39,465 nucleotides of DNA from a virus. The number at the start of each line of letters is the position of its first letter. The stretch's first letter is position 1. The position numbers and the translations under genes are program-made. The stretch spans positions 1 through 39,465 of IMG/VR virus record IMGVR_UViG_3300041809_000449. One strand, written 5' to 3'. Under the pieces are notes generated by a model. The model was not told where the DNA came from, did not search any database, and saw only the letters and a program-made list of their open reading frames with translations. Below are positions 1-39,465 of this stretch, in pieces.

Positions 1-370
1 CCGCGTCGCTGAGGTCCGCGCTGCTGAGGTACGCGCCGTTGAGGTCCGTGCCGCGGAGGTCCGCGCCGCTGAGGTCCGCGCCCTTGAGGTCCGCGCCGGT
101 GAGGTCCGCGCCGCGGAGGTCCGCGCCGCGGAGGTACGCGCCGCGGAGGTTCGCGCTGCGGAGGTCCGCGCCGCTGAGGTCCGCGCCGCCGAGGGCCGCG
201 CCGCGGAGGTACGCGTCGCTGAGGTCCGCGCCGCTGAGGTCCGCGCCGCTGAGGTCCGCGCTGCTGAGGTACGCGCCGTTGAGGTACGCGCGAGTTCCGC
301 CGTTTACCTCTCGCCACTTCTTGTGTTCGGCGAGGATGGCGGCGAGGTCTTCGGTCGTGTACGTTTTCAT
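1..370 (-). CDS. Pentapeptide-repeat protein, N-terminal part (cut by the window end)
   Basis: The ATG at 370 follows an AGGA ribosome site and overlaps the upstream stop (ATGA). The first 26 residues are a non-repeat helix, then A(D/Y/N)LxG pentapeptides run to position 1 without a stop. The family folds as a right-handed quadrilateral beta-helix; some members mimic DNA (Qnr, MfpA). The C-terminal part is at 38872-39465: codon 27 here begins at 292 and the first codon there begins at 39465, with 46 identical bases leading into each, so both are one gene broken by assembly. Depending on how repeats close, the full protein is 223 or about 303 residues. Function unknown. Confidence 0.85.
247..292. 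repeat. 46-bp copy of the right window end (closure point)
   Basis: Bases 247-292 equal 39420-39465 exactly, and 1-45 equal 39414-39458. Both matches are in register with the 15-bp pentapeptide repeat and with the minus-strand reading frame. They mark where a circular or circularly permuted molecule was cut by the assembler. Confidence 0.8.
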
Positions 371-582
371 CTTTCCTCCAGATTAAAAATTCTGCGGGCC
401 TCATCCTCGCGATATGCCGCTTCCGCCCGGCCGGTCTCGCAGGGCGAGTAATCAAAGGCCGGGTCATTGGTCTCGTGGTACGATGGCCTCGGGTCGGGGA
501 GAGGGTCGGGAGCGCCAAGCCCCAAAGCGGCTATCCTTGTCGTCGCGCGCCACGAATCCAAGATCAAAGATTGCAGATCCAT
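367..582 (-). CDS. Small unknown protein, 71 aa
   Basis: Starts at an ATG that overlaps the upstream stop (TAATG) with GGAG 8 bases upstream, and ends in ATGA overlap with the pentapeptide gene. The protein is charged and soluble, with a Pro-rich middle and an acidic/basic C-terminal helix. I recognise no family. It is translationally coupled on both sides, which is the main argument that it is real. Confidence 0.65.
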
Positions 583-782
583 TATTTTAGCTCCTTTATT
601 TGGGACCGCAGGCCGGCGGCAATAATTTTTACCGTATGCTCTGCGTTAGGCGCTCGTGCTCCTTGCTCCCAGGACTCTAGCGTCCGGATGCTAACTCCAA
701 CCATCCGGGCAAAGACCTGCCGAGATAAATGTCCGCGATGTGTCCTTACTTGTCCTTTAGTCAAGGCTCCTCCTTTAGTCAA
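582..782 (-). CDS. Small helix-turn-helix regulator, Xre/Cro type
   Basis: A 66-residue protein dominated by an XRE-type HTH: residues about 20-45 read LSRQVFARMVGVS then TLESWEQGARAPN, the usual helix 2/helix 3 and the W-E-x-G signature. The start is a TTG at 782 or, equally well, a second TTG at 764, because an 18-bp unit holding both AAGGAGG and TTG is tandemly duplicated here. The family binds short palindromic operators as a dimer; a role in early-operon control is an inference from position. Confidence 0.8.
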   Translation of the reverse strand: MTKGGALTKGQVRTHRGHLSRQVFARMVGVSIRTLESWEQGARAPNAEHTVKIIAAGLRSQIKELK

Positions 783-793
783 GGCTCCTCCTT
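764..793 (-). repeat. Tandem 18-bp duplication of ribosome site plus TTG start
   Basis: The minus strand reads TTGACTAAAGGAGGAGCC followed at once by TTGACTAAAGG. Each TTG has an AGGAGG at good distance, giving the HTH gene two in-frame starts six codons apart. Confidence 0.75.
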
Positions 794-822
794 TTGGCCT
801 GCCTCATCGTATGGAAGGCCAT

Positions 823-1023
823 TCAATACCCCCCGTTGTACATCGCTTCGTCCTGGGCGGCGGCGTTGAAATCGGCGGCGGCGGCCTCGCTGCACTTCGG
901 GCAAAGCGCCGACTTGGTAGACGGATAGTAGAATATGCGCTCGCCCTTTTTGATCGCCGCTCCACACTTGCAAACGCTGGCGAATTTCGCCGTAAGCCAG
1001 TAAGGATCCCTGCTGTAACCCAT
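823..1023 (-). CDS. Zinc-ribbon-like small protein, 66 aa
   Basis: Start chosen at the ATG at 1023 (AAGGGG 7 bases upstream), not at the longer open frame, which would run through the hairpin at 1056-1098. Residues about 18-45 hold CKCG and later CPKC spaced by 24 residues with GERIFYYP between, the layout of a four-cysteine zinc ribbon. Such proteins bind zinc and often nucleic acid or RNA polymerase; the specific job here is unknown. Confidence 0.75.
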   Translation of the reverse strand: MGYSRDPYWLTAKFASVCKCGAAIKKGERIFYYPSTKSALCPKCSEAAAADFNAAAQDEAMYNGGY

Positions 1024-1055
1024 GATTCGCCCCTTATCCGTAGACTGTCGCGTAA

Positions 1056-1098
1056 AGCGCCGGGCGGGAGTCGGACCCGCCCTAGACCGTTCGGCGCT
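1056..1098 (-). other. tRNA-like nested hairpin
   Basis: On the minus strand AGCGCC pairs with GGCGCT and encloses GGGCGGG-TCCGACT-CCCGCCC. The inner arm looks like a tRNA T-arm (7-base loop TCCGACT) and the outer stem like an acceptor stem, but D and anticodon arms are absent. It starts at the stop codon of the 55-aa gene and lies ahead of the zinc-ribbon gene. It may be a tRNA remnant, a processing site or a weak terminator. Confidence 0.45.
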
Positions 1099-1264
1099 AC
1101 AGTAAACCGGTGTAAAACATCCACTGAAAGCGAAAGAAAGCAATGCTGTAGGCGGTTAGCGGGTAGGTGGGACGGCGGCGCCATGTTGCAACGGCTCGGC
1201 CCCATGAAGCGGCGTTTTCTTCAGCTTTTCGAGCGAAGCACTCTTCTATGGTTTCGTTTAGCAT
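1097..1264 (-). CDS. Small unknown protein, 55 aa, possibly partly decayed
   Basis: ATG at 1264 preceded by AAGGAT at about 6 bases. N-terminal half is a charged helix (MLNETIEECFARKAEE), the C-terminal half is aromatic and ends in WMFYTGLL. The last 22 bases of coding sequence are nearly the same as codons in the 83-aa gene at 38466-38717 (EEWMFYTGLWKW), so the tail is probably a relic of a duplicated gene. No family recognised. Confidence 0.5.
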   Translation of the reverse strand: MLNETIEECFARKAEENAASWGRAVATWRRRPTYPLTAYSIAFFRFQWMFYTGLL

Positions 1265-1321
1265 TGCGTGATCCTTTCCCTTGGCTTACCGACCCATACG
1301 GGCCGATACCCTCACAGCTCT

Positions 1322-1420
1322 CTACAGAGCCGAATAGCGCCGCTCCTCCGCCTCGGCCTGCCTCTCCGCCTTGTCCTCCGCCCGCTCGATGATCGCCGAA
1401 AGGTCTATTGTGTCCTTCAT
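1322..1420 (-). CDS. Very small helical peptide, 32 aa
   Basis: ATG at 1420 lies 4 bases after the stop of the pentapeptide gene, with AAAGAG upstream. The product (MKDTIDLSAIIERAEDKAER then EAEERR) is predicted as one charged helix. Coupling to the gene before it supports translation, but it is short and without relatives I recognise. Confidence 0.4.
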   Translation of the reverse strand: MKDTIDLSAIIERAEDKAERQAEAEERRYSAL

Positions 1421-1424
1421 GGCG

Positions 1425-2072
1425 CTACTCTTTCAGCCCGAGATCGGCAGCCCTGTGGGAGGTCAAGGCAAAGGGGAGTATGGCCGTGCGAGCCGCGATA
1501 TATGCGGGGTCGTCGCAGTCGATCGCGCAGAAATGCGCCGCGATCTGTGCCGCCAGCCTCGCGTCCGCCTTGAATTTCGAGCCGCCACACCAGAGCGGGA
1601 GGCAGGAAAAATCGAGGTTGGCGTCCCGGAGGTCGGCGCCCCGGAGGTCGGCGCCCTGGAGGTCGGCGTCCCGGAGGTTGGCGTCCCGGAGGTTGGCGTC
1701 CCGGAGGTTGGCGCCCTGGAGGTTGGCGCCCTGGAGGTTGGCGCGCTGCAGGTCGGCGCCCCGGAGGTCGGCGCCCCGGAGGTCGGCGTCCTGGAGGTCG
1801 GCGTACTGCAGGTTGGCGCGCTGCAGGTTGGCGCCCCGGAGGTTGGCGTCCCGGAGGTCGGCGCGCTGGAGGTCGGCGTCCCGGAGGTCGGCGTCCCGGA
1901 GGTCGGCGTCCTGCAGGTCGGCGTCCCGGAGGTCGGCGTCCTGCAGGTCGGCGTCCCGGAGGTCGGCGTACCGGAGGTTGGCGTCCCGGAGGTTGGCGCG
2001 TTCGCCTCCGTCTTCGTCGCGGAGCCACTTCGCGTGTTTCGAGAGGATGACGGCGAGGTCTTCCTTGGTCAT
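1425..2072 (-). CDS. Pentapeptide-repeat protein 1, 215 aa
   Basis: Residues 1-28 ([16 protein letters not shown]...) form a helix shared with the protein at 37651-38469. Residues about 29-150 are roughly 24 pentapeptides of A(D/N)L(R/Q)x, predicted to stack as a quadrilateral beta-helix. The C-terminal 60 residues are alpha-helical and unlike the DUF5758-like end of the other two copies. The start has AGGGGC upstream, and the 35 bases before it are duplicated before the other copy. DNA-mimic activity against gyrase or restriction enzymes is known for some family members; here it is only a possibility. Confidence 0.85.
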
Positions 2073-2105
2073 ATACTGCCCCTGGTCTTGGATGACCTTC
2101 CACTA
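2071..2105 (-). repeat. Duplicated upstream segment of pentapeptide genes
   Basis: Bases 2071-2105 match 38468-38503 with one inserted base. In the second locus these bases encode the C-terminus of the 83-aa protein (VVEGHPRP), while here the frame is broken, so a fragment of that gene was copied with the pentapeptide gene. No gene is seen in 2073-2155 apart from this relic. Confidence 0.75.
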
Positions 2106-2155
2106 CAAGAAGGAATGGCGCCGCCGCCCGATGAAGGGCGGCCCTACGTTCGGCG

Positions 2156-2440
2156 CTATCGAACCTTAGCCAGGACCGCCGGCCCCATGCGCTCGAGCCC
2201 TTCGCGGGTCGAGGCGACGGCGGCCTGGGTCTCGGCATAGCGCTGCTTGAGATAGTCGGTCCATCCCTCGTCCTCCTCGATCTCGAGATAGTCCAGCGCG
2301 TCCTCGATCGATACGCCGGCCCTAGCGCAGGCGAGGAGCGCGTCAGATATCATAGCCCCAGCCTTGTCACGCCTCCACGCGTCCGATCCGATAATCGCCT
2401 GTACACCCTTGTCCGCATCCAGTCTCTCGGTCGTTGTCAT
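2156..2440 (-). CDS. Unknown protein, 94 aa, with shared C-terminal tail
   Basis: Start at the ATG at 2440 with AAGGAGG 7 bases upstream, rather than the longer open frame. The protein is mostly helical and acidic. Its last 20 residues (VASTREGLERMGPAVLAKVR) recur almost unchanged at the end of the otherwise unrelated 197-aa protein at 2908-3501. No family recognised; early, leftward expression from the promoter at 2775-2803. Confidence 0.75.
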   Translation of the reverse strand: MTTTERLDADKGVQAIIGSDAWRRDKAGAMISDALLACARAGVSIEDALDYLEIEEDEGWTDYLKQRYAETQAAVASTREGLERMGPAVLAKVR

Positions 2441-2450
2441 CCTATCCTCC

Positions 2451-2738
2451 TTATTTCGCCAGGAGCGCTTTGATGCGCTCGCGGATGTCCTGCGAGCCCT
2501 CGATCCAGCCCTTGGCGCTGGTGTCGGCCTTGATAGTCGCAAGTTGGGGCTCATATTTGGTCAGGAAAGCCTCGACCTTGTCCTGAGGAGCCGCAACCAA
2601 AAAGGAGGCGAGGCTCTCGAAGGCCTTGGTCTTGCGGCTGTCGCCAAAGGCCGCTTGCTTATCAGAGACGCCTACGCAATCCGAAAAATCGAAGTTGATC
2701 GTCCTACCATCCATCGCCTTAACCGTTACCATGCTCAT
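2451..2738 (-). CDS. Unknown protein, 95 aa, first gene behind early promoter 2
   Basis: ATG at 2738 with GGGAGG 7 bases upstream, about 30 bases after the predicted transcript start. The protein has a beta-rich N-terminus (VTVKAMDGRTINFDFSDC) and a helical C-terminus rich in Lys and Glu. No family recognised. As promoter-proximal early gene it is a candidate host-takeover factor, by position only. Confidence 0.75.
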   Translation of the reverse strand: MSMVTVKAMDGRTINFDFSDCVGVSDKQAAFGDSRKTKAFESLASFLVAAPQDKVEAFLTKYEPQLATIKADTSAKGWIEGSQDIRERIKALLAK

Positions 2739-2774
2739 CTCGTACCTCCCTTATCTGATCTATCTATTAAGCAC

Positions 2775-2803
2775 ATTAGATGCCCGGTCGCTCGGTCTGT
2801 CAA
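2775..2803 (-). promoter_or_regulatory. Early leftward promoter 2 (sigma70 type)
   Basis: Minus strand: TTGACA (2803-2798), 17-base spacer, TCTAAT (2780-2775). The spacer holds GACCGAGCGACCGG, nearly the same 14 bases as in the promoter at 3723-3751. Predicted start about 2768, leading into the 95-aa gene. Confidence 0.75.
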
Positions 2804-2812
2804 GTAGCAAAA

Positions 2813-2829
2813 CGAATAAATCGTATTCG
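2813..2829. promoter_or_regulatory. Inverted repeat between divergent promoters (candidate operator)
   Basis: CGAATA-AATCG-TATTCG, 6-base arms with a 5-base spacer, placed between the leftward promoter (2775-2803) and the rightward one (2831-2859). The position suits a regulator that controls both; one of the two encoded XRE proteins could be the ligand. Confidence 0.5.
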
Positions 2830-2830
2830 G

Positions 2831-2859
2831 TTGACCTATTCCGTTCGCCGTGCTACAAT
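2831..2859 (+). promoter_or_regulatory. Rightward promoter facing into antisense of a leftward gene
   Basis: TTGACC, 17 bases, TACAAT: five of six at both boxes. Predicted start near 2866. No sense gene follows on the plus strand; transcription would run antisense to the 197-aa gene at 2908-3501. Confidence 0.55.
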
Positions 2860-2907
2860 TAGACCGTGATTTCAGAGCCCGGAATCGTGATCGCCCATCC
2901 ATTCGGC

Positions 2908-3501
2908 TTACCTACAGACCTTAGCCAGGATAGCCGGGCCCATTCTCTCGAGCCCTTCCCGAGTGCTTGCAACCCGCTTGCCTCGGTACTCAAACCGAAA
3001 GCCGCATACGGTCTCGGCGTTCGGCTCGAGCCTTGCCATTGTCTCTTGAGCGGCCTTCCACTCGGCGGCGCGGCGCTCGGTCTCTTTTTCGGCGGCTACC
3101 TTCGCGCGGTCCTCGGCGTAGCATGCATCGAGCTCGGCCTTAAGCCTGGCCGCGGCGCGTTCCATGACTTCGCTATTCGATTCGGGAATAATTTCCGCAC
3201 CGCTCGGCGCGATAGCCCTAGCGAACCAGACCGCATAGGACTCGGCACCTTCGTACGCCTTGTAAGCCGCCGCGTAGTGTCCCGGCTCGAGTATAGTCTC
3301 GACCACTGTCGACGGGCCGAGCTTGGCCTTCCGCTTGGCCGGGACCCTGTACCAGTACTTTTGATCGGCCTTATTCACAGGGACCGCTTTGCAGTCCGCG
3401 ACCCATTCCATGTGCTCCTGGCAAAGGCCCTCGGATACCGCATCATTCGGGCAATTGCCCATGCGGTGAGCTTCCCGGTCCCATTGTTCATAGCGGCACA
3501 T
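2908..3501 (-). CDS. Unknown early protein, 197 aa, Cys-rich N-terminus
   Basis: ATG at 3501 lies directly after the stop of the upstream gene, with GGAGGG 9 bases before it. Cys2, Cys17 and Cys27 with His30 (NCPNDAVSEGLCQEH) could hold a metal. The centre carries WYRVP and a long acidic/basic helix; the end repeats the tail VASTREGLERMGPAILAKV seen in the 94-aa protein. No family recognised. Confidence 0.8.
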   Translation of the reverse strand: MCRYEQWDREAHRMGNCPNDAVSEGLCQEHMEWVADCKAVPVNKADQKYWYRVPAKRKAKLGPSTVVETILEPGHYAAAYKAYEGAESYAVWFARAIAPSGAEIIPESNSEVMERAAARLKAELDACYAEDRAKVAAEKETERRAAEWKAAQETMARLEPNAETVCGFRFEYRGKRVASTREGLERMGPAILAKVCR

Positions 3502-3705
3502 TTAGTTAGCCCTCCGCAGCTCAGAGCGCTCGCCCCGAACCACGAGTAGGGTCGCGCCCTTGCGCTCGAGCCGGATGCCCGCATCAATCGGCCCACGGTA
3601 TGCCGCAGCCGTGGCCTTGTACCGCTCCACGGCCAAGTCAAGCCGCAAATCCCCGGCCCGTTGTGTATCCCGCATGGCTCTCTGTAGTTCCTCGTATCCG
3701 TCCAT
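3502..3705 (-). CDS. First gene of the leftward early operon, 67 aa
   Basis: ATG at 3705 with GGGAGGATGAG just upstream; the predicted transcript start is only about 11 bases before it. The protein is a charged helix (residues 1-40) followed by a small basic beta segment (GATLLVVRGERSELRR). No family recognised. Immediate-early by position. Confidence 0.75.
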   Translation of the reverse strand: MDGYEELQRAMRDTQRAGDLRLDLAVERYKATAAAYRGPIDAGIRLERKGATLLVVRGERSELRRAN

Positions 3706-3722
3706 CTCATCCTCCCGACGTA

Positions 3723-3751
3723 ATCTTACTCCGGTCGGTCGGTCATGTCAA
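3723..3751 (-). promoter_or_regulatory. Early leftward promoter 1 (sigma70 type)
   Basis: Minus strand: TTGACA (3751-3746), 17-base spacer, TAAGAT (3728-3723). The spacer contains GACCGACCGACCGG, shared with promoter 2. It heads the whole leftward operon. Confidence 0.8.
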
Positions 3752-4248
3752 GCACAAATCGACAGATTCCGAGACGATTTTATCCATGCTACTGGAGTAC
3801 TTGGCACGGTTTCTCACATCCTCCCTAGGGACTATTCCTGCCTCAAGGTGAGGTTCGATGGCTCTGGCGTGGGGTATTGTGGCCTTTGGCTAGTGCGTTT
3901 GATGGCAAGCGATCGTGTACGTGCACGTAGGGTTGTCTGTGGTGTAGGCTGGTGGAGGGCAGGTTGTGAGGCGAGCGGGTGTCTGGTAAATCATACACCA
4001 AAGCCAAGGGCTCATGCCCGCGGCAGTCCTGGAGTACACCCCCCCCTGTCGCTGGCCACAGAGCACGGAGCACGGGCCACCCCACGCGCGGGGGTACGCA
4101 TGTACGTAAAAGTAGGTACAACAACCAAAGTCCGTTTTCGGGTATGGCCGACCGATTATTCATGCAGGAAGTCCAATGGAATGACGGATTTTACGGGGGT
4201 TATATGATTCCATTTGACAGTGGAGTGGGAGGGTAGTAAGGTGAGTTT
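3752..4248. other. Divergent regulatory region without genes
   Basis: About 500 bases separate the leftward and rightward operons. I see no convincing gene: the open frames at 3843-4163 and 3979-4236 lack ribosome sites and family features. It holds a perfect palindrome TACGTGCACGTA (3918-3929), an AAATCG/CGATTT inverted repeat near 3756-3781 and a candidate late promoter. It could also hold the packaging start, but nothing diagnostic is visible. Confidence 0.6.
4135..4162 (+). promoter_or_regulatory. Candidate rightward late promoter
   Basis: TTTTCG, 16 bases, TATTCA. The boxes are poor, but the spacer carries GGCCGACCGAT, the core of the motif found in the spacers of the two leftward early promoters and in the same orientation relative to transcription. 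A start near 4169 would leave an 80-base leader before the first late gene. Confidence 0.35.
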
Positions 4249-4629
4249 ATGCCGACATTCATGATCAGGGAGTTTGTGGACGGGAAGATGATCGGGCATC
4301 CGGTCGAGGCGGAGACGGCGGAAGAGGCGGCGGCGAGGTTTGCCGAAGAGCTGCCGGAGCTGCTGGCGAAGGAAGCTGAGGCGAAGGGCAAGGCGTTGCT
4401 GGCGGCGAGCGTGGCTTCCCAGATCGAGGGCCGTCCCCAGCCTGCGAGGAATCCGGCGTTGGACGGGAGGAAGTTCATCAACATCGAGTTCCAGTGCGCG
4501 GCGTGCCTCGAGCCGTTGCAGGCCGAGTTCAGGGATGGGTACCTTCAGATAGCGCCGTGCCCGACGTGCCTGGGGGAGCTGGAGAACATGGTCGCCGCCT
4601 CGAGGCGGTTCCTGGACAGGAAGAAGTAG
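4249..4629 (+). CDS. Zinc-ribbon protein, first late gene, 126 aa
   Basis: ATG preceded by AAGGTGAG. Residues 1-60 are helical and Ala/Glu-rich. Residues about 82-112 hold CAAC and CPTC 22 residues apart, a four-cysteine zinc ribbon. It ends directly before the small terminase (stop TAG then ATG), so it belongs to the packaging block. A role in DNA recognition or late control is possible but not shown. Confidence 0.75.
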   Translation: MPTFMIREFVDGKMIGHPVEAETAEEAAARFAEELPELLAKEAEAKGKALLAASVASQIEGRPQPARNPALDGRKFINIEFQCAACLEPLQAEFRDGYLQIAPCPTCLGELENMVAASRRFLDRKK

Positions 4630-5475
4630 ATGGCGGGACTGACCAAGGAACAGGCGGCCAAGAAGCCGGGGAAGAAGGCTTCCCTCCACACGGAGCCGGT
4701 CCATGACCTCGCCCCGATGGTGGACTGGGAGGAGCAGGAGCGCATCAAGGCATCCCTGAAGGGGAAGTATATTCCCCAGTTCCGCGCCGACGGAGCCCTG
4801 GTCAGGTCTGGATACAACCCTGAACGGGCAGCGGAGCTCTGCATTATGCGCCGGGGAGGGATGAACCTCCGACAGATCGCCGAGAAGTGCGGGACCAACT
4901 ACACCACGATCAAGCGATGGCTCTCGGACTACCCGGAATTCTCCCAGGAATGGGCCGACGCCTACACTGACTACATCACCGACCTGGCCGAGGAGATTCC
5001 CACAATAGCCGAGAACCTCCTCAAGGACCTGAAACGGGATGGGAAGAAGCTGTCGGCCAAGCAGTTCGGGCGGTACATCCGGTCCTGCGAGTTCCTCGCC
5101 CAGCAGGCCCAGTTCGCCGCGAAGCACCGCGCGCCGCAACTGTACGGCGACACTGACGGCGGGATGGAGCTCGTCCTCATCCAGCCGACCATCCCCGAGC
5201 GGAGCGTCACCCAGGATGTTCCCCGGGCCGAGCGGTGGAAGGAGGAGTCGAAGGAGGCCGAGGATGCAGAGGCTGGTGGTGAGGATTCCCCTGGTCCAGA
5301 CGGAGGCGGGGGCGGAGTTCCTGGGGGAACTGGTGGTGAAGGGCCTGGACGGGACGCAGTTCCGGAAGCAGACGCGGTGTCTCGTCCTGAGCGACGCAAC
5401 GCGAAGCGCAATCGTCCTGTACCTGAACACGGTCAACCACTCGAGGATGCGGGAGAAGGACCTCATATCAGTTGA
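4630..5475 (+). CDS. terS: Terminase small subunit (probable)
   Basis: 281 residues. Residues about 60-100 contain a helix-turn-helix (AAELCIMRRGG, LRQIAEKCGTNYTTIKRWL) as in small terminases that bind the packaging site; residues 100-180 are helical (oligomerisation). Position just upstream of the large subunit fits. The last 70 residues are Gly/Pro/Glu-rich and are overprinted by the next gene (5264-5590) in another frame, so the useful protein may end near residue 210. Small terminases are usually 140-200 residues. Confidence 0.75.
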   Translation: MAGLTKEQAAKKPGKKASLHTEPVHDLAPMVDWEEQERIKASLKGKYIPQFRADGALVRSGYNPERAAELCIMRRGGMNLRQIAEKCGTNYTTIKRWLSDYPEFSQEWADAYTDYITDLAEEIPTIAENLLKDLKRDGKKLSAKQFGRYIRSCEFLAQQAQFAAKHRAPQLYGDTDGGMELVLIQPTIPERSVTQDVPRAERWKEESKEAEDAEAGGEDSPGPDGGGGGVPGGTGGEGPGRDAVPEADAVSRPERRNAKRNRPVPEHGQPLEDAGEGPHIS

Positions 5476-5590
5476 CCACATACCGCTCCGCCTCGATAAT
5501 GGGATGAGGTTTGGCGACGTGATCGCCGAGGAGGACTACATGGACAGGATCGCCGGGCTGGAGGCAGCCAATGCCGCGGCCAAGCCGTAA
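5264..5590 (+). CDS. Unknown protein, 108 aa, overlapping the small terminase
   Basis: ATG at 5264 with AAGGAGG 7 bases upstream. The sequence has ordinary protein character (FLGELVVKGLDG, TRCLVLSDATRSAIVLYLN) with a beta-rich core and is more convincing than the Gly/Pro tail read from the same DNA in the terminase frame. The overlap is 212 bases, long for this compact genome. No family recognised. Confidence 0.7.
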   Translation: MQRLVVRIPLVQTEAGAEFLGELVVKGLDGTQFRKQTRCLVLSDATRSAIVLYLNTVNHSRMREKDLISVDHIPLRLDNGMRFGDVIAEEDYMDRIAGLEAANAAAKP

Positions 5591-5711
5591 GGAGCTGGAG
5601 CAGAGGATCAAGGAGCTGGAGGCAGAGATCCTCCAGCTCCGCAAGCAGTGCGACCGGATCGCCGAAATACGCAGGATGGATGGCAGGTTCGGGGGGAGGC
5701 CCCTGGTATGA
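5571..5711 (+). CDS. Small coiled-coil peptide, 46 aa
   Basis: ATG at 5571 overlaps the end of the previous gene; the stop overlaps the next start. Residues 7-33 form a heptad coiled coil (ELEQRIKELEAEILQLRKQ). Coupled starts on both sides support it. Function unknown. Confidence 0.55.
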   Translation: MPRPSRKELEQRIKELEAEILQLRKQCDRIAEIRRMDGRFGGRPLV

Positions 5712-5830
5712 ACGTCATGGAACTTGTCTCGGGCGCCTTCGAGCAGAAGGCGCAGGAAGGCCACGAGGTTGACGAGGATATCGGCGACCAGACCGACCAC
5801 ACCGGACCGGATGAAACGGAGCAGGAATGA
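5708..5830 (+). CDS. Small acidic peptide, 40 aa
   Basis: ATG at 5708 in ATGA overlap with the previous stop, and its own stop in ATGA overlap with the next start. The C-terminal half is strongly acidic (DEDIGDQTDHTGPDETEQE). No family recognised; coupling is the only support. Confidence 0.5.
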   Translation: MNVMELVSGAFEQKAQEGHEVDEDIGDQTDHTGPDETEQE

Positions 5831-6042
5831 AGGCCGTGTACGTTGACGGCATGCGTTTCCGTTCGGTCAAGGATGCCGCCCTGTTCCTTGACGGGCAGGT
5901 GAACGGCCTGCGGGAGGCAATAGACTGCGGGCTTCCCTACCGCGGGGCCACCGTCAGCCACGATCCCCCCCTCCACGACAGGAAGGTCGAACACTTTCCC
6001 GGAGGGACCATGCTCCTGCGGAACCACAAGGTCTGTCCGTAA
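5827..6042 (+). CDS. Unknown protein, 71 aa, before large terminase
   Basis: ATGA-coupled to the previous gene and followed at once by the large terminase ATG. Small alpha/beta sequence (MKAVYVDGMRFRSVKDAALF) that looks like the short DNA-binding or NUMOD-type helix found in some phage proteins, but this is not diagnostic. Confidence 0.6.
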   Translation: MKAVYVDGMRFRSVKDAALFLDGQVNGLREAIDCGLPYRGATVSHDPPLHDRKVEHFPGGTMLLRNHKVCP

Positions 6043-7563
6043 ATGCCCGGAGTCCTCCGAAAGGCCTACGAACCCCTCCCCACGATGGTGGGGTTCCACG
6101 CTTCGGATGCCGAGATGCGCTGCCTTGTCGGGCCAGTAGGGTCAGGCAAGACGACCGCGGCCATCATGGAGATAGGCCTCCTCCTTCCCCGCCACATCGC
6201 CAACACCTACGGCGTCACGTCCACCAGGTGGATCGTCGTCAGGAAGACCTACCGCGAGCTCATGGACGCCACCTTCGCCTCATTCCAGGAATGGTTTCCC
6301 TTTGGCGAATGGCACGCGGCTAAGATGACCATGAACTACCGATACCCTCCGAGCGTAGGATGCAACTACGCCCTGGACGTAGAAGTGATGTTCCGGTCCT
6401 GCAATAGGCCCGAGGACATGGAAAAATTCAAGTCGGTCGAGGCCACCGGCTACTGGATCGAGGAGTCCGTAGAAGTCCATGAAGAAATCAAGCGGATGCT
6501 ACGAAACAGAATTGGGCGTTTCCCTCCGAAATCCCCTGTTCGGTTTGGAATCGAGACAACTAATCCTTGTGACGTCGAACACCAGATTTATTGGGAGCAT
6601 GATTGGGTACCTCTTGGCCAAGATCCTAAGACATGCCCCAGGGACATTACGGGACGGATGGTGCCGTGGTCCGTTCCGGGTCCACGTCCTAAGCGTAAGC
6701 CTGTCGCAAAGTTTTTCGGTTGGTGGCAAGAACCCCACGAAAATGACAAGAACCTAAAGCCTGGATACTACGATGATCTTCTACAGGACTATGGCAACAA
6801 TCCCGAGTGGATCAAGATGTTCATCGAAGGGAGGCCCGGTATCCGCGTCCTCGGAAAGGTGGTCTACGGCAACTTCAATGAGTCTCGCCACGTGTCCCGG
6901 GAGTTTCTTGAATCGAACGGCACCCCCCTCTACATGGGCTGGGACAATTCAGGGAACTTCCCCGCTGCCGTGCTCGTGCAGGTCCGCGGACCCCTCTCGG
7001 TCGTGGTCCTCGCCGAGTTTTACTCCGAGCGGGAAGGGATAATCGACTTCACGAAGAAGGTCCTCCAGATGGTCGAGGAGCAGTGCCCCGGGACTCCCAT
7101 CGCGGCCCACTACGGGGACCCTGCCGGAGGCGCCCGGTTCTCGAAGGGAACGGGAGGCCTGACCTCCAATGCCCAGCTCCAGTACGAGGAGTGCGGGATA
7201 ACCATCATTCCCGCCGAGCAGGGCCTCTATGCCCGCATCCAGAGCGTTGACCAGATGCTCGCCCGGAATGACGGGATGCTCATCGACCCCCGCTGCACCC
7301 GCCTCATAAACGGGTTCATCGGAGGCTATGTCTATCCCGAGAAGATCGGGATCGCAGGAGAATTCCTCCAGCAGCCCCTGAAGAACACGTTCTCCCATAT
7401 CCACGACGCCCTCCAGTACCTGTGCTCGAAGCTCTTCTCCGTCAGGAAGCGGCAGGACATGGAGATGGAGATGCGCCAGGTCTACACCCTGGACCAGATA
7501 AGGAAGGACCTTGCGGAAAAGGAAGATGGGGATTACGATGACCCCAAAAGGTGGGGAATGTAG
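6043..7563 (+). CDS. terL: Terminase large subunit
   Basis: 506 residues, the usual length. ATPase domain: Walker A GPVGSGKTT at 30-38, Walker B region YWIEES at 137-142, coupling motif TTNPC at 172-176. C-terminal RNase H-like nuclease: Asp301 in MGWDNSG, GDPAGG at 358-363, Asp455 in HIHDALQYL. It cuts concatemeric DNA and drives it into the prohead through the portal. Codons 146-245 (about 6480-6780) are clearly AT-richer than the flanks, which suggests a recombined patch without loss of motifs. Confidence 0.95.
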   Translation: MPGVLRKAYEPLPTMVGFHASDAEMRCLVGPVGSGKTTAAIMEIGLLLPRHIANTYGVTSTRWIVVRKTYRELMDATFASFQEWFPFGEWHAAKMTMNYRYPPSVGCNYALDVEVMFRSCNRPEDMEKFKSVEATGYWIEESVEVHEEIKRMLRNRIGRFPPKSPVRFGIETTNPCDVEHQIYWEHDWVPLGQDPKTCPRDITGRMVPWSVPGPRPKRKPVAKFFGWWQEPHENDKNLKPGYYDDLLQDYGNNPEWIKMFIEGRPGIRVLGKVVYGNFNESRHVSREFLESNGTPLYMGWDNSGNFPAAVLVQVRGPLSVVVLAEFYSEREGIIDFTKKVLQMVEEQCPGTPIAAHYGDPAGGARFSKGTGGLTSNAQLQYEECGITIIPAEQGLYARIQSVDQMLARNDGMLIDPRCTRLINGFIGGYVYPEKIGIAGEFLQQPLKNTFSHIHDALQYLCSKLFSVRKRQDMEMEMRQVYTLDQIRKDLAEKEDGDYDDPKRWGM

Positions 7564-7592
7564 CTATGTGGTTCAGTCGAAAGGAGAAAACG

Positions 7593-7832
7593 ATGGTACA
7601 GTTCATCAAGACCGCCGAGGAGCGGATCGCCGAAGTGGTCCAGAAGGCCGAGGCCGTGGTCAAGGCCGGGGAGCAGGCCGCCTTCAAGAGGATCGTGGCC
7701 GTTTTCGATGAGGTCGTGGACAGGATCGAGAAGGCCCTCGTGGACGAAGGACTGATGCTCGACCAGGAAGCCGAGGATGCCTTCGCCGTCCTGAAGCACA
7801 AGCTCTCCGACCTCAAGGACAAGATCGTATGA
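7593..7832 (+). CDS. Small helical protein, 79 aa
   Basis: Start chosen at ATG 7593, which has AAAGGAG 7 bases upstream; an ATG at 7566 in the same frame lacks one. The whole protein is amphipathic helix (EERIAEVVQKAEAVVKAGEQ), likely a coiled coil. It is ATGA-coupled to the next gene. Structural or assembly role inferred from position only. Confidence 0.65.
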   Translation: MVQFIKTAEERIAEVVQKAEAVVKAGEQAAFKRIVAVFDEVVDRIEKALVDEGLMLDQEAEDAFAVLKHKLSDLKDKIV

Positions 7833-8170
7833 AGCTGGAGCATTCGATCAACGCCCTCTCCCGGGTATCCTTCTCCACCCGGCAGCTCATCAATCCCGTG
7901 ACCAACGAGCCCACGGGAGTGGTGCAGGACTGCTGGGAGGACATCTCCCATTCCTGCGCCAAGGGCCTCGAGGAGCTCCAGAACCGCCTCGATGCCATCG
8001 ACGAGGCCCTCGCCAAGATCGGCGGCGTGGACAAGATGCTCGCCATCTTCGAGTGGGTAGCCAGGCAGGAAGAGAAGAAGGACCTCAAGCCCCCGAAGGA
8101 TCTTCCCCCCGAAGGCCTCCCCCTTGCCCAGGCCAAAAAGAAGGGCGGACGCCCAAAGAAGGTGGCATGA
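7829..8170 (+). CDS. Unknown protein, 113 aa
   Basis: ATGA overlap with the previous gene and with the next. N-terminal mixed segment with INPVTNEPTG, then a helix, then a Lys/Pro-rich tail (KKKGGRPKK) that resembles an AT-hook-like basic end. No family recognised. Confidence 0.65.
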   Translation: MKLEHSINALSRVSFSTRQLINPVTNEPTGVVQDCWEDISHSCAKGLEELQNRLDAIDEALAKIGGVDKMLAIFEWVARQEEKKDLKPPKDLPPEGLPLAQAKKKGGRPKKVA

Positions 8171-8646
8171 GCGATACCCTGTCCTCCCTTCTCGGGTCGG
8201 CAAGCGCCAAGGACCAACCGGAAAACAATCCTAATATCCGGGCTAAAGTCAAAAAGGTAATGCGGGATGGGAAGTGGACAGGGAAGTGGTTCGTCGAAGG
8301 CGACGGTTCAGGCAAGACGTTCAGTGACGAAGCCAGCGCCTTGGCTCATGCCGTTGCGACTACCAAGGACGCAGACCCCCTCCACGGAGAAGGCCCCATG
8401 ATGACGACCGGAGAATCCGCGATGGACTGGGGAGACGAACACCAGCCCGGCGCCAAGACCCCGAATTCCGAAACCACCCCCGCCAATGCTCCCGAGGGGC
8501 AGGAAAAGCCAGCCTGGGTGATCGAGTCCGAGAAGCGGTCCGGCGTCACCTACGAGTACGATCCGTCCAAGAAGGCGTGGCGCCCGAAGAAGGGCGTTGA
8601 CCGCGCCGCAGCAGCGAAGCAGATGCCCCAAGGAGCCCAGCAGTGA
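8167..8646 (+). CDS. Unknown protein, 159 aa, low-complexity C-terminus
   Basis: ATG at 8167 in ATGA overlap. Residues about 20-60 (KVKKVMRDGKWTGKWFVEGDGSGK) look like a small beta domain with conserved Trp; residues 75-160 are Pro/Glu/Ala-rich and probably disordered, ending in a second WRPKKG motif. It is coupled to the radical SAM gene downstream. No family recognised. Confidence 0.65.
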   Translation: MSDTLSSLLGSASAKDQPENNPNIRAKVKKVMRDGKWTGKWFVEGDGSGKTFSDEASALAHAVATTKDADPLHGEGPMMTTGESAMDWGDEHQPGAKTPNSETTPANAPEGQEKPAWVIESEKRSGVTYEYDPSKKAWRPKKGVDRAAAAKQMPQGAQQ

Positions 8647-9641
8647 AGTTCCCGAAGATGGTGATCGTCGAGGTCACGAACAAGTGCAACCTCCAGTGCA
8701 AGTATTGTCCCACCGTGACCAACAAGGGATATCCTGTCGGGAACATGAGCCTCGGGATGTTCAGGGGAATCGTGGACGCCATCGTGAAGGAGTTCCCCGC
8801 GGACACCCCGGTCTGCAACTGGATGCTCGGCGAGCCCTTCATGAACCCGGACTACCTCGAGATGTGCCGATACCTCTCGGAGAAGAGGCTGTCATTCTAC
8901 GTGACGACCAACCTCACCATCTGGAACGAGGAGCTCGTCCGGTTCCTCCTCTCGGAGGAGTCCACCTGCTACCAGATCATCGTCTCGATGGACGGACTCC
9001 CCTGGACCGACTCCATGAAGCTCGCCCGCCCCGGAACCGACCAGGAAGTCCTGCGGCGGAACATCAGGCACCTGCTCGCCATAAAGGAGACGCTGAAGTC
9101 CACGAAGGATTTCGCCGTGAAGCTGTGCGAGCGGGGCCAGGACTGGGCGGAGAAGGAAGAGTACATCCAGCACTGGCTGAACACCAACGGCGTGGACTAC
9201 GTGTGCATGGGCAAGATCCTCCAGGGGGACAACGAAGCCTCCATGCGGTATGCCCCGTGCCAGTTCTTCGACCGGAATTTCATGGCCTTCAGGTGGGACG
9301 GGAAGCTCGTCCTGTGCGACTACAACGACAAGGCCGTGAACGAGGGCGCCCTCTCCTACGGACAGTACAAGGTAGGCGACAGCCTCCTCGAGCTGTACAA
9401 CAACGAGTTCATCACCATGCTGCGGGAGAACCAGGACAAGGGCATCTTCTTCGAGCCCTGCCGGTCCTGCTCCTATGCCTACACCGGGGCGGGATTCACC
9501 GGGGAAATCCAATTCCGGGCCGACAAGGTGGGGAAGCCCATATACTATTCCCAGGACTACTACAACCAGTTCTTCAGCCTCAAGCTTAAGCGGAAGCCCG
9601 CTACGTTCTATACCGGGACCTCGGAGTCCCAGAAGGAGTGA
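8643..9641 (+). CDS. Radical SAM enzyme with twitch/SPASM-like C-terminus
   Basis: 332 residues. Cys15-x3-Cys19-x2-Cys22 (CNLQCKYC) is the canonical [4Fe-4S]/SAM cluster motif; GEP at 63-65 is the SAM-binding stretch and VSMDG near 113 fits the TIM-barrel. The C-terminal part has Cys206, Cys225, Cys273 and Cys276 in the C...C-D-N...G...L...F...C-x2-C order of a shortened SPASM (twitch) domain that carries an auxiliary Fe-S cluster. Such enzymes modify peptides, proteins or sugars by radical chemistry. It is coupled to its neighbours and sits between packaging and portal genes, where no such enzyme is standard. It is not QueE (wrong cysteine spacing). Substrate unknown. Confidence 0.9.
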   Translation: MKFPKMVIVEVTNKCNLQCKYCPTVTNKGYPVGNMSLGMFRGIVDAIVKEFPADTPVCNWMLGEPFMNPDYLEMCRYLSEKRLSFYVTTNLTIWNEELVRFLLSEESTCYQIIVSMDGLPWTDSMKLARPGTDQEVLRRNIRHLLAIKETLKSTKDFAVKLCERGQDWAEKEEYIQHWLNTNGVDYVCMGKILQGDNEASMRYAPCQFFDRNFMAFRWDGKLVLCDYNDKAVNEGALSYGQYKVGDSLLELYNNEFITMLRENQDKGIFFEPCRSCSYAYTGAGFTGEIQFRADKVGKPIYYSQDYYNQFFSLKLKRKPATFYTGTSESQKE

Positions 9642-9643
9642 TC

Positions 9644-9715
9644 ATGGCGAAGAAGGAAGTGCAGAAGGGGAAGCCGAAGCCGACGCCCAGGAAGCCGGCT
9701 CCGGCGACGAAGTAG
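9644..9715 (+). CDS. Lys/Pro-rich 23-residue peptide
   Basis: ATG two bases after the radical SAM stop, with GAAGGAG just upstream, and a TAG stop one base before the portal ATG. The product is MAKKEVQKGKPKPTPRKPAP followed by ATK. It fills the gap exactly, which supports translation. Either a tiny basic virion peptide or a possible substrate for the adjacent enzyme; neither is shown. Confidence 0.5.
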   Translation: MAKKEVQKGKPKPTPRKPAPATK

Positions 9716-9716
9716 C

Positions 9717-11411
9717 ATGAACCCCCCTGTCGAGTCCGAAACCCACAGGAAGCTCGCGTCGGAAATATCGAAGCGCCAGAAGCGCCTCGAGTCGATACGG
9801 GCGCCGTTCGACAACCTCTACGACGACATCGATGATTATGTCATCGGACGCCGGTCGAACTACGACCTGGGGACAAAGCAGGGGGGCGCTGCCGGAGCCA
9901 AGGCGGGCGCCAAGATCTACGACCAGACTGCCGCCATGGCCCTACAGGACTTCGTGGATGGCTACCAGGGGAACACCGCGGCGCCCACGATCGACTGGTG
10001 GGCTCCCCTGTTCCGTTCCAAGCAGATCATGAAGATGGCCGAGGCAAGGAAGTGGCTGGATGACGTTCGTGAGGCGATTACATCAGAGATCAACAATAGC
10101 AATCTATTCAGTCAACTATCCGAAGCCACCTGGGACCGTGCTACATACGGGTACTCTTCAATCTACGGACCCGAATGGTCCGCCCGCAGGAGTCGCCTCA
10201 TCTACTATCTCCGGCACCCGCGGGAGGTCTTTTTCTCTCTCAATGCTGAAGGCGATCCTGACCTCTGGCACCGGAAGTTCCTGATATCCGGGCGGCAGAT
10301 CATGGACCTCTGGCCAGACGCTCCCCTGAAGGAGACCTTCAGGAACAAGATGGAGAAGGACCCCTACAAGGAATACGTCTGCATCCATGCCATATTCCCC
10401 AGGGAAGAGCGGGACATCACGAAGATCGATTCCGCCAACAAGCCCTATGCCTCGGTCTACCAGCTCGACGCCGAGAAGGTGATCCTCGAGGAGTCCGGGA
10501 TGGACACCGACGAGGTTCCGACCACCGCCCGCTGGAGGCTCACCTCCGAGGCCTATCCACGTTCCGCGGCGATCGACGCCATCTTCGCCGTGATGATGGT
10601 CAACCAGATGTCCCGTTCGGTTCTCCGCGCAGCCCAGCTCCTCGTCGAGCCGCCCATGATCCAGACCGGGACCATGAAGGGCAAGCTGAAGATCGTCCCG
10701 AACGGCATCACGACGATGGATTCCCCCCAGGACAAACTCGAGCCCATCCAGTTCCCCGCCTCCCTCCAGGCGGGGCTTTCCAGCGTGGCGGACACCCGCT
10801 CGGCCCTCGCCGAGATGTTCAAGGCCAAGATATTTTCGATGATGTCCCAGATGACCGCCAAAGTGACGGCCACCCAGGTCCAGGCCATGCAGGGAGAGCA
10901 GGCGACCCTCCTTCAGCCCATCATCACGCGGGACCAGAACGAGAACCTGATTCCCCTCATCAGAAAGACCTTCAAGGTGCTTTCCCGGGCAGGAAGGCTT
11001 CCGCCGCCTCCCCCCTCTCTCATGGAATTCATGCAGACGCCCGTGGACATATCCTTCTCAGGCCCCGTCGCCATGCTCGCCAAGCGGCATCTCCAGATGC
11101 AGGGATTCAACGCCACCATTCCCCAGATTCTCGGCCTCGTGAAGGAGGCTCCCCAACTTGCCATGATGCTTGACCGGCTCGACCCCGATGAGATCTACGA
11201 CTACATCATGCAGACGGGAGGAGCTCCCGCGAAGATCACCCGGGACGAGAAGCAGGTCGCGCAGATCCGGGCGCAGCGGGCGAAGGCCCAGCAGGACCAG
11301 ATGAAGCAGGAAGCCCTGAACAAGACCGCCGACACCCTCCACAAGGGGTCCACCAAACCCGATGAAGGGTCTCCGGCACAAAAGGTGCTTGACGCCCAGG
11401 GAGCGCTGTAA
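9717..11411 (+). CDS. Portal protein (head-tail connector, podovirus type)
   Basis: 564 residues, matching the head-to-tail connecting family of T7/Bcep22-like phages. Recognisable features: N-terminal helix with FDNLYDDIDDYVIGRR, the AALALQ-like stretch near residue 80 (AMALQDFVDGYQG), the core WDRATYGYSSIY, the clip/stem region with VNQMSRSVL, and a Gln/Lys-rich C-terminal helix. It forms the dodecameric DNA channel at one head vertex and binds terminase, ejection proteins and tail tubular A. AT-richer codons at about 10080-10180 suggest local recombination. Confidence 0.93.
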   Translation: MNPPVESETHRKLASEISKRQKRLESIRAPFDNLYDDIDDYVIGRRSNYDLGTKQGGAAGAKAGAKIYDQTAAMALQDFVDGYQGNTAAPTIDWWAPLFRSKQIMKMAEARKWLDDVREAITSEINNSNLFSQLSEATWDRATYGYSSIYGPEWSARRSRLIYYLRHPREVFFSLNAEGDPDLWHRKFLISGRQIMDLWPDAPLKETFRNKMEKDPYKEYVCIHAIFPREERDITKIDSANKPYASVYQLDAEKVILEESGMDTDEVPTTARWRLTSEAYPRSAAIDAIFAVMMVNQMSRSVLRAAQLLVEPPMIQTGTMKGKLKIVPNGITTMDSPQDKLEPIQFPASLQAGLSSVADTRSALAEMFKAKIFSMMSQMTAKVTATQVQAMQGEQATLLQPIITRDQNENLIPLIRKTFKVLSRAGRLPPPPPSLMEFMQTPVDISFSGPVAMLAKRHLQMQGFNATIPQILGLVKEAPQLAMMLDRLDPDEIYDYIMQTGGAPAKITRDEKQVAQIRAQRAKAQQDQMKQEALNKTADTLHKGSTKPDEGSPAQKVLDAQGAL

Positions 11412-11767
11412 TGGGTCTCCTTCACCGGATGGTCGCCGAGGTCAGCAAGTGCCGGGAACGGCGCGGGGAACCTTCGGTCATCAGGATCAATCCCATCACC
11501 AAGTATTCCCTCGAATCCGAAATGCGCCTTCGGGCCAGCTTCAGCAACGCCAGCGCGCAGAAGAACGCCCGCCAGCTAATCATAACCCGCCTCGTTGAAG
11601 TGGACGAAAAAGGGCAGGTTGTCGCCGATGGCTGGGAAATCCCCGTTGAGGCCGACGACAAGGTGCCGATGAACGAATTCTGGATAGGAGTGGAATATGA
11701 CATCTCCCGGGAGGACATTGGCCGAAAAATACCGCGCAGTTTTCTCAGGTTCCCAGGAGGGAATTGA
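11411..11767 (+). CDS. Unknown virion-region protein, 118 aa
   Basis: ATG overlaps the portal stop (TAATG). Predicted mixed alpha/beta with a C-terminal beta segment (FWIGVEYDISRED). It overlaps the next gene by 71 bases. No family recognised; position suggests a head-assembly accessory. Confidence 0.65.
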   Translation: MGLLHRMVAEVSKCRERRGEPSVIRINPITKYSLESEMRLRASFSNASAQKNARQLIITRLVEVDEKGQVVADGWEIPVEADDKVPMNEFWIGVEYDISREDIGRKIPRSFLRFPGGN

Positions 11768-11984
11768 GGTTTTTGAGGATCTGTTGACAGATCTCCGGGT
11801 ATACGAGACAATCAACACTAAAGAGGACCGGATTCTGCACAACGCGGCATTTCGGATTTTAGTGAAAATGGAGCTTTACGAGCCGTCGAACATGAGAATG
11901 GTCACGCGGAACCTCTTGCAGATTCCGCTCCCGAGCCCACGCGAGAAAGCGGAGCCGGGGATCAGGGACGTGAAACGGCTTTAG
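11697..11984 (+). CDS. Bbp19-like phage protein, 95 aa
   Basis: ATG at 11697 with AGGAG 7 bases upstream, inside the end of the previous gene. The sequence EKYRAVFSGSQEGIEVFEDL followed by R-V-Y-E and later AAFRILVKMELY matches the Bbp19 pattern (A-F-x-x-V-F-x-G-x-x-G, then a helix with AFREG-like residues) found between portal and scaffold in Bordetella phage BPP-1-like podoviruses. Function unproven. Confidence 0.75.
   Translation: MTSPGRTLAEKYRAVFSGSQEGIEVFEDLLTDLRVYETINTKEDRILHNAAFRILVKMELYEPSNMRMVTRNLLQIPLPSPREKAEPGIRDVKRL
11784..11812 (+). promoter_or_regulatory. Weak promoter candidate ahead of scaffold and capsid
   Basis: TTGACA, 17 bases, GACAAT inside the Bbp19-like gene, in a locally AT-rich stretch. 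The -35 is perfect, the -10 poor. It could boost scaffold and capsid expression. Confidence 0.25.
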
Positions 11985-11993
11985 GAGTAAAGA

Positions 11994-12827
11994 ATGCTTG
12001 AAGGCGCGACCGGAACCGTCCAAGAGGCGGCTCCCGTAGCGGCAGATCCCGTTCTCGCCGTTGGCGATACTCCTCCCGTGGAGGAAGGAACAGGGTCGGG
12101 TACAGACGCTCCGAAGTTTCCCGGTTGGACCGGGCAGCTTGCGAAAGAGCAGTTGGCGGACATCCAGGCCCGCGTAGCCAAGGACCCGAAGGAGCTTGAA
12201 TCGCTCCCCAAGGGCCTCTCGGAACTCTACGCGTCCTATGCCGCGCTGAAGGCTTCTTCCGTGGGCGCCGTGAAACGGCCTGACAAGGACGCTCCGAAGG
12301 AAGCATGGGACCAGTTCTACAACGGACTTGGCCGTCCAGAATCCGCCGAGGGGTATACCCTTAAAAAACCTCAGATTCCAAGCGGGATGCGGTACGACGA
12401 CGCGCAGGAAAAGTGGTTCCGTGGACTTGCCCATAACCTCGGGTTGACCCAGGATCAGGCAAGGACCTTCTTCGACGAGTACAACAAGGCCCAGGTAGCG
12501 GGAGTCCAGAAGGCCATCGAGGCCAAGAAGGCAGCCGCGGCCGAGGCCCTCGGGAAGCTCAAGACGGAGTGGGGAGACTCGTTCCCGGACAAGTGGGAAG
12601 GCATCAGGCAGGCCTACACCCAGTTCATACCGGAAGGAGCCAACGGAGCGCTTTTCAGGAAGATCCAGGCATACGGACTGGACAATGACCCGGATTTCTT
12701 GCGGATGTTCAGGAACATCTACGAGAAGATCGGACCTCCGCGGATGGTTGTGCCATCAGGAGAGGGATCAGGAACCGAAAGCAAGGGCGGATTCCACTTC
12801 AAGGTGGATAAGCTCGGCCGGGAATAG
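11994..12827 (+). CDS. Capsid scaffold protein
   Basis: 277 residues directly upstream of the major capsid gene. Ala/Pro/Glu-rich disordered N-terminus (1-45), a helical middle with PDKDAPKEAWDQFYNGLGRP and YTL typical of podoviral scaffolds, a long coiled-coil helix (EAKKAAAAEALGKLKTEWG), and a basic C-terminus (FHFKVDKLGRE) of the kind that binds capsid. It guides prohead assembly and leaves before DNA fills the head. Confidence 0.85.
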   Translation: MLEGATGTVQEAAPVAADPVLAVGDTPPVEEGTGSGTDAPKFPGWTGQLAKEQLADIQARVAKDPKELESLPKGLSELYASYAALKASSVGAVKRPDKDAPKEAWDQFYNGLGRPESAEGYTLKKPQIPSGMRYDDAQEKWFRGLAHNLGLTQDQARTFFDEYNKAQVAGVQKAIEAKKAAAAEALGKLKTEWGDSFPDKWEGIRQAYTQFIPEGANGALFRKIQAYGLDNDPDFLRMFRNIYEKIGPPRMVVPSGEGSGTESKGGFHFKVDKLGRE

Positions 12828-12858
12828 ATTCCACTCACGCCGCTTGAAGGCGTAGATC

Positions 12859-13875
12859 ATGGCTGCTGGTGGTTTTACTACTGAATATACGATGATCGAG
12901 GTTGCCAAGAGCATAGGAGCTCAGGGCAACGACCTCGCTCTCATCGACACGCTTTCCCAGAGAAACCCCTTCCTCGAGGAAGGGTATTGGATGGAGGCGG
13001 ACGACTTCAACAGTCACCACTTCATCCAGTCCCTCTCCGAGCCCGTCGGCGTCGATTCGGTGATCAACGTCGGCGTAGGCTGGGACGTCGCCACCCAGGC
13101 TCCCGTCACGGAGCTCATCCAGGGCCTCGAGGACTACCTGCGCATCGACATGCGCATCCTCTCGCGGCGCCGCAATGCCCAGCAGTACGTGAAGCAGCAG
13201 TGCGATACGTTCGTCCGGGGCCTCGTCAAGACCATCCACGACCGCCTCCTGTACGGCAACTACGTCGCCAACACCGCGGTCGGCGTCGGTCCCTCCACGT
13301 CCATCGGAGGCGCTTCCGCCGACCGCATCACGGGCCTCGCGCAGCGGTACAACACCATCGCCACGAATCCCTGGTACAACGTCACGTCGGCCACCGGCTC
13401 GACCTCGAACTCGCTGTCCTCCGCCTGGGCGATAGTTTGGGGGCCGGACGCTGTGTTCTTCGTCTACCCGCACGGCGGGCAGGACTTCGTGAAGGTGACG
13501 GACATGGGCGAGCAGCTCGTGTACGACTCCAACCAGAAGCCCTACAAGGCCTACGTGGTCCATTTCCTCATCCAGTTCGGCCTGTGCGTCGCCGACCCCC
13601 GCAAGGTCCAGCGCCTGGCCAACATCTACAAGACCACGCAGACCTGGACCGCGACCCTCCAGATCCAGTCCCTCGGGCAGCTCCCGGACGGATACGACGG
13701 CGCCGTGCTCTACGTTCCCAGATTCGTCTGGACGCAGATGCAGGTGGACGCCGTGACCGGCTCCAACAAGTACTACACCAAGGAAGAGATCTGGGGACGG
13801 GTCCAGACCATGTTCCAGGGCGTTCCCGTCAGGATGGTGGAACGCATCGCTACCAACGAAGCTCAGGTGAGCTAA
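12859..13875 (+). CDS. Major capsid protein
   Basis: 338 residues after the scaffold gene and before the cement gene. The sequence (NDLALIDTLSQRNPFLEEGYW, GVGWDV, then YVKQQCDTFVRGLVKTIHDRLLYGN) is the HK97-fold capsid family seen with Bbp16/Bbp19-type proteins. The ribosome site AAGGCG lies 6 bases before the ATG. Codons are strongly GC-ending, consistent with high expression. Confidence 0.88.
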   Translation: MAAGGFTTEYTMIEVAKSIGAQGNDLALIDTLSQRNPFLEEGYWMEADDFNSHHFIQSLSEPVGVDSVINVGVGWDVATQAPVTELIQGLEDYLRIDMRILSRRRNAQQYVKQQCDTFVRGLVKTIHDRLLYGNYVANTAVGVGPSTSIGGASADRITGLAQRYNTIATNPWYNVTSATGSTSNSLSSAWAIVWGPDAVFFVYPHGGQDFVKVTDMGEQLVYDSNQKPYKAYVVHFLIQFGLCVADPRKVQRLANIYKTTQTWTATLQIQSLGQLPDGYDGAVLYVPRFVWTQMQVDAVTGSNKYYTKEEIWGRVQTMFQGVPVRMVERIATNEAQVS

Positions 13876-13891
13876 GGAAAGGAGGAAAAAG

Positions 13892-14368
13892 ATGCCCCTT
13901 CGCGATAATTACCTTACCCTCTCCTCGGCGCAGACCGTACTCTCGACCGGCTCCACGGCTTCCAACACCCCGTTCGATACCGGCAACCAGATTTCCTCGC
14001 TCTACGGTCAGTCGCCGTACCAGTCGGCAAGCCAGAACACCGTCATGGTGACCATCGGCCAGGCGGTCAAGAAATTCTTCTTCCAGGTGTCCATCAACTC
14101 GGGCGCCTCGGGAGGAACGTCTGGCGTCGGCCTGACCATCGCGCTCCAGTCCTCGGGCACGTCGTCCGCGGGCTACACGTCGAACCTCACGCTCGTGAAG
14201 ATGACCAAGCCGTACCTCACGGCCGCGGCCTCGCCGCTGCTGTGCAAGGTTCCCCTCCCCGACAGCCCGACCAACGCCCCCCTCAAGCGATACCTCAAGG
14301 GTCTCTACACGATAGGGACCGGGGTATTTTCGAAGCTCAAGCTCGACTCCGAGCTTACGGTTTACTAG
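13892..14368 (+). CDS. Capsid cement/decoration protein (Bbp16-like)
   Basis: 158 residues, start with AAAGGAGG upstream. Begins MPLRDNYLTLSSAQTV, close to the Bbp16 family start (...D....S.AQ.VT.T..S.D..D). Beta-rich with many Ser/Thr/Gly; ends in the GVFSKLKLDSELTVY-type strand. In related podoviruses this protein stabilises the capsid surface. It is followed by a strong terminator, so it shares the high-level capsid transcript. Confidence 0.8.
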   Translation: MPLRDNYLTLSSAQTVLSTGSTASNTPFDTGNQISSLYGQSPYQSASQNTVMVTIGQAVKKFFFQVSINSGASGGTSGVGLTIALQSSGTSSAGYTSNLTLVKMTKPYLTAAASPLLCKVPLPDSPTNAPLKRYLKGLYTIGTGVFSKLKLDSELTVY

Positions 14369-14373
14369 CGATT

Positions 14374-14402
14374 AAGGGGCGGGGGAAACTCCGCCCCTTT
14401 TT
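14374..14402 (+). terminator. Rho-independent terminator after cement gene
   Basis: AAGGGGCGG pairs with CCGCCCCTT (9 bp, 8-base loop) followed by five T. It lies inside the structural operon, so downstream genes are expected to be read through at a lower level. Confidence 0.9.
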
Positions 14403-14411
14403 GGAGGATCT

Positions 14412-15053
14412 ATGCCCCGGAACGCTCCGAATTGCAATCAGCCGCTCAACCCGAAGGGCGGCGGATATTACGAGATGTCCCTCAAGTCGGGGCTCATCAC
14501 GGGAGTCGCGGCCAATGCTGACCTGTTCTCCCTGCGCTTCAATTCGGCCCCCGCGACGGGCATCAAGAAGCGTTTTGAGCTCAAGTTCCTGAAGATCGAC
14601 TTCATCATCACGACGGGATTCACCGGAGCGCAGGTCGTGGACTTCGCGGCGTTCATCGCCCGCACCTTCACGGGAAGCTCGACGGGTGGCACGGCATCCC
14701 TCCCCCCCGCCAGCATGAACGACAAGCAGTCGATCTATCCCAACTCGGAGATCCTCGCCAACGGGGATTTGAGGATCGCCACCACGGCTGCCCTCGGGGC
14801 GGGGACCAAGACGCTCGACACGTTCCCCTTCCTGTCTGCTGCCGGATACGGCGCGGCGGCAGGGGCCGGGCCGTTCAGGAATGTGCCCATCATGGAGGAA
14901 TTCGGGGAGCACCATGTCCCCGTGGTCCTGCGGGCAAACGAGGGAATCGTCATCCAGAACCTGACGGCATTCGGCGCCGCGGGGGTGGGCAACCTCTACG
15001 TGGACATCGGCTGGATGGAAATCATCGACGACGGAATGTCGAACACCTGGTAA
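14412..15053 (+). CDS. Virion protein of unknown type, 213 aa
   Basis: ATG with GGAGG upstream, just after the terminator. Beta-rich, Gly/Ala/Thr-rich sequence (LKFLKIDFIITTGFTGAQVV; a VDIGWMEIIDD strand at the end) as in head fibres or decoration proteins. Position between cement and tail adaptor supports a head-surface role, which is an inference. Confidence 0.65.
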   Translation: MPRNAPNCNQPLNPKGGGYYEMSLKSGLITGVAANADLFSLRFNSAPATGIKKRFELKFLKIDFIITTGFTGAQVVDFAAFIARTFTGSSTGGTASLPPASMNDKQSIYPNSEILANGDLRIATTAALGAGTKTLDTFPFLSAAGYGAAAGAGPFRNVPIMEEFGEHHVPVVLRANEGIVIQNLTAFGAAGVGNLYVDIGWMEIIDDGMSNTW

Positions 15054-15056
15054 GCC

Positions 15057-16163
15057 GTGAACACGCTCACTGACATCCAGATTTTCAACAAGGCCCTCCA
15101 GCGCCTTGGCGAGACAAAGCTCGTGACCGCCGTGGATGGTTCCGATACCGGGAAGTACGGGTCCATCGCGGGGTCGGAGTATTACGCCACCAGGGACGAG
15201 GAGCTCCGTTCGCACGTCTGGAAGTTCGCGGTGAAGCGGTCCCTCCTCGTGCCTGCCTACGTCCTCGGAACGGGATCATGGGGGTCGGGCGCCACCACGG
15301 TGACCATTACCGGAGTCCCCGTCGTCAACTTTACTGCCGACACCAACCAGGTGGCGGGAGTGGACATCCAGTCCCGGACCCTGAAGAACTGCTCCATTGT
15401 GCCGAACCCGGCATGGATCGGGCAGAACATCTCTGGCCCGGGAATCCCCGCAGGTACACAGGTCCAGGGAATCGACTACATCGCCAATACGATCCGGCTC
15501 TCGAAGCAGGTCACAGCGACCGCGGTGACCCAGGCCATGAGCCTCTGCCCTGTCCTGAATGGATGGCTGATCACCACAAGCCTGAACAACGGGAACATCC
15601 TTCCTTCCTTCCCCGCAGGAATCCCTTCGACCTGCTTCATCTCGAAGGTGACTTCAACGGGAACCACCATCACCCTCACCCTGTCGAATGCAACGACGCA
15701 GGCGGGATCTTCCCAGAGCGTAGTCCTCCAGCCCCTGAACGCCGTGGGGACGTGGTACATGTACAACGAACCCCAGGACTCGCTTCGGGACACTGACCTT
15801 TTCGTCATCCTGCCGAACTTCATCTACCTCTGGCCGTTCAAGGTGGTCCACCAGAATTCCTTCCCCTCTAGGCGGGAGGGCGCCTACATCTACACCGACC
15901 TCGATCCGGGAGCGGGAAACGTCTATGGCGCCTACATTTCGCAGGTAACGGACCCCTCCCTGTTCGATCCCCTGTTCACCGACGCCCTCGTGTGCCGCCT
16001 GGCATCGAAGATCGCCCTCTACGTGACCGGAGGCGACAAGCTCGAGGACCGGTTCCTCGCCGAGTATCAGGCGCTCATCGCCCGGGCGCAGACCTACAAC
16101 CTCGCCGAAATGGACATGGAACCGGAGGGCGATCCGTTCTGGACTGACCGGGAGCTCCCGTAA
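15057..16163 (+). CDS. Tail tubular protein A-like adaptor with inserted beta domain
   Basis: GTG start after a short gap. N-terminal 75 residues (IQIFNKALQRLGE, then RDEELRSHVWKFAVKR) and C-terminal 60 residues (ALVCRLASKIALYVTGG, LAEYQALIARAQ) match the T7 gp11-like adaptor. Between them, about residues 80-230 form an inserted beta-rich region with GPGIPAGTQVQGI, making the protein 368 rather than about 200 residues. It joins portal to tail nozzle. Confidence 0.85.
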   Translation: MNTLTDIQIFNKALQRLGETKLVTAVDGSDTGKYGSIAGSEYYATRDEELRSHVWKFAVKRSLLVPAYVLGTGSWGSGATTVTITGVPVVNFTADTNQVAGVDIQSRTLKNCSIVPNPAWIGQNISGPGIPAGTQVQGIDYIANTIRLSKQVTATAVTQAMSLCPVLNGWLITTSLNNGNILPSFPAGIPSTCFISKVTSTGTTITLTLSNATTQAGSSQSVVLQPLNAVGTWYMYNEPQDSLRDTDLFVILPNFIYLWPFKVVHQNSFPSRREGAYIYTDLDPGAGNVYGAYISQVTDPSLFDPLFTDALVCRLASKIALYVTGGDKLEDRFLAEYQALIARAQTYNLAEMDMEPEGDPFWTDRELP

Positions 16164-18538
16164 TGCCCAACTATCTCGGACACATTACGCCCCTGCTCTC
16201 CGACTTCACCTATGGCGAGCTCTCGCCCAAGATGCTCGGAAGGTCTGAGACGAACGTCTACCACAAGGGAGCCCAGACCGTTCAGAACATGGTCCCGATG
16301 ATCCAGGGAGGATTCAGAAAGAGGACCGGCTCTCTTATGATCGAGAACACCCTTGGAGACGTGACCGCCCAGATATACCGAATGGTTATCAACCAGAACC
16401 TTTGGTATCTCCTGGAATTCACGAATCTAATGCTCAGGATATGGGGCAACATGAACACGACGCCTTCCGTCGTGCAGACCGTCACCACCCCGTATCTGAC
16501 CGCCGACCTCGTGAATTTGCAGATGGGATGGGCCTACCCCGACCTCTTTATCGCCAACTCAAATTACGCTCCGGCAATGCTGGAGTACGTCTCGCTGAAT
16601 ACCTTCGTATTCGTCAACCCTATCCCGATAGTCGGCAGCGCCCCGTCGTACTTCACGGGGACTCTAGCCTTGGGCAATAAGACTATTTCCGCGGTGACTC
16701 CTGACCCGACGCAGAACCCCCTACTTGCGGTAGTCCTCGGCGGAACGCTGACCAACGGAAGGCCGACGATCACCCTTCCGACGCTCGACCCCACCCAGCA
16801 GGCCTTCTCGCTTATCGGTATGCCGATAGCGGGCACGGGCATCGGGGCCGGCGTGACGATCATCGCGGTCACGTCAAGCTCGCTCACGATGAGCGCCAAT
16901 TACGGCGGCACGACGGGGGCATACCTAGGCTTGATCGTCTCCCATGCCGGGATCCCCGTCTCTGGATTCATTGCCCCAATCGGGACTAGTCCCGCGGGAA
17001 TCGCGCCGAATTCCAAGCTGGCCTCGGTCACGTCCTCGACTATCGTCATGGACACAAACGCCAACGGAACCGGCACCATCACCAACGGGATAGCTATTTC
17101 CCAGGACTCGGCGCTTCCCTTTCAGACCTCGGGGAACTACCCCGGCGTAGTCACTTGCGCGAACCAGCGCGTACTGTGGGCCGCTTCGGTCAACGATCCC
17201 CAAGAAGTGTGGGCATCGGTCGTAGAAATCTTCGACACCTACGGTTCAATGTTTATGCAATTCTTCGAGGATATCGTCTACACCGTCCAGACGATGAGCG
17301 AAAACGCCTCGGGCCAGCCGCTCGACTCTTCAGGTAATGTTGTCACCGCGGCCGCGGGGAACACCCCCGCGTACACAAGTACCCCCCAGTACCAGCAATC
17401 GGTTGGCGATGCGGACGGATTTACGGGCCAGATATACTCTGACCAGAACGACGCTATCCAGTGGATCGTGTCGGCAACAGACATCATCATCGGAACTCTA
17501 AGCGGGCAGGTGCTCATACCCGGAGACTCGACGGCAAACACCTTCAGCTTCAGGAATATTTCGAGGACCGGATGCGCGAATATCCAGGCGTACTTTATGA
17601 CGGGGGGCGTCCTCTTCGTGGATCGCGCCGCGCGCCGCGTCATGCTCCTGAACTGGCAGGGCGTCAATATCCAGCTCTTGCCTCCCGATACCCTCTCCAT
17701 ATTCTCGGATCACTTGTTCCTTACCTCCGCGTCGTCGATAAACCAGATCGAGTTTTCCACGTCTCCGGTCATGCGGCTCTGGTTCCTCCAGAATGACGGC
17801 ACCCTCGTCGGATGTGAGTATGACGACAAGTACGATTGCCGGGCCTGGTGGAATTACGTCACCAATGGGACCATCGTAAGCATTTGTGTAGGCCAGGGTC
17901 CGACGGAAGATGTTCTCTATCTCGTCGTGAATAGAAATGGGCACTACATAATCGAACAGGTCACGACGCTAGACTGGACCTCCGAATCGGGCCAGGGCGG
18001 CGTCTTGCCGGCCGTATTCACCGACGCCTCGGTCTACCAGTACAACGCAACTCCCTTCACGGTCGTTACCGGTCTTACGAACCTGAACGGAATGACGGTT
18101 CAGATGGTCGGGGACGGGATGTACCTCGGAACCGCCGTCGTCTCGGGCGGCCAGGTGACGCTTCCGAACGGGGGGACCTATCCGGCTTCGTATAATACGG
18201 CCATAGTCGGCCTCGGCTATACCTCAGTCCTTGAGACGATGCCCATAGAGACGGGCGTCGCCCAGGACAGCGGCGTTGGGAAAGAGCTCACTATCCCCAG
18301 GGTCGTGCTTCAATTTCTCAACACGCTTTACGCTGAAGTAATCGGAGTCCAAGGCGGGAACCCCGAAATATCAGACTACACGGCAGGACAGACTACGTTC
18401 CCGACGCCTTATACGGGAACCAGCCGGAGTCCGATGCCATCGGGATTTGCATTCGGATCGAGCGTTACGGTACAATCCTCGAAGCCGCTTCCCTTAATGG
18501 TGACGGCAATTATCCCCGAGGTAACCGGGTATGAATGA
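16163..18538 (+). CDS. Tail tubular protein B-like nozzle
   Basis: 791 residues, TAATG-coupled to the adaptor. N-terminus (SDFTYGELSPKMLGRSE, then GFRKRTGS) and the FEDIVYTVQ and RNISRTGC blocks are the tail nozzle family. Residues about 170-310 contain two more copies of the Gly/Ile/Thr beta module (GTGIGAGVTIIAV and GIAPNSKLASV) seen in the adaptor. It forms the hexameric nozzle through which DNA leaves. Confidence 0.87.
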   Translation: MPNYLGHITPLLSDFTYGELSPKMLGRSETNVYHKGAQTVQNMVPMIQGGFRKRTGSLMIENTLGDVTAQIYRMVINQNLWYLLEFTNLMLRIWGNMNTTPSVVQTVTTPYLTADLVNLQMGWAYPDLFIANSNYAPAMLEYVSLNTFVFVNPIPIVGSAPSYFTGTLALGNKTISAVTPDPTQNPLLAVVLGGTLTNGRPTITLPTLDPTQQAFSLIGMPIAGTGIGAGVTIIAVTSSSLTMSANYGGTTGAYLGLIVSHAGIPVSGFIAPIGTSPAGIAPNSKLASVTSSTIVMDTNANGTGTITNGIAISQDSALPFQTSGNYPGVVTCANQRVLWAASVNDPQEVWASVVEIFDTYGSMFMQFFEDIVYTVQTMSENASGQPLDSSGNVVTAAAGNTPAYTSTPQYQQSVGDADGFTGQIYSDQNDAIQWIVSATDIIIGTLSGQVLIPGDSTANTFSFRNISRTGCANIQAYFMTGGVLFVDRAARRVMLLNWQGVNIQLLPPDTLSIFSDHLFLTSASSINQIEFSTSPVMRLWFLQNDGTLVGCEYDDKYDCRAWWNYVTNGTIVSICVGQGPTEDVLYLVVNRNGHYIIEQVTTLDWTSESGQGGVLPAVFTDASVYQYNATPFTVVTGLTNLNGMTVQMVGDGMYLGTAVVSGGQVTLPNGGTYPASYNTAIVGLGYTSVLETMPIETGVAQDSGVGKELTIPRVVLQFLNTLYAEVIGVQGGNPEISDYTAGQTTFPTPYTGTSRSPMPSGFAFGSSVTVQSSKPLPLMVTAIIPEVTGYE

Positions 18539-18953
18539 GATCGTGGAATTTCTTCCTGAGCACCTCCTGGCGATGGATGCCATCTACGAGTTCCAGAACG
18601 GGGAGAAGGCCGAGGCGACGGGAAAGATCCTGAAGGCGGGAGGCCCCTGCGCGACCCTGTTCCACGACGGGAAGATCGCCGTCTGTGGCGGGATACGCAT
18701 CCTCTGGCGGGGGACCGGGGAATCGTGGATGTTCCTCTCGAAGACCAACTGCGGCCCCTCCGTGATGAAGACGGCCCGGGAGTGGCTGGACCGGACCATC
18801 GAGCAGAATTCCCTTGACCGGGTGAACGCGATCATCCCGGAAGGCGAGAAGTGGGCACGGACCGAGCGGTTCCTCGGGTTCTCCTTCGAGGCCATGATGC
18901 GCAAGTTCGGGCCGAACGGACTCAACAAGGCCCTTTATTCGAGGATCAGGTAA
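18531..18953 (+). CDS. GNAT-fold internal virion protein (T7 gp13-like)
   Basis: 140 residues overlapping both neighbours by a few bases. The order of elements (N-terminal helix, FHDGKIAVCGGIRILWRG, a W-x-F-L strand, a helix with LDR, then ERFLGFSFEAMMRKFG) matches the acetyltransferase-like phage protein that stands between nozzle and ejection genes in T7-like phages. Whether it has acetyltransferase activity is unknown; in T7 the counterpart is needed for virion assembly. Confidence 0.75.
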   Translation: MNEIVEFLPEHLLAMDAIYEFQNGEKAEATGKILKAGGPCATLFHDGKIAVCGGIRILWRGTGESWMFLSKTNCGPSVMKTAREWLDRTIEQNSLDRVNAIIPEGEKWARTERFLGFSFEAMMRKFGPNGLNKALYSRIR

Positions 18954-19885
18954 TGGTCGGCGCGTTGATAGCTCTTGGAGTAGTGGATGTCGGACTTGCG
19001 ATTTACGGGGATATCCAACAGAGCAATGCCGCCCAGACGGAAGCCGACCAGCAGAAGCAGGCCGACGCCCTCCAGGAGCAGCAGGAACAGCAGAACATTG
19101 CCCAGCTCACGACGAACCAGGCGCAGGACCTCGCCTCGTATCAGTCCCAGCAGGCCCTCGAGGAGGGCAGTCAGACCACGGCGGAGCAGAATGCGTATAC
19201 TTCCGCAAACCAGCAGCTTCAGTCATCTCAGGAGCAGCTCGGGGCCGAGCGGTCTGCCGCCCAGAGCGGGGCTTCGACGCTCATATCCAACGCCGCGGCC
19301 AGGGGGATCAAGGTCGGATCGGGAGCCGTCCAGTCGGGAGAGGATACCGGGAAGGGCGATATAGTATCAAATCCTGACGGGTCGGTGTCCTATGCTCGGG
19401 CCGCCCCGAACGTCTACGATTCCATGTCGTCGCCCCTCATGCAACTCGCCGCCTACGAGCGCACGGCGAACCTCCAGATCGGGAACGAGGCCGAGAATAT
19501 CGTCGGGGCATCGAACCTCGCCACCGGAGAGATAAGGTCGGGTACCGCCGAATTCGAGGCGCAGCAGGCCCAGAATCTCGCGACGTTTACCCAAAAGCAG
19601 GCTCAGGTCATGGCCGGCGCGAACCTCGGCTACGACCAGTCCGTCGCGGCCTTCAACCAGCAGGAATCGTTCACCCAGACCAATCTCCAGACCTACGACT
19701 CGAGCCTCTGGCTATCGGCCTTCTCTTCGATAGTAAACGAAGGCTCGTCTCTGCTCGGGTCGCTCTGGACTCCCCGGCAAAAAGCCCCTGCAGATCAGCC
19801 CTACGCCTACGACCTCGATACGTATGCCGATTATTCGGGGTATAGTAATCTAAACTTCGGGAATTACTATTCCCCCGGAGGCTGA
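18953..19885 (+). CDS. Internal virion (ejection) protein, T7 gp14-like position
   Basis: 310 residues; start at ATG 18953 in TAATG overlap. N-terminal hydrophobic segment (VGALIALGVVDVGLAIYG) followed by a long Gln/Ala-rich coiled coil, then a less regular half ending in a Tyr-rich tail. This is the pattern of the first ejection protein, which inserts in the outer membrane after release. Confidence 0.75.
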   Translation: MVGALIALGVVDVGLAIYGDIQQSNAAQTEADQQKQADALQEQQEQQNIAQLTTNQAQDLASYQSQQALEEGSQTTAEQNAYTSANQQLQSSQEQLGAERSAAQSGASTLISNAAARGIKVGSGAVQSGEDTGKGDIVSNPDGSVSYARAAPNVYDSMSSPLMQLAAYERTANLQIGNEAENIVGASNLATGEIRSGTAEFEAQQAQNLATFTQKQAQVMAGANLGYDQSVAAFNQQESFTQTNLQTYDSSLWLSAFSSIVNEGSSLLGSLWTPRQKAPADQPYAYDLDTYADYSGYSNLNFGNYYSPGG

Positions 19886-19886
19886 G

Positions 19887-21605
19887 ATGGCGGGACTTTT
19901 TAGCGGAGTTAGCACGGGACCGGCCATTCAGGACGTAGGGGCTTCCCTTGGGAAGCTCGGAATGACCATCTACAACAAGCTCGACGAGGCCGAGGCTACG
20001 TCCGAATTCCAGACCGGACAGCTCCTCCTCGAAAAGCAGATGAACGCCTTCGACCAGAACCTCGCCACTGACCCCAACTTCGACCAGTGGGGGGATAAGA
20101 ACACTAAGGCTATGTCTGACGCCTGGGACCAGACCGCGAAGGCCCTGAAAAACACGAAGGCCTTCAACGCCCTCAACGAGTGGTGGATCAGCCAGAAGAT
20201 CTCCCGCGACAAGGTGATAAACGATCGAGTAATCAACGCCAGGATCAACAAGCTCTCGGGGGCATTCCACTCCAACGTGGACGCCACGATGGCCGATGAT
20301 ATGCCGGTAGACCAGAAAAAGGCCCGCCTCGAGGCTCTTGGATCAGCCGCCGTCGCCACGAACGTCGCCGATCCCGCCGCCTGGGAGGATGAGAGGGCTA
20401 GGCTATTCAAGGCGATAGACAAAAACGATCTCCTCTCCAGGGGCCTCGAGCAGATGAACACGCAGGGCGAGGAGGCCGGAACCCTTTGGATGCTCGATCC
20501 CAAGAATTCCCAAAATCTCTCCGAGGAGGACAGGAAGTCCATGTCCACGGCCGCCGCCCAGAGCTACAAGCTGGTCCTCGCAGTGAAGGGGAAAAAGGCA
20601 GACGCGGGCAACAAGGACAACTTCGACAAGGCCCTGAACTGGGTCCTCGAGGACAAGATCCCCGAGGACGCCTACTCCCAGATCGAGAAGATGAACTGGC
20701 AGAGCGTCCCCGAGGCCGGCGTGGACGGAACCGCGGAGAAGCGGGCGGCCTATGAGATGGTGAAGTCGGCCGTCGAGAAGGCGGGGCACGGCGGGGGCAA
20801 GGCTTCCACGGCCGCCGCCCTCGCCCCCCTCTACGACGAGTACATGGGCGACCCGGACCACAGCGAGACGAACAAGCGGAAGTACATCCAGAAGATGCTG
20901 AAGACCAAGGGAATCACCGACGAGACCTCCAAGAAGGAGTTCTACAACTTCGTCACGAAGTACGACTTCACCCCCGCCGACAAGGCCGCCGTAGACACGG
21001 CCAAGCCCGCCGCGGGGGCCTCCCCTGCCGAGCTTGACCTCGCCAAGCAGGTCCAGATGTACGCGGCGAACTACTTCACGGCCCACAAGGACATCACGGA
21101 CCAGGCGACGAAGAACAAGATCGTCCAGGACCTGAAGGATACCCTGGGCGACAAGTACATCAAGGATGCCGTCACGACCATCACGACCGGAGAACGGGGA
21201 TGGTTCACCAGAAACACCGACTGGGTGCGCGGGATATTCGGGAACCATTCTGTCGAGGAGACCCAGCATATCGCCAACCTCATCCAGACCGGCAAGATGC
21301 AGGAGGCCGTGGACGCCAAGCAGCCCGCCGCGACGAAACTCATGTCCGACTACACCGAGAAGGCGGCTCAGACCTATTTCGCCGCTACCGGGAACAAGGA
21401 GCCTCCAATTCCGAATCCCTCGCCGAAGCTCCGCCCCAAGGGCGACAAGCGAGAAGGGATGCGGCCCATCTCGGAGCTCATTACCCCGGATAAAAAGACC
21501 GTCTACCAGCTCTGGCTGGACAAGGACAAGACCCTCCGCTGGTATTTCCTCCCCGCCGACAAGTACAAGGGCGCTAAGGATGAGGACTGGACGGTCGTGA
21601 AGTGA
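19887..21605 (+). CDS. Internal virion (ejection) protein, T7 gp15-like position
   Basis: 572 residues, one base after the previous stop. Almost entirely helical with a conserved-looking start (GPAIQDVGASLGKLGMTIYN). The second of three ejection proteins by order and size; these form a periplasmic channel for DNA entry in T7. A predicted small globular C-terminus (YQLWLDKDKTLRWYFLPADK) follows. Confidence 0.75.
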   Translation: MAGLFSGVSTGPAIQDVGASLGKLGMTIYNKLDEAEATSEFQTGQLLLEKQMNAFDQNLATDPNFDQWGDKNTKAMSDAWDQTAKALKNTKAFNALNEWWISQKISRDKVINDRVINARINKLSGAFHSNVDATMADDMPVDQKKARLEALGSAAVATNVADPAAWEDERARLFKAIDKNDLLSRGLEQMNTQGEEAGTLWMLDPKNSQNLSEEDRKSMSTAAAQSYKLVLAVKGKKADAGNKDNFDKALNWVLEDKIPEDAYSQIEKMNWQSVPEAGVDGTAEKRAAYEMVKSAVEKAGHGGGKASTAAALAPLYDEYMGDPDHSETNKRKYIQKMLKTKGITDETSKKEFYNFVTKYDFTPADKAAVDTAKPAAGASPAELDLAKQVQMYAANYFTAHKDITDQATKNKIVQDLKDTLGDKYIKDAVTTITTGERGWFTRNTDWVRGIFGNHSVEETQHIANLIQTGKMQEAVDAKQPAATKLMSDYTEKAAQTYFAATGNKEPPIPNPSPKLRPKGDKREGMRPISELITPDKKTVYQLWLDKDKTLRWYFLPADKYKGAKDEDWTVVK

Positions 21606-24600
21606 GCGATACCGCCTGGTTCGAGACGGCGAAGCCTCTAGGATCTCAGAGCGCGGCCGCGCCTTCTGAATTCGACTCCTGGATGACGTCCTCGACGACG
21701 GTCAAGCCTCCCCAGGCGACGGACGAGGACAAGGCCCAGGCCCTCGCCCTCACTAAGCGGCTCTCCAAGAATCCCGACGAGGTAGACAAGAAGCTTTCTC
21801 TGGCGAAAAACGCCGCCCCGATCCTTGGAATATCCGCCCCTTTCGTCTACGACAACGCGAATGTCGTCGCCAAGAGGCTCTATGGTCCCTTCGAGAACCC
21901 TGGATCGGCCTCCTCTAAGCTCGAGAACACGGTCAAGGCGATGCCCCTGAACACGAAGATCGCCACCCTCCAGTACCAGCAGCTCAGGGAAGGCGAGACT
22001 CCCGATCGGGCGCAGCAGATCAAGGATCTCCAAGCTCAGCTTCCGAAGGATCAAGTCGGCGGGATGCCGCGGTTCGTCATCGACGCGGCCTCGAGCCTCG
22101 GCATCCAGCTCGGCGCGGGCGCCGTGGGGTCAGTGACGGGGATGCAGGCCTTCGGCCAGGGGCTTCTCTCGAAAATGTGGTACGTGAAACTTATCCCCGG
22201 GGCATCGAAGGCGCTCGAGGAGGGCGCGAAAAAGTCCCTTGCCCTGAGCGATGAGGCGGTGGATACCGCGATGGGAAGCCTTATCGGAGGCTTTTATGGC
22301 GAACTCCGGGATTCCGGGGTGGGAGTGAAGGCCGCCAGGGCGGCTTCCGGGGTCATGCTGGCCGCGCAGACCGTCCTTTCTGCCCTCTCCGCGGGCAAGA
22401 TACCGGGCGTGAAGCAGGCGACGGAGGCCCTCGCGGAGGCCTCCCTGAAAGCCGTGGCGTCGGGCGAGCTCGCCAGGTCCATCGTCATCCAGGCCGGGAA
22501 GGGATACCTCGAGCAGGGCGCCATCGCCGCGCTCAACAACGCTACAGGCGTCCTTCTGCCCCAATTCGCCAAGTCACTGTCTAATAAAGTAGACGGTACT
22601 GACCTGACATGGGATCAAGCGAACGTGATCTGGAACCAATTCGCCACGGGAACGCTCGAGCAAGCCCTTGCGATGGGAACTGTCCATGCAATCGGAGCGA
22701 CGGTTCAGGGTACTCGTTACGCTATGGAAGCATCGAAGATCGCGGGCGAGATAGATAAGACCGTAGAACCTTCACCAACCGAAGCTGGCGGGGTCAAGGT
22801 TGCGTCGAAGGGCGTGGACTTGGGTAAACTCCCGAATCCCGAGGCGGAACGCGCTGTGCCTTTTCCTCCAGCCGAAGCCGCCGCCGCGGAAGCCAAAGCG
22901 GAAGCCGCTCGGACGAAGATCGCCAAGGATGAAATAGCGAAAACTCCAATATCTCAATTAGATGTTCCACGTGGAACAATGAAGCCGACCGGAGCCGAGC
23001 TGGCTTCGATTGAGAATGCCCCATTCGAGCGGACTTCCTCTGAGCGGATAAACGATCTCGCCACGCTGGAGAAGAACAAGGTCATCACCGAGCCCCAGCA
23101 AGCGGAGCTCGACAAGCTCCGATCCGAGCAGCCCGCCGCGATGGTTTCGGCCAAGCCGCCCTCGACGACGGAGCGGGTCGAATCCGACCCCAGGATGATA
23201 AAGGCCAACCAGAAGGTTGCCTCGCTTCAGGATGCGTTGGACTCGGCCCGGAAGGAAGGGAAGCTCTCAGGGGTCCAGGACCTCGCTATGGAAGATGCCC
23301 TGAAATCCGCACGGCAGGAAGCCCGGATGACTCAGGATATGCTTCACAAGGAAACCACGGAGAAAGTAAAGCAGGGCCTCGTCAACGAAAGGGAGCGTGT
23401 CGCGGCAGTAGCTCAAAGCAATCAGTATGTCAATAATCTTAAATCTCTCGATTTATCTCATATCGGGGACGAATATAAAGCCCCGATCAAAGGAATTCTC
23501 GATCAGATCAACCTGAATAAACCCACGAATAAGACTCTTGCGAACCTTTTCGATGTCCAGCAGCAGATAAATTCCGGTGTAGCGCCTACGAGTCTGCCTG
23601 AAAATTATGTCAATCGATTAGGCGAGCTCGCCAAAAAACCTTTCCGGGACCTTACCCTAGAGGAGCAAAAAGTAGTCCACGACACCATCATGGCCTACCA
23701 TAAGGCGGGCGTAGATTCGAGGACCTTGCTCGAGCGTGGGCAGGCGGTAGACAAGCAGGAAGCCCTCAAAGCCCTCAAATGGGAGAATATCGAGGCCCAC
23801 CCCAAGGAGACTCCCAAGCCGGGGGAATTCGTCAAGGCGAACACAGGCCTTGGATCAAAGATCAAGAGCGCCATTGACCACGCCAAAAACTCGGTTAGCC
23901 AGTATCAGACTCTCGTCGCCTCCGCTTTCGGGGGGGAGGACTCCCGCGGCTACCAGATCCTCGGGAAGGCCATCGACGACGGGGACGACATGAGGGTCGC
24001 CAAGTCCTACGAATATAGCGACCCCGTAGTAAATTGGTTCAAGGACAACAAGCTCGACATGGGCGCGTGGCTTAACGAGACGAAGGATGTGGACATAGAG
24101 GGCTTCAAGGGCAAGCTGCAACGGGGCCAGGAGATCGCCCTCGCCGGCATCGCGGCTCAGGAGGAGGGGCGGGCCTCGCTGCTCGAAAGCGGATTCTCGC
24201 TCCAGGGGGATTCCGTCCTCGGCCGGAAGTACAAGCTCACCGAGGCATCGCTCGACAAGCTACTGTCCGATATGGACCCGAAGGAGAAAGAGCTCCTCGG
24301 CAAGATATTCGACATGGGGAAGCGGGCCGGGAAGGACATGAAGGATACCTTCCGCCGAATGTACGGCTACGACATGGATACCCTGGACAACTACTATCCC
24401 CTCCACCGGGCCGAGCATAAGCTCCCGACCGAGGAGGAAATCCTCCACCAGCGGAATTCCTCTTCCTTCACTCGAGCCGGCGTGGACAAGAGCCATACCA
24501 TCTCCCGCGTAGGATCTCACAACGCCGTTTGGCTGCGAAACGCGGGCGACGACATCATGGAGATGGCCGACTCCGCCTCGACGTTCGTCGGGCTCGGGGA

Positions 24601-25855
24601 GCCCGTTCGGAACGCCTCGAAGGTGCTTTTCGACAAGGACTTCTCTGACCATCTCAAGACGCAGATGGGAGACAACTTCTACAAGCAGATCACCGAGGGA
24701 CTCCAGGCTATCGCCGGAAACAAGAAGGTGTTCAACGGACTCGACAAGTGGTTCATCAATGTCCGCAACCGGGGGATCGGTGCGGTCCTCGGATTCAACT
24801 TCCCGACCGGGGCTATCAACCGAGTCCTCGTCGAGCGATCCCTGGCCGGCTACGTTCCCGCGGGGGACTGGACCAAGGGACAGGCGTTTGTCGCTATCCA
24901 CCCCAAAAGCACCCATGAGTACCTCATGGCGAACGTTCCCCTCTACCGGCAGATCGCCGAGAGGGGCCTCCTCCCTGAGATGCAGGACGTATCCAGGGGC
25001 ACGGGAAAGGTACTCGACAAGATACAGAAAGCCTCGATGGTCCCCGAGAAGCTCGGATTCACCGGAGCGACCAAGGGAGAGATGTGGTCCGCCATCACGC
25101 AGCTCCGAAGGGAGATGAAGGAAGGCGTCCCGAGCCAGCACGTCAAGCGAGCCCTGGGGCTCACCGAGGACAAGTTTCCTACCATGACTGAAGCGGAGAA
25201 GATCAAGGCCGAGGCGGCCTACGCCGGATACGTGACCAAGCGCACACACGCCAATCCTCGGGAAATGTACCGGCAGAACATGACTCGAGAGGGTATTGTC
25301 GGACTCACCCTCTCCACGCTTATGTCGGAGAAAAACGCCCTACTGAACCTAGGAATCCGCAAGGCGATGGATATTCATACCCCAGGCGGCGGCAGGGCCT
25401 TCGCGAAGTACCTCGCCGTAGGAGTGTTCGGCGAGGCCCTGGCTATCGCGGGGATTCGCGGTCTGGCCAATGACATTGGCCAAAAGATCACGGGGAAGAA
25501 AAACAAGACCCCGATAGGAGAGAGGGTTGGCGAGGAGCTCTCCCAGAATACGCTTGGGCTTATCCCCGGCGTAGCTCAGGCGGTCTACCCACTCGAGCGG
25601 GCCATGTCGGGAACTAGCCTTCCCGTCCAGACGAGCCCCGATCTCGTGTCCCAGTTCGGCGACGATATTATCGCCACGGCCCAGCACGTCCACCTGGCGA
25701 TGAACACCAAGAATCCCCGGACGGCGAACAAGCAGTGGGGGGACGCCTTCGACTCGTTCATGTCCTGGGCGTTGCCGCTCACGATGAAGATTCCCTACAA
25801 GCACGGAATCGGTGATATAGTAGGGGCGGCGAAGAATATGGGGGACAATCCGTGA
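21602..25855 (+). CDS. Large internal virion (ejection) protein, 1417 aa
   Basis: GTG start in GTGA overlap. Size, position and composition fit the T7 gp16-like ejection protein. Hydrophobic helices near residues 165-290, a long helical centre, and a Leu/Ala-rich membrane-like segment near 1270 (YLAVGVFGEALAIAGIRGLA). I do not see a transglycosylase motif. Residues 385-690 (about 22750-23680) are AT-richer and low in complexity, and include the parS-like site. In T7 this protein leads DNA entry into the cytoplasm. Confidence 0.8.
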   Translation: MSDTAWFETAKPLGSQSAAAPSEFDSWMTSSTTVKPPQATDEDKAQALALTKRLSKNPDEVDKKLSLAKNAAPILGISAPFVYDNANVVAKRLYGPFENPGSASSKLENTVKAMPLNTKIATLQYQQLREGETPDRAQQIKDLQAQLPKDQVGGMPRFVIDAASSLGIQLGAGAVGSVTGMQAFGQGLLSKMWYVKLIPGASKALEEGAKKSLALSDEAVDTAMGSLIGGFYGELRDSGVGVKAARAASGVMLAAQTVLSALSAGKIPGVKQATEALAEASLKAVASGELARSIVIQAGKGYLEQGAIAALNNATGVLLPQFAKSLSNKVDGTDLTWDQANVIWNQFATGTLEQALAMGTVHAIGATVQGTRYAMEASKIAGEIDKTVEPSPTEAGGVKVASKGVDLGKLPNPEAERAVPFPPAEAAAAEAKAEAARTKIAKDEIAKTPISQLDVPRGTMKPTGAELASIENAPFERTSSERINDLATLEKNKVITEPQQAELDKLRSEQPAAMVSAKPPSTTERVESDPRMIKANQKVASLQDALDSARKEGKLSGVQDLAMEDALKSARQEARMTQDMLHKETTEKVKQGLVNERERVAAVAQSNQYVNNLKSLDLSHIGDEYKAPIKGILDQINLNKPTNKTLANLFDVQQQINSGVAPTSLPENYVNRLGELAKKPFRDLTLEEQKVVHDTIMAYHKAGVDSRTLLERGQAVDKQEALKALKWENIEAHPKETPKPGEFVKANTGLGSKIKSAIDHAKNSVSQYQTLVASAFGGEDSRGYQILGKAIDDGDDMRVAKSYEYSDPVVNWFKDNKLDMGAWLNETKDVDIEGFKGKLQRGQEIALAGIAAQEEGRASLLESGFSLQGDSVLGRKYKLTEASLDKLLSDMDPKEKELLGKIFDMGKRAGKDMKDTFRRMYGYDMDTLDNYYPLHRAEHKLPTEEEILHQRNSSSFTRAGVDKSHTISRVGSHNAVWLRNAGDDIMEMADSASTFVGLGEPVRNASKVLFDKDFSDHLKTQMGDNFYKQITEGLQAIAGNKKVFNGLDKWFINVRNRGIGAVLGFNFPTGAINRVLVERSLAGYVPAGDWTKGQAFVAIHPKSTHEYLMANVPLYRQIAERGLLPEMQDVSRGTGKVLDKIQKASMVPEKLGFTGATKGEMWSAITQLRREMKEGVPSQHVKRALGLTEDKFPTMTEAEKIKAEAAYAGYVTKRTHANPREMYRQNMTREGIVGLTLSTLMSEKNALLNLGIRKAMDIHTPGGGRAFAKYLAVGVFGEALAIAGIRGLANDIGQKITGKKNKTPIGERVGEELSQNTLGLIPGVAQAVYPLERAMSGTSLPVQTSPDLVSQFGDDIIATAQHVHLAMNTKNPRTANKQWGDAFDSFMSWALPLTMKIPYKHGIGDIVGAAKNMGDNP
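22963..22978. promoter_or_regulatory. Perfect parS-type palindrome
   Basis: TGTTCCACGTGGAACA fits the chromosomal ParB site consensus TGTTNCACGTGNAACA at every position and is fully palindromic. It lies within the coding sequence of the large ejection protein (residues about 454-459, reading DVPRGT). I found no second copy and no ParA/ParB gene here, so any binding would be by host ParB. Confidence 0.75.
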
Positions 25856-27468
25856 GCGCGACCCAGATAATCGAAGGCCCGGTTACTATCCGGGGCGATC
25901 TCAACGTCACGGGGCGTCTCAATAAGGGCCTCGATACCGTCCAGGCGAATAACGGCAAAGCTCTCCAGGTAATCCAGGGCGTGGTCCAGCCCATAGCTAC
26001 CCAGCCCAATACTGTACCTCAATCGGGCGACGTTCGCATGTACGGGCAGAACGCCACGATCAACGACAATGTAGTTCCGGGAGGAACCGATGGGTATTTC
26101 CAGATCGACGAGTATATCAACGGCTCATGGCAGCATCTTTTCGAGATTCAGCCTAGCACTACTGGCAATGCTAATGTTCTCGACCTGTTCATCTCCGGTC
26201 GAGTCTTTGCGAGGGACTCCCTCCTCTCCGCGCCGGGACGGTTTTTTTTTAAGGCAACGAGCACACCATTTGGTGTAAATGCGATATTCGCTATCGCCTA
26301 CGGTAATGGCGTATTTGTAGCGGTAACAGGTGACGGTACCATAGCTCGTTCAACCGATGGAGGCGTGACGTGGGGAAGTCTCATCGCGAATCCATTTGGT
26401 GTAAGTGCGATATACGCTATCGCCTACGGGAATGGCGTATTTGTAGCGGCAACAACTGACGATAAAATAGCTCGTTCAACCGATGGAGGCGTGACGTGGG
26501 GAAGTCTCATCGCGAATCCATTTGGTGGAAGCCCCGTTGTCGCTATCGCCTACGGTAATGGGGTATTTGTAGCGGAAACAAGTGACAGTAAAATAGCTCG
26601 TTCAACCGATGGAGGCGTGACGTGGGGAAGTCTCATCGCGAATCCATTTGGTGGAAGCCCCTTTGTCGCTATCGCCTACGGTAATGGGGTATTTGTAGCA
26701 ACAACAACTGACGGTAAAATAGCTCGTTCAACCGATGGAGGCGTGACGTGGGGAAGTCTCATCGCGAATCCATTTGGTGGAAGTACGATATACGCTATCG
26801 CCTACGGGAATGGCGTATTTGTAGCGACAACAACTGACGGTAAAATAGCTCGTTCAACCGATGGAGGCGTGACGTGGGGAAGTCTCATCGCGAATCCATT
26901 TGGTGGAAGCCCCGTTATCGCTATCGCCTACGGTAATGGGGTATTTGTAGCGGGAACAAGTGACAGTAAAATAGCTCGTTCCCTCGACGTAGGCTTAACC
27001 TGGGGCATTAAGTACGGGGATAGTTCCATTGCTATTGTTTTGTCCACTCGGATTAATTGTATCGCTACTGATGGTAACGGTCGTTTCGTTATTGGCGGTC
27101 ACGATTCCTCAAACATTCCTATCGCCTACTCCGACTACGTAGAAGCCGGTGCCGGTATCGTCGAGTCCGGCTCCAACTCCAACGGATCGTATGTGCAGTT
27201 CGCGGATGGGACGATGGTATGTTATTTCGATAGCGCCACCGGTGGGACTCTTACTCCTAACGTTTCGGAAGTAATCGCATGGAATCTTCCTTCTAGTTTC
27301 TCGTCAGCAGTATACTTCGCTGCAGGTGGAAGTGACGCACTCAACAATTTCGGATTCGCCGGAAAAATGTATGATTCCTTTATTTCTACAGCTTCTATTT
27401 GCTATTTCCGAGTTAACAGACAGACCGCAGCTAACGTGTCCCTCATAGCTATGGGGAAATGGAAATGA
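25852..27468 (+). CDS. Tail fibre/receptor-binding protein with Asp-box repeats
   Basis: 538 residues; GTG start in GTGA overlap. Residues 1-145 are a virion-attachment region (GPVTIRGDLNVTGRLNKG). Residues 147-398 are six 42-residue units, each with an Asp-box STDGGVTW and AIAYGNGVFVA, which predicts a beta-propeller of the sialidase/Asp-box kind. The C-terminal 140 residues (YVQFADGTMVCYFD) are like tips of other phage fibres. It probably binds a surface glycan; catalytic residues are not evident. Confidence 0.85.
   Translation: MSATQIIEGPVTIRGDLNVTGRLNKGLDTVQANNGKALQVIQGVVQPIATQPNTVPQSGDVRMYGQNATINDNVVPGGTDGYFQIDEYINGSWQHLFEIQPSTTGNANVLDLFISGRVFARDSLLSAPGRFFFKATSTPFGVNAIFAIAYGNGVFVAVTGDGTIARSTDGGVTWGSLIANPFGVSAIYAIAYGNGVFVAATTDDKIARSTDGGVTWGSLIANPFGGSPVVAIAYGNGVFVAETSDSKIARSTDGGVTWGSLIANPFGGSPFVAIAYGNGVFVATTTDGKIARSTDGGVTWGSLIANPFGGSTIYAIAYGNGVFVATTTDGKIARSTDGGVTWGSLIANPFGGSPVIAIAYGNGVFVAGTSDSKIARSLDVGLTWGIKYGDSSIAIVLSTRINCIATDGNGRFVIGGHDSSNIPIAYSDYVEAGAGIVESGSNSNGSYVQFADGTMVCYFDSATGGTLTPNVSEVIAWNLPSSFSSAVYFAAGGSDALNNFGFAGKMYDSFISTASICYFRVNRQTAANVSLIAMGKWK
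26290..27045 (+). repeat. Six 126-bp tandem repeats in the fibre gene
   Basis: Units begin at 26290, 26416, 26542, 26668, 26794 and 26920. Units 1-5 are almost identical over the Asp-box half and vary at a few codons (ATGACGG/GTGACAG region and the NPFG-x-S region); the sixth diverges in its second half. In-frame, so unit number can change without breaking the gene. Confidence 0.92.
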
Positions 27469-27728
27469 AAATCCGCTGGTCCCCCTGCCAATCAAGCACG
27501 CTCGGCGAAACGATAGTGAAGTACGTCGATGAGAACACGATCAACATCGACGGCGAGGACTACTCCTTTGACCCGTCTCATGTCTCATGGCCGACGATAG
27601 CTCAGGATACGAACGGCGTGATTCTATCAGCGTATCGGGACACGGAGCTTCACTTGACCGTGCGCCGGTTCTACCAGTCGAATTGTAGCGCGTGGGACAC
27701 TGGCAAGGAGGCCCCCTTTGGTCCTTAG
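27465..27728 (+). CDS. Small conserved phage protein after fibre, 87 aa
   Basis: ATG at 27465 in ATGA overlap with the fibre stop. The pattern (INIDGEDYSFDPSHV, then LHLTVRRFY) matches a small family common beside fibre genes in phages, in which the text reads T-I-D-G-x-x-Y-D-F-S-x-L. Proposed to belong to the tail tip or fibre assembly; not proven. Confidence 0.7.
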   Translation: MKIRWSPCQSSTLGETIVKYVDENTINIDGEDYSFDPSHVSWPTIAQDTNGVILSAYRDTELHLTVRRFYQSNCSAWDTGKEAPFGP

Positions 27729-27933
27729 CGGATTAACCCAGGACGAAGTCGATGCCCAGGCTCTAAAGGCGAAAGGTGATTCTGTGGTTGCAATTAGGCA
27801 AGGGTGGTTTCATAATGTGGGCGACCCTTTGTACTTCAAAGAGCAGCGGGGGGAGGTCCCAGTGGGCAGTTGGAAGCAAGCAGTGGCCGACATGAAGGCG
27901 GCGAATCCGTATCCCGAGGGATACGCCAAGTGA
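27718..27933 (+). CDS. Small unknown protein, 71 aa
   Basis: TTG start at 27718 supported by AAGGAGG 8 bases upstream. Companion of the previous gene in many phages. Contains W and Y-rich core (GWFHNVGDPLYFKEQ). No function known. Confidence 0.65.
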   Translation: MVLSGLTQDEVDAQALKAKGDSVVAIRQGWFHNVGDPLYFKEQRGEVPVGSWKQAVADMKAANPYPEGYAK

Positions 27934-28214
27934 GCGAGGACCGGGACGTACTCCTCGCCCGCATCGATGAGCGAGTCGAGATGATTCTGAAGGCCCTGCC
28001 GACCTACGCGACCTGCGAGCGCGTGGATGCCGTCATGGACAAGGCCCAGCACGCCTACGCGAAGGCGGCCTCAGTCCACGACGAAATCTCCAAGCACATG
28101 GACAACCACCAGTCGATGAGCGTCAACAGAAACCTTGTCATTGGTTCGTATCTTGGAGGGCTCGGCGCAATAGTGGCCGCCCTCTATGCTATTTTCTCAA
28201 GGAAGGGACCATGA
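27930..28214 (+). CDS. Small C-terminal-anchored membrane protein, holin-associated (XhlA-like)
   Basis: GTG start in GTGA overlap; 94 residues. A helical region with RIDERVEMILK, as in XhlA-type proteins, is followed by one transmembrane segment near the C-terminus (VIGSYLGGLGAIVAALYAIF) and a basic end. With the lysis genes just downstream it is likely part of the lysis cassette. Confidence 0.6.
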   Translation: MSEDRDVLLARIDERVEMILKALPTYATCERVDAVMDKAQHAYAKAASVHDEISKHMDNHQSMSVNRNLVIGSYLGGLGAIVAALYAIFSRKGP

Positions 28215-28633
28215 GCATATTCGAGAATGACGGCAAGCTCGATCCTGATGCGGCTCAAGTAGCCTGCTACTGCCTTTCGATCGCCCACTTCAACCCGGAT
28301 ATCAGCGATGCTTCCTTCAACTGCGTGTGGGAGGTCGCGAAGGCCCGCGGAATACTCGACAAGGATCTCGTTCTCGTTGATCCCCAAGGGTTCGTGAATC
28401 TGCTCGGCTATTCTTTGAAATTCAGGGACGGGCATTTCCCCGCCGATACTCCCCTTGATCCTCCGAATCAGCATATAATCGGCAAATGGGTCTTGGGACC
28501 GGAAACCCATTTCGTCGTGATGGATGGCGCTGGAACCGATAAGGAGAACGTGACCTACGATCCCATCGAGGGAGGGTCATTGACGGTAGCGCAGGGCCAC
28601 TTCGACTCGTACAGGATCTTCGACAAGGTATAA
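28211..28633 (+). CDS. Candidate lysis peptidase, DUF261/C39-like
   Basis: 140 residues, ATGA-coupled. A papain-like triad can be proposed: Gln16 and Cys19 in QVACYC, His100 in THFVVMDG, Asp117 in TYDPIEGGS. The H-F-V-V and Y-D-P-x-x-G-G-S blocks resemble peptidase C39-like and DUF261 proteins, the latter known from Borrelia and phages. It stands where an endolysin is expected and no muramidase or amidase is present elsewhere. Activity is an inference. Confidence 0.55.
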   Translation: MSIFENDGKLDPDAAQVACYCLSIAHFNPDISDASFNCVWEVAKARGILDKDLVLVDPQGFVNLLGYSLKFRDGHFPADTPLDPPNQHIIGKWVLGPETHFVVMDGAGTDKENVTYDPIEGGSLTVAQGHFDSYRIFDKV

Positions 28634-28743
28634 GGGCTCCTTCTACAGAGGGCCTTTGTATACGGCTTCGCGTGCTTGGCGGTCCGCGATTTCATCACTT
28701 GGCTAGAGCCCCGGCCTCGTAAACCCGGGAAAGGAAAATCAAG

Positions 28744-28788
28744 ATGGCCATGAACAGGCGCAAGCGCGTGCACAAGAAGTACCGTTAG
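28744..28788 (+). CDS. Possible 14-residue basic peptide
   Basis: ATG with AAAGGAAA upstream encodes MAMNRRKRVHKKYR. The stop codon lies in the loop of a perfect hairpin (28774-28796), so the 3' coding part is also structure. Too short for confidence. Confidence 0.3.
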   Translation: MAMNRRKRVHKKYR

Positions 28789-28796
28789 TACTTCTT
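28774..28796 (+). terminator. Perfect 9-bp hairpin at the small ORF end
   Basis: AAGAAGTAC-CGTTA-GTACTTCTT. No long T run follows, so termination would be weak; RNA stability or translation control is also possible. Confidence 0.4.
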
Positions 28797-28807
28797 GCCT
28801 AGCGGCA

Positions 28808-28842
28808 CTAGAGGGCCTCGGGGCGCCCTCGGCCCCTTCTAG
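28808..28842 (+). other. Strong GC-rich hairpin before the holin gene
   Basis: CTAGA/TCTAG and GGGCC/GGCCC arms enclose GGGGCGCCC. It lies in the gene-free part of 28634-28885, which otherwise holds only the small peptide. It may set the level or timing of the holin message. Confidence 0.5.
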
Positions 28843-28885
28843 CCAAGGAGGCTGAGATCCCGAGGCCCTTGTATTTGGAGGAGGG

Positions 28886-29101
28886 ATGAGGAAGCGGAAA
28901 TGGAAATCGGCGACCTTCTGGATAACGCTGTGGTCTATGGCCGTAGTGAGCTACATCGTCGTGTGCACCCCTGCCGGTTCTGTGACGATGCAATCGGTCG
29001 CGGCGTTGTGCGGAGCCATCATCCTCGCCTACGTGGGGGGGAACAAGGCAATCGACTTCCGGCACGGGCCGGAACAGGAACATGAGAGGGAGGGACAATG
29101 A
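28886..29101 (+). CDS. Holin-like membrane protein, 71 aa
   Basis: ATG with GGAGGAGGG upstream. Short basic N-terminus (MRKRKWKS), two transmembrane segments (FWITLWSMAVVSYIVV and VAALCGAIILAYVGG) and a charged C-terminus, the topology of a class II holin. It is followed by spanin-like genes. Start overlap ATGA with the next gene. Confidence 0.7.
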   Translation: MRKRKWKSATFWITLWSMAVVSYIVVCTPAGSVTMQSVAALCGAIILAYVGGNKAIDFRHGPEQEHEREGQ

Positions 29102-29607
29102 AATGCCGAACTGGAAATGGATCGTGGGCGCCGTGCTTCTGGCTGGCGTTCTTTCTGTTGGCGGGTTTCTGCTCGGCCGGAGCGCAGGTTCAGCCGACCT
29201 CCGATCAGCCCTCGCCAGGTACGAATCTCTCCGCGCAGCCGATGATGCCCTCCTGGGACGACTTGGAAGCAGCCTCGGCGGAGCTCTCGAGCAAAGCAAG
29301 CGACTTGGTGCCGCAGGTAGTGGACTTGAACAGTCAGCTCGGGAAGTTGCAGTCCTCGCTCTTGGACTGCACGACGCTATTGGCGCAATCGCTAAGTATG
29401 AGAAAGCAAGAGGCTCTGGCGGCCCAGGGCGCGGTGAAGTCAGCCCTCAACCGTAGCCTCTGGTGGCAGCGGTCGGCCCTCGTCGTGGGCGGAGCCTTCG
29501 CGGGATACCTCGCGTACAAATGGCCCGGAAGCGGGTACGGCGCCGCGGCTGGTGCAGCCATCGACGCCGTACTGGAAATCTCGGGAGCGATCAGGATTAA
29601 GCTATAG
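29098..29607 (+). CDS. Secreted/membrane lysis protein, possible outer spanin
   Basis: 169 residues, ATGA-coupled to the holin. N-terminal signal sequence (CFWLAFFLLAGFCSAGAQ) with a Cys at 25 in a near-lipobox, an amphipathic helix in the middle, and a Gly/Ala-rich hydrophobic stretch near the end (ALVVGGAFAGYLAYKW). Its stop CTATAG is shared with the stop of the convergent gene. Confidence 0.6.
   Translation: MKCRTGNGSWAPCFWLAFFLLAGFCSAGAQVQPTSDQPSPGTNLSAQPMMPSWDDLEAASAELSSKASDLVPQVVDLNSQLGKLQSSLLDCTTLLAQSLSMRKQEALAAQGAVKSALNRSLWWQRSALVVGGAFAGYLAYKWPGSGYGAAAGAAIDAVLEISGAIRIKL
29103..29456 (+). CDS. Nested frame: possible inner spanin
   Basis: 117 residues from ATG 29103, wholly inside the previous gene in another frame. 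N-terminal anchor (WIVGAVLLAGVLSVGGFLLG) then a helix with SALARYESLRAADDALLGRL, as in Rz-type inner spanins. Nested spanin pairs are well known, but it has no clear ribosome site of its own. Confidence 0.4.
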   Translation: MPNWKWIVGAVLLAGVLSVGGFLLGRSAGSADLRSALARYESLRAADDALLGRLGSSLGGALEQSKRLGAAGSGLEQSAREVAVLALGLHDAIGAIAKYEKARGSGGPGRGEVSPQP

Positions 29608-30648
29608 CCCGCCCCCCGTCGGATACGGCGCCGTCCAGAAGTCCGCCTTGATGAGCGTCTGCTGGAGCAGGGCCTTGGCCGTTTCCACGTCCGCCTCTTC
29701 CTGTTCGCGCCAGCGGAAATGGCCTATCCCGAACTCGTCCGTCTCGGCGAACATCCCGTAGGCCAGCATCGAGCGGTCGATGGCCTCGATCTGGTCCGGC
29801 CCCGGCCCGTGGATGTCCACCACCTTCAGGATGTCCCCGGGCTGGATGAAGGGGATCTCCGTGCAGGCTCCCTTGTCGCCGACCTGGACCAGGGGGAGCT
29901 TGTACATCTTCCAGAGGCCCAAAAGCAGGTTGGCGTAGAAGAGCGTCTCCTGTGAGGCCGAGGTCTTGCCGGGCGAGGTCTCGCAGTACTGGAGGGGCTT
30001 CGGGTCGAAGATGTACGGGCCGCGCCTGCGATAGTCCTGGGCGCGCGTCCTGCCTTCCGGGAAGCAGTAGTCCACTCCGGCGAGGATGATCGGCCCGAGT
30101 CCCATCCACCGCGCCACGAGACATTGGAGATTATTGACCGAACCGCAGACGGGGAAGCCGACCTTGATCCACGGGTACACGTCCCGGAAGTGGCTGCCGT
30201 CCGCCTCCTTGAGCTCGAAGTACCGCTTGGAGCCGGTCCAGGCATCGAGCGTCTTCGGGCTGATGTAGGGATGAGTGAGGAGGGTCATGCCGTAACAGTC
30301 GCGGTCGGGCCGGATCTGCTCCTCGCCCACGTTGTCCGCAGAGTCTACGGCGACGACGTACTGGGGCGTTATCTCCCATTTCTCCAGTATGTCCAACTGG
30401 GACGGGGAGGCGAAGACGACGCCCTTGAAGCGGTTCACGAAGGGGAGGATGTCGTCCAGGCTCGGGCCTGAGCCAAGGATAAGGGCGGGCACGCTGCCGG
30501 GCTCGAAGCGGGCGAGGGTGTCGATGGAACAGTCGGCCGCCTGGAATTCGGCCTTGATGCGCTGGTAGTTCTCGGCGGCGTTGCGCGCGTACTGGCGCGA
30601 GTGCTCCTTGCCGATCTTCGTGTTGAATTCGCTGAACTGTAGACTCAT
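29602..30648 (-). CDS. Maf/DUF115 (MptE-like) family protein
   Basis: 348 residues. LILGSGPSLDD at 57-66 and VVAVDSAD near 100, then GSVNNLQCLVARWMGL and LAGVDYCFPEG are the signature blocks of the DUF115 Rossmann-like domain, found in archaeal MptE pterin kinases and in Maf proteins that put nonulosonic acid on flagellin. Last gene of the leftward operon, with AAGGAGAG before the ATG. In phages its job is unknown; altering a host surface glycan or nucleotide-type substrate is possible. Confidence 0.8.
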   Translation of the reverse strand: MSLQFSEFNTKIGKEHSRQYARNAAENYQRIKAEFQAADCSIDTLARFEPGSVPALILGSGPSLDDILPFVNRFKGVVFASPSQLDILEKWEITPQYVVAVDSADNVGEEQIRPDRDCYGMTLLTHPYISPKTLDAWTGSKRYFELKEADGSHFRDVYPWIKVGFPVCGSVNNLQCLVARWMGLGPIILAGVDYCFPEGRTRAQDYRRRGPYIFDPKPLQYCETSPGKTSASQETLFYANLLLGLWKMYKLPLVQVGDKGACTEIPFIQPGDILKVVDIHGPGPDQIEAIDRSMLAYGMFAETDEFGIGHFRWREQEEADVETAKALLQQTLIKADFWTAPYPTGGGL

Positions 30649-30657
30649 GTTCTCTCC

Positions 30658-31941
30658 TTAGTCCTTGTAGGGAAACCGCGGCGCTTCCCTGTCGCCTATC
30701 CGGAATTTCATCCTCGACCTGTCGAACTCGAGGTCGATATCTCCAGTCTCTCCATTGCGTGCCTTGGCCACGATCAGCTTGACGGGCTGGCTCTGGTCGT
30801 TGGACTTCTCCTCCCGGTGAAGGAACAGGATCAGGTCGGCGTCCTGCTCGAGACTGCCGGATTCCCGGAGATCCGCGAGGCCCGGCCGTTTCCCGTCTGA
30901 CTGCCTTCCGAGCTGAGAGAGGGCGAGGACGGGGATGTTCAGCTCCCGGGCAAGGCTCTTGATCCGCTGGCTGATGGCCGAGAATACCTCCCACCTGGGC
31001 GCCTCGCCCTGCCCCGCGGTGATGAGCCCGATGTAATCGATGATGAGCATGTCTATCTTCTCCCTGGACCGCAAAATACGGCTCTCCGCGATCAGGTCGT
31101 TGATAGCCATGTTGGGCACGTCGCCGAAGAATATCTTCATGGTGGTCAGTATCCCCGCCCCGTTGATCAGGTCGGTCAGGGCCTTCGGCCCGATCATGCC
31201 CGTCCTGATGGCCTGCATCGAGACGCCCGAGGCCGCGGCCAGCATCCGCTTCAAGAGGGCCGTGTCCTTCATCTCCAGCGACATGAAGCCGATCTTCCTC
31301 CCCTTGAGCGCCGCGTTCATCGCAAGGGTGAGGGCCAGGGCCGTCTTGCCGATGGACGGGCGGGCTCCGAGCAGGATGTAGTCCCCGTTCTGGAACCCGT
31401 CCGTCATGCGATCGAGGGGCTCGAGGCCCGAGGGCACGCCCGAGTACTCCTCCGTGCAGGACTTCCTGACCTTGATCTCCTCGATCGCCGCCGTCGCCAC
31501 CTCCAAAAGCGGGCGGTATGACACGTCGCGGCATTCTGTCAATGCGAGGATCTGGCGGGTCGCCTCCTCCACGACCTCCTCGGCTGGCTTCAGGTCGCTT
31601 TGGAGCTCGGAAATTTCCCGTATTGTCCGGGCCACGCCACGGGCTTGTACGCAGTCGCGCAGGCGCTTGACGAGTCCTTTAATGTCCCCCACGAGGAAGT
31701 TCGTGCAGGACGCAATTTGTACGGTGTAGACGGGACATGCCTGGGCCACGGAGATGATGTCTGCGGTCGATCCCCGGTTCTTGATGGCCTGGATGGCGTC
31801 GAAGATGACTCGGTGAAACTCCTCGTAGAACAGGTCGCGGGTGATCCTGTGCCTGTCCAGGACCTCGTTGTGCTGGAGAATGGCCCCGATGAGGTACATC
31901 TCGTCCTCGGCGTTGTTGAAGTAGGTTGCCTGGGTAGTCAT
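30658..31941 (-). CDS. dnaB: Replicative DNA helicase, DnaB type
   Basis: 427 residues. N-terminal primase-interaction domain (DEMYLIGAILQHNEVLD, then EFHRVIFDAI), linker, RecA-like motor with Walker A GARPSIGKT (192-200), Walker B MLIIDYIGLI (298-307), LALSQLGRQ and the LRESGSLEQDADLILFLHR signature near 358-377. Slightly short for the family. It unwinds DNA at forks as a hexamer and needs host primase and polymerase, since none are encoded. Confidence 0.93.
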   Translation of the reverse strand: MTTQATYFNNAEDEMYLIGAILQHNEVLDRHRITRDLFYEEFHRVIFDAIQAIKNRGSTADIISVAQACPVYTVQIASCTNFLVGDIKGLVKRLRDCVQARGVARTIREISELQSDLKPAEEVVEEATRQILALTECRDVSYRPLLEVATAAIEEIKVRKSCTEEYSGVPSGLEPLDRMTDGFQNGDYILLGARPSIGKTALALTLAMNAALKGRKIGFMSLEMKDTALLKRMLAAASGVSMQAIRTGMIGPKALTDLINGAGILTTMKIFFGDVPNMAINDLIAESRILRSREKIDMLIIDYIGLITAGQGEAPRWEVFSAISQRIKSLARELNIPVLALSQLGRQSDGKRPGLADLRESGSLEQDADLILFLHREEKSNDQSQPVKLIVAKARNGETGDIDLEFDRSRMKFRIGDREAPRFPYKD

Positions 31942-31961
31942 AGCGGGCGCGCTCCTCGGGC

Positions 31962-32294
31962 CTAATCGGCATGCCGCGGCTCCGGTCGGCGGGCGGCGAG
32001 GCGACTCGTCTTGCGGATTAGCTCGCAGAGGTGAGCGTGGATTTGATCAATATCGGGTTCGCTCTCCCATGTGTAGTGGCTGATCCATTCGTCCGCCATA
32101 GTTTCGATAGTATCATCGCCGAGTTCGTCCCCACTTGGCTCCGCGCTCGATCGGCGGGCGGCGAGGAGTATTGCGACTTGCTTCTCCCATTTTTTTGCGC
32201 CCTCATAATCCTGATTAAATATCCAGGCCACAGGAGACGCATGGCAGATTAGTTCTATCAGCTCGCCCGCCTCGCCCTTGTCGCTGTCACTCAT
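31962..32294 (-). CDS. Unknown protein, 110 aa
   Basis: ATG at 32294 with GAGGAGG upstream, overlapping the previous gene end by 8 bases. Helical, acidic, with W-rich spots (MADEWISHYTWESEPDIDQI). Between initiator and helicase, where helicase-loader-type proteins often lie, but I see no loader motif. Confidence 0.65.
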   Translation of the reverse strand: MSDSDKGEAGELIELICHASPVAWIFNQDYEGAKKWEKQVAILLAARRSSAEPSGDELGDDTIETMADEWISHYTWESEPDIDQIHAHLCELIRKTSRLAARRPEPRHAD

Positions 32295-32655
32295 CCTCGA
32301 CCTCCTCGACTTCATCGGGGGCGGAGAGCACGTTCTCGGCCCAGTTTTTTGTAAAAGCTATAACAGCGTCTCCCGCCGCTTTGCGAGACATTTTCCACTT
32401 CCCCTTTCCTGCTGCGCCCGCTGCTCGAATATCCGCGACGAGCACTTCGGGGTTGCGAACTGGGTGCTTCGCGTCGGGGACGGAGAGGGAGTCGAGGAGG
32501 GCAATGGCCTCAACGGCTTGCGCATCGTCATTTAACAAGGCTCGGTAATTTACCAGCGCCTCGCGTATCTTCGCTAGGTTGTCGGTCAGCGTCATTCTAT
32601 CACCTCCACTTGTATCATTGCATATTCGAGCCGCAATTAGCTTGTAGTCCATCAT
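32287..32655 (-). CDS. Unknown protein, 122 aa (or 102 from an inner start)
   Basis: ATG at 32655 overlaps the replication gene stop and has GAAGGAG upstream. A second ATG at 32595 has GGAGGTG upstream and would give 102 residues. Helical with an acidic end (EVEEVEDE). No family recognised. Confidence 0.65.
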   Translation of the reverse strand: MMDYKLIAARICNDTSGGDRMTLTDNLAKIREALVNYRALLNDDAQAVEAIALLDSLSVPDAKHPVRNPEVLVADIRAAGAAGKGKWKMSRKAAGDAVIAFTKNWAENVLSAPDEVEEVEDE

Positions 32656-33131
32656 TCGTCTCCTTCGGGGGGGTTGGCCCCTATTGCCCTGAACAGATCG
32701 CCAAAAGACGGCCCTGGAGTATCGGTAGCGGAATATTTATTACTTGTAATATTAGATGTAATATTATGTCCGCCATTTTTGGCGGGGGGTCCCAGACATA
32801 TTTGTCTACACCTCCCGCCATTTTTGGCTACCCAGCGGTAGTGTATGTACCCCCCTTGTAATAGCTGGGAAAGCCATCTGCTGATTGACCTGTCAGACGT
32901 TGCATATAGTCGAGCGAAGTAAGAATTCATTGACCAGCAATACCCTTTCAGGTTGCAAAGGGCGGTTATCTCCCCATACAGAAGCCTCGTGAAAGCGTTC
33001 AGGTTCTTGTCGTACCGTACATTAGCCGGGATTATGGCGTAATAAGCTGGCCGTTCTTCGTTCATTGCTGGCCCATTATCCGGGCGGTGATTGATGGCTT
33101 CTCGGATTATTTCCTTCTCCTGCTCCGTCAT
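32652..33131 (-). CDS. Replication initiator-like HTH protein
   Basis: 159 residues from the ATG at 33131, which has TTTGGAGG 6 bases upstream; a TTG at 33143 is in frame but overlaps that site. Residues about 25-95 (YYAIIPANVRYDKNLNAFTRLLYGEI, split here by LCNLKGYCW, and ATSDRSISRWLSQLLQGGYI) form the winged-helix HTH domain of phage replication proteins. The C-terminal third holds repeated AKNGG and NITS peptides that reflect repeated DNA. By analogy with lambda O it should bind an origin inside its own gene and recruit the helicase downstream. Confidence 0.8.
   Translation of the reverse strand: MTEQEKEIIREAINHRPDNGPAMNEERPAYYAIIPANVRYDKNLNAFTRLLYGEITALCNLKGYCWSMNSYFARLYATSDRSISRWLSQLLQGGYIHYRWVAKNGGRCRQICLGPPAKNGGHNITSNITSNKYSATDTPGPSFGDLFRAIGANPPEGDE
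32737..32828. other. Candidate replication origin inside the initiator gene
   Basis: Within 92 bases: AT-rich block GGAATATTTATTACTTG with TGTAATATTA twice (32745-32754, 32757-32766), CCGCCATTTTTGGC twice (32770-32783, 32815-32828), and the inverted repeat AGACA-TATT-TGTCT (32794-32807). The rest of the gene is GC-rich. The arrangement of iterons beside an AT-rich unwinding block is as in lambda. Confidence 0.55.
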
Positions 33132-33150
33132 GCCAGCCTCCAAATGAAAA

Positions 33151-33184
33151 GCCCCGTATGCCGGTGATGGTCGGCATGCGGGGC
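33151..33184 (-). terminator. Hairpin A, terminator-like, before the replication gene
   Basis: GCCCCGTATGCCG (33151-33163) and CGGCATGCGGGGC (33172-33184) form a 13-bp stem with an 8-base loop. On the minus strand four T follow, as in a rho-independent terminator; one A-C mismatch is a U-G pair if the plus strand is read. It lies 20 bases upstream of the initiator start. Confidence 0.7.
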
Positions 33185-33190
33185 ATGGAT

Positions 33191-33235
33191 GAGATTGCCG
33201 GCCCCGGAAGCCATCACACTTCCGGCGCCAATCTC
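33191..33235 (-). promoter_or_regulatory. Hairpin B, loop complementary to hairpin A
   Basis: GAGATTG/CAATCTC (7 bp) and CCGGAAG/CTTCCGG (7 bp) with a small internal loop and an 8-base hairpin loop. Loop bases 33211-33217 (CCATCAC) pair exactly with loop bases 33164-33170 (GTGATGG) of hairpin A, so the two can kiss. The 100-base gap 33144-33244 contains nothing else. Confidence 0.65.
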
Positions 33236-33244
33236 GCAGATAGC

Positions 33245-33457
33245 CTACTCCTTTTCGGCCTCCGCGTCAAGTTTCGGCTTCATCTTCGCTGCCTTCTTGG
33301 CCAGCTTGACGAGACGCTCCTCGAATACCTCCGAGGGCTTCCGCTTCGCCTGCTCGTAGTTTTCGACCGTCCCCTTCTTGCACCCGAGGGCGAGCGCGAA
33401 CTGGGTCTGGTTCAGCCCGAGCTTCTTCCGTAGCGCCTTGATCTCGATGGGTTTCAT
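33245..33457 (-). CDS. XRE-family regulator, 70 aa
   Basis: TGATG-coupled to the upstream gene. Residues 4-45 form a classic HTH (LRKKLGLNQTQFALALGC, then TVENYEQAKRKPS); the rest is a Lys-rich tail. It probably represses or tunes transcription in the replication region; the hairpin pair follows its stop. Confidence 0.8.
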   Translation of the reverse strand: MKPIEIKALRKKLGLNQTQFALALGCKKGTVENYEQAKRKPSEVFEERLVKLAKKAAKMKPKLDAEAEKE

Positions 33458-33870
33458 CAGAATTCCTCCTCGATAAGAGCTATGCCGTACTCCGCGGCGA
33501 ACTGGTGGATCTCGTCGATCAGCATGGACGCCTGGAGCGTGTCGATCCGTGACTCCGACCAGGGAATCACGATGTCGTTGAAGACTTCATACGGGTAGCC
33601 ACGGGATATTGCCTCGCGCTTCATGTACTGGTGGATCGTGTCGGCGTCCTGCCCAGTCTCGCGGGCGATCTGCGCCTCGTGGCCCCGGATGTGATGATTC
33701 TGCGACTTCCAGCCCGTGGACCTGCCCTTGTACCACTTCTTGAGCTGGATGATCGCAGGCCCGCCCTTGAGCTTCTCGGCGAAAACCTTGACGGCGGTGT
33801 CGTAGGTCGGCGGAAGCTCGATGATTAGGCGGCCGGGCTCGTGGATGATCCTAGTCGTGATCTGGAGCAA
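33457..33870 (-). CDS. Possible NinB/Orf-like recombination accessory protein
   Basis: 137 residues from a TTG start with AGGAGG 8 bases upstream. The middle (STGWKSQNHHIRGHEAQIA) and end (QASMLIDEIHQFAAEYGIAL) follow the spacing of NinB-like proteins, in which a S-x-x-Q-N stretch is followed by a helix and a terminal I-D-x-x-x-x-F-A-x-E-x-G-I block. Placement with ERF and nucleases agrees. Assignment is tentative. Confidence 0.5.
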   Translation of the reverse strand: MLQITTRIIHEPGRLIIELPPTYDTAVKVFAEKLKGGPAIIQLKKWYKGRSTGWKSQNHHIRGHEAQIARETGQDADTIHQYMKREAISRGYPYEVFNDIVIPWSESRIDTLQASMLIDEIHQFAAEYGIALIEEEF

Positions 33871-34096
33871 GGAGTTCCTCCTGGATCTGCGCCCACCCTG
33901 CCCGCTGCGCCTCGATGCCTGCGGGCGAGAGCATGAGCTCCTCCATCGCGGCCATGAAGTTTCCGAAGTTCTCGCGGGCTGCGGCCCCCATGTGGGTTAT
34001 GAAGAACTCCATCATCCCCCGGCAGAGGATCTTCCCGACCCCCTCCGGCGTATTGGCGTTCACGATCTGCACGCCTGGGAACTTCATCGGGGGCAT
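33851..34096 (-). CDS. Unknown protein, 81 aa
   Basis: ATG at 34096 shares a base with the HNH stop (TGATG) and has GGAGG upstream. Methionine-rich helical protein (MMEFFITHMGAAARENFGNF). Overlaps the next gene by 20 bases. No family recognised. Confidence 0.65.
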   Translation of the reverse strand: MPPMKFPGVQIVNANTPEGVGKILCRGMMEFFITHMGAAARENFGNFMAAMEELMLSPAGIEAQRAGWAQIQEELLAPDHD

Positions 34097-34392
34097 CAGA
34101 ATTTCCTCCCGCCTGTCTTGCAGGCTTCCTTGATCTTGTCGGCCAGGTGGGGGAACCTCTCCGCGAAGCTCCGCCTGCCCATCTGGTGATAGAGGTAATG
34201 GTCCGCCTTGCAGAGGGCCAGGAAGTTCCACGCCTCGTCCGGGCCACCCGTTGCTCGACTCAGTACGTGGTGGATCTCTTGCGTCTCGATCAGATGGCAG
34301 GCTTCGCATACGGGATGCGAATTGAAATAGAACCAGGCCGCGTCGCTCCTGCCCTTCCTGGGGCGCTTAGGCGGTTTGAACGTTCGCTTCAT
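34096..34392 (-). CDS. HNH-domain protein, 98 aa
   Basis: ATG at 34392. HNH nuclease core: CEACH, then EIHHVLSRATGG, N at WNFLALCKADH. The spacing fits a zinc-stabilised beta-beta-alpha metal fold that nicks or cuts DNA. Basic N-terminus (KPPKRPRKGR). GC-rich, like the resident genes, unlike the homing enzyme upstream. Could be a recombination or packaging nuclease. Confidence 0.75.
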   Translation of the reverse strand: MKRTFKPPKRPRKGRSDAAWFYFNSHPVCEACHLIETQEIHHVLSRATGGPDEAWNFLALCKADHYLYHQMGRRSFAERFPHLADKIKEACKTGGRKF

Positions 34393-34850
34393 TCTGTCCT
34401 CGCAAATTCGCCAAAACACTTCCGGGCCGCGGAGCAATAAGCCTCGTGCGCCTCTTGGGGAGTTTCGTAATGGCCAAGCCATCTTGTCTTTCCCGAAATC
34501 TGTATCCATGCCCCCCATTTTTTAGATTTCTTTTCCCATGAAGCCCCCTTCAAGCCCGATTTGTTATGTTTGGGGGTTTTCATATTTTGTAGATTTTGAG
34601 ACGGAGAACAAATGCGGAGATTAGATTTTTTATTGTCGAGCGTATTTCCATTTTTGTGATCGACGACCTTCCCGTCCCCCTTTGAAAGTCCTAGGATGAA
34701 TCGGTGTAGTCTAATAGAATCCTTCGGCCCTCCAGTGCTGAAATACACCTGGCCGTGGCCATTGTGGTTTAGCCTCCATTTCCGAGCAAGAATCCTTTTA
34801 GAGTCCTCGTAGTCGATTAATACAGAATACCCTTCAATTACGATTGTCAT
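34389..34850 (-). CDS. HNH homing endonuclease with AP2 domain
   Basis: 153 residues. N-terminal HNH: LHRFILGL, then VVDHKNGNTLDNKKSNLRIC; C-terminal AP2-type DNA-binding segment: GLKGASWEKKSKKWGAWIQI and LGHYETPQEAHEAYCSAARK. This pair is typical of free-standing phage homing enzymes. The gene is AT-rich in a GC-rich genome, so it is a recent arrival. It overlaps the end of the upstream nuclease gene by 17 bases. Confidence 0.88.
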   Translation of the reverse strand: MTIVIEGYSVLIDYEDSKRILARKWRLNHNGHGQVYFSTGGPKDSIRLHRFILGLSKGDGKVVDHKNGNTLDNKKSNLRICSPSQNLQNMKTPKHNKSGLKGASWEKKSKKWGAWIQISGKTRWLGHYETPQEAHEAYCSAARKCFGEFARTE

Positions 34851-35370
34851 ACCATCCCTTTAGTTTGTGTCTAAAATCTTGAATGCCAGACACAAGATCA
34901 TTAGTGGAAACCCAGTGTTCTTGGTAGCCCATATCATTATGAAGATACAGTAATAGCAATCTTTGAGCCTTTTTTACCAAAGAGTATGCGGCTATTTGAC
35001 TAATGTGCCATTTGGCTTTGGCTCCGCTCTTGAGCTCCACGACCGTCCGCTTGCCGTCGATCTCGCCGAACAAATCCAGCCTGCCCGCGTACCGGAGCCC
35101 GTCCACGCAGCCGTCGATTATCTCCTCGATGGCCAGCCACTTCGGATTGTACTTGTAGCAGAACATGGCGAAGGAATCGACGTAGGGCTCGTAGGGGAAC
35201 CCTTCCGGCTTGAGCGCCCAAGCGGCGCATCGCTCGTGTGCAAGGGTCCCCCTAGAGGCTGATTCGTAGCTGAACCAGGGCTTCGAGGCGGTCGGGTTCA
35301 AGATCGTCGTGACCGAGGGAATGATCGTCCCCCGGTCGGAGTAGATGTGCCCCGTCGCCTCGTAGTCCAT
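34834..35370 (-). CDS. PD-(D/E)XK nuclease, RecB/Cas4-like
   Basis: 178 residues. GTLAHE at 41-46, GRLDLFG with Asp99, VVELKSG with Glu112 and Lys114, and QIAAY at 125-129 are the motif set of RecB-like exonucleases. It likely resects DNA for the ERF annealing protein. The last 50 codons are AT-rich like the homing gene that follows, which suggests replaced sequence, but the frame and motifs are intact. Confidence 0.88.
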   Translation of the reverse strand: MDYEATGHIYSDRGTIIPSVTTILNPTASKPWFSYESASRGTLAHERCAAWALKPEGFPYEPYVDSFAMFCYKYNPKWLAIEEIIDGCVDGLRYAGRLDLFGEIDGKRTVVELKSGAKAKWHISQIAAYSLVKKAQRLLLLYLHNDMGYQEHWVSTNDLVSGIQDFRHKLKGWYDNRN

Positions 35371-35909
35371 CAGTCGCTCCCCGCCTTCTTCCGGCGCAAG
35401 CGCTTCCCGAGCTGGTTGAACGGCAGGCGCCGCTGCTTCTTCTCGGGCTCCTCGGGGATCTCCGGCAGGACGGGGGCCTCGCGGTCGCCGTTGAGGTACT
35501 CGATGATCTTGTTCTCCACGAGGTCCACCTGATCCAGGAGCGCGTTCTTCTCGGAGTCGGGAACCCGGTCGAAGGTGCCGGGCATCGTCTCGAGCTCGCG
35601 CTTGAGGACCAGGGGGCCGACGCGGAGCTTCTTGAGGGTGTCCACCGACTCGAGGGTGAACTTGACGAGGTGCCCGTCCTTGTTCTCGGCGAAGGCGATC
35701 ATGGAGAGGCGGAGCTTGTGCGTCTCGAGGCCGTAGTAGTTCCGGACGAAGAGGGCGAGGGTCGCCATCTCGTCGTAGAGCTTGGGCCGGGGGCGCTCGT
35801 AGGTGCGGATGGTGTTCTCGTCATCCTCGTGGGTGACTTCGTTCCGGTTGGTGAAGGTGGCCACGACGGAATACTTGCCCTTGTCCGTGCTGAAATTCTT
35901 CGGTTTCAT
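35370..35909 (-). CDS. Unknown protein of the recombination block, 179 aa
   Basis: ATG at 35909 in ATGA overlap, with GAGGAGG upstream. Beta-rich centre (KYSVVATFTNRNEVTHEDDE; LRLSMIAFAENKDGHLVKF), helical end with a basic tail (QRRLPFNQLGKRLRRKKAG). Its place between ERF and nuclease suggests DNA binding, perhaps SSB-like, but no family is recognised. Confidence 0.7.
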   Translation of the reverse strand: MKPKNFSTDKGKYSVVATFTNRNEVTHEDDENTIRTYERPRPKLYDEMATLALFVRNYYGLETHKLRLSMIAFAENKDGHLVKFTLESVDTLKKLRVGPLVLKRELETMPGTFDRVPDSEKNALLDQVDLVENKIIEYLNGDREAPVLPEIPEEPEKKQRRLPFNQLGKRLRRKKAGSD

Positions 35910-36577
35910 GTGAGCCTCCTCGTTTGCTTCTCGTCCTTGACGACGGATACCCCCGGGACGTTGAAGGCGCCCTGCTCGAGGCGTGCCCGTCCGTTCAGGT
36001 AGGTCATGCTGGCCTCGATGCACGCCAGCGGTGCCTTGCCTTCGGCGACGGCCTTCACGAGGGTCAGGAGGTCGTCCACTTGCGCGGAGTAGTACGTCCG
36101 CACCGATGCCCCTGCTGCCTGGACGGGCGCCACGACCTTCTGCCGCTCGATGACGGGCTCGGCCGCAAGGGCTTCCTCCGCCGCCTCGTCCATGCCGAGA
36201 TCCTGGAGGAGCTGCGCGGCGGCTAGTTGCTCGTCCTCGGCCTTCTTGCGGGCCTTCGCGTCGGCCTCTCGTTGTGCGGCCGCGGCCTTCTCGCGCTCGT
36301 CGGCCATCCACTTCGCGGCCCGGCTTCCGGTCGTGGCGATCACGTAGTCCAAGGGCTCGTCGATCTTCTTGCCCTGGGCGATGGTCGCCTGCCTCTGCTT
36401 CTTGCTCGCGTCGTCGATGGGATCGAACCAGGCGTGAAACGCCTTCTTGTTCTTGAGCGCCTGCTCGTTGATGCTCTGCGCGAGATCGTAGCTCGCCTGG
36501 TTGGTGACGGTGAGCGCGTCCACCTTGGCGCGCAGCGCGACGGCCTGCTCCTGCGCTTCCTGCTCTGCCTTGTCCAT
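35906..36577 (-). CDS. ERF-associated coiled-coil protein, 223 aa
   Basis: TGATG-coupled to the ERF gene. N-terminal helix, a KKAFHAWFDPIDDASKKQRQ block, a long Glu/Ala/Lys coiled coil, and a C-terminal domain with VRTYYSAQVDDLLTLVKAVA and MTYLNGRAR. This order matches a hypothetical family often found next to ERF genes in phages. Role unknown, presumably in recombination. Confidence 0.75.
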   Translation of the reverse strand: MDKAEQEAQEQAVALRAKVDALTVTNQASYDLAQSINEQALKNKKAFHAWFDPIDDASKKQRQATIAQGKKIDEPLDYVIATTGSRAAKWMADEREKAAAAQREADAKARKKAEDEQLAAAQLLQDLGMDEAAEEALAAEPVIERQKVVAPVQAAGASVRTYYSAQVDDLLTLVKAVAEGKAPLACIEASMTYLNGRARLEQGAFNVPGVSVVKDEKQTRRLT

Positions 36578-37527
36578 CAGTACAGCTCCTTCTGGGGATC
36601 GGTCCCCTGGGGCGTATCCCCGTTCTTTCCGGCGAGCGCCGCCTTCATCGCCAGCGCCGCCTTCATCGCCACCGCGAGGTCGGTGTTGCCCTTGCGCTTC
36701 TCCAGCTCCTCGCTGATCGCCCCGTTCAGGGTCTTGAGGTCGCGGAGCTTCATGTCCAAACCCTTGCCCACGTCCTTCTCGGCCCGGGCGCCCTCGTTGA
36801 CCGCGGCGATCTTGGCCTTGAAGTCGGCCTTCTCGGCGTCGGTGAAGTAGGCGGCTTCCTGGAACTCGGCGCCGCAGAGGGCCACGAAGCGGGCGATCTC
36901 GCCCTTGATCTCGGCCTTGACCGCCTCGAGAGGATCGGGCGCTTCTCCGGGGTCGTCGTCCACGACTTCGACCTTGACGGAACCGGGGGCCGAATTGCTC
37001 AGGGCGTCGTTGTCCTCGCCTCCGACGATTATCCCGGTCGCGTTCAGGAAACTGTACCGCTTCCCGTAGGTCGTCGCGCTGCCGCGCATCTGCACGGCGT
37101 TGGTCGCCCTGGTCGCGGGTTCCATGAACGGGATGTCCACGTAGGCCTTCTCCTCGTGGCCATAGCCCGCGAAGATACACCAGATCCGCTTTTCCTTGTT
37201 CTCGAGCGCCTCCTCGCTCCAGCGGTAGCTGAACCTGTGCCGGGCGATGATCGGCGCGGCCATCTGGAGGATCACCTCCAGCGGACAGTAGGAGTAGAGC
37301 GTCCTCCCGTTCGCGTCCACCGCCTTCGATGCCTTCCCTACCGCCGTGAATTCCGCCTGCATCGCGGCGAAGTGCTCGTCGAAGAGCGCCTTTGCCTGCC
37401 GGGCCAGCTCCGCGTTCCGCATGGCGATGAGCTTCGCCAGCGTCTCCGTATCCAGCCCCTTCTCGATGGCCATTGCGAGGAGACCATCCTCGCGCTGCAC
37501 GGCCACGTCCCTATTCTCGTTGTCCAT
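36577..37527 (-). CDS. erf: ERF-family single-strand annealing protein
   Basis: 316 residues, ATG with AGGAGGGG upstream. ERF core at about 45-190: FAAMQAEFTAVGKASKA, YSYCPLEVILQMAAPII, HRFSYRWSEE, and RGSATTYGKRYSFLNATGII. The family anneals complementary single strands for recombination and genome circularisation. The C-terminus is variable and has an in-frame 18-base tandem repeat (AMKAAL twice). A RecB-like nuclease lies downstream in the operon. Confidence 0.9.
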   Translation of the reverse strand: MDNENRDVAVQREDGLLAMAIEKGLDTETLAKLIAMRNAELARQAKALFDEHFAAMQAEFTAVGKASKAVDANGRTLYSYCPLEVILQMAAPIIARHRFSYRWSEEALENKEKRIWCIFAGYGHEEKAYVDIPFMEPATRATNAVQMRGSATTYGKRYSFLNATGIIVGGEDNDALSNSAPGSVKVEVVDDDPGEAPDPLEAVKAEIKGEIARFVALCGAEFQEAAYFTDAEKADFKAKIAAVNEGARAEKDVGKGLDMKLRDLKTLNGAISEELEKRKGNTDLAVAMKAALAMKAALAGKNGDTPQGTDPQKELY

Positions 37528-37663
37528 TTCCCCTCCTGTCGTTCTCGTGATCTTTCCGGGTAGGCCCCGGGCGGCCGTGATTCCAATACCTGTTCGCCGA
37601 GTGCGAATCCGGGCCGAAAAGGGTCCAGGATATCGCCCAAAGCAGTCGCTTCAGAGCCGCCAT
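37511..37663 (-). CDS. Small unknown protein, 50 aa
   Basis: ATG at 37663 with GAGGAGG 8 bases upstream, overlapping the pentapeptide gene by 13 bases and the ERF start by 17. Hydrophobic N-terminus (LLWAISWTLF), basic hydrophilic C-terminus. Overlaps and ribosome site support it; nothing else does. Confidence 0.5.
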   Translation of the reverse strand: MAALKRLLWAISWTLFGPDSHSANRYWNHGRPGPTRKDHENDRRGNGQRE

Positions 37664-38469
37664 GCGAGAGCCTCCTCCCTGGTGATAAAGAAGTGGATCC
37701 CGTGGGAGCACTCGTTCCAGCGGTCCTCGTCCCACGAGTCCGGGCGCACGATCTGGCCAGGGCGATACTCCACGCGGGGGCCGTGCTTGTTGGTGTATGC
37801 GTACTCGGCGCCCTCCACTTCGAGCACTTCCGCCCACTCCGCGCGGCACTTTCGCCCCGTTGTGTTGGACCGCCTCGCCTCGCTGGGAATCCGGAGTTTT
37901 ACGATGCACTCCTTGTCGCCTGGGGTTACGGCCTTCTTCCATCCGATGAAATCCCCTTGCGGCGCTACGATCGTCATCGCCCACACCAGCGCGGCATTGT
38001 TGGCGCCCCGGAGGTTGGCGCCCTGGAGGTCGGCTTCCTGGAGGTCGGCGTCCTGGAGGTCGGCGCCCCGGAGGTTGGCGTCCCGGAGGTTGGCGCCCTT
38101 GAGGTCCGCGCCGCTGAGGTCCGCGCCGCGGAGGTCCGCGCCGCGGAGGTACGCGCCGCGGAGGTCGGCGCGCTGCAGGTCGGCGTCCCGGAGGTCGGCG
38201 CCCCGGAGGTTGGCGCGCTGGAGGTCGGCGCGCTGCAGGTCGGCGCCCTGGAGGTCGGCTTCCTGGAGGTTGGCGCACTGCAGGTTGGCGTCCCGGAGGT
38301 TGGCGTCCCGGAGGTTGGCGCACTGCAGGTCGGCGCCCCGGAGGTCGGCGTCCTGGAGGTCGGCGTCCTGGAGGTCGGCGTCCTGGAGGTTGGCGCGTTC
38401 GCCTCCGTCTTCGTCGCGGAGCCACTTCGCGTGTTTCGAGAGGATGTCGGCGAGGTCTTTCTTGGTCAT
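37651..38469 (-). CDS. Pentapeptide-repeat protein 2 with DUF5758-like C-terminus
   Basis: 272 residues. Residues 1-28 nearly match protein 1 ([16 protein letters not shown]). Residues about 29-155 are some 25 pentapeptides predicted as a quadrilateral beta-helix. Residues 165-272 (GDFIGWKKA, RRSNTTGRKCRAEWAEVLE, then CSHGIHFFITREEALAW) form the DUF5758-like domain that often follows such repeats in phage proteins. Function unknown; protein or DNA mimicry is a possibility for the helix. Confidence 0.88.
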   Translation of the reverse strand: MTKKDLADILSKHAKWLRDEDGGERANLQDADLQDADLQDADLRGADLQCANLRDANLRDANLQCANLQEADLQGADLQRADLQRANLRGADLRDADLQRADLRGAYLRGADLRGADLSGADLKGANLRDANLRGADLQDADLQEADLQGANLRGANNAALVWAMTIVAPQGDFIGWKKAVTPGDKECIVKLRIPSEARRSNTTGRKCRAEWAEVLEVEGAEYAYTNKHGPRVEYRPGQIVRPDSWDEDRWNECSHGIHFFITREEALAWRL

Positions 38470-38717
38470 ATACTGCCCCTTGGTCTTGGATGACCTTCCA
38501 CTACGGCCTCCCGATGCTCAAATACCCACTTCCACAAACCGGTGTAAAACATCCACTCTTCCTCGGATTTACGGAGAGCGATGTACCTCTTGAGTACTTC
38601 GATATTCCCGGATGCCAAGACTTTTTCGAGGAGCCTATCCTCGGACTGGACCGCCGGGACTTGGGCTTCGGTCTCGCTCGGTTTCCCATCGTCAAAGAGC
38701 TGATTGTCTTTGCTCAT
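38466..38717 (-). CDS. Unknown protein, 83 aa
   Basis: ATG at 38717 with GAGAGAGGA upstream, ATGA-coupled to both neighbours. Acidic helix then EEWMFYTGLWKWVFEH and a basic end. Fragments of its coding sequence recur at 1103-1124 and 2073-2105, so it was once duplicated with the pentapeptide gene. No family recognised. Confidence 0.65.
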   Translation of the reverse strand: MSKDNQLFDDGKPSETEAQVPAVQSEDRLLEKVLASGNIEVLKRYIALRKSEEEWMFYTGLWKWVFEHREAVVEGHPRPRGSI

Positions 38718-38875
38718 ACTTCCTCTCTCGCCTTCGCCAGGGTGAGATTGTCTCTCCTTCGCAAGAGATCCAATCGCGCTCGGAGCCACTTGTATTGCTC
38801 CTTTTCGTCCTTCGATTTGTTAGCGTGGCCCTGCATGTCGTCGGCCTGTTGGGTCATGTACTCATAGCGGGTCAT
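38714..38875 (-). CDS. Small helical protein, 53 aa
   Basis: ATG at 38875 overlaps the pentapeptide stop (ATGA); own stop overlaps the next start. Highly charged helix (HANKSKDEKEQYKWLRARLD). No family recognised. Confidence 0.6.
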   Translation of the reverse strand: MTRYEYMTQQADDMQGHANKSKDEKEQYKWLRARLDLLRRRDNLTLAKAREEV

Positions 38876-39465
38876 TGATATGCAAGCGCCTCCTCGCGCG
38901 TGAGGAAAAAATGGATCCCATGAGAACACTCTTCCCACCGGTTTTCGTCCCAAGAATCCGGGCGCACGATCTGGCCGACTCTATACTCAGTTTTTGGACC
39001 ATGCGATTGGGTAACTGCATACTCAGCATCCTCAACCTCGAGTACCTCTGCCCATTCCGCGCGGCATTTTCTGCCTGTCGCATTAGACCGGCGCGCCTCG
39101 GAGGGTATGCGGAGTTTTACGATGCAACAGCTGCCGTCCTCCTTTTGTGCCTTCTTCCATCCGATGAAATCCCCTTGCGGCGCGATTACTGTAAGCGCCC
39201 ATGTTAACTCGGCGTTTTTTGCGCCGATGAGGTACGCGCCGGTGAGGTCCGCGTCGCGGAGGTCCGCGTCGCTGAGGCACGCGACGCTGAGGTCCGCGTC
39301 GCTGAGGCACGCGCCGCGGAGGCACGCGCCGCGGAGGTACGCGCCGCGGAGGTTCGCGCTGCTGAGGTCCGCGCTGCTGAGGTCCGCGTTGATGAGGGTC
39401 GCGCTGCTGAGGTCCGCGTCGCTGAGGTCCGCGCTGCTGAGGTACGCGCCGTTGAGGTACGCGCG
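38872..39465 (-). CDS. Pentapeptide-repeat protein 3, C-terminal part
   Basis: Open from the window end; 197 residues before the stop. First about 90 residues are A(D/Y/C)LSx pentapeptides that continue the frame of 1-370; the remainder (GDFIGWKKAQKEDSC, RRSNATGRKCRAEWAEVLE, then CSHGIHFFLTREEALAY) is the DUF5758-like domain and is 75-80% alike in protein to that of protein 2. The repeats differ in base use (Ser-rich, GCTGAGGTCCGCG units) from copies 1 and 2. Confidence 0.87.
   Translation of the reverse strand, partial: RAYLNGAYLSSADLSDADLSSATLINADLSSADLSSANLRGAYLRGACLRGACLSDADLSVACLSDADLRDADLTGAYLIGAKNAELTWALTVIAPQGDFIGWKKAQKEDGSCCIVKLRIPSEARRSNATGRKCRAEWAEVLEVEDAEYAVTQSHGPKTEYRVGQIVRPDSWDENRWEECSHGIHFFLTREEALAYQ
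39420..39465. repeat. 46-bp copy of bases 247-292 at the right end
   Basis: Exact match to 247-292 that runs to the last base of the window. With the shared reading frame it shows that both ends come from the same gene. Confidence 0.8.

Follow-up and report, generated by a model that had tools for sequence, protein, structure and literature searches.

Why should a phage keep the gene for a radical SAM enzyme in the middle of its head genes, and does that enzyme act on the short peptide encoded next to it, on a protein of the virion or on something that the host supplies? The window, by which we mean the whole stretch of 39,465 nucleotides analysed here (IMG/VR record IMGVR_UViG_3300041809_000449, positions 1 to 39,465), carries in succession on its plus strand a terminase large subunit gene (6043..7563; PF04466; PHROG 2, E 3e-18), genes for a helical small protein of 93 aa (7551..7832), a distant relative of which lies directly upstream of the radical SAM gene in the unrelated phage L031, for a small protein of 113 aa in the interval between terminase and enzyme (7829..8170) and for a small protein of 157 aa (8173..8646), the radical SAM/twitch gene itself (8643..9641; 332 aa, GTG start), a Lys/Pro-rich ORF of 23 aa (MAKKEVQKGKPKPTPRKPAPATK; 9644..9715) and the portal, or head-to-tail connector, gene (9717..11411; PF12236, E = 4e-87). 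The 157-aa protein has a conserved C-terminus, KPxWxxxSEKxxGxxYEWxxxxKxWxPK, and no match in Pfam or PHROG. The GTG start of the enzyme sits in a GTGA overlap with the stop of the 157-aa ORF, its TGA stop occupies 9639-9641, and an AAGGAG ribosome-binding site precedes it (8630..8635, plus strand; duplex -7.7 kcal/mol). This overlap, together with the terminase and portal identities, bears out the claim of a first-pass annotation that the gene lies within the late/head operon and is coupled upstream. Rfam and tRNA scans of the whole window found nothing.

Judged by its motifs, which are intact, ORF 8643-9641 encodes a genuine radical SAM/twitch enzyme. The motif CNLQCKYC (CX3CX2C; Cys 15, 19 and 22; 8685..8708, plus strand) is invariant in the family alignment and is expected to bind the SAM [4Fe-4S] cluster, and four further cysteines (Cys 206, 225, 273 and 276; 9258..9470, plus strand) are expected to hold an auxiliary cluster. 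These form CX13GX4C (206-225) and CX2C (273-276) with no cysteine beyond, in agreement with the twitch class, defined by CX9-15GX4C-gap-CX2C alone; a SPASM motif has this as its first half and continues with CX5CX3C-gap-C (PMC6231123). Of the window ORFs that reach 60 aa, 208 in all, three contain CX3CX2C, and this one alone among them has the twitch pattern too. A Pfam match to Radical_SAM (PF04055, E = 5e-10; 40.2 bits, cut-off 29.5), the CX3CX2C motif and the predicted fold place the protein in the radical SAM superfamily, with SPASM (PF13186, E = 7e-4) scoring 20.3 bits, slightly below its cut-off of 21.5, and comparison with the gene of the related contig L004 (dN 0.12, dS 1.38) indicates purifying selection. 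The Pfam matches and the motif count confirm the earlier claim that CNLQCKYC and four cysteines in twitch order mark a real Fe-S enzyme. NCBIfam matches all fall far under their cut-offs; the best, to the tungsten-cofactor oxidoreductase maturase TIGR04317, reaches 68 bits against a cut-off of 380 and leaves the enzyme outside that family. The twitch domain-containing radical SAM family NF033640 gives a weak partial match with 6/6 members scanned (best E 1.6e-12), but the window enzyme scores 42 bits against a cut-off of 170, with the match confined to residues 61-159. Clustering with queuosine enzymes, which the first-pass annotation had named as a result that would speak against it, was looked for and not seen: a QueE identity was rejected, its only trace being PHROG 2076 (QueE-like), whose match (E = 4e-4) is outscored by those of PHROG 1802 and 14086, and QueE is absent among the listed NCBIfam matches.

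AlphaFold2 with a 45-sequence alignment, which replaced a run with 6 sequences that had given pLDDT 60, predicts the structure at pLDDT 88 and pTM 0.88. The best matches among solved folds are SuiB, BtrN and DesII (Z ~20), then ChlB, CteB, anSME, SkfB, BlsE and MoaA (Z 17), with SpeY at Z 12.6-12.8. BtrN, the butirosin twitch radical SAM dehydrogenase (PDB 4m7t), is the best or joint-best match (Foldseek E 4e-10; VIA Z 20.4; 230 residues), and it resembles the window enzyme in its single-domain size class, in a barrel that begins at the N-terminus and in four twitch cysteines able to fully ligate one auxiliary cluster; in contrast to BtrN, with which it shares 16% identity, the window enzyme is phage-borne and has an extra conserved C-terminal tail (residues 277-325). 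The predicted fold is of the BtrN/SpeY twitch type, but peptide enzymes match equally well; the matches include enzymes that act on sugars, nucleosides and peptides, so the fold speaks for a radical enzyme of the twitch type without pointing to its substrate. According to published analysis, the function of SPASM/twitch enzymes is hard to predict from sequence networks (PMC6231123).

The enzyme belongs to a compact family. Scans of 2.9 million viral contigs, in which the pattern scans were not exhaustive, recovered members 45-84% identical to the window protein plus one of 30%; members have bit scores of 374-568 with the family profile, while the best of the remaining proteins reaches 89. At the C-terminus, the signature CxxC..AYTGxGFxG...F...DYYNxFFS (9459..9578, plus strand) varies little or not at all across 11 phage members and, among all proteins scanned, is restricted to the family. 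In 84,980 species genomes of bacteria and archaea, two scans found no member of the tight family, only distant relatives with ~33% core identity or less, and INPHARED, searched with the window, L032 and L082 enzymes, held no full-length relative, only partial matches at ~30%; within the collections searched, this subfamily is phage-only. The open-licence papers searched report phage radical SAM genes only as auxiliary genes without an assigned role.

Beyond the window lineage, the tight family is present in at least three types of phage. In the unrelated HK97-type siphophages L032 and L033 (portal PF04860) the gene directly follows the portal gene, and in L032 a MannoseP_isomer cupin adjoins it; in L009 it lies in the tail region, in L010 beside replication and terminase genes, and in L031 in the early region. 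All-against-all protein comparison of the carriers returned only the radical SAM enzyme, generic helicase and HNH matches and two small ORFs, and the unrelated carriers L032, L033, G002 and G003 have no candidate substrate protein in common with the window lineage, which makes a host-supplied substrate the simplest reading. A common virion substrate for all carriers was rejected, no head protein being common to the unrelated ones. The two small ORFs are common only to the window lineage (L030 group) and the otherwise unrelated phage L031/G007, and mark gene exchange along with the radical SAM gene: L031 (6156-6422) and G007 (L142; 3414-3662) hold a relative (41%) of the 93-aa protein and an 82-aa ORF that is 77% identical to L030 8066-8311. 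In L033 (5132-6130), homology to the enzyme begins upstream of the first ATG/GTG/TTG (5222), which points to an unusual start codon or a damaged ORF.

Within the window lineage, defined by a PF12236 portal and a GP7-type capsid, the radical SAM gene lies between the gene for the 157-aa protein and the portal gene in every contig that spans the site, amounting to 7/7 distinct genomes (window/L002, L003/L004, L006, L012, L030, L077-L079 and L082). Alleles of the enzyme are exchanged within this slot. The enzymes of window and L030 share only 53% identity, against 90.5% for their terminases and 83.5% for their portals, L030 and L077 are 78% identical in the enzyme and 72% in terminase, the L030 enzyme shares 74% identity with its counterpart in the unrelated phage L031, and L082 holds a divergent 302-residue form, 30-34% identical, with the same C-terminal signature. 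More distant phages, with portals ~26-32% identical, keep the head genes and have no such annotated radical SAM gene; a portal of this kind can thus do without the enzyme. The first-pass annotation had named in advance, as evidence against its proposal, relatives that lack both gene and peptide while the portal is unchanged, and the gene is indeed lacking in these phages. Two lineage members only, L012 (5651-5779) and L082 (the last 42 codons of 5509-5691), have an extra basic ORF of 42 aa directly before the radical SAM gene, with the consensus MPLKSKxQRRxLxATDPKxAxKFEKETPKGKKLPEHxKxKKK.

The Lys/Pro-rich ORF, with its ATG at 9644 and the portal ATG at 9717, is genuine, as had been claimed: it is conserved as MAKKxVQKGKPKPTPKK in the window, L004, L012, L030, L077 and L082, with pooled pN 0.11 against pS 0.66 across the six genomes, and its conservation in five other distinct genomes means that it is not a chance ORF. 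The further claim that it exactly fills the gap to the portal holds but for one base, since the ORF ends at 9715 and position 9716 is spare. Its AAGGAG ribosome-binding site (9633..9638, plus strand; -8.3 kcal/mol), which lies within the 3' end of the enzyme gene, has a strong counterpart in every case (-7.8 to -9.2 kcal/mol), whereas the start site of the portal gene behind the ORF is weak in the window (-2.3) and L012 (-2.2) and intermediate in L077 (-4.6) and L030 (-5.7). In L006 the enzyme abuts the portal with no Lys/Pro ORF, and the portal has its own site (-5.4) within the 3' end of the radical SAM gene. Set against almost none at the portal, the strong site of the ORF argues that it is probably a translational coupler of the portal gene, letting ribosomes that are drawn to it re-start on that gene. 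Conservation of its amino acids suggests that the peptide may also have a function of its own. The peptide could instead serve chiefly as a minor component of the virion or as a DNA-binding protein, a possibility that we do not favour: its composition is basic and the strong purifying selection on residues 2-17 exceeds the needs of a coupler, but it is missing from L006 with no clear replacement, and the portal start site is weak where the peptide is present (window, L012; L077 and L030 being intermediate) and independent where it is absent. A profile of the peptide found no match in L006, none beside the enzyme in unrelated carriers and no other convincing copy in the sequences fetched, and tblastn with the peptide, low-complexity filter applying, returned nothing in phages.

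A proposed functional partner of the enzyme is encoded elsewhere in the window, directly downstream of the DnaB gene, where an ORF on the minus strand (29602..30648) specifies an MptE-like protein with the Maf_flag10 domain PF01973 (76.3 bits, cut-off 34.6). Flagellin nonulosonic-acid transferases have PF01973 as their central Maf domain, which is similar to the sialyltransferase Cst-II (PMC11339370). The family also covers the pterin kinase MptE, the source of its name. The MptE-like proteins belong to no PHROG family and match no INPHARED phage, and the window protein matched no solved structure by sequence. Among carrier records of at least 36 kb, four of five have PF01973 (window, G006, G002 and G007, but not G003 at 36.8 kb), against none of 18 control phage records, mostly picked by their DnaB gene; Fisher's test on 4/5 versus 0/14 gives p = 0.0013 with kinship ignored and effectively two independent lineages behind the 4/5. 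The domain is also found in 4/28 viruses with other radical SAM genes (L035, L036, L037 and L053), in all of which a radical SAM/twitch gene of ~330 aa lies just downstream of the MptE-like gene within a head-gene operon, the pair coming after capsid genes in three; in effect these phages add one group with adjacent genes to the two lineages that have both. These phages resemble the carriers in combining a ~330-aa radical SAM/twitch enzyme with PF01973, but the core of their enzymes is only ~30% identical and lacks the C-terminal signature, and the two genes are adjacent there and separate in the window. Their MptE-like proteins (L035 3979, L036 2734, L037 5496 and L053 5463) are 475-547 aa long and have a methyltransferase-like motif in their consensus (LDYGCG...DVLEHIEP), with sulfotransferase-like and GT9-like ORFs nearby. 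L037 carries a glycosyltransferase family 9 (GT9) gene; sought as a general partner, GT9 was found in 1/10 records searched.

The cellular relatives of the enzyme (up to 89 bits) lie in clusters for surface sugars, next to genes for CMP-sugar synthetases, glycosyltransferases, GDP-mannose dehydratase, DegT and RfbC, contexts confirmed by Pfam for L117 and L086 and partly by eye for L089, L090 and L087; PF01973, looked for near their radical SAM genes, is present somewhere in 3/12 of these genomes. These enzymes of surface-polysaccharide clusters (e.g. L117, L086 and L090) are the nearest cellular relatives in the scan and lie among glycan genes, but their scores do not exceed 89 bits, where members of the phage family reach 374-568, and they have no DYYNxFFS C-terminal signature.

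We therefore tentatively propose, at a probability of roughly 0.4, that the enzyme and the MptE-like protein (29602-30648) work together, the enzyme modifying a sugar or a glycan precursor by radical chemistry. One cluster would cleave SAM, and the 5'-deoxyadenosyl radical would take a hydrogen atom from the substrate, presumably a sugar or glycan precursor; the twitch cluster would accept an electron, making the enzyme an oxidoreductase, as the BtrN-type fold and the four-Cys twitch motif suggest; the Maf-domain protein would act in the same pathway to attach or activate the sugar, and the product of this pathway would end up on a virion protein or on the surface of the host. We favour a sugar because PF01973 co-occurs with the enzyme (4/5 versus 0/18) and adjoins related radical SAM genes in four other phages, because the nearest cellular relatives sit in surface-sugar clusters and a MannoseP_isomer cupin is adjacent in L032, because the fold matches the sugar-alcohol dehydrogenase BtrN (Z 20.4) and also SuiB, DesII and BlsE, because the Maf domain resembles Cst-II (PMC11339370), and because unrelated carriers have no head protein in common, which argues for a host-supplied substrate. 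The proposal is weakened by the lack of PF01973 in G003, by the position of the two genes far apart on opposite strands in the window and G006, by the low likeness of MptE-like proteins between carriers (only ~19-20%, the window/G006 pair excepted), by the equally good fold matches to the peptide enzymes SuiB, CteB and anSME, by the inclusion of a pterin kinase in PF01973 and by the single GT9 among ten records. The first-pass annotation had offered a virion protein or a surface sugar as its alternative substrate, and PF01973 co-occurrence and the glycan-cluster relatives lend the sugar half partial support.

Direct modification of a virion protein (the portal, the capsid or the 157-aa neighbour), for instance by a cross-link or an oxidation with no sugar involved, seems to us unlikely. 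Constant occupancy of the terminase-portal slot (7/7 distinct lineage members), the position directly after the portal in the unrelated siphophages L032 and L033, late-operon coupling and the fold matches to SuiB, CteB and anSME would all suit such a role, but beyond the enzyme itself the window lineage and L032 and L033 share no possible virion substrate, their portals belong to different families (PF12236 versus PF04860), the L031 gene lies in the early region, and distant relatives keep the same head genes without the enzyme. It is also improbable that the substrate is a small molecule of the host from outside glycan metabolism, such as a pterin, nucleotide or cofactor precursor, transformed by MoaA-like chemistry in concert with an MptE-type kinase. 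A host-supplied substrate would fit the unrelated carriers here too, the best NCBIfam match is to a tungsten-cofactor enzyme maturase, PF01973 takes its name from a pterin kinase and MoaA is among the fold matches (Z 17); however, the NCBIfam matches all lie far under cut-off (68 versus 380 bits), the nearest cellular relatives are surrounded by sugar genes and not pterin genes, and the four-Cys twitch is as in BtrN, whereas MoaA leaves a site open (PMC9012708).

That enzyme and Lys/Pro peptide form a RiPP-like enzyme-substrate pair, as the first-pass annotation had suggested, is highly improbable and was rejected, for although the peptide is conserved at the amino-acid level and adjacent in 6/7 distinct lineage members, L006 has the enzyme without the peptide, no unrelated carrier has the peptide beside its enzyme, the peptide is unchanged beside the divergent L082 enzyme (30% identity), it contains no Cys, Trp or Tyr, and the ribosome-binding-site pattern is explained by portal coupling. 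The RiPP maturases SkfB, CteB and SuiB resemble the window enzyme in fold and in combining a radical SAM core with a twitch or SPASM domain, but they have an N-terminal recognition domain and a precursor peptide, whereas the window enzyme starts at the barrel (core from residue ~5 of 332) without a peptide-recognition domain and its link to a peptide is inconstant. The enzyme more likely alters a sugar than the adjacent peptide. The annotation had advised looking for short ORFs after homologues, and these are conserved in six lineage genomes and absent in L006 and the unrelated carriers; a tidy enzyme-plus-peptide picture can thus be overturned by relatives, leaving a small ORF that is real and data that favour translational coupling.

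Lists of phage auxiliary genes often include radical SAM genes to which no pathway is assigned. The subfamily described here has a private C-terminal signature and, in the collections searched, is confined to phages; within one lineage it stays in the same slot even though its alleles are swapped, and a gene of the Maf domain family recurs as its genomic partner. This suggests a testable viral pathway that would combine radical chemistry on a sugar with its transfer, and yields candidate enzymes for new glycan reactions. A broader idea, which we consider doubtful, is that twitch radical SAM enzyme and Maf-domain transferase constitute a two-component phage module that would make a radically modified sugar and attach it to virion or host proteins, the enzyme passing as a cassette between phages that are otherwise unrelated, in the way that an allele selected by receptors or host defences would.

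Two further observations concern other contigs. L009 (G002, IMGVR_UViG_3300033067_002201) encodes at 3711-5530 a protein with the N-terminus MSCSCVTVCACVTDCAKVCSSVCESVGSCSGHW and the C-terminus TTCSFCADCI; the next gene, for a second radical SAM enzyme (447 aa), overlaps its coding sequence by 4 bases and precedes a fibre-like ORF in the tail region. The second enzyme has weak matches, far under cut-off, to ranthipeptide and Cys-rich peptide maturases, and the two genes, of which no second copy was found, are candidates for a Cys-rich substrate and its maturase within a structural operon of a phage. The terminase large subunits of L003 (375-2771) and L004 contain an intein-like insertion of ~300 aa that is missing from the window terminase (6043-7563), and in L003 an HNH-like ORF in another frame (2009-2524) overlaps this insertion.
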